Positions 1-64,000 of a stretch of 64,000 bases of DNA are shown piece after piece. The stretch spans positions 1 to 64,000 of the forward strand of contig NZ_JAPWGY010000006.1 of assembly GCF_027214005.1 (NCBI RefSeq). Direction: 5' to 3'. Positions within the stretch are counted from its first letter, which is position 1. Each line of letters starts with the position of its first letter. A model generated the notes under the pieces. The model made no database searches. It was not told where the DNA came from and was given only the letters and a program-made list of their open reading frames with translations. A program made the position numbers and the translations under genes. Source of the stretch: Kiloniella laminariae. GTDB taxonomy: Bacteria; Pseudomonadota; Alphaproteobacteria; Kiloniellales; Kiloniellaceae.

Positions 1-283
1 GATGTCCCGCCAGAGCAGCGCCCCGTCGGTGAGCGGTGTTATAGGCCCCCCACCCAACACTGTCAAAGACCTTTTTGCATTTTTTTTACTTTTTTCCATC
101 ATCTTGCCATTATTCAGCTTCAGACATGCCGCTGATCCCGCAGAAATGGGGGATTCTTGGGGGATTTCTTCTCGAGAACAATATTGACAGGAATCGATAA
201 ATACAGCACCTTTGCGGGGCAGAGTTATTGAGGTTCCTATAAATACAACAAAAATGGCCCCCTTATATAGTAGGGGGGCTGTA
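1..283. other. Window-edge region upstream of the M23 peptidase
   Basis: I see no supportable gene here. A 61-codon reading frame starting at position 2 has no ribosome-binding site and no recognisable domain. The stretch is rich in T and C runs near 70-100 and has two copies of a GGGGGATT-like word near 147-163. It probably carries the leader and promoter of the peptidase gene, but no clear -35/-10 pair with correct spacing could be chosen. Confidence 0.4.
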
Positions 284-1711
284 ATGGATTCCGGAGCAAG
301 ACGTGTGACGAGCAGATTCCGCACAGCCACATTTGTGGTCAAAGCAGCCGCGAGCTGCAGTGTATCGATTCTTGCCCTGGGGGGGCTTCTTTATTGGTTA
401 TCCGGTAGCGAACCGGTTGCGGAAGATCTCGCGACCGACATGCTGAAGGCCTCACCAGAAGTAATCGCAACACTTAAAACCGATTTAATGACCAGTGAGT
501 ACGAAGCTGTTGGTGCCGTACCCACCGAGATTTTATCAGAAGATCATATCGCGACAGATATCGAGAGACTCGTAACAGTATCTCCCGGGGATACTCTTAT
601 GAGTCTGTTGGTTGCTGCAGGTGCAACAAGGACAGAAGCGCACGGTGCGATCAACGCGCTTTCAAGTGTCTATTCCCCGCGCAAGATTCGCCCGGGCCTT
701 GATATCGCTCTTACCTTTGCCCCGCCGTTGGAAAGTATTGCAGAGGAAGAAGAAAGCCGGGATGTCGGACCGCTGATGGCCATGCAGTTTCAGCCCAGTG
801 TCGAGCGCATCGTCAAGGTCAGCAGTACCGAGGGTGAAAGCAATAACTATATTGCTGAAGAAATCGAACGCCCTTTGACCATGAAGACCGATTATAGCAC
901 AGGCATTATTGACAGCAGTCTTTATCTGGCGGCAACAGAATCGAACGTTCCGAACGACATTCTGATCTCGCTCATCAGAGCCTATAGTTACGATGTCGAC
1001 TTCCAGCGCGAAATTCAGACCGGTGATCGTTTTGAAGTGGTCTATGAAGCCTACTACGATGAAGATGGCAATCTGGCAAAAACCGGAGAGATGATCTATG
1101 GAAGCCTGAACCTTTCCGGGACGGATATGAAGCTTTATCACTTCACCCCCGCAAGCGGCTTCACCGATTATTTCAACAGCAAGGGCCAAACAGCCAAAAA
1201 AGCCCTGATGCGTACACCGATTGATGGCGCCCGTCTGTCATCCGGTTTCGGCAAGCGTAAACACCCTGTACTTGGCTACACCAAGATGCATAAAGGCGTC
1301 GATTTTGCGGCTCCCCGGGGCACACCTATATATGCAGCAGGGGATGGCGTCATTCTCAGAGCCTCGCCCTACAGCAGCTATGGCAACTACGTCAAGATCC
1401 GCCATCACAGCGGATATGAGACAGCCTATGCGCACATGAACGGGTTTGCCAAAGGGATCAGCAAATCCAAACGAGTGCGCCAGGGGCAGGTCATCGGGTA
1501 TGTTGGCACCACAGGTCGTTCAACAGGTCCACACCTGCACTATGAAGTGCTGCTGAACAACAAACAGGTCAACCCTCTGGGCGTAAAGCTGCCCGCAGGT
1601 GAAAAACTGGCCAAAGCGGATCTGAAGAATTTTGAGGCCGCAAAGAAAGACATCGACAAGATGATCAAGAAACTTTCGGAGCCTGCAGCTATTGCCAGTA
1701 TCACCCCCTGA
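284..1711 (+). CDS. Membrane-anchored M23 (LytM-type) peptidoglycan metallopeptidase
   Basis: Predicted cell-wall endopeptidase that cuts peptidoglycan cross-links in the periplasm. I start at the ATG at 284 because a G-rich Shine-Dalgarno (273-278) lies 5 bases upstream; in-frame TTG 212 and ATG 254 are alternatives. The 475-residue product has one N-terminal membrane segment (about residues 17-38), a LysM/OapA-like segment (VSPGDTLMSLL, near residue 95), a central domain, and a C-terminal M23 domain. The zinc ligands are readable as H336 and D340 (HKGVD) and the HLH motif at 417-419, so it should be catalytically active. The layout resembles MepM/YebA. It is convergent with clpB and shares a bidirectional terminator with it. 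Substrate specificity cannot be told from sequence. Confidence 0.9.
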   Translation: MDSGARRVTSRFRTATFVVKAAASCSVSILALGGLLYWLSGSEPVAEDLATDMLKASPEVIATLKTDLMTSEYEAVGAVPTEILSEDHIATDIERLVTVSPGDTLMSLLVAAGATRTEAHGAINALSSVYSPRKIRPGLDIALTFAPPLESIAEEEESRDVGPLMAMQFQPSVERIVKVSSTEGESNNYIAEEIERPLTMKTDYSTGIIDSSLYLAATESNVPNDILISLIRAYSYDVDFQREIQTGDRFEVVYEAYYDEDGNLAKTGEMIYGSLNLSGTDMKLYHFTPASGFTDYFNSKGQTAKKALMRTPIDGARLSSGFGKRKHPVLGYTKMHKGVDFAAPRGTPIYAAGDGVILRASPYSSYGNYVKIRHHSGYETAYAHMNGFAKGISKSKRVRQGQVIGYVGTTGRSTGPHLHYEVLLNNKQVNPLGVKLPAGEKLAKADLKNFEAAKKDIDKMIKKLSEPAAIASITP

Positions 1712-1756
1712 TACGGCACACCTTGCTCGGGAAACCATGCCTCATAACGGAAAATG

Positions 1757-1791
1757 AAAAAAGGACCGCCTAAACCAGCGGTCCTTTTTTA
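1757..1791. terminator. Bidirectional intrinsic terminator between M23 peptidase and clpB
   Basis: The inverted repeat AAAGGACCGC / GCGGTCCTTT has an eight-base loop. It is followed by T6 on the plus strand and preceded by an A-rich run that becomes a T-tract on the minus strand, so it can end transcripts from both convergent genes. Confidence 0.85.
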
Positions 1792-1823
1792 TTAGTATCC
1801 GGAACTTTTCAACAGGTCTCCGC

Positions 1824-4424
1824 TCAGAAACTTGCTGTTGATACCAGACTCTTCCCATCGAGTGTCAGTCCGGCATCGTCTGTGGAGACTTTCAGCAGGT
1901 CCCCGTCGACAACCTCCCCCTCAAGAATGAGAGATGCCAGCGGATTCTGCAGTTCTTTCTGTATCACCCGTTTCAGCGGGCGCGCACCGTAAACCGGATC
2001 ATATCCCTTGTCGGCAAACCAGGCGATCGCTCCCTCGTCCAGCTCGATCCGGATATCCCGCTGGTCGAGAAGCTTGCGCAAACGATCCAGCTGGATCTCG
2101 ACAATCCCGCTCATATGACGGCGTTCCAAACGGTGGAACAGCAACACCTCATCCAGACGGTTAAGGAATTCCGGACGGAAGGCAGACCGCACCACTGTCA
2201 TCACCTGATCGCGCACAGCGACACTATCTTCCCCTTCAGGCTGATTCGCCAGGATTTCCGAGCCCAGATTCGATGTCATGATGATCAGGGTATTGCTGAA
2301 ATCTACAGTGCGCCCCTGGCCATCCGTGAGCCGGCCATCATCAAGAACCTGAAGCAACACATTAAACACGTCAGGATGTGCTTTTTCGACTTCATCGAAC
2401 AGGACAACCTGGTAGGGACGCCGCCGGACTGCTTCGGTTAAAGCCCCACCCTCTTCATACCCGACATATCCCGGAGGGGCCCCGATCATACGAGAGACAG
2501 CGTGCTTTTCCATATATTCAGACATATCAAGCCGGACCATGGCCGTATCATCATCAAAGAGGAATGATGCCAGAGCCTTGGTCAACTCCGTTTTCCCAAC
2601 TCCGGTTGGTCCGAGGAAAAGGAAAGACCCAATCGGGCGATTCGGATCCTGTAACCCTGCGCGTGAACGGCGCACAGCATTGGAAATTGCCACAATGGCA
2701 TCTTTTTGCCCGACAACCCGCTGATTGAGCAAAGTTTCCATCTGCAACAGTTTCTCGCGTTCACCTTCCAGCATTTTGTCTACGGGGATTCCCGTCCAGC
2801 GCGAAACAACCGCAGCAATCATCTCATCGCGCACTTCTTCGTTCAGCATATGGCTTTCGCCAGCCTCTTCTGCTTCAGCCAGAGCCCGCTCCAGGGTTGG
2901 CAAACGCCCGTATTTAAGCTCACCAGCCTTTTCCAGGTGCCCATCACGTTCCGCCCTTTCCAGCTGGATTCGGGCCTGTTCAAGCTCTTCCTTGATTTTC
3001 TGCGCCCCCGCCAGCTTGTCTTTCTCAGCCCGCCAACGGCTGGTCAGACTATTACTTTTCTCCTGCAGATCTCCAATCTCTGTTTGCAGTTTTTCAAGGC
3101 GATCCCGGGCACCCTTGTCATTTTCTTTCTGCAAGGCCGATTGCTCGATTTTCAGCTGTATAAGCTTGCGGTCCATTTCATCGAGTTCTTCAGGCTTTGA
3201 ATCCACCTCCATCCGCAGGCGGCTTGCCGCCTCATCTACCAGATCAATCGCCTTGTCCGGTAGGAAGCGGTCCGTGATGTAGCGATTGGAAAGCGATGCT
3301 GCCGCCACAAGGGCAGAATCCGTAATCCTGACACCGTGATGCAGTTCGTATTTTTCTTTCAAGCCACGAAGAATCGAAACGGTATCTTCCACATTTGGTT
3401 CCGCGATAACCACGGACTGGAAACGACGGGCCAAAGCCGCATCCTTCTCAATGTATTTGCGATACTCATCAAGAGTGGTCGCTCCCACACAATGCAGATC
3501 GCCACGGGCCAGAGCAGGTTTGAGCATGTTGGAAGCATCCATTGCCCCATCGGTCTTCCCCGCCCCGACAAGGGTGTGCAATTCATCAATAAAGACAATG
3601 ATCTCGCCGCTTGCTTCCGTGACTTCCTGCAAAACAGCTTTCAGGCGCTCCTCAAACTCGCCCCGGTATTTTGCACCGGCGACCATTGCCCCCAGATCGA
3701 GGGACATCAGCTTCTTGTTCCGCAGGCTCTCGGGCACATCCCCATTGATGATTCGCAGCGCGAGTCCTTCAACGATGGCGGTTTTTCCCACCCCCGGTTC
3801 TCCGATCAGCACCGGATTGTTTTTGGTACGTCGCGAGAGAACCTGAATCGTCCTTCTGATTTCCTCATCCCGCCCGATAACCGGGTCGAGCTTTCCGCTA
3901 CTGGCCAAGGCTGTCAGGTCCGTAGCGTATTTTTTCAAGGCATCATAGTTATTTTCAGCTGTCGCTGTCTGTGCCGTTCTTCCTTTACGCAAATCATTAA
4001 TTGCCGTGTTAAGCCCCTGGGCGGTAACACCTGCATCTTTCAAGATTTTGCTGGAAGCTGTCTCACTGGACAGAGCAAGCGCCATCAATAACCGCTCAAC
4101 CGTCACAAAGCTGTCCCCAGCTTTCTTGGCGATGGTTTCTGCCTGTTCAAAAACCCGGGCTGTCTCTGGGGCCAGATAAATCTGTCCAACATCAGCCCCG
4201 CTAACCTTCGGGAGTTTGCCGAGTTCAAGCTCGACCCCGTCAAGCGCACGCCCGGCCTGCCCGCCGGAGGCTGCAATCAGATTTGCGGCCAGCCCTTCAT
4301 TATCATCAAGCAAGACCTTGAGCAGGTGTTCTGGCGTCAGGCGCTGATGGTTTTGACGTTGCGCCAATCCCTGAGCAGCCTGAATAAAACCCTGGGTACG
4401 TTCGGTATAGTTATTCAAATTCAT
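1824..4424 (-). CDS. clpB: ATP-dependent disaggregase ClpB
   Basis: Hsp100 AAA+ chaperone that extracts polypeptides from cytosolic aggregates together with DnaK/DnaJ. The ATG at 4424 ([10 protein letters not shown]) is the family start and has an AGAG purine stretch upstream; a 24-residue longer frame to 4496 is unlikely. The 866 residues show the paired N-terminal Clp repeats, a first AAA+ module (Walker A GEPGVGKT near residue 203, Walker B VFIDELH), the long coiled-coil middle domain, and a second module ([21 protein letters not shown] pore loop, LFDEVEKAH). The usual length for the family is 855-880. The upstream region holds a sigma-32-like promoter. Identification is secure. Confidence 0.98.
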
Positions 4425-4547
4425 TTCTCTAAGCCCTCTCCGCCATACCTGTAAAACAGCGCACGGTCGTTGATGCCAAACCAATCCATCACCCACAATA
4501 GCAGCCTGATGGAACCCTGACGTTGATATTCATCACCCGTCAAAATT

Positions 4548-4577
4548 TATATGGGAAAACAATCCGCTGCTTACAAG
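4548..4577 (-). promoter_or_regulatory. Sigma-32 (heat-shock) type promoter of clpB
   Basis: On the minus strand CTTG (4577-4574) is followed after 18 bases by CCCATAT (4555-4549). This agrees with the alphaproteobacterial RpoH pattern CTTG-N17/18-CYTAT-T. It predicts a leader of about 115-120 bases before the clpB ATG, a normal arrangement for a heat-shock gene. The motif match is seen; heat regulation is inferred. Confidence 0.6.
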
Positions 4578-4610
4578 ATTTCCAACAAGAATTTCCGGGG
4601 TATTTTCGAG

Positions 4611-4634
4611 GATGTTTCCGGGGATGTTTCCGGG
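4611..4634. repeat. Two perfect tandem copies of a 12-bp unit
   Basis: GATGTTTCCGGG occurs twice head to tail (4611-4622 and 4623-4634), just upstream of the clpB promoter. A related TTTCCGGGG lies at about 4592-4600. No function is suggested by position. Confidence 0.7.
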
Positions 4635-4690
4635 AGGAGTCTTGACCACAAACATCTCTTTTCATCAGACAGCGACGGTTCAGGCTGCTG

Positions 4691-4721
4691 AAAAAAGAAA
4701 ACCCTGCCCGAAGGCAGGGTT
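4691..4721 (-). terminator. Strong intrinsic terminator with UUCG loop, not assigned to a known gene
   Basis: On the minus strand AACCCTGCC-TTCG-GGCAGGGTT forms a 9-bp stem closed by the very stable UUCG tetraloop and runs straight into TTTTCTTTTTT. No annotated minus-strand gene lies between this element and the plus-strand MOSC gene. It therefore marks the end of an unannotated transcript. Confidence 0.8.
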
Positions 4722-4740
4722 GGGAAATCCCAAAGTTACG

Positions 4741-4812
4741 TCAGGAGAGATGAGTACATACCCAGAAGGAACAGAGATCATCAAAAGCCGTATTGGCCTG
4801 ATGCATCTTCAT
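4741..4812 (-). CDS. Candidate 23-residue peptide in a Fur-box transcript
   Basis: A minus-strand ATG at 4812 with GGGGA five bases upstream opens a 23-codon frame ending in TGA at 4741. The product starts MKMHQANTAF and ends CSFWVCTHLS, with two cysteines four residues apart flanking SFWV. I recognise no family. The frame ends about 20 bases before the terminator hairpin, as expected for a tiny mRNA, but an ORF this short can arise by chance. Its support comes from the promoter, box and terminator around it rather than from the peptide. It may be a leader or small peptide, or merely part of a non-coding RNA. Confidence 0.35.
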   Translation of the reverse strand: MKMHQANTAFDDLCSFWVCTHLS

Positions 4813-4840
4813 GTCTTCCCCGGTAGGAACTACAAGAAGG

Positions 4841-4869
4841 ACCTTAGTCGATGCAGAAAATTGATGCAA
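4841..4869 (-). promoter_or_regulatory. Candidate minus-strand promoter
   Basis: On the minus strand TTGCAT (4869-4864) and TAAGGT (4846-4841) are separated by 17 bases. The -35 is good and the -10 is weak. It lies directly beside the Fur-type box and is correctly placed to start the transcript ending at 4691. Confidence 0.4.
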
Positions 4870-4870
4870 C

Positions 4871-4885
4871 TGAAAATCATTCTCA
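4871..4885. promoter_or_regulatory. Fur-type operator (7-1-7 palindrome)
   Basis: TGAAAATCATTCTCA matches the classic ferric uptake regulator pattern TGAnAATnATTnTCA at every fixed position. It abuts the -35 element of the minus-strand promoter, a repressor position. It lies 160 bases upstream of the plus-strand MOSC gene, so a role there is possible but less direct. Which Fur-family protein (Fur, Irr, Mur) binds cannot be told. Confidence 0.65.
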
Positions 4886-5044
4886 TTTTAGATTTTTTTT
4901 ATTTCTCACTGTAATTTCTCAATGCAAACCATGACCTCCCCCTTTTCAACCCCGTCTGGGACAGGGGTTTTGCCAAGGCTCAACTTAAATCCTTGTTAAA
5001 ACACTCTAACTACGCAGAATGGAAGAAAACATCCGGGGATTACC

Positions 5045-5800
5045 ATGACCAGAGAACTACATTCCATCTATCGCTATCCTGTAAAGGGACTCAGTCCGGA
5101 TTCTCTGGAAAAGGTCGCGGTCAAGGAAGGTCAGCTATTCCCGAATGATCGCCGTTTTGCCATTGCCCATGGCACAACGGATTTTCCCGAAGGTCCGAAC
5201 TGGATGCGAAAAAGCCACTTCCTGATGCTGGCCCAAAACCCCAAGTTGGCACAATTGCTCTCCAGTTATGATGAAGAGACTGACATGCTCATTCTCCAGC
5301 GGGCAGGTAAAAAAATATCCCAGGGCAAGCTTACCGATATGACAGGCCGGATGTTGTTGGAGCAATTTTTGGCCAGCTTTCTGGGATCTGATTCCAGAGG
5401 AACGCCAAAAATTGTTGAAACACAGGGCGCTGCTTTTACCGATATTCCTGACCCGCATATCTCTTTGATCAATCTTGCCAGTGTCAAAGACCTTGAACGG
5501 GTTGTCCGCTCCCCGATTGACCCCATGCGCTTTAGAGGGAACCTCTATCTCGAAGGGATAAATGCCTGGGAAGAAAACAACTGGATAGGGAAAAGAATTG
5601 CGATTGGAAAGGTAGAGCTGGAAATACACTCCGCAATCGGGCGCTGCTCGGCAACCAATGTGAATCTGGAAACGGCAGAGACAGACCTGAATATTCCCAA
5701 AAGCCTTCAGTCCGGTTTCGGGCACAGAAATATGGGAGTGTATGCCAGAGTTATCAAAGCAGGTACTCTGGAAAGAAAAATGCCAGTAACCCTTTTATAG
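5045..5800 (+). CDS. MOSC domain-containing protein
   Basis: A 251-residue protein with an N-terminal MOSC beta-barrel domain (IYRYPVKGLSPD, residues 7-18) followed by the MOSC sulfur-carrier domain. The conserved cysteine is in IGRCSATNV near residue 202. Related proteins (YcbX/YiiM, mARC) handle molybdenum-cofactor-linked sulfur chemistry or reduce N-hydroxylated compounds; the exact substrate is unknown here. The ATG at 5045 follows a GGGG-rich site. It stands alone on the plus strand, and its stop codon lies inside a terminator hairpin shared with the convergent DUF4167 gene. Confidence 0.88.
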   Translation: MTRELHSIYRYPVKGLSPDSLEKVAVKEGQLFPNDRRFAIAHGTTDFPEGPNWMRKSHFLMLAQNPKLAQLLSSYDEETDMLILQRAGKKISQGKLTDMTGRMLLEQFLASFLGSDSRGTPKIVETQGAAFTDIPDPHISLINLASVKDLERVVRSPIDPMRFRGNLYLEGINAWEENNWIGKRIAIGKVELEIHSAIGRCSATNVNLETAETDLNIPKSLQSGFGHRNMGVYARVIKAGTLERKMPVTLL

Positions 5801-5812
5801 TTACTGGCATCC
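5772..5812. terminator. Terminator hairpin overlapping the MOSC stop codon
   Basis: ATGCCAGTAAC (5780-5790) pairs with GTTACTGGCAT (5800-5810). On the minus strand the stem is followed by TTTTTCTTTCC, a good T-tract, so the main user is the minus-strand DUF4167 transcript. On the plus strand the T-tract is poor. The minus-strand terminator is thus encoded within the last codons of the convergent gene. Confidence 0.75.
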
Positions 5813-5870
5813 GTTTCTCTAGCGATTCCGGGTGAGACGTTTTATCTCACTATCCGTCCAAGCTTAGCGC

Positions 5871-6761
5871 CTAGGCATCTTCCTTCACATTATCTTTCCC
5901 TGCGTCTTTAGCTTCGACAGCAGTCTTTCGGGGGCGGCCGCGCCCACGCGGCTTAGGAGCCTCTTCCTCACCGACAACGGCAACCTTACTTGCCGGTGTT
6001 GCGCGGGGACGACGTTGTTTTGGCTTTGCAGCAGGAGCTTCTTCTCCACCTGATGCCAGCGGCAATTCCACAGCAACTGCCGGCTGTTTGTCCTGAACAG
6101 GAACTGTAGGGGCAACTGGCTCTGGTTTTACAGCCTCAGCAGCAGGCCGGGCGTCCACCTGGCGATTCTCTGGCTGACGATTATCAGACTGACGACTTTC
6201 TGGCTGACGATTATCAGGCTGGCGGTTACGCTCGTTATTATCGGAGCGTTCATATCCCGAAGATCCATCTTGTTCATTATAACGCTGACGACGTGAGCGA
6301 ACACGGTTGTGTTGCTGCGGCCTTCTGTTGTTATCTGATCCCGAAACAGAGTCAGCCTCAGATCCAGTAGAAGCTTTAACTTCTTGTCCGGTCTCGGTGC
6401 TGTCACTGTTCTCAAAATCGCCGTCATCCCGCGCACGATTGTTGCGGTTTTGCTCTGCCTGCGGATTCCGCTGTCCCGTATTCGGATCTGTGGAATCATT
6501 CATGATGCGATGATAATGCTCGGCATACTGAAAATATGATTCAGCCGCAACCCGATCGCCACCAACCGTCGCATCCCGCGCCAACTGAAGATACTTTTCT
6601 TCAATCTGCGTGGCGTTTCCACGAATGCGTCCGCCGGGGCCGTTGCTGTCAAACACGCCATTGCGCGACTGCTGCGGCTTACGGCCATTGTTATTGTTAG
6701 ACCGACCACGAGGGCGGCGATTCGAATTATTAGAATTGTTGGAGTTCTGCTGTCTCATCAT
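5871..6761 (-). CDS. DUF4167 domain-containing protein, low-complexity RNA-binding-like
   Basis: A 296-residue protein. The conserved DUF4167 block is N-terminal: an Asn/Arg-rich start (RRPRGRSNNNNGRKPQQ) followed by QIEEKYLQLARDA and SYFQYAEHYHRIMN. The rest is disordered, with four or five RQPDN/RQPEN-type repeats near residues 180-205 and a basic C-terminus with an AT-hook-like GRGRPRKT. Alphaproteobacteria commonly carry this gene directly after prmC, as here. Function is not established; the composition suggests nucleic-acid binding. ATG codons at 6761 and 6758 are equally possible starts. Confidence 0.88.
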   Translation of the reverse strand: MMRQQNSNNSNNSNRRPRGRSNNNNGRKPQQSRNGVFDSNGPGGRIRGNATQIEEKYLQLARDATVGGDRVAAESYFQYAEHYHRIMNDSTDPNTGQRNPQAEQNRNNRARDDGDFENSDSTETGQEVKASTGSEADSVSGSDNNRRPQQHNRVRSRRQRYNEQDGSSGYERSDNNERNRQPDNRQPESRQSDNRQPENRQVDARPAAEAVKPEPVAPTVPVQDKQPAVAVELPLASGGEEAPAAKPKQRRPRATPASKVAVVGEEEAPKPRGRGRPRKTAVEAKDAGKDNVKEDA

Positions 6762-6979
6762 TCGCTAGCTAAATGTAAATGCTAAATCACGGGTAGCCGA
6801 AAACGTCACGGTTTAAACAAGCCCTGACGACGTTTAAGTCAAATTGTCGGCGATTACCCCCGGGGCTCCCCGCGCCCCTTCCATAAAAAACACCGTAAAG
6901 CTATATTCCCGGCTTTCCAACCCCTAAAAATCTTTTTTGTGCTTTTCTTTTCAAGTCAGGCTATCCAGTGCCCCAAAGA

Positions 6980-7840
6980 TCAGGCTGTAGCTTTTCGCGC
7001 GATACAGGCCCGTGCGATACCACCAAGATCTCTTCCCGCTGCTTCACAGATCAATCCGTAATCAGACATGATCTGGTTGATCTGATCGGCTTGCCCGATT
7101 CCGGCCTCGATCACCAGAAAGCCCCCAGGAGACAAACGCTCGACAGCCTGGGGAATAAGCGCCCGGTAATCCAGCATTCCATCCTCACCAGCGAACAGGG
7201 CCATAGGGGGATCATAATTCAAGACCTCAGGTTCCAAATCAGCCTTTTCCCCTTCGCCGATATAGGGAGGATTCGAGATGATCACATCCCAATCCCCGCC
7301 GAGCCCATTACACCAGTCCCCGACACGGAAGCTGGCTCGATCAGACAAGCCTAGATCCGTCGCATTCAAAGATGCAATTTCAACCGCCCCAGGTGAAAGA
7401 TCCACACCAACTCCGATAGCTTCAGGTAATTCATGTAACAGGGTCAGAAGCAAACAGCCCGTTCCGGTTCCCAGATCAAGTATTCTCACAGGTTTTCCTG
7501 CCTGGGACACCCGCTCCAGTACAGTAGAGATCAGAGTTTCACTATCCGGGCGCGGATCCAGTGTATCAGCGGAGATGCGAAAAGAGAGGCTCCAGAATTC
7601 TCGTCGCCCGAGAATCCGGGAGACCGGTTCCCGAGAGACCCGCCGAGAAATCATGGCATCAAAGCGGGCACAATCAGCCTCGTTCACGGGATGTTCAGGA
7701 TACCCCAATATAAACGAAGGCTCTTTTCCAAGGGCCGTGGCCAACAGTATTCTGACATCCAGCCGTGCGCCCTCGATCCCGGCAGCCTGCAAGCGGGTCA
7801 AGGCATTCTGTAAACATGAAGCGACTGTCATTGTTGCCAT
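6980..7840 (-). CDS. prmC: Peptide chain release factor N5-glutamine methyltransferase PrmC
   Basis: Methylates the glutamine of the GGQ loop of release factors with S-adenosylmethionine. The 286-residue protein has the PrmC N-terminal helical domain, a SAM motif DLGTGTG (122-128), and the substrate-glutamine motif NPPY (190-193). It follows prfA by 20 bases on the same strand, so the enzyme is co-transcribed with its substrate. ATG 7840 is taken as start; ATG 7831 is a possible alternative. Confidence 0.97.
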   Translation of the reverse strand: MATMTVASCLQNALTRLQAAGIEGARLDVRILLATALGKEPSFILGYPEHPVNEADCARFDAMISRRVSREPVSRILGRREFWSLSFRISADTLDPRPDSETLISTVLERVSQAGKPVRILDLGTGTGCLLLTLLHELPEAIGVGVDLSPGAVEIASLNATDLGLSDRASFRVGDWCNGLGGDWDVIISNPPYIGEGEKADLEPEVLNYDPPMALFAGEDGMLDYRALIPQAVERLSPGGFLVIEAGIGQADQINQIMSDYGLICEAAGRDLGGIARACIARKATA

Positions 7841-7860
7841 GAGCTTGATAACTTTTGCAG

Positions 7861-8937
7861 CTATGCGATTTCGGCCAACCTTGCCGCCTGATCTTCAGAA
7901 ATCAGGGCAGAAAGAACCTCGCCCAATGCCTCGCCAGCAATAATCCGGTCCAGCTTATAAAGCGTCAGATTGATCCTGTGATCAGTCACCCGCCCCTGTG
8001 GGAAGTTGTAAGTTCTGATCCGCTCAGAGCGGTCTCCGCTTCCAACCTGCGATTTCCTGTTAGCAGCATGTTCGGCTTCCTGGGTACGACGTTGGTGGTC
8101 ATAGAGCTGGGTCAGCAACATCTTCATCGCCTGCTCCTTGTTCTTGTGCTGGGAACGACCGTCCTGGCACTGGACAACAACGCCACTGGGAATGTGCGTG
8201 ATCCGAACAGCAGAATCTGTCGTGTTCACGTGCTGTCCACCCGCACCCTGTGACCGGTAGGTATCGATCCGCAGATCAGCCGGATTGATATGTACGTCAA
8301 CCTCCTGGGCTTCCGGCATCACCGCAACGGTAGCAGCAGAGGTATGAATACGTCCTCCGGATTCTGTTACGGGAACACGCTGCACCCGATGGACACCGGA
8401 TTCAAACTTGAGATTGGAAAACACTCCCGCGCCGGAAATAAGGGCCGTGGCTTCCTTGACACCGCCAATCCCGTTCTCTGAATAATCCAAGGCCTCGAAG
8501 CGCCAGCCAACAGCTTCTGCATAGCGCTGATACATACGAAAAAGCTCGGCGGCAAAAAGACCGGCTTCATCGCCACCGGTTCCCGCCCGGACTTCAAGAA
8601 TCGCGTTACGCTCATCGTCCATATCTTTGGGCAAGAGCATTATCTGGACTTTCTTTTCCAGCTCGGGAAGCTGCTCCTTCAGATCATGGTATTCCTCCTG
8701 AGCCATCGCCTTCATTTCCGCATCGGCATCAGGTTCGTTCAACATTTCCTTGAGATCTAGCATATCAGCCTGAAGACGCCGTAATTCCTGAACCGCCTCG
8801 ACCACATCCCCAAGATCAGAAAGCTCGCGCAGCATCTTGGTATAATTGCTTGAACCCGGATCAGAATGCGTCGATACGACAGCATTCAATTCATCATACC
8901 GCGCAACTACTGCGTCTAGTTTGTCATCGAACTTCAC
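7861..8937 (-). CDS. prfA: Peptide chain release factor 1
   Basis: Class I release factor that reads UAA and UAG and triggers peptidyl-tRNA hydrolysis on the ribosome. The 358 residues are the full family length, with the codon-reading tripeptide PVT (189-191) and the catalytic GGQ (233-235, [10 protein letters not shown]). The start lies 2 bases after the hemA stop, giving a hemA-prfA-prmC operon, an arrangement also seen in Gammaproteobacteria. Confidence 0.98.
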
Positions 8938-8939
8938 GT

Positions 8940-10274
8940 TCAGTCCTCTTTTGCATCATCATGCCCGGCAGATTCTCCACCGGGGCTCTCAAGGCGGAAC
9001 AGACGGCACAACGCCTGGTCCAGTATTTTCTGCGCGTCAGGATTCTCTGAGGCAGTCTCTTTTAGAACGGCCAGCGGATTATGCAACAAACGATTAATCA
9101 ACAAGCGTGTTGCAATCTCGGCATCATCACCGCACTCAGCCAGAACCTGTGTTCGAAGACTTTCAAAATGTTGTCTGACCAGTGAAATACCCGGCACGGC
9201 CTGCCGTTCTGCTTTCTTGCGCAGAAAGAATTGCATTTCCTGGCCAAGAACTTTCCACGCCGCCATCATAGCAGCCTCACGGTGCGCCTTGCCCTGACGG
9301 GCGACATTTTCCAAATCAAGCAGATCATAGGAAAAAGCACCATCAAGGTTATTCACTTCCTTCTCAACCTCGCTCGAGGGCGTTGTATCGATCAGGAAAA
9401 GAGGTTTTCTTTTGCGTTTCTTCAGCGCCCTTTCAACCAGATCCCGGGTGAAGAGCGAATCTCCGCCACCGACTGCAGAAATGATTATATCACTCTGCTC
9501 CAGCGCCTCTTCAAGTTCCCCCCATGCTCTGGCTTCTCCCCCGAGCCGGAAAACCGCGGTTTCGCTTCTCCCCGCTCTTGGATGAGCAATAAGCAGCTTT
9601 TTTATACCCGCTGAAAGAAACTCACTGCAAAGCAGTTCCCCCACTTCGCCACTGCCGGTTAACAACAAGCTGCAGCGGCCCAGATCCCCATGGACACCTC
9701 GCGCAACCTGCAAGGCGGAAGAGGCAAGACTGATTGGCTGCTGGGCAATTGTCGTTTCGGAACGTACCCGTTTTGCCGCTGCAAGACTGGCTTGAATAAT
9801 ACCATCAAGAAGCGGGTCCAGAAGTTCAAGTGTCTGCGCCCGTCTGACACAATCCTTGACCTGACCGAGAATCTGGGGTTCACCAACAACCAGGCTATCA
9901 AGGGACGCAGCAACAGCAAAGATATGACGAAGCGCATCAAGTCCACGATGGCAATAACATTGCTTGCGTAGAAACTCTTGTTCAAGTCCGGCCTCACCTG
10001 CGATCAGCGCTGTATAATAATCCTGATCGGCGTCTGCCCCTTTGCTCAATAAAAAATCGAACCTTTCACAGGTCGCAATCAGAACAACACCGTTCCTGCC
10101 GTCGGCCTTCAGCTCTTTAAGCACACTTTCATAATCGGGTTCCTCGACAAAAAGCCGATCCCTCAGACGGCGACCTGCAGTTCGCGCGTTCACACCAATA
10201 ACCGTCAGACCTTCCAGAGGTGCTGATTGCTCGATCAGGGGATGTTCAGGAATGAAGGGTGGAATTGAAATCAT
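8940..10274 (-). CDS. hemA: Glutamyl-tRNA reductase (C5 tetrapyrrole pathway)
   Basis: Reduces glutamyl-tRNA to glutamate-1-semialdehyde with NADPH, the first committed step of haem synthesis by the C5 route. The 444 residues show the N-terminal family start ([16 protein letters not shown]), the nucleophilic cysteine C69 in ATCERF, the signature [14 protein letters not shown] (127-140), an NADP-binding Rossmann domain ([12 protein letters not shown]), and a C-terminal dimerisation helix. The canonical TCNR motif reads TCER, so the asparagine after the nucleophile is replaced by glutamate. Most Alphaproteobacteria make 5-aminolevulinate with ALA synthase, so this gene is unusual for the class though known in some Rhodospirillales. 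It leads the hemA-prfA-prmC operon. Confidence 0.93.
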
Positions 10275-10287
10275 CTGCGATCGCTGA

Positions 10288-10320
10288 AAAAAAGAACAGG
10301 GGCCATTCTAGGCCCCTTTT
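10288..10320 (-). terminator. Intrinsic terminator or attenuator between hisS and hemA
   Basis: On the minus strand AGGGGCC-TAGAAT-GGCCCCT is followed by GTTCTTTTTTT. It lies 33 bases after the hisS stop and ends about 14 bases before the hemA start codon. It separates hisS from hemA, unless hemA is reached by read-through. Confidence 0.75.
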
Positions 10321-10352
10321 CCCCTGGCTGTACAGAACCGTGATCCTGTTGA

Positions 10353-11597
10353 TCAGCGATAAATCGACAGTTTCTCAACCATCTCGTCCAGCTTGACCAG
10401 CGACTGCTCTCCAGAGACAAGATCTCGAAGGGTTGCAGAGTTCTCAGCCAATTCATCGTCACCCATGATAATCGCAGCACAGGCATTCAGTTTATTCGCC
10501 CGGATCAGACGTTTTTTCAGATTACCACTGTACCCATGCTCAATCCGGAACCCGGCAAGACGCAGATTATTGGCCAGTACCAGAGCCCGTTTTTCTGCTT
10601 CTTCTCCCATAGGAATAATCGCCACAGGCCGCGGTTCGGCAATTTCCCGCGTCATCAACATAGACAGCCGTTCCACACCGGATGCCCAGCCAACGCCAGG
10701 AGTTGCCGGCCCACCCATTGTCTTGATCAGGTCGTCATAGCGGCCACCCGCCAGCACAGTCCCCTGCGCCCCCAACGCGGTAGTCGTAAATTCAAAGGCG
10801 GTGTGACAGTAATAATCCAGACCACGAACCAGCCTTGGATTGATCGTATAGGGGATATCCAACGCGTCCAGACCGGCCCGGACCTCGGTAAAAAACGCCC
10901 GGCTATGGTCATTCAGATAGTCAGAAAACACTGGCGCATCGGCAACCAGTTTCCGGTCGCCCTCATCCTTTGAATCGAGGATCCGCAAAGGGTTTTTTTC
11001 CAACCGATTGAGGCTGTCTTCCGAAAGCTGATCACGATAGGCCGAAAAATACTCTATCAAGGCCGAACGATAGGCAGCCCGGCTTTCACTGTCGCCCAAA
11101 GTATTTAGTTCCAGCACGGTATTTTCATAGACACCAAGCTCCTTAAGGAACTGAACTCCCAGAGAAATAACCTCGATATCGCCTTGTGGCTTATCCACAC
11201 CAAGCAGTTCGACACCAGCCTGGTGAAACTGTCTCTGACGGCCTTTCTGTGGACGCTCGTGACGGAACATCGGGCCACAATAAAGGAATTTGACCGGCAA
11301 TTGCTGGCTCAGGCCATTCGACATGAAAGCGCGCGCAACACCAGCTGTGTTTTCCGGACGCAGGGTAATCTCTTCACCTTCCTTCATTTCGAAGGTGTAC
11401 ATTTCCTTGGTCACAACATCCGAGGTATCACCCAGAGTTCTTTTAAAGACCTCTGTTTTCTCGAAAATCGGGGTGGCAATTTCATCAAACCCAAAACGGT
11501 CTGCGACAGCCCGTGCAGTTTCCAGTACCTCGCGATGCCGACGCATTTCTGCTGGCAGAAGGTCATGCGTACCACGAACTGGTTGCAGAGAAGACAT
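10353..11597 (-). CDS. hisS: Histidine-tRNA ligase
   Basis: Class II aminoacyl-tRNA synthetase that charges tRNA-His. The 414 residues begin with the typical MSSLQPVRGTHDLLP and carry class II motif 2 (FRHERPQKGRQRQFHQ), the histidine-specific LVRGLDYYCHTAFE and GGRYDDLI segments, and a C-terminal anticodon-binding domain. It stands between ispG and hemA on the minus strand and ends in its own terminator. Confidence 0.97.
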   Translation of the reverse strand: MSSLQPVRGTHDLLPAEMRRHREVLETARAVADRFGFDEIATPIFEKTEVFKRTLGDTSDVVTKEMYTFEMKEGEEITLRPENTAGVARAFMSNGLSQQLPVKFLYCGPMFRHERPQKGRQRQFHQAGVELLGVDKPQGDIEVISLGVQFLKELGVYENTVLELNTLGDSESRAAYRSALIEYFSAYRDQLSEDSLNRLEKNPLRILDSKDEGDRKLVADAPVFSDYLNDHSRAFFTEVRAGLDALDIPYTINPRLVRGLDYYCHTAFEFTTTALGAQGTVLAGGRYDDLIKTMGGPATPGVGWASGVERLSMLMTREIAEPRPVAIIPMGEEAEKRALVLANNLRLAGFRIEHGYSGNLKKRLIRANKLNACAAIIMGDDELAENSATLRDLVSGEQSLVKLDEMVEKLSIYR

Positions 11598-11719
11598 GGC
11601 TTGGGTTCTCCTGAAATAGCCTGAAGTTTATAGGAATAATTCAATCGGGATGGTTATAGGGAAAAGCACCGATAAAGTACAGCGGCCTTAGACATCACCC
11701 GGAACAACGCCTGAGCAGT

Positions 11720-12853
11720 CTAATGCCCCATCTGAACCGGCATCTCACCCCGGGCGATTGCAGCTTCGATCTCTTCAGCCTTTTTTTCAATCATGCCAAC
11801 AAGATGATCCACAATACTCTTGTCCTTGAGGCGGTGATCCTGCAAGCCACCAACATAGATCTGATGGGTGTTGTTGCCACCACCAGTCAGGCCGATATCA
11901 GTCATGGTCGCTTCACCAGGACCATTGACCACACAGCCAATCACGGAAACCGTCATTGGTGTGGTGATATGGCTCAAACGTTCTTCGAGTGTCGCAACCG
12001 TATTAATCACGTCAAACTGCTGCCGGGCACAGGATGGACAGGAAATCACATTCACCCCCCGATGGCGTAGCCCCAGAGATTTCAGGATATCAAAACCAAC
12101 CTTGATTTCCTCAACCGGGTCTGCCGAAAGAGATACACGCAAGGTGTCCCCGATTCCGGCCCAGAGCAGGTTTCCAAGACCGATTGACGATTTAACGGTT
12201 CCCGTGCGCAATCCACCTGCTTCGGTCACACCGATATGCAGCGGATAGTCACATACCTCTGCCAACTGCATATAGGCAGCGACCGCCATAAAGACATCCG
12301 AGGCCTTGCAGGAAATTTTAAAATCACGGAAATCGAGATCTTCCAGAATCCGGATATGCCCCAGTGCTGATTCAACCATGGCCTCTGGGCAAGGTTCCCC
12401 AAAGCGTTCCAGCAGGTGTTTTTCCAACGACCCGGCATTGACACCAATACGCATCGAGCAACCATGGTCCCGCGCCGCCTTGACGACCTCGAGGACCTTT
12501 TCGCGCTTGCCAATGTTTCCCGGGTTGATGCGTAGACAGGCCGCGCCTGATTCTGCAGCTTCAATTGCTCTCTTGTAATGAAAATGAATGTCCGCAACAA
12601 TCGGCACAGAAACTTCGCGAACAATTTCCTTAAGCGCCCGCGAAGACTCTTCATCCGGGCAGGAAACCCGCACGATATCCGCTCCGGCTTCTTCCATCGC
12701 ATGTATCTGGGCAACCGTTGCTTTCACATCGGTCGTCAAGGTATTGGTCATCGACTGCACCGAAATAGGCGCGTCTCCCCCCACAGGCACCTTGCCTACC
12801 ATCACCTGTCTGGATTTGCGGCGTTCAATGTCACGCCAGGGCCGTATACTCAT
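11720..12853 (-). CDS. ispG: 4-hydroxy-3-methylbut-2-enyl-diphosphate synthase
   Basis: Iron-sulfur enzyme of the non-mevalonate (MEP) isoprenoid pathway that converts MEcPP to HMBPP. ATG 12853 ([12 protein letters not shown]) is preferred over the GTG codon directly upstream because an AAGAGAG site precedes it. The 377 residues form a TIM barrel ([21 protein letters not shown]) and a C-terminal cluster domain with the cysteine ligands ISCPSCARQ and [11 protein letters not shown]. The next gene on the minus strand is hisS, after 122 bases. The ispG-hisS pair is widespread in Proteobacteria. Confidence 0.97.
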
Positions 12854-12996
12854 CACACTCTCTTTTCATGCCTTGCAAAGCAGGTGAAACATGCGCTTTC
12901 CCTGATGAAAATTCAAGTCGCGTACAAAGAATTAACATCCCGGAAACGAACCACACCATTCATGGCGGTCCCGGATCGATAAAAAGATATCGCCAG

Positions 12997-13032
12997 AAAC
13001 AAGATCCTAAACAAGACCCTAAACAAGAATGG
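12997..13032. repeat. 12-bp short tandem repeat, about 2.7 copies
   Basis: AAACAAGATCCT, AAACAAGACCCT and the partial AAACAAGA lie head to tail, just beside the terminator of the rodZ-like gene. Such short arrays can vary in copy number by slippage. No function is evident. Confidence 0.6.
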
Positions 13033-13054
13033 TGCCGAAAATTCGGCACCATTC
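13027..13054 (-). terminator. Terminator of the rodZ-like gene
   Basis: GAATGGTGCCGA pairs with TCGGCACCATTC around a four-base loop. On the minus strand the stem is followed by TTGTTTAG, a weak T-tract. It lies 34 bases beyond the rodZ-like stop codon. Confidence 0.65.
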
Positions 13055-13087
13055 AAAATTCATAAGTATATCCGGAAAAGTTGCGCG

Positions 13088-14308
13088 TTACTCGCCGCGG
13101 AGAACTTTCTGCAGTCCATCGACGGAAAGCGGGACATCCCGACGCACTGCACCCGGGGCACCCAATAAAGGAAGGTCTTTGCCATTGAGGCTAAAAATAA
13201 TACCTCCGGCATTACCTGTTGCCATCACAAGGCCATCCCGTTGAGGAACTTTGTATTCATCTCCGGCTCTGAGAACCTGACTAAAGACGACTTCCCCCTT
13301 GCCATCGACAATATGCATCCAGGTGTCACGTTCGGCCCGGATCGCGATCGGAGAAAGAACACCTTCATCCCCAAAAACCTGTGGCTCAGGTGGCGAAGGC
13401 GGGCTAACCGCCGGGGTTGTTGTCACCGCGCCAACCGCGTTTTCACTGGGCACAGCTCCCGCAGGTGTTGCCGCCTCTTCAGCAGCAGTTGCCGAGGATG
13501 CTGAACTGCCAGAGATTGTCGCACCCGCATTATTTTCAGGTGACACGGCAGGCGGGATTATCGGCTCAACCTCCGTGGCAGGGGCAACATCAGCTGCACT
13601 CCCTGTCGTATCATCAGGCAGACTCTCCGGGCTCTCTTCTTCATCCTGTCGTGTCGCAGATTCGTCTGCTCCGGATGGCACCACCGCAATCTCCGGACTT
13701 TCAGGAGAAATCGTTGCTTCTGCACCGTCTGCGTTCGAAACAGGCTCTGGCTCAGCCGTGGCTGGAGTATTCGCAGAACTGGTCGTGACCTCTGCCCCGG
13801 TTTCGATGTCTCCTTCAACGAGCGGACTGTCTGATGGACTGGAAACAAAGGGCACCCATTCCGGCAAACCCGCTTCATAACGGGAAAGCGCAACCCAACC
13901 ACCATAGGCTGCAGCAAGTAAGACTGCAGAGGTAAGGATCAGGGCAAAACCAGGGATTTTACTCTCGGGAACAGGGGTTGGGAAAACCAGCTTCTGACGG
14001 TTCCCATAGTGTTCCACTTCCTGTTTGAACTGGCGAACAATCTCGTCTTCATTCAGGTTCAAATAGCCTGCATAGGTTCGGACAAAACCATAGGCATAGG
14101 TATCCCCCGGCAAGCTGGCAAAATCACCGCGTTCAATCGCTTCAAGAAAGACATATCGGATACGGAGGACGTTAGCGACGCCTCGCAAATCCTGGCCGCG
14201 CTTCTCCCGTCCGGTTCGCAGAATTTCTGCGACCGTCACTCGCGACTGACCAAGTCCGGAACCATCTGTTTCCGGAGCATTTTCCCGTAGATCTTCCATT
14301 GCTTCCAC
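13088..14308 (-). CDS. RodZ-like helix-turn-helix membrane protein
   Basis: A bitopic membrane protein of 406 residues: cytoplasmic HTH_25 domain (about 23-92, TVAEILRTGREKRGQDL), one membrane segment (119-140), a long Ala/Ser/Pro/Glu-rich periplasmic linker (150-310), and a C-terminal DUF4115 domain (WMHIVDGKGEVVFSQVL). RodZ proteins link MreB to the elongation machinery and set rod shape. The GTG at 14308 has a GGAGG site six bases upstream; the in-frame ATG at 14299 is the alternative. The position directly upstream of ispG is the common proteobacterial order. Confidence 0.85.
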   Translation of the reverse strand: MEAMEDLRENAPETDGSGLGQSRVTVAEILRTGREKRGQDLRGVANVLRIRYVFLEAIERGDFASLPGDTYAYGFVRTYAGYLNLNEDEIVRQFKQEVEHYGNRQKLVFPTPVPESKIPGFALILTSAVLLAAAYGGWVALSRYEAGLPEWVPFVSSPSDSPLVEGDIETGAEVTTSSANTPATAEPEPVSNADGAEATISPESPEIAVVPSGADESATRQDEEESPESLPDDTTGSAADVAPATEVEPIIPPAVSPENNAGATISGSSASSATAAEEAATPAGAVPSENAVGAVTTTPAVSPPSPPEPQVFGDEGVLSPIAIRAERDTWMHIVDGKGEVVFSQVLRAGDEYKVPQRDGLVMATGNAGGIIFSLNGKDLPLLGAPGAVRRDVPLSVDGLQKVLRGE

Positions 14309-14418
14309 AATCCCCCTCCGTACAGCAACTGGCCATGGTCAACACAAAGCGAACCCACCCATGGAGTGCTATCGGAAAGTTGTAGCAAATTCAGTGGGAA
14401 ACGACAAACAGTTCCGCT

Positions 14419-16701
14419 TTATATCACAACGCCGGATTTTTTCGCGTATTCTTCCAGTTTTTCCCGCAGACTGTGATCTGCTTCATCAAGCAAACCGGAC
14501 ATAAAGTCGGTCACCTGTGCCACGTCAAGCGAACAGACCATTTTCTTGACAGCTGACACCTGAAGCGCCGGCATGGAAAGGGACCTGAAACCACAGCCAA
14601 TCAGGGCCATGGCCTCCAACGGCTGAGCTGCCATATCACCACAAAGGGAAAGATCGACACCCGCCGCTGCCGTGCTGTCTGCAATAGTCCGCAACAACTT
14701 AAGAACACCAGGATTAAGTGCATCATAACGCCGCGCAAGTCGCGTATTTCCCCGATCCGTCGCAAAGACAAACTGCAACAGGTCGTTACTGCCAACAGAC
14801 AGAAAATCCACTTCGCGACAGAGCGACGGCAGCTGCCAGACAAGGGCTGGCACCTCAAGCATCGCACCAACCCGGATTTTTTTAGGCAAAATACCACCAA
14901 TAGAGGTTTCGCGCTCGAGTTCACGATCAAGAAGGGCTTTGGCCGCAAGAAACTCTGCTGTTTCTGCAATCATCGGAAACATGACATTAAGGTCACGGCC
15001 TTCGCAGGCACGGATCAATGCCCGCAGCTGTTGCCTTAACAACGCTGGCCGATCCAGCCCTATGCGAATCGCCCGCCATCCCATGGCAGGGTTCTCCTCG
15101 GCAACCGTGGACCAATAGGGAAGAACCTTGTCTCCCCCGACATCCAGTGTCCGGAAAACAACCGGTTTTCCCTCTGATCGGTCGATAACCTTGCGGTATA
15201 AATCCGCCTGATCTGCCACACCGGGAAACGACTGCCGCACCATAAAAGGAACTTCTGTGCGGTAAAGGCCGACACCATCAGCCCCTGCAGCATGCATATG
15301 AGGCAGGTCGATGAGCAAACCGACATTGACGTTCAGGGAAATCCGGTGACCGTCCAGACTGACAGAAGCAACATCCCGCGCTGCGGTAATCTCTTCCCAG
15401 CGGACTTTCTTGTCTTTCACATTCAGACGCAGTGTCTTCAGAACGTCTTCTTTGGGGCGGACAAAAACCTGATCATTTGTTGCATCCAGGACAAGGGTAT
15501 CCCCTTCGCGTATGCGCGAAAGAACGTCCCGGCATCGGCCAAGAATCGGCAGTTCCAGCGCCTGAGCAACCAATGCAACGTGGGCTGTCGGGGATCCTTC
15601 TTCAAGAATAACGCCCTTGAGGCGATCCCAGTCGTAATCAAGTAGTTCCGCAGGCCCCAGCGTCCTGGCCAACAGGATAAATTCATCTGGCAGTTCGGGC
15701 TTTTCGTCACCCAGACCAAGAAGATGGTGCAACAGGCGATTCGCAAGATCATCCAGATCTGCCAACCGTTCCCTCAGATAGGGATCGCTGATCTTGCCCA
15801 TACGCGAACGGGTCTCGTTCTGGATTTTCTGAACCGCGGCCTCGGCGGTCATGCCGCCAACCCGGATCGCTTCAGTGATTTTACCAACCCATCCGCGATC
15901 TTCTGCAAACATCCGGTATGTTTCCAAGACCTCGCGCTGCTCGCCCAGCGCTGCAATTTCGGTTCTTGTCAGCATCTCATCAATAGATGAACGCATCTCG
16001 GCAACTGTCACTTCAAGCCGGCGAACTTCGTCTTCAGGATCATCCGCAATAATACGGCTGATCACGATGCCACGATTATGGAATACCGCCTGACCAATGC
16101 CCAGTCCCTCGTTCAGACACAGGCCTTTCAGGCGATCAGGTTTTTCCCGTTCCTCCAGGCTGCCCTGGGTTTCAATTGCCGAAACCGTAAGCGCGCCTCC
16201 GGATATCAGTTCCGCCAGAACCATGGCAATGGTTTCCAGGGCTTCGACTTCTTCCTCGTGGTAATGACGGTGGGTGACATTCTGGACCGCAATAACCCCC
16301 AGAACCCGGCCACTGCGCAGGATCGGCACCCCGAGCATGGACTGATAGGGTTCCTCGCCGGTTTCTGGTCGGTAGGCAAAGTTAGGATGTCGGGGAGCGT
16401 CAGAAACCGCCATGGGCAAAGCCAATGCGGCAACTTGCCCGACAATCCCTTCACCTTTATGGAGGCGGGTTTTATAGACGGCCTCCGGTTTCAGGCCTTC
16501 GGTCGCGGCAAGCTCGAGAAAGTCACCTGGTCGCATGACATAAATCGAACAGACTTCAGCATCCATATCCCGGGCAATAAGCTCGACTGTCTGACGCAGA
16601 CGGTCCTGATCAGTTGACTTGCCCTTCATCTGATCACGTAAAAGCTTCAGCAGACGACGTGAACCGCTCCACGCTGAAGTTTTTACGTCTTTACCACTCA
16701 T
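14419..16701 (-). CDS. ptsP: PTS-Ntr enzyme I (phosphoenolpyruvate-protein phosphotransferase with GAF domain)
   Basis: First enzyme of the nitrogen-related phosphotransferase system; it autophosphorylates with PEP and passes the phosphate to NPr. The 760 residues comprise an N-terminal GAF sensor domain (about 20-165), the PEP-utiliser swivel domain with the phospho-histidine in PTAHVALVAQ (near residue 374), and the C-terminal PEP-binding barrel (GLYRTEVPFM, MFPMIAET, SVGSNDLLQF, LCGDMAAQP). The alphaproteobacterial enzyme senses glutamine through GAF. It follows lysC on the minus strand, as in many relatives. Confidence 0.96.
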   Translation of the reverse strand: MSGKDVKTSAWSGSRRLLKLLRDQMKGKSTDQDRLRQTVELIARDMDAEVCSIYVMRPGDFLELAATEGLKPEAVYKTRLHKGEGIVGQVAALALPMAVSDAPRHPNFAYRPETGEEPYQSMLGVPILRSGRVLGVIAVQNVTHRHYHEEEVEALETIAMVLAELISGGALTVSAIETQGSLEEREKPDRLKGLCLNEGLGIGQAVFHNRGIVISRIIADDPEDEVRRLEVTVAEMRSSIDEMLTRTEIAALGEQREVLETYRMFAEDRGWVGKITEAIRVGGMTAEAAVQKIQNETRSRMGKISDPYLRERLADLDDLANRLLHHLLGLGDEKPELPDEFILLARTLGPAELLDYDWDRLKGVILEEGSPTAHVALVAQALELPILGRCRDVLSRIREGDTLVLDATNDQVFVRPKEDVLKTLRLNVKDKKVRWEEITAARDVASVSLDGHRISLNVNVGLLIDLPHMHAAGADGVGLYRTEVPFMVRQSFPGVADQADLYRKVIDRSEGKPVVFRTLDVGGDKVLPYWSTVAEENPAMGWRAIRIGLDRPALLRQQLRALIRACEGRDLNVMFPMIAETAEFLAAKALLDRELERETSIGGILPKKIRVGAMLEVPALVWQLPSLCREVDFLSVGSNDLLQFVFATDRGNTRLARRYDALNPGVLKLLRTIADSTAAAGVDLSLCGDMAAQPLEAMALIGCGFRSLSMPALQVSAVKKMVCSLDVAQVTDFMSGLLDEADHSLREKLEEYAKKSGVVI

Positions 16702-16850
16702 AAGACCCGCTTTCCTTGATGCCCTGTTTCTGACCTGACAATACGACGCTTTCGGTGCTTCTTAGTGATTAGGCAACCTCAGATCCCTTCCCCGGCCAGT
16801 CCGGAAATATTCCGGTCAAGTCTTATGGTAGAGCTCTGAGGTTCGCGGTA

Positions 16851-18071
16851 TCAGTCTTCAGCATCCAGTCCATAGGCTGTATGCAGGCTGCGAACTGCCA
16901 GTTCTGTATATTCTTCAGCGACAAGGACCGAGATCTTGATCTCTGATGTCGAGATAACCTCGATGTTAATCCCCTTCTCAGCCAGGGCCGAAAACATTTT
17001 CTGCGCAACACCTGCATGTGAACGCATACCAACACCGATAACTGAAATCTTGGCAACGGACGGGTCAGAATCAAGACTTTCGTATTTCAGACCAGCATTG
17101 TTTTCCAAAACCTGGATCGCGCGCTTCAGTTCTGCCTTGGAGACAGTGAAAGTCATATCCGTGGTTTTTTTATCAGCTGAAATATTCTGCACGATCATAT
17201 CAACATTGATCGCGGCCTCGGTAAGGGGGCCAAAGATACTGGCCGCAACACCGGGAGTGTCCGTTACTTTACGCAGAGTGACCTTAGCTTCATCACGGTT
17301 ATAGGCGATACCGCTTACAATTGCCTGTTCCACAATCTCATCCTCATCAACAACTAGAGTTCCCGGCTTATCTTCGAAGCTGGAAAGAACCTGTACCCGA
17401 ACGCCGTGTTTCATGGCCATTTCGACAGACCGGGTCTGTAAAACCTTCGCCCCCTGAGAAGCCAGCTCAAGCATCTCCTCGTAAGTGATCTTGTCCATCT
17501 TACGTGCTTTGGCGACAATTCTGGGATCTGTCGTATAAATTCCATCCACATCGGTATAGATATCGCAGCGATCAGCCTTCAGGGCCGCGGCGATGGCAAC
17601 AGCAGAAGTATCGGACCCCCCGCGCCCCAGCGTGGAAATCCGGCCATCTGGACCAACCCCCTGGAAACCGGCAAAGACCGCGACCTGACCTTCACCAAAG
17701 CGACGAATAATTTCATCAACTTCAATGCGTTCGATCCGGGCACTACCATGCGCACCGTTTGTGATGATACGTGCCTGCCATCCCAACCAGGAACGAGCGT
17801 TAATCCCCATCTCCTGCAAGACAATCGCCAATAGACCGGAGGTTACCTGCTCCCCCGAAGCGACAACAGAATCATATTCACGCAGATCATAAAGCGATCC
17901 CGCTTTCTGGACATAGTCAACCAGCTGGTTGGTAACACCTGCCATGGCAGATACAACAACGGCGACTTCGTTGCCGGCATCAACCTCTTTCTTCACGCGT
18001 TGAGCTGCGTTACGGATTCGATCAAGATCCGCGACCGAGGTTCCACCGAATTTCATTACGACTCGGGACAT
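16851..18071 (-). CDS. lysC: Aspartate kinase
   Basis: Phosphorylates aspartate, the entry to lysine, threonine, methionine and diaminopimelate synthesis. The 406 residues carry the kinase signature KFGGTSVADLDR near the N-terminus, the GRGGSDTSA motif, and two C-terminal ACT domains that bind feedback inhibitors. Length and pattern fit the lysine/threonine-regulated proteobacterial type. It is divergent from ubiG across a 246-base gap in which no clear promoter could be chosen. Confidence 0.97.
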   Translation of the reverse strand: MSRVVMKFGGTSVADLDRIRNAAQRVKKEVDAGNEVAVVVSAMAGVTNQLVDYVQKAGSLYDLREYDSVVASGEQVTSGLLAIVLQEMGINARSWLGWQARIITNGAHGSARIERIEVDEIIRRFGEGQVAVFAGFQGVGPDGRISTLGRGGSDTSAVAIAAALKADRCDIYTDVDGIYTTDPRIVAKARKMDKITYEEMLELASQGAKVLQTRSVEMAMKHGVRVQVLSSFEDKPGTLVVDEDEIVEQAIVSGIAYNRDEAKVTLRKVTDTPGVAASIFGPLTEAAINVDMIVQNISADKKTTDMTFTVSKAELKRAIQVLENNAGLKYESLDSDPSVAKISVIGVGMRSHAGVAQKMFSALAEKGINIEVISTSEIKISVLVAEEYTELAVRSLHTAYGLDAED

Positions 18072-18317
18072 CAGGACCCATCCTGTATGGAAATACTAAA
18101 ATCAGTTTCCCGTGCGAGAAAAACCCTCTGCAGACGGTTGCTCTCTCGGGTGGACATATCCATACTCTGCACGGCGCGACGAGGCAAGAGTAGGCAAAGG
18201 AAAAACCACGACATTTACAGCAAGAATGCTGTAGATTTTAACTTTAGTCACCTACCTGTCACGACTGCATAATGTACCAAGAAACCCACACGACAGAACG
18301 AAGTCCCGAGCAAAAGC

Positions 18318-19112
18318 ATGACCATGGCAAAAAAGATCGAAACCACTCAGGAGTCACCACTGCAGGATGATGCCGCAGGCATTACGGTAGATCCGCAGGA
18401 AATCTCCAAATTTGCCGCCATGGCCGAGGAGTGGTGGGATCCCTTGGGCAAGTTCAAGCCACTTCACCAGTTGAACCCGGTACGCATCTGTTACATCCGC
18501 GATCATCTCGCCAAACGGCACAATAGAGATATTACCCGGCGTTTTCCGCTGGAAGGCCTCACCATCCTCGACATCGGCTGCGGAGGGGGGTTGCTCTCGG
18601 AACCGCTCACGCGTTTAGGAGCAAAGGTAACCAGCATTGATGCCTCCCACCGGAATATAGAAATTGCCCGGCTTCATGCCGAAGAGACCGGACTTGTCAT
18701 GGACTATCGCCATATGACAGCCGAGGATCTGGTGGAGACCGGCGCCCAATTTGATGCCGTCATCAATATGGAAGTTATTGAGCATGTCGCTGATGTCGAA
18801 GCCTACTCCAACTCCTGCGCCACGCTGGTCAAGCCTGGCGGGGTCATGTTCGGTTCGACCCTGAACCGGACAACCAAATCTTATCTGCTTGCAATTGTTG
18901 GTGCAGAATACCTCTTGCGCTGGGTTCCCCGGGGCACCCACGAATGGAACAAATTCCTGCGACCATCCGAGTTTGTAGACCTATTGCGGCGAAACGGCCT
19001 TGCAACCCAGGACATTATGGGTGTGGTTTATAACCCGCTTCAGGACAAATGGTTCCAGGACGCAAAAGATCTTGATGTCAATTACATGCTGGTTGCTGAA
19101 AAACCGCTATAA
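18318..19112 (+). CDS. ubiG: Ubiquinone biosynthesis O-methyltransferase UbiG
   Basis: SAM-dependent enzyme that performs both O-methylations in ubiquinone synthesis. The 264 residues contain the UbiG-typical FAAMAEEWWDPLGKFKPLH (32-50), SAM motif ILDIGCGGG (83-91), and the family-specific GTHEWNKFLRPSE. ATG 18318 is used; ATG 18324 is nearly equivalent. Divergent from lysC and convergent with the DUF1178 gene. Confidence 0.96.
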   Translation: MTMAKKIETTQESPLQDDAAGITVDPQEISKFAAMAEEWWDPLGKFKPLHQLNPVRICYIRDHLAKRHNRDITRRFPLEGLTILDIGCGGGLLSEPLTRLGAKVTSIDASHRNIEIARLHAEETGLVMDYRHMTAEDLVETGAQFDAVINMEVIEHVADVEAYSNSCATLVKPGGVMFGSTLNRTTKSYLLAIVGAEYLLRWVPRGTHEWNKFLRPSEFVDLLRRNGLATQDIMGVVYNPLQDKWFQDAKDLDVNYMLVAEKPL

Positions 19113-19166
19113 AGCCGATCTTCGTCTCGTACCGGCGGGGTGCAACAGGTTGGAAACATCTGAATC

Positions 19167-19586
19167 TCAGGCGTCGGCTTTGGGTTTCCAGGGAATCTGT
19201 GCAAAGGCCACACCTTCTTCCTTTAATTCCTTGGCATCCACCTCACTGGCTTCGCCATAGATGTTCGTTTTATCTGATTCCCCATAGTGAATTTTCCGGG
19301 CTTCTTTGGCAAAGTCCTTGCCCACATAGTCAAAATTGTCCTCGACGACCTTCTGGGCCTGAGCCAAAAATTTTTGGACTTTGGCAAGATCATCATAGGA
19401 TTTTGTCTTTTTCTCACTCTTCGCCAGGCTGACATTCGGCGCCATCAAGGCCTTTGAAACGGCCGTGGAAGCACAGTTTGGGCAAGAGATAACGCCGAGA
19501 TCCGACTGGCTGCGAAAGGCCGCGCTATCCTTAAACCAGGCTTCAAAAACGTGATTGTTCTCACATTTCAGATCAAAAAGAATCAT
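19167..19586 (-). CDS. DUF1178 family protein
   Basis: A 139-residue cytosolic protein with zinc-ribbon-like cysteines at the N-terminus (LKCENNHVFEAWF and CPNCAS), followed by a charged region and the conserved EARKIHYGE and GEASEVDAKEL blocks. The family is widespread in Alphaproteobacteria and often sits beside the nitrilase and glutaredoxin genes, as here; its function is unknown. Convergent with ubiG, 54 bases away. Confidence 0.88.
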   Translation of the reverse strand: MILFDLKCENNHVFEAWFKDSAAFRSQSDLGVISCPNCASTAVSKALMAPNVSLAKSEKKTKSYDDLAKVQKFLAQAQKVVEDNFDYVGKDFAKEARKIHYGESDKTNIYGEASEVDAKELKEEGVAFAQIPWKPKADA

Positions 19587-19791
19587 GTCCGTCCCGCTTT
19601 AAACACACCAACACACACACTCCATAGATGGTTATTGCCGCAGTGCTTCTCAATGGTCAAGCTATCTCGGATCAGGCGAGCGACGTCCCCCCATCCGGTT
19701 GTTTATTTCTATCTTGGCAAAGTTGCCTTATCCTGCCCCGCAGGATACCCCGCTTCATAACTTCCACGAGCACGGCTACTGGCGACAATCT

Positions 19792-20307
19792 ATGACTGAT
19801 CCCTCCCCCTGGGTGCTCCGCTTTGCACCCTGTATCAAGAAAGACTCAACCGTACTTGATCTGGCTTGTGGCTCTGGTCGACATGCCCGTCTCTTCTTAA
19901 TGAACGGACATTATATCACGGCTCTGGACAAGAACACAGAAAACCTCGCAGATATCAGGGATTTCCCCGGAGTCGAAGTCATCCAGTCCGATCTGGAAGA
20001 CGGCTCGCCTTTTCCCCTCTCCGGAAGAAAATTTGGTGGTGTAATCGTCACCAATTACCTGCACCGCCCCCTGCTCCCCCTTCTTGCAGGTCTACTTGAG
20101 CCCGGGGGCGTCCTCATCTATGAAACCTTCATGCTCGGTAATGAAAAATTCGGACGTCCGAACAATCCCGACTTTCTTTTGCGCTCACAAGAGCTCCTCG
20201 AAAGCTTCCGGGACAGCCTGACGATCAAGGCATATGAAGAAGAAATCCTCGGCAGTCCCACCCCGGCAGTTGTCCAGAGAATCTGTGCTGTAAAACCCGG
20301 AGCATAA
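19792..20307 (+). CDS. Class I SAM-dependent methyltransferase (TehB-like)
   Basis: A 171-residue small methyltransferase with SAM motif VLDLACGSGRHARLF near residue 25, acidic loop ALDKN, and NYLHRPLLP at the catalytic position. I take ATG 19792 (MTDPSPWVLRF), which matches how the family usually begins. An in-frame TTG at 19699 would add 31 residues (including HNFHEHGYW). The Shine-Dalgarno is weak for both. Substrate unknown. Confidence 0.8.
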   Translation: MTDPSPWVLRFAPCIKKDSTVLDLACGSGRHARLFLMNGHYITALDKNTENLADIRDFPGVEVIQSDLEDGSPFPLSGRKFGGVIVTNYLHRPLLPLLAGLLEPGGVLIYETFMLGNEKFGRPNNPDFLLRSQELLESFRDSLTIKAYEEEILGSPTPAVVQRICAVKPGA

Positions 20308-20308
20308 A

Positions 20309-20356
20309 AAAAAGCCGCAAAGCTCTGGAGATTTCCCCCGTCGCTCCCGGCTTTTT
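20309..20356. terminator. Bidirectional terminator between methyltransferase and nitrilase genes
   Basis: AAAAAGCCG (20309-20317) pairs with CGGCTTTTT (20348-20356). An inner GGAG/CTCC pair shortens the loop. The A and T runs serve both convergent genes. Confidence 0.55.
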
Positions 20357-20386
20357 CAAAATGCATCCAATACATCTGCCAAATGG

Positions 20387-21205
20387 TCAGATAGAAAACT
20401 CTCGGTCATGCTCGATCGAGGGAACCATGGTACGCGCTTGGGCAACCCGCGCAAGATCAATATCGGCGACGATCACCCCCGGAGCACTTCCCGCATCCGC
20501 CAGAACTTCTCCCCAAGGAGCAATGATCAGCGAGTGACCATAGGTCTCGCGTCCCTCGGCATGAACACCACACTGTGCTGCTGCGATCACAAAACAGCCG
20601 TTCTCGATTGCGCGTGCCTTTAAAAGCGTATGCCAGTGAGCAGCCCCGGTAAATTTGGTAAAGGCAGCCGGCGCTGTCAGGATAGAAGCCCCCGCCTTGG
20701 CCTGCGCCCGAAACAGATAGGGAAAGCGCAAATCATAACAGATTGCCATGCCCAGTTTTCCCCAGGGCAAATCAGCCATTCCTGCCTTTTCTCCAGGCCT
20801 GAAGGTTGCAGATTCCCGATAGGTCTGCCCATCGGGGATATCCACATCAAACATATGAATTTTTTCATATCGCGCTTTTATTGCCCCTGTCGGGTCAAAT
20901 AAATACGCCCGGTTTGCCGCACGCTTTTCTTCTGTTCCAACGATCAGGGAACCAATATGCAACCAGATACCCAATTCCTTCGCCAGCGCCGAAAAAGCCT
21001 TGACGGAAGGATGTTTTTCTTCTGGCAGAGCCTTGGCGAGCAGACGTTTTTTGTCTGGTTCCATCATCGTGGTGCATTCAGGTGTCTGGACATATTCAGC
21101 ACCCTGGGCATGTGCCTCGCGAATCAACGCGCTTGCCTGCACCAGAGAAACCTCATCCTCACGATCCGCTGTCAACTGAACACAGGCTGCTCGAAAATGA
21201 CTCAT
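20387..21205 (-). CDS. Carbon-nitrogen hydrolase (Nit1/deaminated glutathione amidase-like)
   Basis: A 272-residue nitrilase-superfamily amidase. The catalytic triad can be read as E43 (TPECTTMM), a lysine near 114 (RYEKIHMFD) and a cysteine near 154 (ICYDLRFPY). Closest in pattern to Nit1 enzymes that hydrolyse deaminated glutathione, a metabolite-repair role. Its ATG overlaps the stop codon of grxC, which fits a glutathione-linked job. omega-Amidase (Nit2) is the main alternative. Confidence 0.88.
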   Translation of the reverse strand: MSHFRAACVQLTADREDEVSLVQASALIREAHAQGAEYVQTPECTTMMEPDKKRLLAKALPEEKHPSVKAFSALAKELGIWLHIGSLIVGTEEKRAANRAYLFDPTGAIKARYEKIHMFDVDIPDGQTYRESATFRPGEKAGMADLPWGKLGMAICYDLRFPYLFRAQAKAGASILTAPAAFTKFTGAAHWHTLLKARAIENGCFVIAAAQCGVHAEGRETYGHSLIIAPWGEVLADAGSAPGVIVADIDLARVAQARTMVPSIEHDREFSI

Positions 21206-21471
21206 GATGCTTTCCGCGTTTCCAGTTTGGCATCAAGACCGCCCGTAGCTTCAAGTGCCATAAGATCATCACAGCCGCCGATGTGCTCTTCGTTGATAAA
21301 GATCTGAGGAACAGAAGTGCGTCCACCGGCTCTCTCTACCATTTCCGGCTTGCGCCGGGGTTCCATCATGACATCAATTTCTTCAAAGCTGATGCCCTTG
21401 CTTTGAAGCAGCTTCTTGGCCCGTACACAATAGGGGCACAACATGCTTGTATAGATCACAACCTCAGCCAT
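21202..21471 (-). CDS. grxC: Glutaredoxin 3
   Basis: An 89-residue dithiol glutaredoxin with the active site CPYC (12-15) and the GSH-binding TSVPQIFI and GGCDDL motifs. It reduces disulfides and glutathione mixed disulfides in the cytosol. The gene overlaps the start of the downstream nitrilase gene by 4 bases (ATGA), so the two are translationally coupled. Confidence 0.96.
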   Translation of the reverse strand: MAEVVIYTSMLCPYCVRAKKLLQSKGISFEEIDVMMEPRRKPEMVERAGGRTSVPQIFINEEHIGGCDDLMALEATGGLDAKLETRKAS

Positions 21472-21596
21472 CAGGGCAGTCCTCTTTCAATATCACCTGG
21501 TTCCCTTGTCGAACGGAACCTCTTTCCTTGAGAATATGTAGAGCCTGCTCCGCAAAAGTACAGAGCTAATCACGGTTTTTTTATAGCTGTGATATT

Positions 21597-22325
21597 TCAG
21601 CCTTCTCGCAAAACACGGGCAAGGACAAGCGCCCGAACAGAACCGGCCCCCGCTTTCCGAAGGACTTTGCTACAGGCATCCAGTGTCGCACCTGTTGTGT
21701 AGACATCATCAATCAGAAGAATATTTTGCCCTTCAAGACCAACCTTTCGAGCTGGATTTGCATCGAAAGCCCCGGCAACGTTTCTCCAGCGCCCGTTACT
21801 CGACAGCTGTCCCTGTGAGACGGTATTTTTCCGGCGCAACAACAAATCAGGGGCAAAGGCCTTGCCATGCTGCCGGGCAAGAGCTTTGGCCAGCAAAGCC
21901 GACTGATTATATCGGCGGGCCAAAAGACGCCGGGGATGCAACGGCACCGGAACCAGAACATCAACACTGCTCCAGAGTTCTCGCCCCGCGCCGGACATCC
22001 ATTGCGCAAAAACCGCTGTCAGATGCGTCCTGTCCGCATGTTTGTAGCCGATAATCATATCTTTGCTGTACGCATCATAGGAAAGTGCGGCACGGCAACA
22101 GTCAAAGGCCTTGGGACGACCCTGACAATCTCCACATAAGGCATCCTTGCCAGGCGACAGTTCAAAAGGATAGCCACAACACTGGCAACAAGGATCGCCC
22201 AGGAACGTCAACTGCCCCCAGCAATCAGCACAGACCCCCTGATTACCCTGCACAGCTTCTCCACAGCTGCCACAGACTGGTGGCAGCAGATAGTCAACAA
22301 GGTTGTGCCAAATTCCCGCGAGCAT
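21597..22325 (-). CDS. comF: ComF family amidophosphoribosyltransferase-like protein
   Basis: A 242-residue protein with N-terminal zinc-ribbon cysteine pairs (CGSCGEA, CADCWG, CCQCCG, CGDCQG) and a C-terminal phosphoribosyltransferase domain with the PRPP loop ILLIDDVYTTGAT. ComF homologues help transfer internalised DNA in natural transformation; in Alphaproteobacteria the gene is universal and its role is not settled. Precedes grxC on the minus strand. Confidence 0.93.
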   Translation of the reverse strand: MLAGIWHNLVDYLLPPVCGSCGEAVQGNQGVCADCWGQLTFLGDPCCQCCGYPFELSPGKDALCGDCQGRPKAFDCCRAALSYDAYSKDMIIGYKHADRTHLTAVFAQWMSGAGRELWSSVDVLVPVPLHPRRLLARRYNQSALLAKALARQHGKAFAPDLLLRRKNTVSQGQLSSNGRWRNVAGAFDANPARKVGLEGQNILLIDDVYTTGATLDACSKVLRKAGAGSVRALVLARVLREG

Positions 22326-22559
22326 TCAAATCGCCCTAAGCCCAATTATCCCCTAGACGCTAGCGGAACTTTCCTTTTTCTGAAAGCCTCCTTCCTTTCT
22401 GTTCCTCGCACAGGCCCATCATGCTGGGAAAAGAGACGTTGATGACGACAGGATACTTCCCTGTTCGGTGAATGGTCAGGGATCTGATAACAGGGGATGG
22501 TCATCGAAAGGCAATCTGTTATAACCAGCTAAAGAACCGGCGCCACAGCTGTTCTGCTT

Positions 22560-23465
22560 GTGAATCACATAAAATGGGACCACCCTGTGACGGCTGATAT
22601 CTATATTTTTGATCGAAAATCCGTTGACCTCCATCGTAATCGGGCATCTGGAAACCTGGATAATCATGACTTTCTCCTGCAGGAAGTCGCTGATCGCCTC
22701 GGTGACCGGCTTCTGGATATCACTCGCACATTCCCCAAAGCTCTCGATCTTGGTTCACAGCATGAACTGCTGGTACGGACTCTTGGTTCTCGCGGAGACA
22801 TCAAAGATTTTTCTGCTCTGGAATACAGTGCGAACAAAGAAACTGCGGGCGAAACAAACCTGATCCATGAGGAACTCCTCCCCGTAGAGGCAAACAGTTT
22901 TGATCTTGTGATCAGCAATCTCTGCCTGCATTGGGTGAATGACCTGCCTGGGACTTTTGTCCAGATTAACAGATGCCTTAAGCCCGACGGGCTTTTTCTC
23001 GCGGCCATGATCGGCGGGGAAAGTCTGAAGGAATTGCGCAGTGCCCTGATGGAAGCAGAAATGGAAGTTGAGGGAGGGGTGAGCCCACGCGTTTCTCCTC
23101 TTATCGATGTCCGGGATGCAGGCGCCCTGTTACAGCGGGCAGGTTTCGCCCTGCCTGTTGCGGATTTTGATCGTATAGAAGTCAGTTATGCTTCAGCTTT
23201 TGATCTGATGAAAGAACTGCGCGGAATGGGCGAGACCAATGCTGTCCACAACCGCCGTAAAAATTTCACCCGCAGAGAAACTCTCCTGAGAGCTGCCGAA
23301 ATATATCAGGATAAATTTCTGGATGATGAGGGGCGGATCATGGTCACCTTTGATATTATCTATCTGGCGGGCTGGGCACCTCACGACTCGCAACAAAAAC
23401 CATTACGCCCCGGAAGTGCAACAGCCAGTCTCGCTGATTTCCTCACACCCGGTGAGAAAAGCTAA
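22560..23465 (+). CDS. Methyltransferase-domain protein (NDUFAF5/BioC-like)
   Basis: A 301-residue class I methyltransferase homologue. IFDRKSVDLHRNRA near the N-terminus and NLCLHWVNDLPGTF are characteristic of the alphaproteobacterial family related to mitochondrial NDUFAF5 (an arginine hydroxylase for complex I) and to BioC. SAM motif I reads ALDLGSQHELLV. GTG 22560 is the first start; GTG 22587 gives a product closer to family length. Divergent from comF, consistent with common alphaproteobacterial synteny. The reaction is not determined. Confidence 0.85.
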   Translation: MNHIKWDHPVTADIYIFDRKSVDLHRNRASGNLDNHDFLLQEVADRLGDRLLDITRTFPKALDLGSQHELLVRTLGSRGDIKDFSALEYSANKETAGETNLIHEELLPVEANSFDLVISNLCLHWVNDLPGTFVQINRCLKPDGLFLAAMIGGESLKELRSALMEAEMEVEGGVSPRVSPLIDVRDAGALLQRAGFALPVADFDRIEVSYASAFDLMKELRGMGETNAVHNRRKNFTRRETLLRAAEIYQDKFLDDEGRIMVTFDIIYLAGWAPHDSQQKPLRPGSATASLADFLTPGEKS

Positions 23466-23472
23466 AGCTGTT

Positions 23473-23742
23473 TCAGACTGTCTCGCTGGTCAGGGTAAAG
23501 AAGTCACCAAGCGAATCACCGGGATAGGTCGAGGCATTCTTGAAATATATCAGGATAAAAACCCGGATCGCTGTCGTGAACGACGCACCGTCTCTTGCTT
23601 CATCGACCAGCGTACAGATCTCACCCAAAGGACGATTTTCACGCACACAGATTTCGAACAGCGCCTCCCACATTTCCGGCTCCATCCGAACAGAAGTCCG
23701 GCGTCCTTCAAGAGACACGTTTTTGTTCACCAGTGTAGACAT
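23473..23742 (-). CDS. Ribbon-helix-helix domain protein (paralogue 1)
   Basis: An 89-residue protein with a conserved RHH_4-like core: SLEGRRTSVRMEPEMWEAL, ENRPLGEICTLVDEA, FTTAIRVFILIYF. It is likely a DNA-binding dimer, but target and role are unknown. GGAG precedes the ATG. A second copy of the same family lies at 48557-48925. Convergent with the methyltransferase gene, 7 bases apart. Confidence 0.85.
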   Translation of the reverse strand: MSTLVNKNVSLEGRRTSVRMEPEMWEALFEICVRENRPLGEICTLVDEARDGASFTTAIRVFILIYFKNASTYPGDSLGDFFTLTSETV

Positions 23743-23844
23743 CTATTCTCCGCTTTCCAGATCATCATATCGGAAAGCACCCCCTTGTATAAGCACCCCC
23801 ATAAGTTTGGAGTCATCTAGCCTGTAAGTCATTCTTCGTGGATT

Positions 23845-24303
23845 TTACAGTAAATCACGTAACAATGCTACAAGGGGTTCATCAGCAGCAGGCATCGGAT
23901 AATCCCGGAGACGAACCGGGCGTACCCAGGTCACCTGTTGCCCTTCCTGCGGCACCACCTGCCCCTGCCAGATACGGCAGACAAACAGGGGCATAAGAAG
24001 ATGAAAATCATCATAGCTATGAGAAGCAAAGGCAATCGGAGCAAGACAACTGGATCTTGTATCAATACCCAGTTCCTCTTTTAGCTCGCGCACCAGCGCC
24101 TGTTCCGGCGTTTCACCTGGATCAACCTTGCCCCCGGGAAATTCCCACAGCCCCGCCATGGATTTTCCTTCCGGACGTTGAGCAAGCAAAACCCGTCCAT
24201 CAGCATCAATCAAAGCCGCCGCAGCCACCAGAACAATCGGCTTGGCACTGGCCTGCCGGGCTTCGGCAGCCCAGCACCCCATTTCATCCTGTTGAATGGT
24301 CAT
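23845..24303 (-). CDS. mutT: 8-oxo-dGTP diphosphatase MutT
   Basis: Nudix hydrolase that removes oxidised dGTP and prevents A:T to C:G mutations. I choose ATG 24303, 152 residues, because AGGGA lies seven bases upstream; a start at 24333 would overlap argJ. The Nudix box runs from residue 57 to 79 ([18 protein letters not shown], then KEELGI) and the segment before it, [10 protein letters not shown], is typical of MutT. It follows argJ by 10 bases, the standard alphaproteobacterial argJ-mutT pair. Confidence 0.93.
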
Positions 24304-24313
24304 CTGACCATCC

Positions 24314-25546
24314 CTAGCTACGATAGTCTGCATTGATATCGATATAACCGTGGGTCAGATCACAGGTCCAGACCGTCGCACGCCCCTGCCCAACTCCAAC
24401 ATCAACCGTAATATCGATCTCCTGCCCCTTCATATGCGCGGCAACAGGTGTCTCGTCAAACCCTTCAACTCTCTGGCCATCCCGGGCAATGGTCACACCG
24501 CCCATAGCAATGGAAAGCTTGTCCCGGTCGGCCCGCTCGCCTGATTTACCAACCGCCGCAACAACACGTCCCCAGTTTGCGTCTTCACCAGCAATCGCCG
24601 TTTTCACCAAAGGAGAGTTTGCAATGGTCAACCCAATCCGACGGGCGGCCAGATCACTCTCGGCACCGGTGACAGCAACAGTTACAAATTTGGTTGCCCC
24701 CTCCCCATCCCGTACAATCTGATGAGCCAGATCCTGTAACAGATCATTCAGGGCAGAAACAAAATCAGCCAGTTCTGGTGCATCTGCATTCAGATAAAGC
24801 TCGTTATCAACTTTACCCGTTGCGCAAAACAGCAAGGTGTCGCTGGTAGAGGTATCACTATCCACTGTTATAGCGTTAAACGACTGATCGGCTCCCCGTG
24901 AGATAAGAGTCTGCAACACAGCCGCAGGAATAGCAGCATCCGTTGCAACAAAACTCAACATCGTCGCCATATCAGGCGCAATCATTCCGGACCCTTTGGC
25001 TATACCGTTAATGGTAACAGTCTTTCCATCAATCTTGGCTGAACGCACCGCGCCCTTGGCAAAGGTATCCGTCGTCATAATGGCCCGAGCAGCCGCTTCC
25101 CAGGCATCTCCATCCAGATCAGCCTTGAGGGCACCAAGGGCAGAAGTAATGCGCTGGTCGGGTAAAGGTTCTCCGATTACCCCCGTAGAGGCGACAAAAA
25201 TTTCCTCGGGACGGCATCCCAACTCCGCTGCCGTTGCCTCAACAGTCCGGGCCACGGACTCCTCGCCAACACGCCCGGTAAAGGCATTTGAATTGCCAGA
25301 ATTTACGATCACGGCTCTGGCCTGCCCGGATCGCAAGTGCTTTTTGCAACAGTCGATTGCTGCTGAACAAGTGAGAGAACGGGTAAGGACACCACCAATC
25401 GTGGTACCTTCGTCAAAGACCATCATCAGGACATCTGTCCGACCAGGATACTTGATGCCACAGGCACGCGTGGCAAGACGAACCCCATCGACAACAGGCA
25501 TAACCGGAAAAGCTGCGGGTGCGAGCGGTGATAATTTAAGTCCCAT
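24314..25546 (-). CDS. argJ: Bifunctional ornithine acetyltransferase / N-acetylglutamate synthase
   Basis: Transfers the acetyl group from N-acetylornithine to glutamate in arginine synthesis. The 410-residue precursor self-cleaves before the nucleophilic Thr195 in [12 protein letters not shown] to give alpha and beta chains. [11 protein letters not shown] and the Thr-Gly oxyanion segment [10 protein letters not shown] are conserved. It is co-transcribed with mutT. The terminator of the upstream parvulin operon lies about 35 bases before the start. Confidence 0.97.
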
Positions 25547-25580
25547 GAAACCATCCTCACATTGAACAAAAGGTTTGGCA

Positions 25581-25607
25581 AAAAAAAGCCCGGGAACAAC
25601 CCGGGCT
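25581..25607 (-). terminator. Strong terminator after the parvulin genes
   Basis: On the minus strand AGCCCGGG-TTGTT-CCCGGGCT is followed directly by TTTTTTT. It ends the transcript of the isomerase gene at 25614-26570. Confidence 0.9.
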
Positions 25608-25613
25608 CTCTCT

Positions 25614-26570
25614 TTATTCGCTTACAGGAGCTTCGGCGTCTGCCGGGGCTTCCTCATTAACGGGCGCTTCTTCGGCATCAACCGGTGCGCTCTCTTCAGC
25701 TTCAGCTCCGATAATCTCGATCTCTACCCCACTTTTGAGGTTGGAGACAATAGTCTCGTAAGCTTTTTGCGAAAGTTCCGAACGCAGTTGTCCGTCGAGC
25801 TGTTCAGCTGTCGGTTGTTCAGAATCACGCTCGGCCTCAACTTTGATCACATGCCAGCCAAACTGGGTCTGAACCGGTGTTGAACTGTGCTCGCCCGGTT
25901 TCATCGTAAACGCGGCTTCAGCAAAAGGGCCAACCATCTGTTCTTTACGGAAGAAGCCCAGATCTCCACCGGTCGGACCGCTTGGTCCAGTGGATTTTTG
26001 CGTTGCAAGCTCGGCAAAATCAGCACCTTCGTCCAGTTCCTTGATCAGGCCTTTTGCTGTTTCCTCGTCTTCAACCAGAATATGCCTGGCGGAAACTTCC
26101 TTTACTGGCGGGTTGGCCACAAGATAATCCTGATAGGCCTGTTCGACGGCTTCATCAGAAACCTCGGCCTTGAGGGCACGATCCAGATAGGTCTGGACCA
26201 GAACCCGTTCCTTGACTTCGGAGAGGCGTTTCAGAACCTCTGGATCTCGGGCAAGATTGGAAGCCTCTGCTTCTTTTGTAATCAGCTTCAGATCAATCAC
26301 CTGATCCAGAAGCTCAGGCAGAATCATCTCGATCTGTGCCTGTGGAATATTTGGAATGCTTTCGGCAAACTTCAGAACTTCAGAACGACGGATTTCCATC
26401 TCGCCAACCCGCGCCATCAAGGGATCATCTGCCGAGACAGTTTCCGCAGGAGTTCCTGAGAACATTGAGGACCAGCTGTCGCCGTGAGCGCCGTATGAAT
26501 AACCGGCATAAGCCGCACCGAGCAATGCTACGCCACCAATGATTGGGAACAATATCTGTTTCGCAGACAT
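25614..26570 (-). CDS. Membrane-anchored parvulin-type peptidylprolyl isomerase
   Basis: A 318-residue periplasmic foldase: N-terminal membrane anchor or uncleaved signal (8-27), SurA-N-like chaperone helices (55-150), one PpiC domain (ARHILVEDEETA, GGDLGFFRKEQMVGPFAEAAF, TQFGWHVIKVE), and an Ala/Glu/Pro acidic tail. It probably helps fold exported proteins, possibly outer-membrane proteins. It lies after a second, larger isomerase of similar design on the same strand, 120 bases away. Confidence 0.88.
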   Translation of the reverse strand: MSAKQILFPIIGGVALLGAAYAGYSYGAHGDSWSSMFSGTPAETVSADDPLMARVGEMEIRRSEVLKFAESIPNIPQAQIEMILPELLDQVIDLKLITKEAEASNLARDPEVLKRLSEVKERVLVQTYLDRALKAEVSDEAVEQAYQDYLVANPPVKEVSARHILVEDEETAKGLIKELDEGADFAELATQKSTGPSGPTGGDLGFFRKEQMVGPFAEAAFTMKPGEHSSTPVQTQFGWHVIKVEAERDSEQPTAEQLDGQLRSELSQKAYETIVSNLKSGVEIEIIGAEAEESAPVDAEEAPVNEEAPADAEAPVSE

Positions 26571-26690
26571 CTTAGAAAGAACTCCTTGTGATTGATACAG
26601 GTGCTGGCCAGCCTGTGGGCCAGTCCCAAATTTCGGTCAGCAGCTAATATCAGCACTGTGACCAGATAAAGGCAAATTACACTAATTTAT

Positions 26691-28004
26691 CTACTGCGAA
26701 GGGAAAACAGAAATATCTGCATCCTTTCGAAGATCCCGCACCATCTTCTTGATCAGGTCCCGGCTGACTTCTCCGCGAATCTCTTCCTTCATATCTTCAA
26801 ACGCCGGTTGCTGAACTTCCCGCTTTTCCTCGAGCCGGATAACATGCCAGCCAAATTCGGTGGCAACAGGGGAGCGGGTAAACTCGCCCGTACTCAGTCC
26901 AAAAGCAGCGGTCGCGAATTCCGGATCCATGTCCTTTTGGCGGAACCAGCCAAGGTCCCCCCCTTTTTCAGCGGACGGCCCCTGGGAGAATTTTTTCGCC
27001 AGAAGAGGAAAATCTGCTCCGTTATCCAGCGCAATAATCAAGGCAAGCGCCTCATTCCGGGTTTCCACCAGGATATGGCTCGCCCTGATTTCAGCATTGG
27101 TGACATTCTCCAGCAACAATTCTGAATAGCGCTGTTTCAGCATGTCCTCGGTGATAAGTTCTTCGAGTTTACGATCAAGAAAAGCATCGCGGATAATCCG
27201 GTCCTCTGCCTGCTTTAAGCGGCGCTGTACCAGATCCTCCTCATCCACATCCGCATCCCGCCCAGCTTGTGAGAGAAGCTTCAGATCGATGGCACGGTCG
27301 ATCAGAATGGGCAACATCGCTTCCAGTTGTCCTTGATATTGCTCCGGCAGCTTGCGCGCATCCTGGATAATATCCTCCCAATAGATCTCATCCCCCTCGA
27401 CAACAGCAACAACAGGGCTTTCTTCTGACAGACGTGCCAGTTCGGCTTCAATATCGTTTTTTTGTTGTGTCACCGGAGGTTTTGGCTGGGCTTTTGGCTG
27501 GGGTGAATTTTGTGTTTCAACTGCACCACTTGTCTCAGGTTTCACATCTGGCCCGGTGGATTTGTTAAATCCCGGCGGCGGTACCAACCCTTCACGGGCC
27601 TTTCCGGTCGCTGCATTCGGGGATTCCAGTTTTTCTTGCACAATCGGCGCTGAAGGCACGATTGTTGACGGGGCAAGCGTTGGTTTCCCTAGGGTGCCCG
27701 GAGCAGCCTTAGGCACAGGCTGGGAAGTCACAGGAGTAGAATTATTCTCTGGTACAGGCAGCTGTTCGCTCTTGTCTTCAACAGGGATTTCGGTGGAAGT
27801 ATCAGCTGGCAGGGCCGCTGGGTCCTCCTCTTTTTCTTCCGCGTCCTCATCATCTCCAAAAAGAAATTTCAACAAATTCTCTCCGGATTTTTGCTGATCT
27901 ATTTGCCATTGTTCTTTTTTTTCAAGCTCGGCAAAGGCGGGGTGCAGAACTGACATGAAAGAAACCATGGCCGTGGCCATAAACAGCTTGTGACGACGAG
28001 GCAA
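26691..28004 (-). CDS. Periplasmic parvulin-type peptidylprolyl isomerase (SurA/PrsA-like)
   Basis: A 437-residue exported isomerase with a signal peptide (about 1-25), a long Pro/Glu/Thr-rich linker (50-185), SurA-like helices, and one PpiC domain (ASHILVETRNEA, GGDLGWFRQKDMDPEFATAAF, TEFGWHVIRLE). The pairing of two parvulins beside secA points to a job in handling proteins leaving the Sec translocon. Divergent from secA across 299 bases. Confidence 0.86.
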   Translation of the reverse strand: MPRRHKLFMATAMVSFMSVLHPAFAELEKKEQWQIDQQKSGENLLKFLFGDDEDAEEKEEDPAALPADTSTEIPVEDKSEQLPVPENNSTPVTSQPVPKAAPGTLGKPTLAPSTIVPSAPIVQEKLESPNAATGKAREGLVPPPGFNKSTGPDVKPETSGAVETQNSPQPKAQPKPPVTQQKNDIEAELARLSEESPVVAVVEGDEIYWEDIIQDARKLPEQYQGQLEAMLPILIDRAIDLKLLSQAGRDADVDEEDLVQRRLKQAEDRIIRDAFLDRKLEELITEDMLKQRYSELLLENVTNAEIRASHILVETRNEALALIIALDNGADFPLLAKKFSQGPSAEKGGDLGWFRQKDMDPEFATAAFGLSTGEFTRSPVATEFGWHVIRLEEKREVQQPAFEDMKEEIRGEVSRDLIKKMVRDLRKDADISVFPSQ

Positions 28005-28174
28005 AGCAACAGCTCCGAATGAGGCATGAACGATTAAGTTTTCTCTTACTACACCAAAGTACCTGCAACCAAAAGCAACTATCTCAACCAGATTTCCACT
28101 TCAAGATCCTTCAACCGCCTTGCCCCTGTGCTTCAACCCCAAGCGTCTTCACCCTGGTCACCTTTTAACCCCGG

Positions 28175-28197
28175 TCGCCTTTAGAGGGAGAAGGCGA
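28175..28197 (+). promoter_or_regulatory. Hairpin presenting a Shine-Dalgarno upstream of secA
   Basis: TCGCCTT (28175-28181) pairs with AAGGCGA (28191-28197) around the purine loop TAGAGGGAG. The ATG of the 41-codon ORF begins at the last base of the stem. It could control initiation of that ORF if the region is transcribed. Confidence 0.35.
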
Positions 28198-28322
28198 TGA
28201 GTAAAACCAGCTTCACATTGACATCAAGCAACGTGAAGCCTATGTCTCATTCTGACTTTTACTATCCAATTCTCGAACTGCGTTATCTCGCAAGGGGTTC
28301 TCTATGCTCGGCGCGCTTGTGA
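28197..28322 (+). CDS. Candidate 41-residue upstream ORF overlapping the secA start
   Basis: ATG 28197 has a very strong GAGGGAGAAGG Shine-Dalgarno and opens a 41-codon frame ([13 protein letters not shown]...) that ends in TGA at 28320-28322, overlapping the first 19 bases of secA in another frame. It has no export signal, unlike SecM. It may couple translation to secA. The predicted promoter at 28218 lies inside it, so one of the two predictions may be wrong. Confidence 0.3.
28218..28246 (+). promoter_or_regulatory. Candidate sigma-70 promoter of secA
   Basis: A perfect TTGACA (28218-28223) is followed after 17 bases by TATGTC (28241-28246). It would give a leader of about 50 bases before secA ATG 28304. 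Confidence 0.5.
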
Positions 28323-30979
28323 AGCGGCTGTTTGGCACCGCCAACGACCGTTATCTAAAAGGCCTTAACACAATTGTTCAGTCCATCAATGAATTCGAGC
28401 CCACTCTCGAAGCTCTCTCTGACGATGACCTGAAAGCCCAGACGGGCAAACTGCGCGACAGACTGCAGCAGGGAGAAAGCCTGGATAGCGTTCTGCCAGA
28501 AGCCTTTGCAACTGTCCGGGAAGCTTCCCGACGTACTCTGGGCCTGCGGCATTTTGACGTACAGATGATGGGCGGCATTGTCCTTCACAGGGGGATGATC
28601 AGCGAGATGGCAACAGGGGAAGGTAAAACCCTTGTTGCGACTCTGCCGGTCTATCTCAATGCCATTGAGGGCAAGGGTGTTCACGTTGTTACCGTGAACG
28701 ATTATCTGGCCAAACGTGACGCAGAGTGGATGGGCGAGATCTATCGCTATCTTGGTATGACTGTGGGCTGTGTTCATCCAGGGCTGGACGAAGACCAGCG
28801 CAGGGCGGCTTATGCCTGTGACATTACCTATGCGACCAACAATGAACTGGGTTTTGATTATCTGCGCGATAACATGAAGTTCCAGATAGAACAGATGGTT
28901 CAGCGCAACTTCAACTATGCGATTGTCGACGAGGTTGACTCGATCCTGATTGATGAAGCCAGAACCCCGCTGATTATTTCTGGACCTGCAGAAGATTCGT
29001 CCGAAAGCTATCTCACAATTGACAAGTTCATCCCGCTGCTCAGCGAAGAGCATTATGAAGTGGATGAAAAATCCCGCTCGGTCACGCTCACAGATGAGGG
29101 TGTCGAATTCGTTGAAGAAAAGCTGAATGAAGCTGGCGTCATGAAAGGCGCGCTCTACGAAATCGAGAACGTCAGTTCCCTGCACCATATCAACCAGGCT
29201 TTACGTGCCCACAAACTGTTCCAGCGCGACAAGGATTACATCGTCAAGGACAACAAGGTTGTCATCATTGACGAATTCACCGGTCGTATGATGGAAGGCC
29301 GCCGTTTCTCCGAAGGCCTGCATCAGGCTCTTGAAGCCAAGGAAGGTGCACACGTACAGCAGGAAAACCAGACGCTCGCGTCCATTACTTTCCAGAACTA
29401 TTTCCGCCTTTATCCAAAACTAGCCGGGATGACGGGAACGGCAATGACAGAAGCCGAGGAATTTTCCTCGATCTATAACCTTGATGTCATTTCCATGACA
29501 ACCAACCTGCCCTGTATCCGTATCGACCACGACGACGAGGTCTACCGGACAGAACGCGAGCGGGATAATGCGATCATCCAACAGATCAAAGAATGCTACG
29601 CAAGAAAGCAGCCGACACTGGTTGGAACAGTCTCGATTGAAAAATCCGAGTATCTTGCCGAGTTGCTGAAAAAAGAAAAAATCCCGCACAAGGTTCTGAA
29701 CGCCAGATACCACGAGCAGGAAGCGATGATCATCGCCCAGGCGGGTTCTCCCGGTGCGGTAACAATTGCGACCAACATGGCCGGGCGTGGAACCGATATC
29801 AAACTTGGCGGTAACGAGGAAATGCGTATCGAGCAGGAAACTGCCGGCATTGAAGACGAAGCCAAACGCCAGGCAAAGATTGAAGCAATCATTGCCGAAG
29901 TTGCCGAGAATAAAAAACTGGTCAAAGAAGCTGGCGGTCTTTTCATGATCGGGAGCGAACGCCATGAAAGTCGCCGGATTGATAACCAGCTCCGCGGACG
30001 CTCAGGTCGCCAGTCAGATCCTGGTGCTTCCAAATTTTTCCTGAGCCTTCAAGATGACCTGATGCGCATTTTCGGTTCTGATCGTATGGACTCCATGCTG
30101 CAGAAGCTCGGACTGGAAGACGGTGAAGCGATTATCCATCCCTGGGTGAACAAAGCGCTGGAAAAAGCCCAGAAGAAAGTTGAAGCCCGGAACTTCGAAA
30201 TACGTAAAAACCTGCTCAAGTTCGACGATGTGATGAACGACCAGCGCAAGGTTATCTACGAACAGCGCAAGGAAGTGATGTCTGCTGCAGATGTAAAAGA
30301 CACTGTCAGTGCCATGCGCCACGAGGTTCTTGAAGACCTTGTTACCCGCTGTATTCCGGCCAACGCCTATGCCGAACAGTGGGAAATCAAGAGCTTGCAC
30401 GAGGAATGCATGCGTCTTGTTGCCATGAACCTGCCTATAAAAGACTGGGCAGCAGAAGACGGCATTGCCGATCAGGAAATCCTGCAGCGGATTTTACAGG
30501 CCAGTGATCAGAAGATGGCTGCAAAAACAGCCAACTATGGTCCGGAAGTCATGAGGTCTCTGGAAAAGCAGATCCTGTTGATGGTTCTCGATAAACAGTG
30601 GAAAGACCACCTTCTCTCGCTTGACCATCTCAAGCAGGCCGTTGGCTTGCGGGCTTATGGTCAGCGCAATCCCCTAGATGAATACAAACGTGAAGCATTC
30701 GAGATGTTTGAAGCCATGCTCGATGCCGTCAGAGATGAACTGACGATGCTTATTCATCGTTTCGAACTGCAGCAGCCAAATCAGGCTGAGGTCCCGCGCA
30801 AGGCGCAGGAAATGCACGAATCCCGGCCAGCACCGGACAGTATTTCCAAGACCCAGCCCCAGACGGCCAAAGAAGTTGACCCTGCAGATCCTTCAACCTG
30901 GGGGAAAGTCAGCAGGAACTCACTCTGCCCTTGCGGTTCCGGTTCAAAGTACAAACACTGCCATGGAAAATTGAGCTAG
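28304..30979 (+). CDS. secA: Preprotein translocase ATPase SecA
   Basis: Motor of the Sec export pathway; it drives unfolded proteins through SecYEG using ATP. The 891 residues contain Walker A MATGEGKT (102-109), DEVD-type Walker B ([16 protein letters not shown]), the second nucleotide-binding fold ([28 protein letters not shown]), the helical scaffold, and the C-terminal zinc finger [14 protein letters not shown] that binds SecB. AAGGGG precedes the ATG. It is followed by an intrinsic terminator. Confidence 0.98.
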
Positions 30980-31021
30980 AAAACTTAGCGAACGCAGCTT
31001 AATTTTTTGAGGATTAGGGAC

Positions 31022-31050
31022 AGGACGGCATTTGCCGTCCTTTTCTTTTT
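31022..31050 (+). terminator. secA terminator
   Basis: AGGACGGCA / TGCCGTCCT closes a tight loop and is followed by TTTTCTTTTT on the plus strand. Confidence 0.9.
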
Positions 31051-31155
31051 ATGACAATTCGATGTATTCCAATAATCTCATACGCAAAAAACGGGCTCTT
31101 GTTTTAGAGGAACCGGGAGCCGGGCCTTTACCGGCACAACTGACGGAGAGTGATC

Positions 31156-31932
31156 TTGTGTACAATCGGCGCGGTCAGATTTTCGACAACTGAATATCTT
31201 CTGTTCAAGAACAAGGATTTCAGTCGAAGTCACTATGACGACAAGATCCTTCATACTCAGCATCTCTGGGGCGCTGCCGGTCTCGAGACCTTCTCGGAAG
31301 ATCCAGGCGTCAAGGATGTTCATTCCGGCCTGTCCATCGGTGCAAACCACTTTGGCCTTCTGGTTACTGATGCACACGTCCAGAACACAGGCCCGGAAAA
31401 CAGTAACTATGACATTCTGGTTGAAATCGCCCTCAATGAGGGGCGCGACATCCCCTCGGCCTTAACCGCAATGGAACGCCACATCGCAAAGCACCCGAGC
31501 TGGTGGGGCAACCTTGTTTTGGCCGATGCAAACGGATTGGCCGTTGCCGAGATACGTCACGACCAGCTCAGAACCCTTTCCGGACACACACCTATCATCA
31601 GGACAAATCACCAGCATCTCCACGGACCTCAAAACGGCCTTGAAAATAATTCCAGCAACAGCCTTGGCCGTTACATATGGGCTGGACAGCACCTGTCAGG
31701 GGCCACAAACCTTGAAGACATAAAATCTATGCTGGCTTCCCATGACGGAACAACTTTGGCAGGAGAGAAAAGCGGTATCTGTAATCACAGCTACAGCCAG
31801 ACGGTCTCTTCTTACATTTTGCATGTAAAAGCCGGGGAAATAACACTTCACAGCCTGAGCGGTACACCTTGCCTTGCAAAGGACCAATACAGCACAACAG
31901 CGTTATTTCAACCGCACGAGGTCAGCCCCTAG
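31156..31932 (+). CDS. Ntn-hydrolase-like protein (C45/carcinine hydrolase or class-II amidase type)
   Basis: I place the start at TTG 31156, seven bases after GGAG (31145-31148). It gives a protein of 258 residues beginning MCTIGAVRF, so removal of Met would expose Cys2 as an N-terminal nucleophile. This is the hallmark of Ntn hydrolases, and FKNKDFSR near residue 18 sits where such enzymes keep their N-(K/R)-D motif. GTG 31150 would bury the cysteine. GNLVLADANGLAVAEIR resembles the strand pair in acyltransferase/carcinine-hydrolase folds. The substrate is unknown. The stop codon overlaps that of the convergent ThDP enzyme gene (CTAG). Confidence 0.65.
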   Translation: MCTIGAVRFSTTEYLLFKNKDFSRSHYDDKILHTQHLWGAAGLETFSEDPGVKDVHSGLSIGANHFGLLVTDAHVQNTGPENSNYDILVEIALNEGRDIPSALTAMERHIAKHPSWWGNLVLADANGLAVAEIRHDQLRTLSGHTPIIRTNHQHLHGPQNGLENNSSNSLGRYIWAGQHLSGATNLEDIKSMLASHDGTTLAGEKSGICNHSYSQTVSSYILHVKAGEITLHSLSGTPCLAKDQYSTTALFQPHEVSP

Positions 31933-33545
31933 AACCTGCCATCGTATGCTTCTCTTTCGATATGCGCTGCAATCAAGGTGAATTGATCACCCGCAAAAGC
32001 ACCGTCCAGTGCACTTGCCATCTCGGTCCGGTTACGCACATCGATGCCTTGTCCCCCCATCGCACGAGCCAAGGCAGCAAAATCTGTCCCGCCAAAATCA
32101 ACGGCAAGATTACCTCGTCCACTCCCCCGTTGTTTGAGCTCGATCAGGGCAAGCGATGCGTCAACAAACACCACGACAACCACAGGCAACTTCAGATCAC
32201 GGAGTGTCGAAAGCTCTCCCAGGATCATTTCCAGTCCTGCATCACCGGTAAAGGCCACGACAGGTAACTCAGGCGAAGCTACCTTGGCTCCCATAGCCAG
32301 AGGCAGAGCACAGCCCATGGTACAAAGTCCACTGGACTGGATCAGGGTATGGGGTTCCCGGCAAACCCATTGCTGGCTTTGCAAAATACGGTGCGCACCC
32401 GAATCAACAGACGCAATACCGTGCGCTGGCAGGGCCTTGCGCACCTCATCAACAATCGCCGCAGGTCCCCAATCTTCCGTGGATGGGAAAGCCTTGGCAA
32501 GGGCTTCTTTTGCCCGTGCAAACTCACCAGCAGGCCAGCACTCTCCGCTGCGGGACAGACCCTGATCAAGTACCGCCAAAGCCGGGGCCAGTGAGCCAAC
32601 AAAAGTATGGTTGGCCCGATGCATCCCGTGCAGGTTTGGCTCGAGGGTAAATTCAGCAACAAACTGTTCTCCCGGTTGCCAGACGTCCTGCCAGCCATGT
32701 CGCATTTCGATTGGATCATATCCGATCAGCAGCAGGCAATCGCTCTGGGACAGAAGAGGAAGAACCTCTTTGTCTGCTTTGGGTGACAAGCCCGCACCGC
32801 CAAGACTGAGAGGATGGTCATCCGGAACCACACCTTTGGCTTTATAGGTCGCGACTGAGGGAATTCCATGTTTTAACAAGAAGGTACGAACTTCAGCGGC
32901 ACAGCCTTCGCTGAGAATCTCCAGCCCCAGCACCGCAAGTGGGCGTTCGGCTGTGGCGAGCCGATCCCGGATTTCAACCAAGCCTGAACTTTCCGCAGGA
33001 GCGGAAGGCAGATAGGCAGGCTGCCAGATTTTCCCGACTGTATCCTGCGCCTTTGCTGCCAGAGAGATCGGCACATCAATATGGACCGGTCCCGGACGCC
33101 CCGACAGCGCGAGGGACAGGGCCTTGTCAACAACCCGGTCCACCGCTCCATCGATCAGGGTAAAGCTTCCTTTCACAACGGGTTCAAGCGCCTTCACATG
33201 ATCAAAAACCTGATGTGTGTATCCGGCAATATCAATGTCATCGACCCGTCCCGTCAGAAAGACCAGTGGCACCCGATCCTGATAGGCATTGGCGATAACG
33301 TTAAAGGCATTGGCCATACCCGGGCCCAGTGTCGCAAACAACACGCCCGGAGCCCCCGTACGGTGATAGCAGCCTTCAGCCATAAAGCCCGCCCCGTTTT
33401 CATGCTTGGTCAGGACGACCTTGACCCCTGCGTGATCCAGCGCATGCATGACACTCAGGACTTCCCCGCCAGGAATACCAAAAGCATGACGGCAGCCCGC
33501 GTCATAGAGACGACGGGCAAGAATATCAGCAGAAGTAAGGTTCAT
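31929..33545 (-). CDS. Thiamine diphosphate-dependent enzyme, acetolactate synthase-like
   Basis: A 538-residue three-domain ThDP enzyme. E49 in LTKHENGAGFMAEG is the conserved cofactor-activating glutamate, and GDAGLEMILGELSTL opens the ThDP-binding motif, whose usual Asn-Asn part reads VDAS. ATG 33545 has GGAAG upstream. No regulatory subunit is nearby, so it is unlikely to be the biosynthetic IlvB. Other members of this fold include sulfoacetaldehyde acetyltransferase (Xsc), benzoylformate and oxalyl-CoA decarboxylases. It is transcribed after the acyl-CoA dehydrogenase-like gene, so a shared catabolic pathway is inferred. Confidence 0.8.
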   Translation of the reverse strand: MNLTSADILARRLYDAGCRHAFGIPGGEVLSVMHALDHAGVKVVLTKHENGAGFMAEGCYHRTGAPGVLFATLGPGMANAFNVIANAYQDRVPLVFLTGRVDDIDIAGYTHQVFDHVKALEPVVKGSFTLIDGAVDRVVDKALSLALSGRPGPVHIDVPISLAAKAQDTVGKIWQPAYLPSAPAESSGLVEIRDRLATAERPLAVLGLEILSEGCAAEVRTFLLKHGIPSVATYKAKGVVPDDHPLSLGGAGLSPKADKEVLPLLSQSDCLLLIGYDPIEMRHGWQDVWQPGEQFVAEFTLEPNLHGMHRANHTFVGSLAPALAVLDQGLSRSGECWPAGEFARAKEALAKAFPSTEDWGPAAIVDEVRKALPAHGIASVDSGAHRILQSQQWVCREPHTLIQSSGLCTMGCALPLAMGAKVASPELPVVAFTGDAGLEMILGELSTLRDLKLPVVVVVFVDASLALIELKQRGSGRGNLAVDFGGTDFAALARAMGGQGIDVRNRTEMASALDGAFAGDQFTLIAAHIEREAYDGRF

Positions 33546-33684
33546 GATGCAACTTCCAAAACGAATAAAAGACAAAGCAAACGGCACAAAATACTGCGCT
33601 CAGAAATTGCAGTACCAGAGAGCAGGATCAGTGGCGAGATGAAAATATCACGGCACCACATGACTTTAAAAAAACAGGTTACAA

Positions 33685-35001
33685 TCAGTCAGTAGAATAG
33701 GATAGATAACCGTCTCTTGTCTGGGGAAATTTGCGCCCGAGCAGCTCCGAAGCAATCACATTTCTGAGAACCTGTGCCGTTCCTCCCCCGATGGTAAACA
33801 TCCGGGCGTCACGGACCATACGTTCCACCGGGTTACGTCGGGAATACCCAGCCGCACCATGCATCTGCAATGCATTATTGGTAACATTTACGGCCATTTC
33901 AGAGGTAAACAGCTTGGCTTGGGCCGCCTTGACCTTATCCGGGAAACCATCACCCGCCACGGCTTCATTGATCAAAGCCCGCGCAGCAGAAATCTGAACC
34001 GACATATCCGCCAGCATCCATTGCAACCCCTGGAACTCACAAATCGGACGCCCAAACTGCTCGCGCTGCTGTGAAAAAGTCAACGCCTGCTCATAGGCGC
34101 CTGCTGCCAGACCCAGTGCAACCGCTGCCGCACCAACCCGCTGTCCATTATAGGCCATCATCAAGTCGGCAAAACCTTTGTGCAACCCTGAAGGCGGCTG
34201 CAACATCATCTCTGCTGGAACAACCAGATCCTTAAAATGGATTTCAGTTTCGGGAATTCCGCGCAAGCCCATTGTCGGCTCGCGGCGACCAACAGAGAGA
34301 CCTTCAGCACCCGGTTCACCACGTACCACCAGAAACCCTGCGATCCCCTGGGGTTCATCATTTTCATAAACCCGGGCAAAGATCAGATGCAGGCGGGACA
34401 CCCCGCCCCCGGTTATCCAGTGTTTTTTGCCATTGATAACATAGCTGTTTCCGACCCTGTCAGCCCGGGTTGTCATCTCAGTCGCTGCTGAGCCACTCTC
34501 GGGCTCTGTAATGCAGATCGCCGGCTTGTCGCCTGACAACACCAGCTCCGCAGCCAATCTCTTCTGCTTCTCGCTGCCATAAGCCATGACAGCGCCGACA
34601 GCGCCCATATTGGCTTCGACAACAATGCGACCACTCACACCACAAGCCTTGGCTATCTCCTCGATCACCACAACGGCTTCTTTATATCCATAACCACCAC
34701 CGCCATAAACTTCTGGGATGGTCACTCCCATGAAACCATTATCCCGGAGGGCAAAACAGTTTTCCCAGGGATAGATCTCGGTCGTATCTATGGATGCCGC
34801 ACGCGGGGCTAGAACCTCTTCTGCCAGCGATCGTGCCCGGTGGCGAAGTTTTTCCAGACCACTGGCAGCTGAAACCGCGGCCTTCTGACTTGCCCTGACG
34901 TTCTTATTGCTGTCCGGAGTAACTGCAACTTTCTCCTGAAAGGCTTTCGTCGCTTTAGCCGAGAGCAAAGGCTTAGATATCGAGTCAGAATCAGCAAGCA
35001 T
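33685..35001 (-). CDS. Acyl-CoA dehydrogenase-fold flavoprotein lacking the catalytic glutamate
   Basis: A 438-residue member of the acyl-CoA dehydrogenase family with FAD contacts in ICITEPESGSAA and KKHWITGGG, and the C-terminal LQMHGAAGYSR and IGGGTAQVLRN. A 45-residue Ser/Lys/Ala-rich N-terminal extension precedes the usual first helix. The base used for alpha-proton removal is a glutamate in either of two places. By alignment from memory, the medium-chain site (YEGT) is G406 here and the isovaleryl site is Q287. Such a loss is known in 3-sulfinopropanoyl-CoA desulfinase, which has this fold. Divergent from the LysR gene, 160 bases apart. Confidence 0.82.
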   Translation of the reverse strand: MLADSDSISKPLLSAKATKAFQEKVAVTPDSNKNVRASQKAAVSAASGLEKLRHRARSLAEEVLAPRAASIDTTEIYPWENCFALRDNGFMGVTIPEVYGGGGYGYKEAVVVIEEIAKACGVSGRIVVEANMGAVGAVMAYGSEKQKRLAAELVLSGDKPAICITEPESGSAATEMTTRADRVGNSYVINGKKHWITGGGVSRLHLIFARVYENDEPQGIAGFLVVRGEPGAEGLSVGRREPTMGLRGIPETEIHFKDLVVPAEMMLQPPSGLHKGFADLMMAYNGQRVGAAAVALGLAAGAYEQALTFSQQREQFGRPICEFQGLQWMLADMSVQISAARALINEAVAGDGFPDKVKAAQAKLFTSEMAVNVTNNALQMHGAAGYSRRNPVERMVRDARMFTIGGGTAQVLRNVIASELLGRKFPQTRDGYLSYSTD

Positions 35002-35161
35002 AAGAGAAACTCCTACAGGTCTGGAGCGGTCGTCTTACCCTTTGTAAAATGCCCGCTTAATCTTCTTTTTCTGTATTCCAGTATCCTTCACTTGCTTTCT
35101 TCAAATCAAACGAATTAATATTACATATTGCTTCAATTTTTTTGATGTAGTTGAGATAATC

Positions 35162-36085
35162 ATGGGCATTCGGCACCTGCGGACTTTGCTGGCAATTGCA
35201 GAAGCGGGCAGCTTTCAAGCCGCTGCCGAACGCCTGGGACTCACACATTCTGCAATCAGTATGCAGATGAAAGCCTTTGAAGAAGAACTGCAATCTCAAC
35301 TTTTTGATCGCAGTCGCCGCCCCCCGGACCTCAGCCCGGCAGGGAAACGCCTTCTGCCAAAAGCACGGGAAATTCTGGCGCTTTATGAAAGTTTGTCAGA
35401 GGCAGGCTCTCGAGAAGAAGACCTTTCCGGTCTACTCAGGCTCGGTGCCATTCCCAGTGCAACAGCTTCTTTTTTGCCTGAAGCCCTCGCACAGTTGGGA
35501 CAGCATCATCCCCGGCTGCAGATCCGTCTGGAAAGTGGCCTGAGCACTGAGTTGACCCGAGAATTGCTCAACGGCAAGCTGGACTGCATTATCATCACCC
35601 AGGCCCAGCGACTGGATGAAACCCTGAAAGCCACTGTCCTTCGACGGGAGAGACTCGTTGTTGTGGCCTGCAACACAGAAGAAAACCAAAAGGTTTCTCA
35701 AGGGGAAGATGGTGATATTGATCTGCTCAATCACCTCCCCTTTGTCCGCTTCAATCATCTGACCGGGGTCGGAAAGGTGATTGAACAAAACCTGCGCAGT
35801 CGCGGGGCCAGTCTGAGAGAAGTTATGGAACTTGATTCTCTCGAGGCGATCCAGCGAATGGTGGCCAAGGGGCTTGGAGCAGCAATTATCCCCGAGAGTG
35901 GAATTGGATCAGAAAGTAACCTTCTGGCAATCCCCTTTGGCAAACCAGTGGCAACCCGGACGGTTTCTCTGGTTGAAAAGTATCGCGGTCAACGGCCTGA
36001 CTTGACCCAGGCTTTGGCGCAAACCCTCTTTGCCGTTTTGGATACCCCTGAACTCACAACAAATGGCTCCATCCGATATCCGTAA
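35162..36085 (+). CDS. LysR-family transcriptional regulator
   Basis: A 307-residue regulator with an N-terminal winged HTH (RHLRTLLAIAEAGSFQAAAE, residues 4-23 and on to about 62) and a C-terminal inducer-binding domain of periplasmic-binding-protein type (LRLGAIPSATASFLPEAL). It is divergent from the acyl-CoA dehydrogenase-like gene across an AT-rich 160-base gap, the classic LysR arrangement, so it likely controls the 33.5-35.0 kb operon, perhaps also the molybdoenzyme downstream. The ligand is unknown. Confidence 0.9.
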   Translation: MGIRHLRTLLAIAEAGSFQAAAERLGLTHSAISMQMKAFEEELQSQLFDRSRRPPDLSPAGKRLLPKAREILALYESLSEAGSREEDLSGLLRLGAIPSATASFLPEALAQLGQHHPRLQIRLESGLSTELTRELLNGKLDCIIITQAQRLDETLKATVLRRERLVVVACNTEENQKVSQGEDGDIDLLNHLPFVRFNHLTGVGKVIEQNLRSRGASLREVMELDSLEAIQRMVAKGLGAAIIPESGIGSESNLLAIPFGKPVATRTVSLVEKYRGQRPDLTQALAQTLFAVLDTPELTTNGSIRYP

Positions 36086-36198
36086 CCGGACCTAGGAGCA
36101 GGTCCAATTGGCTCTATGCTATACTTGTTGTGAAACATCACAATTCGATCATTCAAAACAAGAATGTTGCAAAAAAATTGCCCGCGCAGGAGCTCTCG

Positions 36199-38247
36199 AT
36201 GTCCATCCACCAGAACCTTCAGACCAAACCCAGTGTTTGCCCTCTTGATTGCCCTGACACCTGTAGCCTGTCAGTGGTTACTGATGGTGTCACAATCAAG
36301 GAAGTGCGCGGGTCACATGCCAATCCCTACACGGCAGGGGCAATCTGCAAGAAAGTTTCAAGCTATTACCCTGATTTTATCCACGGACCTCGTCGCCTGC
36401 GCACTCCTTTATTGCGTACGGGACCCCGTGGCTCTTTCCAGTACCAGCAGATCAGCTGGGCGGAAGCGCTTGACCGGGTTCACTCAGGCCTGAAACAGGC
36501 AATTGACCACCATGGCCCGGAATCGGTTTTACCCTTCAACTATGCCGGCCCCCACGGACAGCTGGCCGGTGGCTCCATGGATTTTCGATTTTTCCATAAG
36601 CTCGGGGCAACCCAACTTGATCGCGGCCCTCTTTGCGGGGCAGTTCGGGGCATGGCCTATACCAGCCTTTTTGGCAATGCCCCCGGGATGGAACCAGAAC
36701 AGGCCGCCAAGTCCGACCTCGTGATTGTTGCCAGCAACAATGTGACCGTTTCGAATCTGCATCTCGCCCGGGTGATCAAGTCTGCCCGACGCAATGGGGC
36801 CAGGCTTATCGTTATTGACCCCAAAAAAGTAAAGATTGCCGACCAGGCAGATCTCTATATGCAGATCAAACCCGGTACCGATGTCGTACTTTTCCTGGCG
36901 CTTGCTGCCGAACTGGAACGCAGAAATGCGCTCGCACTCGATTTTATCCAGCAATGGACCACGGGTGCTGAACAGTACCTGAAATCTGCCCGGCAATACT
37001 CGCTGGAAGACGCGGCAAGAATCTGCGCGATACCTCTGGAAGAGATCGAGCTATTCCTCGGCTACTATACCAAAGCAAAAAATGTAGCACTGTCCTTTGG
37101 CAACGGGGCAGAGCGCGGCCATAGTGGCGGCTCTTCAATCCGTGCTGCCATGGCACTGCAGGTGCTCAGCGGCAACATCGGTCGGCCGGGGGCCGGGGTC
37201 ATTGCCAAGCAGGGCCTTTCTTTTCCCGGCACAGGAAACAAACTTCGTCGGCCAGATCTTGCCCCCGAAGGAACAAGGATGCTGAACATCGTTGATGTCG
37301 CAAAACACATCCTAGACGACAGTCTTGCCCCGCCAATCAAGGCAGTGTTTATCTATAACCACAATCCGGTTTGTACCCACCCGGATCAGAACCGCATGCG
37401 TCGGGCACTGGAACGCGACGATCTCTTTATCGTCGGCTGTGATCTGGAAATGAACGACAGTATGGCCTATGCCGACATCATCCTGCCCGCCGCCAGCCAT
37501 TTTGAATGCCCTGATATCTACGCGGCCTACGGACAAACCCATTTGCAGAGAGCCGAGGCCGTTATCCCCCCCGTCGGGGAAGCTTTGCCAAACACGGAAA
37601 TTTTCCGAAGGCTCGCGGCAAGGTTTGGTTTTGATGATGCTTTGTTCAAGACAGATGATCTCAGCCTCATGGATGAGGCCTATGATCCTGAAGACCCCCG
37701 AATGCAGGGCATACACCCCAGTAATATTTCCCTTGATCGCTCCTTACCGATGACCTCGGCAAACGATCAGGAGCTGGTCATGTGCAAGAATGTGTTTCCA
37801 GCAACGACCTCGGGAAAGATAGAATTTTTCTCTGCTGAGCTTGAGCACAAATTCGGTTACGGGCTGCCACGTTACGAAGCCGTCCCGACCCGCCATCCTT
37901 ATAACCTGATCACACCTTCATCCAGCAAGCGGACCAACAGCACCTTTGGAGGCCATCCAGAATCGTCCGGTCCAGAAGAGCTTGAAATACACTCCCTTGA
38001 TGCCCTGGAACATAAAATCAGTAGTGGTGACACTGTCCGGATTTCAAACGATCTGGGAGAAGTCATTCTGGTGGCAAAGGTCAGCGACAAGGTCAAACCC
38101 GGTGTTTTCTATTCTCCCAAAGGAACCTGGCTCACCACAAGCTCAACAGGCCAGACGGTCAATGCGCTGATCACCTCCGAGCTCAAAGCAGATATTATGG
38201 AGGGTGCCTGCTATAATGACACTTTCGTTGAGATCGCCCGGGTTTAA
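36199..38247 (+). CDS. Molybdopterin-dependent oxidoreductase, DMSO reductase superfamily
   Basis: A 682-residue catalytic subunit that binds a bis-molybdopterin cofactor. ATG 36199 is preferred over GTG 36130 because AGGAG lies seven bases upstream. The N-terminus holds a [4Fe-4S] site C14-X3-C18-X3-C22-X27-C50 (CPLDCPDTC). C146 in DRGPLCGAVRG is the likely molybdenum ligand. There is no Tat signal, so the enzyme should be cytoplasmic, and no partner subunit is adjacent. The CPLDCPDTC subfamily has no fixed substrate; thiosulfate, polysulfide, formate and S/N-oxide enzymes are relatives. It follows the LysR gene by about 110 bases on the same strand. Confidence 0.88.
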   Translation: MSIHQNLQTKPSVCPLDCPDTCSLSVVTDGVTIKEVRGSHANPYTAGAICKKVSSYYPDFIHGPRRLRTPLLRTGPRGSFQYQQISWAEALDRVHSGLKQAIDHHGPESVLPFNYAGPHGQLAGGSMDFRFFHKLGATQLDRGPLCGAVRGMAYTSLFGNAPGMEPEQAAKSDLVIVASNNVTVSNLHLARVIKSARRNGARLIVIDPKKVKIADQADLYMQIKPGTDVVLFLALAAELERRNALALDFIQQWTTGAEQYLKSARQYSLEDAARICAIPLEEIELFLGYYTKAKNVALSFGNGAERGHSGGSSIRAAMALQVLSGNIGRPGAGVIAKQGLSFPGTGNKLRRPDLAPEGTRMLNIVDVAKHILDDSLAPPIKAVFIYNHNPVCTHPDQNRMRRALERDDLFIVGCDLEMNDSMAYADIILPAASHFECPDIYAAYGQTHLQRAEAVIPPVGEALPNTEIFRRLAARFGFDDALFKTDDLSLMDEAYDPEDPRMQGIHPSNISLDRSLPMTSANDQELVMCKNVFPATTSGKIEFFSAELEHKFGYGLPRYEAVPTRHPYNLITPSSSKRTNSTFGGHPESSGPEELEIHSLDALEHKISSGDTVRISNDLGEVILVAKVSDKVKPGVFYSPKGTWLTTSSTGQTVNALITSELKADIMEGACYNDTFVEIARV

Positions 38248-38269
38248 CCAGACCTCTGAGCCACCAAAG

Positions 38270-38298
38270 ACAAAGGGCAGCGTCCTGCTGCCCTTTGT
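38270..38298. terminator. Hairpin between molybdoenzyme and accA
   Basis: ACAAAGGGCAGC (38270-38281) pairs with GCTGCCCTTTGT (38287-38298), a 12-bp perfect stem with a five-base loop. T-tracts are short on both strands. It probably ends both convergent transcripts. Confidence 0.7.
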
Positions 38299-38325
38299 TA
38301 AATAGCTTCATCCGGTAGAAACGCC

Positions 38326-39282
38326 CTACAGGCCTTTCTGCCCCATCTCAAGGAATTTCTCACGACGCTTCTGGCGCAGCTCGGCGCCATTCAGCTTCAA
38401 CAGTTCCTTGAGGTGACGCTCGATGCTATCACCCAGGGCCTTGATACAGGTGTGCTTGGCACGATGTGCCCCCCCGAGCGGCTCGGGAATAATTTCGTCA
38501 ATGACTTCCAGCTTTTCGAGATCCTGCGCTGTAAGCTTCAGAGCCTCGGCTGCTTCCTTGGCCTGATCGCCAGAGCGCCAGAGAATAGATGCACAGCCTT
38601 CCGGAGAAATCACCGAATAGATCGAATGTTCCAGCATCAACACAGAGTTGGCTGTTGCCAGTGCGATAGCGCCCCCTGACCCACCTTCACCAATCACGGC
38701 AGAAATCAACGGCACCTTGATACCGAGGCACTTCTCGATACTCCGGGCAATGGCTTCTGACTGGCCACGTTCCTCAGCACCGACACCAGGATAGGCACCC
38801 GCGGTATCAACAAGCGTGATAACCGGCAGATTAAAACGATCTGCCATGTCCATCAAACGCTGGGCCTTACGATAGCCTTCTGGTCGGGCCATACCAAAGT
38901 TGTGTTTGACCCGACTGTGCATGTCTGCACCTTTTTCCTGGCCGATCACAACAACGGAATGACCGCGAAAACGTCCCAGTCCACCAATAATTGCATAATC
39001 TTCAGCAAAATTCCGATCACCCGCCAAAGGCGTAAAATCTTCTATCAACTGGCTGATATAGTCTTTGCAATGGGGACGATCCGGATGCCGGGCAACCTGT
39101 GTTTTCTGCCAGGAACTCAGTTTCGCATAAGTCTGGCGCAGCAGCTTGTCAGCCTTTGCCTCCAGCTTGGAAACTTCATCCGCAATATTAACATCGCTAC
39201 TCTGGTCATCGAGATGCCTGAGGCCTTCGATTTTACCTGCGAGTTCGGCGATAGGTTTTTCAAAGTCTAGAAAGTTCTGCAT
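38326..39282 (-). CDS. accA: Acetyl-CoA carboxylase carboxyltransferase subunit alpha
   Basis: Together with AccD it transfers CO2 from carboxybiotin to acetyl-CoA, giving malonyl-CoA for fatty-acid synthesis. The 318 residues match the family length and carry [36 protein letters not shown] and [13 protein letters not shown], the crotonase-fold oxyanion segments. It lies after xerD and mcl on the minus strand; xerD near accA is common in Alphaproteobacteria. Confidence 0.97.
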
Positions 39283-39389
39283 GAAGCGTTGTCTATCACA
39301 AAGTGAAATTCAGTCAATATATATAGTGTGACAGCTCTACCTGTGAAAGGCCAGATTCACGTCAGACTGCAGTTTGGGTCGAAATAGAA

Positions 39390-39421
39390 AAGGCAGTGGC
39401 TCTTGCAAAAGCCACTGCCTT
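39390..39421 (-). terminator. Terminator of the malyl-CoA lyase gene
   Basis: On the minus strand AAGGCAGTGGC and GCCACTGCCTT form an 11-bp stem with a ten-base loop and are followed by TTCTATTTC. It separates mcl from accA, so accA needs its own promoter in the 39283-39389 gap. Confidence 0.75.
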
Positions 39422-39447
39422 CATTTTCAACAATATCTGACCGCCAC

Positions 39448-40431
39448 TTATCCCGCTGCAGCGGCGATAGCTGCTGCCTTGTCGACCATAACAGTCGCCT
39501 GGCGGATCGAGGCAATATCAATCAGACGACCATCAAGTGAAACGGCCCCTTTACCTTCGCGCTGGGCCTGCTCCATCGCCGCCAGAATACGTTTGGCCCG
39601 GGTAATTTCCGCTTCGGAAGGCCCGTTTACCTCGTTTGCCATATCAATCTGGCTTGGATGGATCGCCCATTTCCCTTCACAACCCAGAATAGCCGAACGA
39701 TAGGCCTGAGCCTTGAAACCTTCGGGGTCGGAGAAATCACCAAAAGGCCCGTCAATCGGGCGTAATCCATTTGCACGAGCTGCAACGACCATCCGGGCAA
39801 CAGCATAGTGCCACATATCACCCCAATGGAAGTCTCGCGGATTGTCTCCATCAACATCGGTCAACACGCCATACATCGGGTTCGGTCCGCCGATACCGGT
39901 GGTCCGGGCCTTGGTATAGGCGGCGTAGTCTGCCACACCAAAATGCAGGCTCTCGTTTCGTTTGGAAGCAGCTGCGATTTCGTGGATATTCTGCATCCCC
40001 AGTGCGGTCTCGATAATCATTTCAAAACCGATCCGCTTTTTGCGCCCCTTTGCCGCTTCGATCTGGGTGCAAAGCATATCAATGGCATAGATATCCGAAG
40101 CCGTGCCTACTTTTGGTATCATAATCAGGTCGAGGCGCTCACCTGCCTGCTCAAGTACATCCACGACATCACGATACATATAGTGAGTGTCCAAGCCGTT
40201 AATCCGGACAGAAAGAGTTTTACGGCCCCAGTCAATGTCATTAATGGCCTCGATCACATTCTTGCGGGCCTGTTCTTTGTCATCGGGCGCAACCGCGTCC
40301 TCAAGATCCAGAAAAACCACATCTGCATTGGACGCCGCGGCTTTCTCAAAAAGAGCCGGGTTGCTGCCAGGAACAGCCAGTTCACTACGATTGAGGCGCG
40401 GTGTTGCTTCTTCAGGAATGGTAAAACTCAT
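39448..40431 (-). CDS. mcl: L-malyl-CoA/beta-methylmalyl-CoA lyase
   Basis: A 327-residue member of the HpcH/CitE aldolase family. It cleaves malyl-CoA or methylmalyl-CoA to glyoxylate plus acetyl- or propionyl-CoA. The start RSELAVPGSNPALFEK, FLDLEDAVAPDDK, IGFEMIIETALG (Mg-binding Glu) and GKWAIHPSQI closely follow the Rhodobacter Mcl1 pattern. The enzyme belongs to the ethylmalonyl-CoA pathway or glyoxylate interconversion. MeaB at the far end of the window fits B12-dependent mutases of the same network. The gene is flanked by xerD and accA without evident functional ties. Confidence 0.9.
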   Translation of the reverse strand: MSFTIPEEATPRLNRSELAVPGSNPALFEKAAASNADVVFLDLEDAVAPDDKEQARKNVIEAINDIDWGRKTLSVRINGLDTHYMYRDVVDVLEQAGERLDLIMIPKVGTASDIYAIDMLCTQIEAAKGRKKRIGFEMIIETALGMQNIHEIAAASKRNESLHFGVADYAAYTKARTTGIGGPNPMYGVLTDVDGDNPRDFHWGDMWHYAVARMVVAARANGLRPIDGPFGDFSDPEGFKAQAYRSAILGCEGKWAIHPSQIDMANEVNGPSEAEITRAKRILAAMEQAQREGKGAVSLDGRLIDIASIRQATVMVDKAAAIAAAAG

Positions 40432-40710
40432 GGGACGCTCCTTGTTTTTTGTTTTTCTGGCGCCAGATCCAGGCCTGAATTATGGTCGAACGCCATTTTA
40501 TTTACAGGAATATCCTGATGCTCTGACCGCAATAACAAGGACAGCAGGAGGAAATTCCCTTTATTGTGCTATGCAGCATAAACTTTGTCCCGAGTCCGTC
40601 GATCTGTCAACTATCCTCTCCCGCAAGATCCGTTCAAGGTATCGTGACGCTGTTTCACATATTCCAGACAAGACCCCGGCCATTCCAGAAGCGACCTGAA
40701 TGGAAAAGGT

Positions 40711-41646
40711 TCAGGAAGGCTTGCTCAGCTTGGATGACAGCGGGTGATGATCCTGAACAAGACGCTGTAAACGCTCTTGTAATACGTGGGTATAGATCTG
40801 GGTTGTCGAGATATCGGAATGACCAAGCATCTTCTGGACCGATCGCAGGTCTGCGCCATTATCCAGTAGGTGCGTTGCAAAAGCATGGCGCAAAACATGC
40901 GGAGATATTTTGGCAGGATCCACGCCACTACTCACCGCCAAATCTTTCAATAGCTGCCCCACACGGTGACGGGTCAAATACCCGCTGGCTCCACGAGAAG
41001 GGAAAAGCCACCCCGGATCATTTCCAGGTTGCGCCTCTTTTGTTGAAAGAAAGGTATGCCGGAGTAACAGATATTCTTCCAAAGCCTCCCGGGCAGCAGG
41101 ACTGAGTGGAACCAGCCGCTCCTTATTACCCTTTCCCCGAACCGTCAGAATACGGGGATCGCGTTGGGTCTGGGAAACTTTCAGCGAAACCAGTTCACTA
41201 ACCCGCATCCCTGTTGCATAGAGCAACTCGACCAGCACAAGCAAACGTTGCGCTTCTTTTCCTTGCCCGGCCCGTGCCTTGACCAGAAGGGCGTCCACAT
41301 CTGCAATCGAAAGGATCTTGGGAAGAGCCTTCCCTGTCTTGGGGGCATCGATTCCCGCAACAGGGTTATCCTCACGAAGGCCTTCCCCCATCAAAAACAG
41401 GAAATACTGTTTAAGACAGGATAGGTGCCTGGCCTGGGTCCTGGCGGACAGGCCTTCCAGAAGCAGATCTTCAAGATAGTCCCGAATCAGATCGGGCTGA
41501 CAAGAGTCTGCTGCATCACCCTTTCTGTGCAGGAAATCACCAAAGCGTTCCAGATCCCGGCCATAGGCCTGCAGCGTGTTGAGACTGGCACCGCGCTCCG
41601 CAGCCATCATTTCCAGAAAAGCATCAGTCGCGGCAGAAGCGCCCAT
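40711..41646 (-). CDS. xerD: Site-specific tyrosine recombinase XerD
   Basis: Resolves chromosome dimers at dif with XerC. The 311 residues have the SAM-like N-terminal domain and the complete catalytic set R148, K172, H250, R253, H276 and Y285 (HVLRHAFATHL, MLGHSDISTTQIYTHV). The housekeeping location beside accA supports XerD rather than a mobile integrase. XerC cannot be fully excluded by eye. Confidence 0.92.
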   Translation of the reverse strand: MGASAATDAFLEMMAAERGASLNTLQAYGRDLERFGDFLHRKGDAADSCQPDLIRDYLEDLLLEGLSARTQARHLSCLKQYFLFLMGEGLREDNPVAGIDAPKTGKALPKILSIADVDALLVKARAGQGKEAQRLLVLVELLYATGMRVSELVSLKVSQTQRDPRILTVRGKGNKERLVPLSPAAREALEEYLLLRHTFLSTKEAQPGNDPGWLFPSRGASGYLTRHRVGQLLKDLAVSSGVDPAKISPHVLRHAFATHLLDNGADLRSVQKMLGHSDISTTQIYTHVLQERLQRLVQDHHPLSSKLSKPS

Positions 41647-41673
41647 TACACGACAGTCCCTGCTGTCACCGTG

Positions 41674-43461
41674 CTAGATACCACTCAGGGCTGCAGCTTC
41701 GATTGCCAGAGCCCGGGCATCATCGGGTAGACCGACCGAATAAAGCGCCTCAACAACACTCCCCAACGCCAGACTATGGGTATCTCCGGGGCCTTCCTCG
41801 CCGATTATCATCAAACTCAACAAAACGACTTCCGCCAAGCGGTTACCATTCTGCGCGTCTTTGAGGGCATAGAGCAAAGCAGCAGAAGGTGCCAGTCCCG
41901 GAGAAGAGAGTTCCAGTGAGGCCAACTCGCTCCAACTCAGCCGTGTGTCCTCGCCCAGTCCCTGCATACAGCTGCGCAAAAGCACCAGTTGCTGGTTCAG
42001 AACCTCCGGTCCCGTCCCGCCCTGGGCAGATGCCCAGCCTTTCAGCGTTCCATAGCGATCCCCGCCTTCCAGGCCCGAAAGCCGGGCATAAGGCCAAAGA
42101 CCGGTCAGGCTTGCAGCAGCTGTCGGTTCACTCAACATATATTGACGAGCCAGAAGCAACCACTCGTCGCCCCTGGTGCGATTTCCGGCGACATAAAGTG
42201 TCTTTCCTGCCGGAAGGGCAAACCATGCCAGATCCGCAGATGGTGGAATTTCCTCAACCAGATGAGAAATAACCCGTGACATCAACAAACCCAAACCATC
42301 TTTTTCCGCATGATCAAGGGCTGCCTTGATAATTTCGGCCCGTGCAGCAGGAACAGTTTGCAACTGTGCAGCCTGAAGGAAGAGCGCACGCGCCTGGGTA
42401 CCTTCGCGTGTCAGTTCGGTCGAAACAACACTATCCAACTCAGTGACAGGAAACTCATAGGCACTGTATAAATTGACAAGCTGGTCAGCCGTCATCTCAC
42501 CGTTCAAGGTTGCAGCCTCCGCTGCAGCAACGCGACGATCAGCAGGATAGCGTTGGGAAGAAGCAAGAGCGATGCGGACACCAGGATCGAGAAAAGCGTC
42601 AAGTTCGGCTGGGAGAAGAGATTTTGACAACTCCGACATCGCCCAGTGAAGCGACTGCACTATTCCTGCACTTTTGCCGCTGAATTTGGTTTCCACACCC
42701 GCACCAGCCAACGCAAGCTCACGAAACAATGGATCTTCAGCAGTGCCTGTTTCTCTCAGCAGGTCAATCCCGAGCAAGGCCTGATCCGTTGCCCCGCGCA
42801 ACAGATGACAGAACACCATCGCCCGGGTCCAGTAACTGTCCTGACCACTCCCGGCCATTCCCTGAATCACCTGACAGGCTTCGTCATGTTTTCCGACCAT
42901 CAACAGGCTGTCTGTACGGATTTTAGCCTGGGCTTCAGTATCGGAACGTGCAGGAACTCTCTGCAGAAGATTGTCCAGATCAGCATACGCCCCCATTGCA
43001 GCCAGTTTCTCCAGCCTGAGCGCAAGCAGTCCTTCTTCGCTTTTCAGCGGCCTGTCATCCAGAGGACGTCCGGCACTTGAAAGCAGTAATCTTCTCGCAA
43101 GGGAATGTCCTGTTCGTGAGGAATACTGTGCTGGCATATTGGAAATAAGTGCATAGACATCCTGAAGCGAGCTTTGCCGCCACATGTCGTAGCCAAACCC
43201 ACCCTGTCCAAGATCAAGCGTCCCGATTGTATCGAGGTCAAGCCCGCCCAAGCTGTCAATCTGCACCCCGCCAGAGGTAATTGCCTGGCTGGGGATTAAC
43301 TCTTCCAGAGTTGGCTGTGGCGCTGTCGGTTGCGTTAAAGGCACCAGCGTCGTCGGCTGTTCGCCAAGAAGCTGGGTTTGAGCAAAAGCAGCGGTTCCCA
43401 CCCCAAGACCGGAAAGCAGGACAGAACCTAGAAGCAACGACTTCGTGGGGCTATTACACAT
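41674..43461 (-). CDS. Exported conserved hypothetical protein, helical-repeat type
   Basis: A 595-residue protein with a signal peptide (1-28, ending AFAQ) and a long, mostly alpha-helical mature part rich in Ala and Leu, suggesting a TPR-like or solenoid scaffold in the periplasm. I recognise no catalytic motif. One base separates its start from the stop of the 46-residue membrane protein upstream, and both lie between aroK and xerD, an order I recall from other Rhodospirillales. A role in the cell envelope is inferred only from location. Confidence 0.75.
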   Translation of the reverse strand: MCNSPTKSLLLGSVLLSGLGVGTAAFAQTQLLGEQPTTLVPLTQPTAPQPTLEELIPSQAITSGGVQIDSLGGLDLDTIGTLDLGQGGFGYDMWRQSSLQDVYALISNMPAQYSSRTGHSLARRLLLSSAGRPLDDRPLKSEEGLLALRLEKLAAMGAYADLDNLLQRVPARSDTEAQAKIRTDSLLMVGKHDEACQVIQGMAGSGQDSYWTRAMVFCHLLRGATDQALLGIDLLRETGTAEDPLFRELALAGAGVETKFSGKSAGIVQSLHWAMSELSKSLLPAELDAFLDPGVRIALASSQRYPADRRVAAAEAATLNGEMTADQLVNLYSAYEFPVTELDSVVSTELTREGTQARALFLQAAQLQTVPAARAEIIKAALDHAEKDGLGLLMSRVISHLVEEIPPSADLAWFALPAGKTLYVAGNRTRGDEWLLLARQYMLSEPTAAASLTGLWPYARLSGLEGGDRYGTLKGWASAQGGTGPEVLNQQLVLLRSCMQGLGEDTRLSWSELASLELSSPGLAPSAALLYALKDAQNGNRLAEVVLLSLMIIGEEGPGDTHSLALGSVVEALYSVGLPDDARALAIEAAALSGI

Positions 43462-43462
43462 C

Positions 43463-43603
43463 TTATTTTACAAGCTGTTCATTGGGAATGACCTTTTCCA
43501 CCGGGGCTGACGGTGCTGGGATATCCCAGGTCAAAAGAAAAATTCCTCCTGCGAGCAAAGCTCCGAGCAGAAGGATTAACAAAAACAGGCCAATTTTATT
43601 CAT
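43463..43603 (-). CDS. Small membrane protein, 46 residues
   Basis: Read from the intergenic DNA. ATG 43603 opens a 46-codon frame ending in TAA at 43463-43465. It has one membrane segment (MNKIGLFLLILLLGALLAGG) and a short periplasmic tail FLLTWDIPAPSAPVEKVIPN followed by EQLVK. The tail resembles a conserved alphaproteobacterial small-protein motif (WDIPAP...VEKVIP). It is one base from the start of the exported 595-residue protein, so the pair is co-translated and may form a complex. No Shine-Dalgarno is obvious. Confidence 0.72.
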   Translation of the reverse strand: MNKIGLFLLILLLGALLAGGIFLLTWDIPAPSAPVEKVIPNEQLVK

Positions 43604-43802
43604 GGAGCGTTAAAATCACTCTATCTGTGTGGATACGATAACTGTTTATACTCTCCAGACCTAACACGAGAGTATGGCGAGATTGGGACAGTCTAGAGCC
43701 ATCCCCCCTGATCTGTAAACAGTCAGATATCCCTATTGGCCTCCAAGATGAAAAATAAGGCCGTCAAACGATATTTTGCTGTTTTGACAACAGGATATCG
43801 TA

Positions 43803-44582
43803 CTAGCTCGACAGATTTTCTGTATGTCCATCCACGGCCAGAACCTGACCGCTGATTCTGGCACCTGCTTCGGAACAGGCAAAGCTGATCATATTTGCAA
43901 TATCGCTGGCTGTGACAAAGGTTCGGAGAGAAACCTGACTTTCAAAGTTTCGTCGCACCTCTTCTGGCAAGACCCCCTGTGCCTTTGCCGTTGCGTCAAT
44001 CACCCGATCCATCCGTGGTCCAGCCACCGACCCTGGTGCAATGGCATTGACACGAATACCGAAAGGGCCGAGCTCCATTGCCATTGTCTTGGTCAAGCCG
44101 ATAACAGCCCACTTGGCAGCAGCATAGGGAGAGCGCATGGGAAAGCCGAACAAACCAGCGGTCGAGGAAAGATTGATAATTGCGCCGCTTTCTTGTTGCT
44201 TCATCAACGGAATGGCAGCACGGGAAAACAGGAACTGAGAATCTATATTCACTGAAACACAGCGCTGCCATTCCCTATAATCCAGGGTCTCGAGTGCACC
44301 AGCCGGTCCGGCAATTCCCGCATTATTCACAAGAACATCGAGCCCGCCAAGCTCTGCGATTTCCTTTTCAAACAATGCAGACACCGCTGCCTCATCTGTT
44401 ACATCCAGCAAACTCTTGCTCAAACGGGTACCACCCTCAAAAGCATTCAACGCTGCCTGATCAATATCGCAGATATGAACCCGGGCACCCTCACGCAAAA
44501 AAACCTCCGCTGCTGCCTTGCCTATTCCTGCTGCGCCAGCTGTTACCAGCACTCGCCGGCCTTCATGTTGCCCTCTCGCCAT
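43803..44582 (-). CDS. Short-chain dehydrogenase/reductase
   Basis: A 259-residue classical SDR that uses NAD(P). The cofactor motif reads TAGAAGIG rather than TGxxxGIG, a variant found in one SDR subgroup. NNAG, the catalytic Ser (NLSSTAGLFG), and Tyr-Lys (SPYAAAKWAV) are present. The first ATG is at 44588 (MIMARG); ATG 44582 is preferred. Substrate unknown, with a polyol, sugar or hydroxyacid likely. It stands alone between the small membrane protein and aroK. Confidence 0.88.
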   Translation of the reverse strand: MARGQHEGRRVLVTAGAAGIGKAAAEVFLREGARVHICDIDQAALNAFEGGTRLSKSLLDVTDEAAVSALFEKEIAELGGLDVLVNNAGIAGPAGALETLDYREWQRCVSVNIDSQFLFSRAAIPLMKQQESGAIINLSSTAGLFGFPMRSPYAAAKWAVIGLTKTMAMELGPFGIRVNAIAPGSVAGPRMDRVIDATAKAQGVLPEEVRRNFESQVSLRTFVTASDIANMISFACSEAGARISGQVLAVDGHTENLSS

Positions 44583-44859
44583 TATCACTCTCCCCAGGTT
44601 CCGAGTTCAATTCTCTCTGCCTTGTATGCTTATTGATTTTCAGGCGAATCACTGTGCAATTTTTCCGATTTCCGAAACAAAATCCCCGATCCAGATTTAT
44701 TGATGATGGCGTCATTGATCCTCGCGACATCGTCCCTCATGACAAAAGACCGGAGAAAAGTTCTGTTCCTGTACAATCCGGTGTTTTTCCTTTTGTTTCA
44801 CCGCTATGAATTCGATAGGCTAGGCCAAGGTTTATTATGTCATTCGGTAATTAAGTACT

Positions 44860-45444
44860 ATGTCCACAAACGGGAGCTTTTCCATCCCTAAAACTGTTGT
44901 TCTCGTTGGCTTGATGGGGGCAGGGAAAACCTGCATCGGTAAAAAACTGGCACAGGAACTGGATCTTCCATTCGTCGACGCAGACGTCGAAATTGAAAAA
45001 GCTGCGGGCTGCAGTATAGCTGAAATTTTTGAAGAGCACGGGGAAGCGTACTTCCGGGATGGAGAGCGAAGAGTCATTCAACGCCTTTTGGCTGGTCCAG
45101 TTCAGATCCTCTCAACCGGTGGCGGCGCCTTTATGGATGCCATCACCCGGGAAACGATAAAAGAGCAAGGCATCTCCCTTTGGCTCCGCGCTGATCTGGA
45201 CGTACTGGTCGAACGGACCTCAAGACGGAATCATCGACCGCTCTTGCAAAATGGTAATCACAAGGAAATTTTAGCCCGCCTGATTGATGAGCGTTATCCG
45301 GTTTATGCCGAAGCCGAAATCACAACGGATTCAGCTGAAGGATCTGCCGAGATTACCCTGCAGCGGGTCCTTGCTGCTCTTAAGGATTACTGCGCCCTCT
45401 TACCTGAGCAAAAAAACTGCTCTTCCCTGGCTCAGGCTGACTGA
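44860..45444 (+). CDS. aroK: Shikimate kinase
   Basis: Phosphorylates shikimate in the aromatic amino-acid pathway. The 194 residues carry Walker A GLMGAGKT (17-24), the shikimate-binding DADVEIEKAAG, the FRDGERR segment and the STGGGAF motif. It forms an operon with aroB, 28 bases downstream, the standard proteobacterial arrangement. Confidence 0.96.
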   Translation: MSTNGSFSIPKTVVLVGLMGAGKTCIGKKLAQELDLPFVDADVEIEKAAGCSIAEIFEEHGEAYFRDGERRVIQRLLAGPVQILSTGGGAFMDAITRETIKEQGISLWLRADLDVLVERTSRRNHRPLLQNGNHKEILARLIDERYPVYAEAEITTDSAEGSAEITLQRVLAALKDYCALLPEQKNCSSLAQAD

Positions 45445-45472
45445 ATGCCGCCTAAATCGAGTAATCTGATAT

Positions 45473-46612
45473 ATGACTGATAAAAACACCATTGCCCGGC
45501 TAACTGTTGATCTTGGGGAACGCAGCTATGACATTCTGGTCGGCGAAAGACTGATCGGCTCTGCCGGGCAGCTGATCCGCCCTTTCCTGAGGCAAAACCG
45601 GACTTTTATCATTACCGATGAAAATGTAGCCAAGCACCACCTCGCGGAACTTGAAGCCGCTTTTTCTGCTGAGGCGATAACCTGCAAGTCTCTGATTCTC
45701 GAATCAGGAGAGCAGACAAAAAGTTTTGCCCAACTGGAACGTGTCATTGATTTCCTGCTCGAGAACAAGATTGACAGAAAATCGACCCTGATCGCCTTTG
45801 GCGGGGGCGTAATCGGAGACCTTGCCGGGTTTGCTGCTGCTGTCGTCATGCGGGGTATTGATTTCATTCAGATCCCGACTACACTCCTGTCTCAGGTCGA
45901 CAGTTCTGTGGGTGGAAAGACAGGGATAAATACACCTCGCGGCAAAAATCTGGTTGGTAGCTTTCACCAGCCCAGACTGGTCATTGCGGACACAAGTACA
46001 CTGCAGACTCTCCCCCACCGAGAGCTGCTCGCCGGGTATGCAGAGGTCGTCAAATACGGGCTGATCAATGATCCTGGCTTTTTCAATTGGCTGGAAGAGA
46101 ATGGCCAAAAGGTCGTAGCAGGAGACATTCAGGCACAAAACCGGGCCGTTATCACCAGCTGTCAGGCCAAAGCATCAATTGTCGCTATGGATGAAAGAGA
46201 ATCCGGGGCGCGCGGACTGCTCAATCTCGGGCATACTTTTGGGCACGCCCTGGAAGCCGAAGCAGGGTACAATGGCTCCCTGCTCCACGGCGAAGCCATC
46301 TCCATTGGTATGGTGATGGCACACGACCTTTCTGCGCAGCTTGGGCTTTGTTCTCCAGAGGACGCCCTGACAGTAAGATCCCATTTTGATAAGATTGGCT
46401 TGCCTACAGAAGCTTCCTATGTTTCTTCCAACGCATTAAAAGGGAAACCCCTTGAAAGCTCCCGACTGCTCGAGCATATGAGTCGGGATAAAAAAGCTAG
46501 TGACGGACACCTGACTTTTGTCATGACAAAAGGCATCGGTCAGGCCTATCTGGACAGCACGGTAGATATGATTGCGGTTACCCGCTTCCTCGAGGAACGC
46601 GTAACCCGATAG
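45473..46612 (+). CDS. aroB: 3-dehydroquinate synthase
   Basis: Converts DAHP to 3-dehydroquinate with NAD and a divalent metal. The 379 residues contain the NAD-binding GGGVIGDLAGFAAA, TTLLSQVDSSVGGKTGIN, and the metal-binding LNLGHTFGHALE and LHGEA histidines. It follows aroK and is followed after 33 bases by the CNNM-type membrane protein on the same strand. Confidence 0.97.
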   Translation: MTDKNTIARLTVDLGERSYDILVGERLIGSAGQLIRPFLRQNRTFIITDENVAKHHLAELEAAFSAEAITCKSLILESGEQTKSFAQLERVIDFLLENKIDRKSTLIAFGGGVIGDLAGFAAAVVMRGIDFIQIPTTLLSQVDSSVGGKTGINTPRGKNLVGSFHQPRLVIADTSTLQTLPHRELLAGYAEVVKYGLINDPGFFNWLEENGQKVVAGDIQAQNRAVITSCQAKASIVAMDERESGARGLLNLGHTFGHALEAEAGYNGSLLHGEAISIGMVMAHDLSAQLGLCSPEDALTVRSHFDKIGLPTEASYVSSNALKGKPLESSRLLEHMSRDKKASDGHLTFVMTKGIGQAYLDSTVDMIAVTRFLEERVTR

Positions 46613-46645
46613 TAGCTCCGACTGTTCGCAACCCCTGAAAGGGCC

Positions 46646-47914
46646 ATGGAAACAGAGTTAATCCTCTCAATCGGCATCATTATTGTATTATTGATCCTGT
46701 CTGCCTTCTTCTCTGGTGCAGAAACCTCCATGACAGCTTCATCGAAGCCGCGCATGCATACACTGGAACAAGGCGGTGACAAAAATGCCCGCATTGTCAA
46801 CAATCTCTGGAGCGCTAAAGAACGCCTGATCGGCTCTATTCTGCTCGGGAATAATCTTGTAAACATTCTTGCATCATCAATCGCCACCTCAACGCTGATA
46901 GGTCTTTTTGGCGAAACCGGTGTGGTCTATGCCACCCTGGTCATGACCGCGATGGTTCTGATTTTTGCCGAGGTTCTTCCCAAGACTTATGCCCTGCGCT
47001 ATGCCGACAAGGCTGCTCTTGCCTCTGCCCCGATTTTACGTCCGATTGTCTATCTCTTTGGCCCCATTGCCCTGTCTGTCGAAGCCATCGTTCACGCGAC
47101 GCTGTCACTTTTCACCGGCAAGGACATCAATGTAGATGTTAGCGAGGTCGCCGAAGAAGAGTTACGTGGTGCCATTGATCTGCACGAAGGACAGGGAGAA
47201 GAGATCCGCCATGAACGGGCCATGCTCCGCTCTATCCTTGATCTTGACGATGTCACTGTCGAAGAAATCATGACCCATCGCCAGCATATCAATGCCTGCG
47301 ACGCCAATGACAATCCTTCCAAGATCATCGAAGACGTTCTTTCAAGCCCCTACACCCGTATTCCTCTCTGGAAAGATCGCCAGGACAATATTGTCGGTGT
47401 GCTCCATGCCAAGGCTCTTTTGCGGGCTGTTCGCTCGCATGAGGGAGAACTGGATCAGGAAACAATCCTCTCGATTACAAATGAACCTTGGTTCATTCCG
47501 GCATCCACCAGCCTGCTGTCTCAGCTCCATGCTTTCCGTGACCGCCATGCCCATTTTGCTATCGTTGTCGATGAATATGGAGAAATGCAGGGAATTGTTA
47601 CGCTAGAGGACATTCTTGAAGAGATTGTCGGTGACATTTCCGATGAACATGACGTCGAGATTGAAGGCGTGCAGTCTGTTGGCGATGACCAGTACATCGT
47701 TAACGGCACCGTCACCATCAGAGACCTTAACCGTCAGTTTGAATGGCGGCTCCCCGACGATGAGGCCTCGACAATTGCGGGACTTATTCTCTATGAGGCC
47801 CGACAAATTCCCCAAGTGGGACAGGCATTTGTTTTTCATAACATGCGCTTCGAAATTCTCGAACGCAAACGGCATCAGATTATTTCCATCCGCGTCTCGC
47901 CCTTGCCCGAATAA
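46646..47914 (+). CDS. CNNM/CorC-type membrane protein (DUF21, tandem CBS, CorC_HlyC)
   Basis: A 422-residue membrane protein with an N-terminal DUF21/CNNM domain of about four membrane segments (residues 5-150, FFSGAETSMTASSK), two CBS domains (IMTHRQHINACDAND, FAIVVDEYGEMQGIVTLEDI), and a C-terminal CorC_HlyC domain. Homologues (YfjD, PaeA, MpfA, CNNM) export magnesium, cobalt or polyamines. Proximity to cobST is suggestive but not proof of a cobalt role. The aroK-aroB-HlyC order recurs in Alphaproteobacteria. Confidence 0.9.
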   Translation: METELILSIGIIIVLLILSAFFSGAETSMTASSKPRMHTLEQGGDKNARIVNNLWSAKERLIGSILLGNNLVNILASSIATSTLIGLFGETGVVYATLVMTAMVLIFAEVLPKTYALRYADKAALASAPILRPIVYLFGPIALSVEAIVHATLSLFTGKDINVDVSEVAEEELRGAIDLHEGQGEEIRHERAMLRSILDLDDVTVEEIMTHRQHINACDANDNPSKIIEDVLSSPYTRIPLWKDRQDNIVGVLHAKALLRAVRSHEGELDQETILSITNEPWFIPASTSLLSQLHAFRDRHAHFAIVVDEYGEMQGIVTLEDILEEIVGDISDEHDVEIEGVQSVGDDQYIVNGTVTIRDLNRQFEWRLPDDEASTIAGLILYEARQIPQVGQAFVFHNMRFEILERKRHQIISIRVSPLPE

Positions 47915-47942
47915 CCCACAAGACCTGACAAGGAGATCTGCT

Positions 47943-48536
47943 GTGCCTCTCTCACCCCCTGTTGCCCGCAAACAGCAACATCAACGCCTGTACGATTTTC
48001 AGGGATATGAACGCGATGATGGTCTCTGGGATATTGAAGGGCGGATTACAGACGTCAAACCCTATGCCTTTCCCAACAAGTTTCGCGTAGAGATCCAGGC
48101 AGGAGAGGCCTTGCATGACATGTCGATCAGGCTGACCGTGGGTCTGGATTTCGTCGTCAAAGACATCGAGGCAATTATTGACGAAAGCCCCTACGCCATC
48201 TGTCCGGCGATTACACCAAACTTTCGCAAGATCATTGGCTTGAGCGTTGGCCCCGGCTGGCGAGCTGCAATCCGTCGGGCTGTTGGGGGAACCGAAGGCT
48301 GCACCCACCTGGTTGAGATGCTCGGGGCCATGGCTACCGTCACATTCCAGACTCTTTACCCGGCATTGTTAAAACAAAAAGAAGCTCAAGAGAACGCCGC
48401 TCCCCGGGAAAAACCTTCTTCTCCAGGTGAGAAAAAACGGCCGGGAATCATTGATAGCTGCCACGCCTACAGTGCAGAAGGGGATGTAGTTCGCGAAGAA
48501 TGGCCTGATTTTTACGTCGGCAAAAACCCGGTATAG
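47943..48536 (+). CDS. DUF2889 domain-containing protein
   Basis: A 197-residue protein starting at GTG 47943, after a clear AAGGAGAT site. The DUF2889 domain is recognisable (RLYDFQGYERDDGLWDIEGR, residues 13-32, then MSIRLTVGLDFVVKDIEA and TEGCTHLVEMLG). The conserved WDIEG and C-T-H residues suggest a binding site, but no function is established. A longer upstream reading frame is an out-of-frame shadow of the CorC-type gene. Confidence 0.85.
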   Translation: MPLSPPVARKQQHQRLYDFQGYERDDGLWDIEGRITDVKPYAFPNKFRVEIQAGEALHDMSIRLTVGLDFVVKDIEAIIDESPYAICPAITPNFRKIIGLSVGPGWRAAIRRAVGGTEGCTHLVEMLGAMATVTFQTLYPALLKQKEAQENAAPREKPSSPGEKKRPGIIDSCHAYSAEGDVVREEWPDFYVGKNPV

Positions 48537-48556
48537 GCCCTCACCAGCATAGCCAC

Positions 48557-48925
48557 TCAGGGGGATGTTTTGGGCTTCACATTCAAAGGGAATTCGGACA
48601 AGGAAAAAGGTGCCCATCCCTGCTTTTCCTGTGCAGCAGTCCTGAAATAGGAAAGTGTAAAAACCCGAATAGCCGCCGTCAGGCTGGACTGAACACGGCG
48701 TCCTTCAACCAGGGAACAGATCTCGTTAAGCGTCAAACCCTCGCGCACACCAATCTCAAGCAAAGCATCCCACATCATCGGCTCAAGCCGTAATGAGGTT
48801 CTTCGCCCCGAAACGACGACATTTTTGAGCGTCAAACCGCTTTTCCCGGCCAGTTGACCCATTTCTTCCCGCAAGCCCTGTCTGCTTTGCGACAAAAAAG
48901 ATATATTATCTTTCTTCCGCGTCAT
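48557..48925 (-). CDS. Ribbon-helix-helix domain protein (paralogue 2)
   Basis: A 122-residue relative of the protein at 23473-23742, sharing GRRTSLRLEPMMWDALLEI, LNEICSLVEGRR and LTAAIRVFTLSYF. It has an extra basic N-terminus (MTRKKDNISF) and a C-terminal tail. Its ATG overlaps the bolA stop codon (ATGA), so the two are translationally coupled. Probably DNA-binding; target unknown. Confidence 0.85.
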   Translation of the reverse strand: MTRKKDNISFLSQSRQGLREEMGQLAGKSGLTLKNVVVSGRRTSLRLEPMMWDALLEIGVREGLTLNEICSLVEGRRVQSSLTAAIRVFTLSYFRTAAQEKQGWAPFSLSEFPLNVKPKTSP

Positions 48926-49200
48926 GCAGCATTCGCCTCGCTCGGAGACCGGGCCTTGATCTGCAGGGCGTGAATCGTGGTTTCCATCTCCTGTTTGAGG
49001 AGATCGAACACCAGCCGTTGACGGCTCACCCTGTTCAGGCCTTCAAATTTTTCGGATACGATCTCAACCGAGAAATGGCTTTCACCCCCTTCCCGATATC
49101 CTGCATGACCAACGTGATGATGGGACTCATCAACAACTGTCAATTCCGCAGGTTTCAAGCCGGCCCGCAGCTTCATTTCTATTGTATCCGCCATCCCCAT
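48922..49200 (-). CDS. bolA: BolA family protein
   Basis: A 92-residue BolA-fold protein with the conserved histidine in HHHVGHAGYREGGESHFSV and the RQRLVFDLL helix. BolA proteins pair with monothiol glutaredoxins to bind or pass [2Fe-2S] clusters and can act in regulation. ATG 49200 has AGG about eight bases upstream; ATG 49194 is also possible. It lies divergent from the J-domain protein gene, as in many Alphaproteobacteria. Confidence 0.93.
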   Translation of the reverse strand: MGMADTIEMKLRAGLKPAELTVVDESHHHVGHAGYREGGESHFSVEIVSEKFEGLNRVSRQRLVFDLLKQEMETTIHALQIKARSPSEANAA

Positions 49201-49646
49201 AGTGCTTACCTATACTATCCCCGGTAATGTTAACTCAGGCCTGCTTCAGCTTTCTCGCTGAATTTCCCTCTGCCTGATCATTTGCCCCTATTGTACATAA
49301 AGACTTCAATTTTACCAGCTAACTGCTTGTAAGAGGAACATCTTTAAAGAAAATTATCAAAAATCAGTGAAAAATTCCAGCGAGCGTATCAGCACATTCT
49401 TAAGAAAATGCTTACATTTCCAACGCCCCCCGCCGAACAGAATTCACGAAAAGAAATTGACGCAAAAGTTGTCTCTTCTTTCGACAACAGGGGGATACGC
49501 GATACAGTTCCCCCGAAACCTTCCGCCTGGCTAATCCTTTCAATAATCTCACATCATGATTGCATCCCCGCGACAAGTCGATAATTTCGGCGCTTACAGC
49601 CGTGCAATATCTTGTAAGGTCGCCCTATCAGCCCCATAATTTACAA
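49201..49646. other. 446-base divergent intergenic region between bolA and the J-domain gene
   Basis: No ORF or RNA gene is recognised. The region is AT-rich from 49300 to 49420 and should hold the promoters of both divergent genes. A TACAAT hexamer near 49290 on the minus strand is a possible bolA -10, but no matching -35 was found. Confidence 0.4.
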
Positions 49647-50252
49647 ATGAACAAACCTTTTCATGACTATCGTTTCGCAACCCCATGGGACTCGGCGAAA
49701 AGACAACGCTGTTGCGATGCGCCCGATTGTCATGAATCCGGAGATTACCGGGCGCCAAGATCCCGACTGGAACTAAACAGCTATTACTGGTTTTGCCTGG
49801 ATCATGTCCGCGCCTATAACGCGGGATGGGACTACTGCAAGGACATGGACATCGCCGATGTTGATAACATCCGCAAAGCTGATGCGGTATGGGGCAAACC
49901 CAGTTGGCCAATGAATGGAAAGAAGTTCCAGGGCTATGCCCAGAAACTTGATGATCTAGGCAAAGCCTGGCAAAAATTTTATGGCGAGCAAGCTGCAGAA
50001 AACAGCTGTGCAGCTCGCCCGGTCCCCGAACCTGAACGGAAAGCCCTTCTTGAACTCGGCCTCACCAGCCTGCTGCCCTGGGCCATGATCAAAAAACGCT
50101 ACCTCGAACTGGCAAAACAGCTCCACCCTGACATAAACGGGGGGAAAAAGGGCGCAGAAGAACGACTGAAAAAAGTGAACCAGGCGTATGGTTTTCTGAA
50201 AAACAGTCATTTTGTGAAAGAAACGCTTCAAGAAACGGACCTGACGTCATAG
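49647..50252 (+). CDS. J-domain protein with cysteine-rich N-terminus
   Basis: A 201-residue protein with a C-terminal J domain (HPD at 160-162, QLHPDINGG) and an N-terminal region rich in potential metal ligands: C22, C23, C28, H29, C50, H53 and C64, around GDYRAPRSRLELNSYYWFCL. J domains stimulate a DnaK-type Hsp70. The gene is the regular neighbour of cobS-cobT and bolA in Alphaproteobacteria. This suggests help with metal or cluster loading, which is inference. ATG 49647 is used; a longer frame from 49560 lacks support. Confidence 0.88.
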   Translation: MNKPFHDYRFATPWDSAKRQRCCDAPDCHESGDYRAPRSRLELNSYYWFCLDHVRAYNAGWDYCKDMDIADVDNIRKADAVWGKPSWPMNGKKFQGYAQKLDDLGKAWQKFYGEQAAENSCAARPVPEPERKALLELGLTSLLPWAMIKKRYLELAKQLHPDINGGKKGAEERLKKVNQAYGFLKNSHFVKETLQETDLTS

Positions 50253-50290
50253 TGTAGCGTCCAAGAAACCCTCATGATGATCACAGCAGT

Positions 50291-51298
50291 ATGGATGAGA
50301 CGATGTCTTCTAAAGTAATTGGCCATGGCGAAATGAATATGAACGGCCCGGATACAACGGTCTCAGCACGGGAAGTTTTTGGTATCGACACGGATATGCA
50401 GGTTCCTGCTTTCAGTGTTGCCAATGAGTATGTGCCAACCCAGGACCCCACTTATCAGTTCGATCACGACACGACCCTGGCTTTGCTTGCAGGCTTTGCC
50501 TTTAACCGCCGCGTTATGATCCAGGGTTATCACGGAACCGGAAAGTCGACTCATATTGAACAGGTTGCTTCCCGCCTCAACTGGCCCTGTATCCGTATCA
50601 ATCTCGACAGCCACATCAGCCGTATTGATTTGGTCGGTAAAGACGCTATCGTCCTCAAGGAAGGGAAACAGGTCACCGAGTTCCGCGAAGGACTGATGCC
50701 CTGGGCTCTCCAGCGCCCGGTTGCTCTTGTTTTTGACGAATATGACGCTGGTCGCCCAGATGTCATGTTTGTGATCCAGCGGATTCTGGAACTGGAAGGG
50801 CGCCTGACCCTGCTTGATCAGAACCGGGTGATCACCCCTCACTCGGCTTTCCGCCTGTTCTCGACAGCCAATACCGTTGGTCTGGGCGATACCACTGGCC
50901 TCTATCACGGAACCCAGCAACTCAACCAGGGTCAGATGGACCGCTGGAATATTGTCTCCACACTCAATTATCTGCCGCATCAGGACGAAATGAACATCGT
51001 CCTGGCCAAGCACCCGGAATACAACAAGCCCGAAGATCAGGATCTGATCTCCAACATGGTTTCCCTTGCTGATTTGACACGTAGCGGCTTTATCAACGGC
51101 GATATTTCTACATTGATGAGCCCGAGGACGGTGCTGTCTTGGGCTGAAAATGCGAAGATATTCAACAATATAGACTTTGCCTTCCGCCTGACCTTCCTCA
51201 ACAAGTGCGATGAAATGGAACGACCACTGGTTGCTGAATATTTCCAGCGTTGTTTTGGTCGTGAGCTGAACGATGGCGCGGTAAAACCGGCGGCTTGA
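50291..51298 (+). CDS. cobS: Cobaltochelatase subunit CobS
   Basis: AAA+ ATPase subunit of the aerobic cobaltochelatase CobNST, which inserts cobalt into hydrogenobyrinic acid a,c-diamide during B12 synthesis. The 335 residues show the conserved [18 protein letters not shown], Walker [10 protein letters not shown] (79-87) and Walker [15 protein letters not shown]. The start may be ATG 50291 or 50303. CobT follows after 33 bases; the catalytic CobN is not in the window. Confidence 0.96.
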
Positions 51299-51331
51299 GC
51301 CTCTTTGAAGAATAATTGGTAAGTAATTGGC

Positions 51332-53197
51332 ATGAGCAAGGCTGAAACACCTCTGGAACAGTTCAAACGCGCGACCTCCTCCACGGTCCGGGCCATGGCA
51401 AAAAACAGCGAACTTTCGGTTGTTTTTTCCACAAACGGACGCGGGATCAGTGGGGATGAGCTGCGTCTGCCAACGCCTGCCAAGAACCTGCCGAAAGAAG
51501 ATGTCCAGCGTATCAGGGGACGGGCGGATGCGACCGCTCTGAACCTGCGCTATCACGATGCCAAGGCCCACCAGAAACATAAACCTTCCGATAGCCAGGC
51601 TGCAGCCATCTTTGATGCTGTTGAACAGGCACGATGTGAGGCACTCGGCATCAACCGGATGGAAGGTGTTGCACAAAACCTTGCCTTTCTTCAGGAAGAT
51701 ACCTTCACGCAACAGGGATATGGGAATGCTGTCACTTCCGAAGATATTCCCCTGCATGACGCCATGTCGGTTTTTGCCCGCCAGGCTCTGACCAACCGGA
51801 CAGCAACAGGAGTTGCCGGAAAAATTGCCGAGATCTGGCGCCCGAACCTGCCGCCGGAAATTTTCCAGACACTTGATAAACTCGGACAACATCTTTCCGA
51901 TCAGGCTGGATTTGCCCGGACCTTGCAAGATCTGCTCGGTCAGCTGGATTTTTCCCTTGAGGAAGACGAAGAATCAGAAAGCGACCGGGAAGACGATCAG
52001 GATCAACAGGATGAAAATTCTGATGATCAGGATAGCAAACAGCAAACATCAGAAAAATCAGCCCCGATGGAGGCTGAAAGCGGTGAACAGGGTGACTCTG
52101 AAGGTTCTCCTGATGACAGCGGAGAAAATGAGGGCCAACAGATGGAAGGCCAGGGTCAGGAAACCGCTGGCTCTCCTGACCGTTCGGCAGAATTCAATCC
52201 GGACCATAACTATTCCCAGATATCAGGCTACAAGACCTTTACCACCCGTTTTGATGAAACCATCGAAGCCCAGGACCTCTGCGACGATGAAGAGCTAACG
52301 CGCCTGCGTGAACTGCTCGACAAACAACTTTCGCACTTGCAGGGCGTCATTTCCAAACTGGCCAACCGGCTGCAGCGTCGCCTGATGGCTCAACAAACCC
52401 GGAACTGGGAGTTTAACCTCGAAGAAGGTCTGCTTGATACGGCGCGCCTGACCCGGGTTGTTACGAACCCTTTACATTCCCTGAGCTTCAAACAGGAAAG
52501 CGACACCGAATTCAAAGACACGGCAGTTACTCTGCTGATCGATAATTCCGGCTCTATGCGCGGACGCCCGATTACCATTGCCGCCATGAGCGCTGACATC
52601 CTGGCTCGCACTCTCGAGCGCTGTGGTGTGAAAGTTGAAATCCTTGGCTTTACGACAAAAATGTGGAAGGGCGGCCAGTCACGCGAACAATGGATTGAGC
52701 AGGGAAAACCGGCAAACCCCGGGCGGCTGAACGATCTGCGGCATATCATCTACAAAAAAGCTGATGCCCCCATGCGCCGGGCGAGGAAAAATCTTGGCTT
52801 GATGCTTCGAGAGGGCATCCTGAAAGAAAACATTGACGGGGAAGCCCTGCTCTGGGCCCACAGTCGCCTTCAGGCCCGGACAGAACATCGCCGTATCCTC
52901 ATGGTGATCTCCGACGGCGCGCCTGTTGATGACTCTACTCTCTCGGTCAACTCGGGCAGCTATCTGGAAGATCATCTGCGCGAAGCAATTGACCTGATTG
53001 AAAAACGCTCACCTGTCGAACTCCTTGCCATTGGTATTGGCCATGACGTTACCCGCTATTACAAACGTGCGGTAACAATCAGCGATGCTGAACAACTCGG
53101 CGGGATAATGATGGAAAAGCTGGCCGAGCTGTTTGCTGAAAATCCGCGCGACAAAAACCCGTCCCCTGACAGCGGTACACGTCGAAAGCGCCAATAA
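51332..53197 (+). CDS. cobT: Cobaltochelatase subunit CobT
   Basis: Partner of CobS in the chelatase chaperone ring. The 621 residues have an N-terminal helical part, a strongly acidic Asp/Glu/Gln/Ser linker (about 215-285), and a C-terminal von Willebrand A domain with the [13 protein letters not shown] starting at D404. It is the last gene before the haem-uptake locus; no terminator was recognised between them. Confidence 0.96.
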
Positions 53198-53274
53198 GGC
53201 CATCCGCTTACATTTATCATTTTGTCACCTGAGATCTGCGCCCCGGTCAGTTATCCAATGTTCCGCAGATTAAC

Positions 53275-53289
53275 TGCGAATCATTCTTA
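53275..53289. promoter_or_regulatory. Imperfect Fur-like box upstream of hemP
   Basis: TGCGAATCATTCTTA keeps the core AATnATT and the left TGC half of the palindrome seen at 53329-53343, but its right half is degenerate. Two boxes 54 bases apart could allow cooperative binding. Confidence 0.45.
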
Positions 53290-53328
53290 TAGTGACTTGA
53301 CAGAGATCAAGTCATCCACTACTCGTAT

Positions 53329-53343
53329 TGCGAATGATTTGCA
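53329..53343. promoter_or_regulatory. Fur/Irr-type operator before hemP
   Basis: TGCGAATGATTTGCA is an almost perfect palindrome of the type TGCnAATnATTnGCA. It lies 16 bases upstream of the hemP start codon, so a bound repressor would block the leader. The arrangement fits iron-repressed haem uptake. Confidence 0.65.
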
Positions 53344-53358
53344 ATATCGGTAAATAAC

Positions 53359-53529
53359 ATGACATCAAACACAAATTCACATCCTGGGGACAGGGCAATC
53401 TCAGCCTCTCCTCCGCGTATTTCTGCAGAAACTCTCATGCAAAATGCTCGTGAAATTGTGATTGAGTACCATGGGTTTGACTACCGGTTGCGCATAACCT
53501 CAAACGACAAACTGATTCTGACCAAATAA
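53359..53529 (+). CDS. hemP: Hemin uptake protein HemP
   Basis: Read from the gap between cobT and the receptor gene. ATG 53359 to TAA 53527-53529 encodes 56 residues. The C-terminal half carries the HemP signature: NAREIVIEYHGFDYRLRI and KLILTK at the very end. HemP is a small protein of haem-uptake loci; in Burkholderia it acts as an activator of the receptor gene. It is first in this locus, directly behind the Fur-like box, and about 150 bases before the receptor gene. Confidence 0.9.
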   Translation: MTSNTNSHPGDRAISASPPRISAETLMQNAREIVIEYHGFDYRLRITSNDKLILTK

Positions 53530-53604
53530 CGATCTCCTGCGTTAGGCAAGATTCGCGGATCTTTCAAAAGCGCTGAACTGCAAGCCAGCTCGCCATTGTA
53601 CTTT

Positions 53605-53662
53605 CTTGTACCAAGCCAGCCAGCCAGCAATGTGATTTTTACATTTACTGGCTCGGTACAAG
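53605..53662 (+). promoter_or_regulatory. Long hairpin just upstream of the haem receptor ribosome-binding site
   Basis: CTTGTACCAAGCCAG (53605-53619) pairs with CTGGCTCGGTACAAG (53648-53662) with one mismatch, and two further A-T pairs extend the stem. The 28-base loop contains repeated CCAG words. The stem ends about three bases before the AAGG preceding ATG 53681. There is no T-tract, so it is not a normal terminator. It may control translation or stability of the receptor message. Confidence 0.5.
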
Positions 53663-53680
53663 AACAAGGTGCACAGGCAC

Positions 53681-55750
53681 ATGAAATACACTGGTTTTAG
53701 ATACCTATTACTCGCTGGCGTCGCTTTTTCCATTACTCCTGCTGCCCTTCAGGCCCAGGAAGTTCCCGCTCCCCAACCCTCTGTTACAACCAGCGGGGAT
53801 GAAGAAGAAATAGCGGAAAAAGCAACACCCGTCTTCAAGTTTGATACAATCTCTGTGACGGCCTCCCGCGAGGAAAAACTCGCCATTGAGACCCCTGCCT
53901 CCATTTCCATTGTCACAGAAGAAGAGATCGAACGTCGACAGCCTGAAACCGTCAACGATATGTTGAAGGATATTCCCGGCGTAGAACTGACGGGCGGGAG
54001 TCGAAACACCGTCATGACCCCTTCAATCCGCGGATTGGGTGATGACAGGGTCGTCACCCGCATTGACGGCGCCAGGCATAACTTCAATGTCGGGCACAAG
54101 GGGGGACTCTTTATTGACCCGGCAATTCTCAAGCAGGTCGAAGTTCTCCGTGGCCCGGCCTCGACAATACACGGCACGGGTGCACTCGGAGGCGTTGTCG
54201 CCTTCGAGACCAAAAGTGCAGATGATTTCCTTGAAGACGGCGAAACCTTTGGTGGTCAGGTAACATCCGGCTTTGGTACTGTTGACAACGCTGTCCACGG
54301 AAACCTGACCGCCTTTGCCCGCCCGCTCGAGAACATTGATTTCCTTGCCAGCCTCAGCCGCCGTAAAACAGATGATTACGAAGCCGGCGACGGGGAAAAG
54401 CGCCCCTATACAGATGATGATCTTATATCCGGCTTGATAAAAACCGGAATTGATATCGGAGAATCACATCGTGTCGGGTTGACCTATCGGGTCTACACAG
54501 ACGACCATAGCCTGCCTGCAACCGCAGACGGCACCAGCGTTTCTTCTATCGTCAATCGGGAAAGCCGCGAGACCGGGATTGTTCTTGATTATGATTATGA
54601 GAACCCCGAAAACAAGTGGTTCGATGCTTCCGTAAAGGGATACTACAACAACTCGGACATCGACGAAGTCAGGTTCTCTGATGGCCGGCATGATGAACGT
54701 AACCTCGAGACCCTCGGGATCGAAGCTTACAACACAAGCCGTTTCGAACTTGATGAAAACGCCAAACTCGCCGTAACCCTTGGGGGAGAATACTTCAACG
54801 ACGACCAGACAGGACGGCGTAACGGGGCCCCAACAACCCAGTTCTACCCCGATGCGGACATGGATATCTATGGTGTCTATATCGATAACACCCTGACGTT
54901 ATTTGAAGATCTCGAAGTTACTGCTGGATTGCGTTTTGACTCATACGATCTGCAGGCTGACACCCAGAAGGGCGTAAACGAAACAGCGCTATCACCACGC
55001 GTTATGGTCAGTTATCAAGTCCTGCCCTTCCTACAGCCCTATGCCAGCTACTCTGAAGCTTTCCGCGCTCCTTCGCTCTCAGAAATTTACAACAGTGGTT
55101 TGCATTTTCCCGGTGGTGGCCCGACCCCGAACAACTTCTTTGTTCCAAATCCCGATTTAAAACCAGAAACAGCCCAAAATTGGGAAGTAGGTTTCAACGT
55201 CAAACACGATGGCCTCTTTACATCCAATGATGCTGTACGGGCGAAAGCTGCCTATTTCCATAACAGTGTCGATGATTTCATTGAACAAAACGTCAATGTC
55301 TCTGCCGGTACAACGACCAGTTTTAATGTTCCCAAAGCAGAGATCAAAGGATTTGAAGCCGAAATCAGCTACGATTCCAGTGGTGTATTCGGATCTATTG
55401 GTGCTGCACGTATCCGGGGTAAAAACACCGACACGGCTGCTGCTTTGTCCGGAATTCCGGCGGACAAGGCCGCTGTCACCATTGGATACCATATCTCGTC
55501 TATCGATCTGGATGTTGGCGGGCGTGGGCTGTTTGTGCGGGATCAGGAACGCGTGCCAAGCGGCAGTTCTGAAATTGATGGTTATGCCACCTTCGATGTC
55601 TTTGCCGGATGGGATGCAGACGATTACGTCCCTGGTCTGAAACTCAACTTTGCCGTTGATAACCTGCTCGACAAGACCTATCGCCGCGGCGCTGCTGTTC
55701 TGGACGAACCAGGACGTAACGTCAAAGTAACTGCAAGCCTGAGGTTCTAG
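53681..55750 (+). CDS. hmuR: TonB-dependent outer-membrane haem/haemoprotein receptor
   Basis: A 689-residue outer-membrane receptor. ATG 53681 gives a good signal peptide (MKYTGFRYLLLAGVAFSITP, cleaved after ALQAQ); GTG 53669 is an alternative. After it come a TonB-box-like FDTISVTAS, the plug domain (LKDIPGVELTGG to LRGPASTIHGTGALGG), and the 22-strand barrel ending in aromatic F. FRAPSLSEIY and NPDL flank GLHFPGG, which matches the FRAP/His/NPNL signature of haem receptors. It is followed after 9 bases by tonB. Confidence 0.93.
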   Translation: MKYTGFRYLLLAGVAFSITPAALQAQEVPAPQPSVTTSGDEEEIAEKATPVFKFDTISVTASREEKLAIETPASISIVTEEEIERRQPETVNDMLKDIPGVELTGGSRNTVMTPSIRGLGDDRVVTRIDGARHNFNVGHKGGLFIDPAILKQVEVLRGPASTIHGTGALGGVVAFETKSADDFLEDGETFGGQVTSGFGTVDNAVHGNLTAFARPLENIDFLASLSRRKTDDYEAGDGEKRPYTDDDLISGLIKTGIDIGESHRVGLTYRVYTDDHSLPATADGTSVSSIVNRESRETGIVLDYDYENPENKWFDASVKGYYNNSDIDEVRFSDGRHDERNLETLGIEAYNTSRFELDENAKLAVTLGGEYFNDDQTGRRNGAPTTQFYPDADMDIYGVYIDNTLTLFEDLEVTAGLRFDSYDLQADTQKGVNETALSPRVMVSYQVLPFLQPYASYSEAFRAPSLSEIYNSGLHFPGGGPTPNNFFVPNPDLKPETAQNWEVGFNVKHDGLFTSNDAVRAKAAYFHNSVDDFIEQNVNVSAGTTTSFNVPKAEIKGFEAEISYDSSGVFGSIGAARIRGKNTDTAAALSGIPADKAAVTIGYHISSIDLDVGGRGLFVRDQERVPSGSSEIDGYATFDVFAGWDADDYVPGLKLNFAVDNLLDKTYRRGAAVLDEPGRNVKVTASLRF

Positions 55751-55759
55751 GGGGAAACC

Positions 55760-56662
55760 ATGTTTGGGAAGCCAAAAACCAGATGGACGGTGAGCATCCT
55801 GTTCACCCTAGCTCTCCATATCGGTGCCTGGATTTATTCTGGTGACGTGCTTCCCCCGGCAATGGCTACCGCTACGGCCAGACAACAATTATCTGTCACT
55901 TTTGTACAGTCCTCTGCAGCCGCAGAGGACCGTACTTCTTCTGAGGCAAAGGCAGTTTCTCCAACTCCCTCGAAAGCCGTTGAAGTCCAAGTGGCACCAA
56001 CGCCTGCAACAAAAGAAACAGACAATAAAACAACCAGCTTGTTGCCAGATACTACCCCCAGCCTGGAAGCTGATCCCCCCATAGATTCGATCGTAGTGTC
56101 ACACACTGAACTTATACCTCAGCCTCCGGCCAAAAAGCCAACTCCTCCGACAAGAACGGTTGAAAACAATACAGCAGCAAAACCCTCAGAAACTCCTGTA
56201 CAAAAAACAGATACCGCAACTGCAACTGAGACAGAAAAGCAACCACAAAAAGAAGCTCAACTCGCTTCTCTTGAGGCGACACCAGAGCCAGTAAAAAATG
56301 AAACCACTGGGTCAAACCAGGGAACGGCAGACACTTCGGCAATTTCCTCCTCAAGTGTCACCTCTCCGACCTATGAAGATCTGCCTCTTTTGACAGAGCC
56401 TTCTTTCTCTCAGCCTCCCTCGCCACCGGAATATCCCAAACGGGCTCAGAGAAAACGGATTGAAGGTGAAGTTGTGCTCCGAGCCAGGGTCGATGAACAA
56501 GGTTTGGTCCGGCGGATCATCGTCTGGCAATCCTCAGGTCATAATCTGCTCGATAAAGCCGCAGAGAAAGCTATGTGGGGCTGGCAGTTCACGCCTGCCC
56601 GACAAGGGAATCTCAGAACAGCGGCCTGGGTCGAATTCCCGATCCGCTTTGCCATTCACTAA
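55760..56662 (+). CDS. tonB: TonB family energy transducer
   Basis: A 300-residue protein with an N-terminal membrane anchor (about 10-27, with the SxxxH-like LALHIG), a long Thr/Pro/Glu/Lys-rich spacer across the periplasm, and a C-terminal TonB domain (EYPKRAQRKRIEGEVVLRA, AMWGWQFTPA). With ExbB and ExbD it transmits the proton-motive force to the receptor encoded just upstream. GGGGGAAACC precedes the ATG. This is a dedicated TonB for haem uptake. Confidence 0.92.
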   Translation: MFGKPKTRWTVSILFTLALHIGAWIYSGDVLPPAMATATARQQLSVTFVQSSAAAEDRTSSEAKAVSPTPSKAVEVQVAPTPATKETDNKTTSLLPDTTPSLEADPPIDSIVVSHTELIPQPPAKKPTPPTRTVENNTAAKPSETPVQKTDTATATETEKQPQKEAQLASLEATPEPVKNETTGSNQGTADTSAISSSSVTSPTYEDLPLLTEPSFSQPPSPPEYPKRAQRKRIEGEVVLRARVDEQGLVRRIIVWQSSGHNLLDKAAEKAMWGWQFTPARQGNLRTAAWVEFPIRFAIH

Positions 56663-56698
56663 TTTTTATTTCGATAGCGATCATCAGGATTTAATACT

Positions 56699-57787
56699 AT
56701 GTCTCAAATTTCTGCCACAGAGAACACCCCTCACTACGATAGCTTAACCGCAGCTTGGGTTGCCCTGAGCGAAGGGAGCGAACGACGTTACGCCCGCGAT
56801 CTTGCACGCGATCTAGACAGCAGTGAAGCACAACTGATTTCGGCGGGCTGTGGCAAGAATGCCCAGAAGCTGGAAGGAGACTGGGGTAACCTGATCCAAG
56901 AGCTGGGCAGTCTGGGTGAAGTCAAGATTCTCACCCGGAATGACCATGTGGTACATGAAAAGGTTGGATCCTTCGACAAAATTTCAGTTCGCGGACCAAT
57001 GGGCATTGTTCTCAATCATGACATTGATCTGCGCCTGTTCATGAGCCACTGGACTTTTGGCTTTGCTGTGAAAACCGAAAACGGCAAAGGACTGCGGCAC
57101 AGCCTTCAATTCTTTGATGCCGCAGGTACCGCTATTCACAAGGTATTTCTAACCGAAAAATCTGACCACACAGCCTATAAAGCTCTTGTTGCCAAATACA
57201 GAGCAAAGGATCAGACAACGGATCTTTCGATAACACCCTATGAAAAAAAAGCCGCTGCAAAACCGGATGCAACGATCGACATCAAGGGGTTGAGAGAAGC
57301 CTGGGCCGGAATGAAAGACGTCCATCAGTTCCATGCCATGCTGCGTCAATTTGAGTGTGAACGTCATCAATCTTTCCGTTTAATCGGAACCACTTATGCA
57401 GAAAAACTGATGCCCACAGCCCTGCGAGAGGTTCTTGAGCAGGCGGCATCCGAAAAGATTTCCATCATGGTTTTTGTTGGCAACAAGGGCTGCATCCAGA
57501 TTCATACCGGCCCAGTAGAAAAGATCAGGGATATGGGGCCCTGGATTAATGTTCTCGACCCCGGCTTTAATCTGCACCTGCGCGAAGACCATATTGCCGA
57601 AGCCTGGCTAGTCCGCAAACCGACCAAAGATGGCAACATTACCACCCTAGAGCTTTTTGACGATCAAGGTGAATCCTTTGCTTTGCTTTGCGGGGAAAGA
57701 GAAGCACACAATCCGGAGAACCGGAAATGGCAGGAACTTGTTGAGAACCTGCCGCGCTATCACCCCCTTACCGAGGCCGCGGAATGA
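56699..57787 (+). CDS. hmuS: Hemin-degrading factor HemS/HmuS
   Basis: A 362-residue two-repeat cytoplasmic haem protein. The first repeat includes LGEVKILTRNDHVVHEKVG, and the second repeats the pattern with ISIMVFVGNKGCIQIHTG, both typical for HemS/HmuS/ChuS. These proteins bind imported haem and store it or break it open to release iron. The stop codon overlaps the exbB start (ATGA). Confidence 0.92.
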   Translation: MSQISATENTPHYDSLTAAWVALSEGSERRYARDLARDLDSSEAQLISAGCGKNAQKLEGDWGNLIQELGSLGEVKILTRNDHVVHEKVGSFDKISVRGPMGIVLNHDIDLRLFMSHWTFGFAVKTENGKGLRHSLQFFDAAGTAIHKVFLTEKSDHTAYKALVAKYRAKDQTTDLSITPYEKKAAAKPDATIDIKGLREAWAGMKDVHQFHAMLRQFECERHQSFRLIGTTYAEKLMPTALREVLEQAASEKISIMVFVGNKGCIQIHTGPVEKIRDMGPWINVLDPGFNLHLREDHIAEAWLVRKPTKDGNITTLELFDDQGESFALLCGEREAHNPENRKWQELVENLPRYHPLTEAAE

Positions 57788-58416
57788 TTCTCCCGGACCT
57801 TTTTGCCAGGCTGGGGCCCGTTGGCTGGCCCCTTGCCGTCTTTTCTTTTCTCGCTGCTCTCCTGTTACTGGAACGAACATTCTTTTTTCTTCGTTTGCGC
57901 TCCGGTATTGCTGCGGGATCAATATCTCCCGACCAAATGAGCCTGGAGCAAGAAGCAGGTAAACCGGGCCCGATGGCTGAAGCAATAGCCATCACCCTGC
58001 AACACAGCACAACGCCCGTGGAACTTCGTGAAGAAGCCCTGAAAATCTGGCTCAGAAGCTATTCCGGGAAAATCCGCTTTGGCTTGCGTTTTCTGATGCT
58101 GATTGCTGTGATCTGCCCGCTTCTTGGTCTGTTTGGCACGGTTTTGGGGATGATTGAGGCCTTCAAGGTTATTGCTGTTCAGGAAGGACCATTACATCCC
58201 GCCTTGCTCGCAGACGGTATCTGGCAAGCCATGCTGACAACAGCCGCAGGTCTGGTGATTGCCTTGCCTTCCTTGCTGGGGGCTCACGGCTTTCGAATTC
58301 TTGCCGACCGTCACATTGAAAAACTTGGTCTGGGTCTCAGTCATTTGTCTCTTTCCCTGTCTCTTCAACAGCACGGGCCTGCGACAGGCCTGCCAGAAAA
58401 AGGACGACAGTCTTGA
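57784..58416 (+). CDS. exbB: ExbB / MotA-TolQ-ExbB proton channel protein
   Basis: A 210-residue inner-membrane protein with three membrane segments (near 13-35, 100-125 and 145-170) and the family motif LLGLFGTVLGMIEAFKVI. It forms the pentameric stator that powers TonB. ATG 57784 overlaps the hmuS stop codon, and its own stop overlaps the exbD start, so all three are translationally coupled. Confidence 0.92.
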   Translation: MILPDLFARLGPVGWPLAVFSFLAALLLLERTFFFLRLRSGIAAGSISPDQMSLEQEAGKPGPMAEAIAITLQHSTTPVELREEALKIWLRSYSGKIRFGLRFLMLIAVICPLLGLFGTVLGMIEAFKVIAVQEGPLHPALLADGIWQAMLTTAAGLVIALPSLLGAHGFRILADRHIEKLGLGLSHLSLSLSLQQHGPATGLPEKGRQS

Positions 58417-58841
58417 TTGATATCCTGTCGGAACAAGATCAGGAGATGGACAGTCTGGTTCCCGATCTGACTCCCATGCTTGATGTCCTTTTTATTCTGC
58501 TGGTGTTTTTGATCCTGACCGCAAACAGCGTCAATTTCTCTCTGGAAATTTCCCTGCCGACCCCGCAGGAAAGTGTGGTTCAGCAGGCTTCACAACAGGC
58601 CATAACCATTACACTTCACGCTCCTTCCCGACCGGAGGATGCGGTCTGGGAGGTTGCCGGCACGCCCTATCACGATTGGGCAGATGCCCGTTCCTCTCTG
58701 CAGATTCTCTTGAGATCTTCCCCGGAGCAGCAGGTTGTGATTGCTGGCGACAAAGCTGCCCCTATCGAAAATCTGGTTCAGGTACTCTCTTTCCTCGAAA
58801 AACAGGGCCGATCTGCTGCCGAAATACTTCTGGAACCCTGA
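58413..58841 (+). CDS. exbD: ExbD / TolR biopolymer transport protein
   Basis: A 142-residue protein with one membrane segment (MLDVLFILLVFLILTANS) holding the proton-carrying aspartate in PDLTPMLDVLF, and a periplasmic domain. The start is TTG 58413, with AGGA eight bases upstream and a TTGA overlap with the exbB stop. ATG 58446 would remove the first 11 residues and has an SD that is too close. Confidence 0.9.
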   Translation: MIDILSEQDQEMDSLVPDLTPMLDVLFILLVFLILTANSVNFSLEISLPTPQESVVQQASQQAITITLHAPSRPEDAVWEVAGTPYHDWADARSSLQILLRSSPEQQVVIAGDKAAPIENLVQVLSFLEKQGRSAAEILLEP

Positions 58842-58842
58842 A

Positions 58843-59703
58843 ATGACATATCCCATCAGACACTTGTTCTTATCTCTCATGATCTTCCCTGCCCTGCTTG
58901 TATCAGCGGTCGCCCATTCTGCCCCCAACAGGATCATTACCGTTGGCGGTCCTGTGACCGAGATCGTTTATGCTCTGGGTGCCGGAGATCGAATCATTGC
59001 TACAGATACCACCAGCAAGTATCCGGAACAGCAGGAAAATTTGCCCAAAGTCGGTTATATGCGGCAACTTTCGGCAGAAGGCCTTCTGGCTCTGCAACCA
59101 GATCAGATCATTGCCCTGGAAGGATCTGGACCTGCTCCCGTGCTCGACACATTGAAGGATGCCGGTATTGCCGTCACCTTCATCCCCGAACTGAACAGCC
59201 CTGAAGCTATCCACACCGGTGTCCTTGCTATTGCGGGTATTCTCGGTACAGAAGAAAACGGGCAAGTTCTTGGGCACAGCGTAAAAGAGAAACTGGAGGT
59301 CCTGCAACAGCAGGCGCAAAAACGCGAAAATCCCCCTCTGGTCCTTTTTCTTCTCAGTACCGGTCAAGGCAGCCCGATGACAGCTGGCCGAGGCACCGCA
59401 ATAGACACCATCATTCAATACAGCGGGGCCCGTAACGCCGCGACAGATCTTCAGGGCTTCAAACCTATGGCCAGTGAATACATCCTGGCACATGCTCCTG
59501 ATTATCTGCTGCTCCCCAGCCGGACACTTGAACAGGCCGGGGGCCTTGAGGCCCTCAAAAAAGATCCTCTGCTAGGTAAACTCAAGGCCGTGCAGGAAAA
59601 CCGTGTCCTGAGCCTTGATGGAACACTACTGCTTGGTCTTGGGCCAAGAACGCCAGAGGCCATCGCCACTATCTCGGACCAGATCTTCCCCAACAATCGT
59701 TAA
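58843..59703 (+). CDS. hmuT: Haem ABC transporter substrate-binding protein
   Basis: A 286-residue periplasmic haem-binding protein with signal peptide MTYPIRHLFLSLMIFPALLV and a class III binding fold: RIITVGGPVTEIVYALGAGD, PKVGYMRQLSAEGLLALQPD and FLLSTGQGSPMTAGRGTAI are HmuT-typical. It begins one base after the exbD stop. A longer in-frame extension back to 58741 is an artefact overlapping exbD. Confidence 0.93.
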   Translation: MTYPIRHLFLSLMIFPALLVSAVAHSAPNRIITVGGPVTEIVYALGAGDRIIATDTTSKYPEQQENLPKVGYMRQLSAEGLLALQPDQIIALEGSGPAPVLDTLKDAGIAVTFIPELNSPEAIHTGVLAIAGILGTEENGQVLGHSVKEKLEVLQQQAQKRENPPLVLFLLSTGQGSPMTAGRGTAIDTIIQYSGARNAATDLQGFKPMASEYILAHAPDYLLLPSRTLEQAGGLEALKKDPLLGKLKAVQENRVLSLDGTLLLGLGPRTPEAIATISDQIFPNNR

Positions 59704-59713
59704 ACAGGACAAG

Positions 59714-60796
59714 ATGGCCTATCTTTCTTTGGCAAAAATCCGACGACGTAAAAAACGGGACGGCGCCAGTTACTGGTTACTTCCCCTTTTACTTGTTGTT
59801 CTGTTCATCGCCATTCTTCTCTCCCTCGGTATTGGTGGCGTATCCATCCCCCCGTTGGCAAGCGCGGGGCATTTTCTCAGCTACCTCGGGCTGACTCATT
59901 CCGATCTTCAACCGCAGGAGATTTTGATTCTTGAGGCAGTACGTCTGCCCCGGACAGCCCTGGGTCTTGCGATCGGAATGGCCTTGGGCTTATCTGGTGC
60001 CGTCATGCAAAGCCTGTTCAGAAATCCTTTGGCTGATCCGGGTTTGATCGGGGTGTCCTCTGGCGCCGCTCTCGCCGTCGTCTGTGTGATTGTTCTCGGG
60101 GACAGTCTGTTTGCTTCTTTTCTTGAAGCCACCAGCAGCTATAGCCTGCCTCTGGCTGCCTTTGCCGGAAGTCTGGCAACGACGGCTTTGGTCTACAATC
60201 TTGCCCGACGGCAAGGGGCAACCGATGTGGCTGTCATGCTGTTGATGGGCATTGCAGTCAATGCAATTGTCGGCTCGTTTATCGGTCTTCTGACCTATAT
60301 TGCAGATGACAGTGAACTCCGTTCTCTTACGTTCTGGAGCATGGGCAGCCTTTCTGGCGCCGGCGAAGCAACATGGCCGTCGATCGGCATTATGCTGTTT
60401 GCCTCTTTATTACTCCTGCGCCTCTCCGGACCACTGAATCTCTTTTTACTCGGCGAGACAGAGGCAAAGCATCTCGGTGTCGCAACCGAAGGCATCAAGC
60501 GACAGGCTGCACTTGCGGCGGCCTGTGCGACGGGTGCCGCAGTTGCTGCCGCGGGAATGATCGGCTTTATCGGTTTGATAGCCCCGCATCTCGCACGTTT
60601 GATCGGCGGAGCGGACAATCGCTTTGTTCTGCCTGCTGCAGCTCTTATCGGTGCCTTGCTGATCATCCTTGCCGATACCATTGCCCGTATCGTTGTTTTA
60701 CCCGCCGAACTGCCCATCGGCCTTGTAACCAGCTTTATCGGTGGTCCCTTTTTCTTTGCCTTGCTGTTTCGCGAATTCAGGAAGAGACGCGCATGA
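59714..60796 (+). CDS. hmuU: Haem ABC transporter permease
   Basis: A 360-residue FecCD-family permease with about ten membrane helices. RLPRTALGLAIGMALGLSGA, MQSLFRNPLADPGLIGVSSG and GFIGLIAPHLARLIGG are the hallmark motifs, the last one the coupling segment for the ATPase. ATG 59714 follows ACAGGACAAG. Its stop overlaps the hmuV start (ATGA). Confidence 0.94.
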   Translation: MAYLSLAKIRRRKKRDGASYWLLPLLLVVLFIAILLSLGIGGVSIPPLASAGHFLSYLGLTHSDLQPQEILILEAVRLPRTALGLAIGMALGLSGAVMQSLFRNPLADPGLIGVSSGAALAVVCVIVLGDSLFASFLEATSSYSLPLAAFAGSLATTALVYNLARRQGATDVAVMLLMGIAVNAIVGSFIGLLTYIADDSELRSLTFWSMGSLSGAGEATWPSIGIMLFASLLLLRLSGPLNLFLLGETEAKHLGVATEGIKRQAALAAACATGAAVAAAGMIGFIGLIAPHLARLIGGADNRFVLPAAALIGALLIILADTIARIVVLPAELPIGLVTSFIGGPFFFALLFREFRKRRA

Positions 60797-61584
60797 CACT
60801 CAGTGTAAAAGACGTTTCGGTTGTTATCGGTGCCACGACCTTGCTCCAGAATGTGACCTTGGATCTGATACCTGGACAATTTCTCGGAATTCTGGGTCCC
60901 AACGGCGCAGGAAAATCAACCTTCCTGAAAGTACTGTCAGGCGAACTTTCTCCTTCGCATGGGACGGTCACCCTTGATGGTATCCCCCTGAAAGTCTGGA
61001 AGGACGAAGCTCTCGCCCGCCGACGTGCTGTTATGCCCCAGGCATCACAGCTGGCTTTTCCCTTTTCAGCACGGGCAGTTGTTGCCATGGGAAGATGGCC
61101 CTATGAAACGTTGAGCAGTTCTTTTCAAAATCACCGGGTTATCGAACGTGCCATGGCGATTGCAGATATCAGACACCTGGGCAAAAGATCCTACCCTGTT
61201 CTTTCCGGCGGAGAAAAACAGCGGGTACAACTGGCCCGTGCCCTGGCCCAGTCATTTGGGACAGAAGACGAAACCGACAGTAAATACCTGTTACTGGACG
61301 AACCAACCGCCGGACTGGATATTGCACATCAGCATGCGGTTCTCAAAGCCGCAAGAGACCAGAGCAAAAACTATGGCACAGCATCAATGGCTGTCCTTCA
61401 TGATCTCAACCAGGCCGCCCTCTATTGTGATCAGGTCGCCCTGATTTCCAACGGCAGGCTCGTTGCATCTGGAGCCACAGCAGAGGTGATGGAACCAGCA
61501 CGACTTTCCAGGATTTTCGGGTGCACCATCAAAAGGCAGGCTCAACAGGTCAAGGAAGCACTCAGCTTCACATCCTCGCTCTGA
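60793..61584 (+). CDS. hmuV: Haem ABC transporter ATP-binding protein
   Basis: A 263-residue ATPase with Walker A GPNGAGKST (35-43), signature LSGGEKQRVQLARAL, Walker B YLLLDEPTAGLD, and the H-loop in VLHDLNQA. It energises HmuU. ATG 60793 overlaps the hmuU stop. A longer upstream reading frame from 60373 is an out-of-frame shadow of hmuU. Last gene of the haem locus. Confidence 0.95.
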   Translation: MTLSVKDVSVVIGATTLLQNVTLDLIPGQFLGILGPNGAGKSTFLKVLSGELSPSHGTVTLDGIPLKVWKDEALARRRAVMPQASQLAFPFSARAVVAMGRWPYETLSSSFQNHRVIERAMAIADIRHLGKRSYPVLSGGEKQRVQLARALAQSFGTEDETDSKYLLLDEPTAGLDIAHQHAVLKAARDQSKNYGTASMAVLHDLNQAALYCDQVALISNGRLVASGATAEVMEPARLSRIFGCTIKRQAQQVKEALSFTSSL

Positions 61585-61722
61585 CTCCTGGAATAAACCG
61601 CTCATAAACTCGCCCAATCGTTCAAGGCTGCCCAAGAATGGTCACAGGGTTTTCACTCTCTCTTCACAAACTGCGGCTAAGATATAAAGGATCAGAACAG
61701 GACTAGGAAAACAGGCACCGAC

Positions 61723-62802
61723 ATGATCCAGAGAGCTCTTTATGTAGCAGCCTTCCTCGCTGGAATCATCACGGTCTATATTGCTTACCAGGACCGAAAT
61801 CTCGAGACCCTCCAATCCGTTCGCATTCCTTTAAAAACTGAGGCTGTCGCTCCCCCCCTGACGCATAAAAGTGCGCCACAACATGAGCAGCTTATCTGGC
61901 GGGGCGGTATCACTCTGTCTTCTCCCCATCCGCGCTTTGGTGGATTGTCCGGGCTCGAGATATCTCCAGACGGTCGGGGAATACTGGCTATTACGGATAA
62001 AGGCCTCTGGTTTAAGGGCCGCCTTGGTTATAGCAAAGAGGGCAATCTGCTGAGCCTTTCCCAGGGGCTGCTCTCTTCGCTTCACGACACAAATGGCCTC
62101 GCCCTGACCCACAAGAAAGATCGGGATAGCGAATCTCTGGCGATGGCAGAAAACGGTGCCGTTTATGTCAGCTTTGAACGCAAGCACCGTATCTTGCGAT
62201 ATGAAAGTCCCCTTGCCCCGAAAGCCGAGGCTATCCCCTTTCCCGAAGCACTCGAGGATGCCCGCAAAAACCGGGGGATCGAAGCCATGACCGAGTTGCC
62301 CGGCGGGTGTCTCCTTGTCCTCCCCGAACGTCAGCAACCTGATGATCTTCTTGAAGCCTATCTCTGGGATCATAAGAGCTGGCAAAGCCTTACTCTGCAG
62401 GCAAACCGTGCAGGATTGCTCCCGACGGGCCTGGCAATCACACCCGATGGCGATCTCCTGCTGCTAGAGCGAGGTTTCAGCTTCTTTGGCGGTTTTACAA
62501 GCAGTCTGAGAATTTTTCCCGCAGAGGAAATACGTCCAGGACACATTATGAAAGGTCGGGTACTCGCCTATTTTGACAGCGAGCATGCCATGGATAACCT
62601 GGAAGGCGTCAGCAGCAGGCGTGGAGAAAATGGCGAAACACTGGTTTATCTGCTCTCGGACGATAACCTGAGCATGGCACAACAAACGCTGCTGGTGATG
62701 TTTGAACTGCGCAAACAAGAAAAGCCCGCTGGCTTACGCTCAGCGGGCTGTCTCAAGAACGGATCGGCTTATTCAGCTGCTTTGGAAACCAGAGCTTTCT
62801 GA
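61723..62802 (+). CDS. Phytase-like esterase family protein
   Basis: A 359-residue protein with an N-terminal membrane anchor or signal (about 4-22) and a beta-propeller-like domain: FGGLSGLEISPDGRGILAITDKG, residues split by turns, TNGLALTHKKDRDSESLAM, RGIEAMTELPGG and LERGFSFFGG. This is the 'esterase-like activity of phytase' family; real substrates are unknown. In Rhizobiales I recall this gene next to cobT and rpmB. The last 35 residues overlap the convergent rpmB terminator and the rpmB 3' end (34 bases of coding overlap). Confidence 0.82.
   Translation: MIQRALYVAAFLAGIITVYIAYQDRNLETLQSVRIPLKTEAVAPPLTHKSAPQHEQLIWRGGITLSSPHPRFGGLSGLEISPDGRGILAITDKGLWFKGRLGYSKEGNLLSLSQGLLSSLHDTNGLALTHKKDRDSESLAMAENGAVYVSFERKHRILRYESPLAPKAEAIPFPEALEDARKNRGIEAMTELPGGCLLVLPERQQPDDLLEAYLWDHKSWQSLTLQANRAGLLPTGLAITPDGDLLLLERGFSFFGGFTSSLRIFPAEEIRPGHIMKGRVLAYFDSEHAMDNLEGVSSRRGENGETLVYLLSDDNLSMAQQTLLVMFELRKQEKPAGLRSAGCLKNGSAYSAALETRAF
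62719..62749 (-). terminator. rpmB terminator inside the convergent esterase gene
   Basis: On the minus strand AGCCCGCTG and CAGCGGGCT form a 9-bp stem with a nine-base loop and run into TTTTCTTGTTT. It lies 20 bases beyond the rpmB stop but within the coding sequence of the plus-strand esterase. Confidence 0.8.
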
Positions 62803-63065
62803 ACGCGCTTCTTCATTTCACGGGCTTTTTTGCCCAATTTTTCAGATGCTGTTGACAGCAAGAACGCGTCAATACCACCACGCTTTTCGATGGTGCGGAT
62901 AGCGCTGGTGCTCAGACGGAACTGAACAACCTGACCAAGCGCATCGCTCAACATCGAGGTTTCCTGAAGATTTGGCAGGAACCGACGGCGTGTTCTGTTT
63001 TTGGCGTGGCTCACATTGTTACCAGTCTGAACCCCTTTGCCTGTAAAGTCGCAACGGCGTGCCAT
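62769..63065 (-). CDS. rpmB: 50S ribosomal protein L28
   Basis: A 98-residue basic ribosomal protein starting MARRCDFTGKGVQTGNNVSH, with the KNRTRRRFLPNLQ and LSTSAIRTIEKRGGIDAFL segments typical of the alphaproteobacterial L28. The N-terminal cysteine motif is reduced to a single C5. Monocistronic, with its own terminator. Confidence 0.97.
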   Translation of the reverse strand: MARRCDFTGKGVQTGNNVSHAKNRTRRRFLPNLQETSMLSDALGQVVQFRLSTSAIRTIEKRGGIDAFLLSTASEKLGKKAREMKKRVQKALVSKAAE

Positions 63066-63220
63066 GGTTTTAATCCTGTATTCTCGATGAATAATAAAAA
63101 ACTACTGCCGATAATCGGCTCGGCGCGAGTTTTAGGCCACAGGACCATAAGGGTCAAGGCAAAAGCTCGATTCTGGAGAAGATTCCTCAAAATTATTTGG
63201 AAATCTTCGATTTTTCAAAG

Positions 63221-64000
63221 CTATGAGGGCTTTAAAAACAGATTGAGCAACCTATTTGCGGCCGACGCTGGCGCCAGTTGCCCCTCTATAACACCGGATT
63301 CCATCTGATGCAATGCAGCGGCCACCTGTGGATCCTCTCGAAAGGCAATAACCAGTGTCTCCCGGATTTCATTCCACATCCAGGCCTTGGCTTGCTGGGC
63401 ACGCTTTTGCGGGATCTCTCCACTTTCCCATAGTTTTTCGCGAAACCTGCCTATAGCCTCCCAGATCTCCGCTATGCCCTCTTCCTGCAGTGCCGAGCAC
63501 TTCTTGACCGCAGGCTTCCAATTCGGACTGGAAGGGCGCATCAACCCCAGAGCCGCATGATATTCCGCCGCGGCCCTGTTGGCAGCCGGAATCAGATCAC
63601 CATCTGCCTTATTGACCACCACCATGTCAGCCAGTTCCATGATGCCTTTTTTGATGCCTTGCAATTCATCTCCCCCGCCGGGCAGGAGTAACAGCAAAAA
63701 CATATCCACCATTTCCGACACTGCGGTTTCTGACTGCCCAACGCCGACAGTCTCGACCAGAATGACATCGAAGCCTGCCGCCTCACACAACAGCATCGCT
63801 TCACGTGTTCGGCGGGCCACTCCCCCAAGCGTCTTCCCCGCTGGTGAAGGCCGGATAAAGGCGGATTGTTGCCGGGAAAGTAGCTCCATCCGCGTCTTGT
63901 CCCCCAGAATGGAACCGCCTGTACGCTGGGAAGAAGGGTCGATAGCCAGGACAGCGACTCGATGCCCTGCTTTAATCAGATGCATTCCGAAAGCTTCAAT
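63221..64000 (-). CDS. meaB: MeaB/ArgK-type GTPase, 5' end outside the window
   Basis: G3E-family GTPase that protects and reloads B12-dependent methylmalonyl-CoA (or ethylmalonyl-CoA) mutase. The frame is open to the window edge: IEAFG precedes MHLIKAGHRVAVLAIDPSS, so the N-terminus with Walker A is cut off. Visible are SILGDKTRM, PSPAGKTLGGVARRTREA, ETVGVGQSE (Walker B/switch region), and the guanine-specificity VVNKADGD. With cobST for B12 synthesis and mcl it fits the ethylmalonyl-CoA/propionyl-CoA network. Confidence 0.93.
   Translation of the reverse strand: MEAFGMHLIKAGHRVAVLAIDPSSQRTGGSILGDKTRMELLSRQQSAFIRPSPAGKTLGGVARRTREAMLLCEAAGFDVILVETVGVGQSETAVSEMVDMFLLLLLPGGGDELQGIKKGIMELADMVVVNKADGDLIPAANRAAAEYHAALGLMRPSSPNWKPAVKKCSALQEEGIAEIWEAIGRFREKLWESGEIPQKRAQQAKAWMWNEIRETLVIAFREDPQVAAALHQMESGVIEGQLAPASAANRLLNLFLKPS

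Follow-up and report, generated by a model that had tools for sequence, protein, structure and literature searches.

The unit described here lies on the minus strand in the first five kilobases of the window, that is, of the whole 64,000-nucleotide stretch of DNA from Kiloniella laminariae, a species of a marine genus, that was analysed. It is flanked downstream, on the same strand, by a gene that we recognised by eye as ClpB-type, and on the other side by a divergent gene for a MOSC-domain protein, which has six Kiloniella homologues at 66-91% identity. The original prediction listed a Fur-type palindrome, a -35/-10 pair, a 23-codon open reading frame (ORF) and a UUCG terminator at this locus, and all of them are present where it had put them (Table 1).

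Table 1. Features of the unit, with positions in the window.
Feature	Position	Strand	Remarks
Putative Fur box TGAGAATGATTTTCA, 7-1-7	4871..4885	-	One base from the -35 hexamer; perfect palindrome bar one position (4885-4871)
-35 hexamer TTGCAT (TTGCAC in one genome)	4864..4869	-	
-10 hexamer TAAGGT	4841..4846	-	TANNNT in 9/9 genomes
Transcription start, predicted	about 4833-4834	-	Inferred from spacing
Conserved 5' domain CCUUCUUGUAGUUCCUACCGRGGAAG	4814..4840	-	
Predicted small RNA, about 140 nt	4694..4834	-	Limits inferred
23-codon ORF, judged no gene	4741..4812	-	ATG at 4812 preceded by GGGGAAG; stop ends at 4741; start codon not conserved
Variable linker with indels	4770..4813	-	Contains most of the supposed ORF
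Predicted seed CAUCUCUCCUGACGUAACU	4734..4752	-	Complementary to ribosome-binding sites
Small hairpin UGGGAUUUCCCA	4721..4732	-	Precedes the terminator; pairs identical in nine genomes
Intrinsic terminator, UUCG loop (UCCG in one genome), T tract	4691..4721	-	

The two promoter hexamers are separated by 17 bases in all nine Kiloniella genomes. No promoter is listed at the unit by a strict sigma-70 scan, because the -10 hexamer is weak. The terminator, a stem of 9 pairs closed by the UUCG loop (4721-4700) and followed by a T tract that is broken in the window copy by a single C, is detected by a loose scan that also reports 0.7 such sites on average when the sequence is shuffled. Both the promoter and the terminator calls gain weight because they are conserved. 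The first 6-7 bases of the 5' domain may fall upstream of the transcription start, and this segment may be only partly transcribed.

We built a covariance model (R1) from the nine Kiloniella sequences and searched 61 genomes of the order with Infernal, using its stricter filters and scoring at most 50 candidates per genome. Under these settings the unit was found in 9/9 Kiloniella genomes and in 0/52 other genomes, and a blastn search of 58 genomes likewise recovered it in all nine Kiloniella genomes. Two further blastn matches away from the locus, one in another genus and the second in one Kiloniella, span 26 and 30 bases of a terminator-like hairpin and were taken as chance.

Conservation of the box and the hairpin in close relatives, on which the original prediction had made its case depend, is borne out: both are near-invariant in the nine Kiloniella genomes, and the flanks are divergent. 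In particular, invariant bases make up 24/25 of the block formed by the box and the -35 hexamer, 24/27 of the 5' domain, 45/47 of the 3' domain and 24/29 of the terminator; the corresponding counts are 5/23 for the spacer with the -10 hexamer and 9/44 for the linker in the middle. The flanks retain 16 of 101 bases upstream and 8 of 131 downstream (4560-4690), and the neighbouring coding DNA is invariant at 47% of positions in the MOSC gene and 57% in the ClpB-type gene (924 bases). All these figures come from a single genus. Judged from the alignment, this is the conservation pattern of an RNA, and the locus is a candidate for an unannotated, genus-wide and well-conserved small RNA (sRNA) gene.

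The RNA of the window folds at -48.8 kcal/mol (z -2.8), and 4 of 200 dinucleotide shuffles fold as well. The consensus fold of the nine sequences consists of a 5' hairpin, the small hairpin and the terminator. A two-sided change occurs in just 1 of its 36 pairs, and covariation says almost nothing, for or against the fold, because most pairs do not vary. In most single-sequence folds, contrary to the local hairpin of the consensus, the 5' domain pairs with the 3' part. In the nine sequences, CUCAUCUCUCCUGACGUAACU is unpaired with a mean probability of 0.57-0.72.

The box stands beside the -35 hexamer in 9/9 genomes. Its occurrence exceeds chance: across the 4.38 Mb genome, exact matches to TGAKAATNATTHTCA are confined to three sites, namely at the unit itself, before a bfd-like gene (Fer2_BFD, E 1e-09), where the 15-mer is identical to that of the unit, and before the gene for a siderophore-interacting protein. 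When one mismatch is allowed, the genome yields 23 matches against 5 for the reversed control; next to most of the one-mismatch places no iron gene was recognised by eye, and one of them falls within an rRNA-methyltransferase gene. Elsewhere in the window, a TonB-dependent receptor gene that starts at 53669 is preceded by two weaker Fur-type boxes, each with two mismatches, which are 54 bases from each other at 53275 and 53329 (window 53275-53343).

Each of the eight Kiloniella genomes that are at least 97% complete has three genes of the Fur family, and the 77%-complete genome has one. The three proteins of the window's genome are closest to Fur, IrrA and Zur: the IrrA match scores 164 bits against a cut-off of 150, the Fur-like protein, of which only a 120-residue domain was supplied, is below the cut-off of the Fur model, and the Zur-like protein is below that of the Zur model. 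An Hfq gene was found in 8/9 Kiloniella genomes, the miss being the 77%-complete one. On sequence grounds, we regard the putative Fur box of the unit as convincing.

Taken together, the locus is probably a stand-alone gene for a trans-acting, Fur-repressed, iron-sparing sRNA of about 140 nt that would be RyhB-like in its action. We infer its transcription, control by Fur, binding to Hfq and repression of targets, and for Fur repression the grounds are the position of the box and the other Fur boxes in the genome. When iron is plentiful, iron-loaded Fur on the box beside the -35 hexamer would block transcription; when iron falls, the RNA would be transcribed up to the UUCG terminator. Its invariant CAUCUCUCCUGACGUAACU, which combines an anti-Shine-Dalgarno sequence with a target-specific flank, would cover the translation start regions of mRNAs that encode dispensable iron proteins by pairing with them. 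The predicted targets are PuuD, a urate oxidase with a haem motif, the 2-oxoadipate dioxygenase HGLS and a [2Fe-2S] ferredoxin, whose translation would be blocked and iron thus saved, probably with the help of Hfq.

The ferredoxin and HGLS emerged from two pattern searches of the nine genomes, in which the reversed controls were also hit often. When up to 2 mismatches are allowed, the wobble complement of CAUCUCUCCUGACGUAACU matches 61 places, including the 9 copies of the unit, and its reversed control matches 38; among 39 of the 52 off-locus matches that were inspected, the only recurrent start site belongs to the [2Fe-2S] ferredoxin (Fer2), in three genomes. Recurrent matches in a ClpX-like and another protein, both named by eye, were set aside as conserved coding sequence. 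A second seed-complement pattern, tied to ATG, has 37 matches against 17 in its reversed control, and among the 30 of these 37 that were inspected the recurrent starts are those of the ferredoxin and of HGLS (2-oxoadipate dioxygenase/decarboxylase), each in three genomes. A gene for HGLS, an Fe(II) enzyme, was found in 6/9 genomes. A gene for PuuD, a Urate_ox_N protein, was found in 8/9 genomes, and in one of them (G007) the protein has a CTTCH haem motif near its end.

Pairing energies were compared with those of seeds that were all derived by shuffling the G007 seed, either in full or with the flanks shuffled and the anti-Shine-Dalgarno core retained. PuuD pairs with the seed at -18.4 to -26.2 kcal/mol in the eight genomes in which its gene was found, and 0/500 core-keeping and 1/500 full shuffles do as well. 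The shuffle counts of the other two are flattering, because both were found with the seed itself, and the related genomes are not independent: for HGLS, with a six-genome mean of -20.8 kcal/mol, 2/500 core-keeping shuffles are as good (4/500 core-keeping and 0/500 full shuffles with four genomes), and for the ferredoxin, with a nine-genome mean of -22.2 kcal/mol, the counts are 17/500 core-keeping and 1/500 full. The gene sdhC was rejected as a target; its pairing, at -13.0 to -13.9 kcal/mol in 8/8 genomes, is near the background means of -11.7 and -12.5. The original prediction had proposed a scan for pairing with mRNAs of iron proteins; here such pairing is predicted for PuuD, HGLS and the ferredoxin, strongly in some species and weakly in others, and not for sdhC.

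The genomic background was sampled with a home-made gene caller, which gave 361 genes in 400 kb of G007 and 415 genes in 464 kb of G000, the genome of the window (the window included). Among the 361 genes of G007, HGLS ranks first and PuuD fourth, and the ferredoxin, which is outside the sample, would rank second. PuuD is second among the 415 genes of G000, where 33 sampled genes equal or surpass HGLS and 61 equal or surpass the ferredoxin, so that only PuuD of the three stays high in the window's own genome. The two samples share 75 reciprocal-best pairs, 39 of them with at least 50% identity; in these 39 orthologue pairs PuuD is first, followed by the HIU hydrolase of its cluster, but five of the eight best pairs listed belong to this single stretch. 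Other neighbours of puuD in the purine-catabolism cluster (L118 in G007, L147 in G000) also rank high together with the HIU hydrolase, and multi-site control of the pathway by the sRNA is possible.

Several further pairings were seen. The HGLS start of the window's genome (L189) pairs better with the conserved UCUGGGUAUGUACUCAUCU, which adjoins the seed, than with the main seed (-20.3 against -18.1 kcal/mol), and a second seed is therefore possible. A NuoF-type Fe-S protein with 2Fe-2S and 4Fe-4S domains (Complex1_51K; L150:10432-12141, G000) pairs at -21.5 kcal/mol. The start of a gene that by eye is AMP-ligase-like (MLRQGPSYESV; L174, L173) reads GTTACGTCAGGGG, near the complement of the seed, and was set aside because only two close relatives (G000 and G002) show it. 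With the 5' segment used as the seed, the ferredoxin ranks only 108th against the 361 genes and 172nd against the 415, and this segment was rejected.

The same rankings bear on a different reading, in which a Fur-controlled sRNA has other real targets, e.g., outer-membrane receptors or transporters, as RusT does (see below), and the pairing with iron-protein mRNAs is mostly a by-product of the anti-Shine-Dalgarno core. The ten best sampled genes include two iron proteins in G007 (HGLS and PuuD) and two in G000 (PuuD and the NuoF-type protein); the rest are mixed, with one in each ten lacking a Pfam match and one G000 gene (L141) left unscanned, and the best pairings of the samples take in solute-binding proteins, an ion channel and an HlyD protein. 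Seeds in which only the core is retained already average -13.5 to -16.9 kcal/mol at these target sites. We nevertheless consider this reading unlikely, given that in several species the pairing with PuuD, HGLS and the ferredoxin extends past the core and that, for PuuD, none of the 500 core-keeping shuffles equals the real seed. Iron sparing through a translation block of these three is the best-supported mechanism and is still a prediction.

The original prediction had offered, side by side, an iron-responsive regulatory RNA and a small peptide with two cysteines. Conservation of the Fur box, promoter and terminator favours the former, as do the other Fur boxes of the genome and the predicted pairing with iron-protein mRNAs. 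A Fur-controlled peptide gene is very improbable, and so is an RNA with a dual function that encodes the Cys-containing peptide as well. In the window's genome an ATG with GGGGAAG ahead does open 23 codons, and the nucleotide sequence of the final nine codons hardly varies across the nine genomes, but the ATG at 4812 is missing in the other 8/9 genomes. Downstream of the -10 hexamer, the window's genome has two in-frame ATG codons, G002 has only the second, G005 has one at another place, and 6/9 genomes have none, only TTG. The linker carries indels across the nine-genome alignment, and the invariant part of the ORF is unchanged at all codon positions, with no codon pattern, as expected of an RNA. 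The peptide reading fails because the start is not conserved, and the start-codon loss, the linker indels and the absent codon pattern all speak against a small protein gene. A role as leader or attenuator for the ClpB-type gene is just as improbable: that gene does begin some 270 bases past the terminator in the same orientation, but the sequence that follows the terminator lacks conservation, and transcription would already stop at the terminator.

RyhB and other iron sRNAs have Rfam models. At the gathering score, no Rfam family matches the window, and the 14 matches obtained with E values of 10 or less include no iron-sRNA family. Weak matches that cover the terminator end were rejected, among them rnk_pseudo (27.6 bits, E 0.0067; cut-off 55) and anti-hemB (19 bits; cut-off 49.5). 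The preferred reading, an iron-sparing sRNA, nevertheless resembles enterobacterial RyhB and its functional analogues PrrF and NrrF in Fur control of the promoter, in a short RNA with a terminator and in Hfq, all predicted here from sequence, as well as in the predicted pairing with iron-protein mRNAs. It differs from RyhB in having no Rfam match and in that sdhC, a classical target of such RNAs, is not predicted.

Within the Alphaproteobacteria, the available part of one report describes RusT of Caulobacter crescentus, an Hfq-bound sRNA of 118 nt tied to iron starvation, controlled by NtrX and encoded between lolA and the exodeoxyribonuclease III gene, the largest class of its targets being membrane proteins such as transporters (PMC11005374). 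The Kiloniella RNA is likewise alphaproteobacterial and is predicted to be iron-linked, and an Hfq gene is present, but it differs from RusT in its locus, between the ClpB-type gene (named by eye) and the MOSC gene. Two other Caulobacter RNAs, R0117 (about 1 kb) and R0088, are raised in a fur mutant, and the portion of the paper at hand states that no Fur box was found upstream of them (PMC6120978); the Kiloniella unit, by contrast, has a putative one. The Fur-repressed iron-sparing RNAs FsrA of Bacillus and IsrR of Staphylococcus belong to another phylum and were compared with ours in sequence through Rfam only; according to the excerpted account, FsrA is said to bind Shine-Dalgarno sequences via a C-rich motif, as is predicted for the Kiloniella RNA, and IsrR is Hfq-independent (PMC9410917). 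For Magnetospirillum, the accessible text names one Rfam sRNA (PMC9549626). In the open-access literature, as far as its available parts extend, we found no Fur-box sRNA in Alphaproteobacteria and no sRNA of Kiloniella.

Tentatively, with the odds somewhat against it, this could be the first alphaproteobacterial iron-sparing sRNA whose own promoter bears a Fur box, one that arose independently within a single genus and chiefly silences iron-costly purine catabolism (PuuD and its urate-pathway neighbours), in addition to HGLS and the ferredoxin. Purine catabolism is not among the targets named for other iron sRNAs in those parts of the literature that we examined. Elsewhere the iron-sparing job is done by unrelated RNAs, and in the same partial literature no RNA with such an iron switch was found reported for the class. 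The part of the RusT report available suggests that the activator role of Fur itself may make such an RNA unneeded (PMC11005374), and Fur-repressed iron-sparing RNAs are described, in the excerpts at hand, as having arisen repeatedly from unrelated sequences (PMC9410917). A genus-wide Fur-box RNA in Kiloniella would make the idea that the activator role of Fur renders such an RNA unneeded directly testable, and its narrow range may mark it as a recent case in which the origin of such RNAs can be seen.
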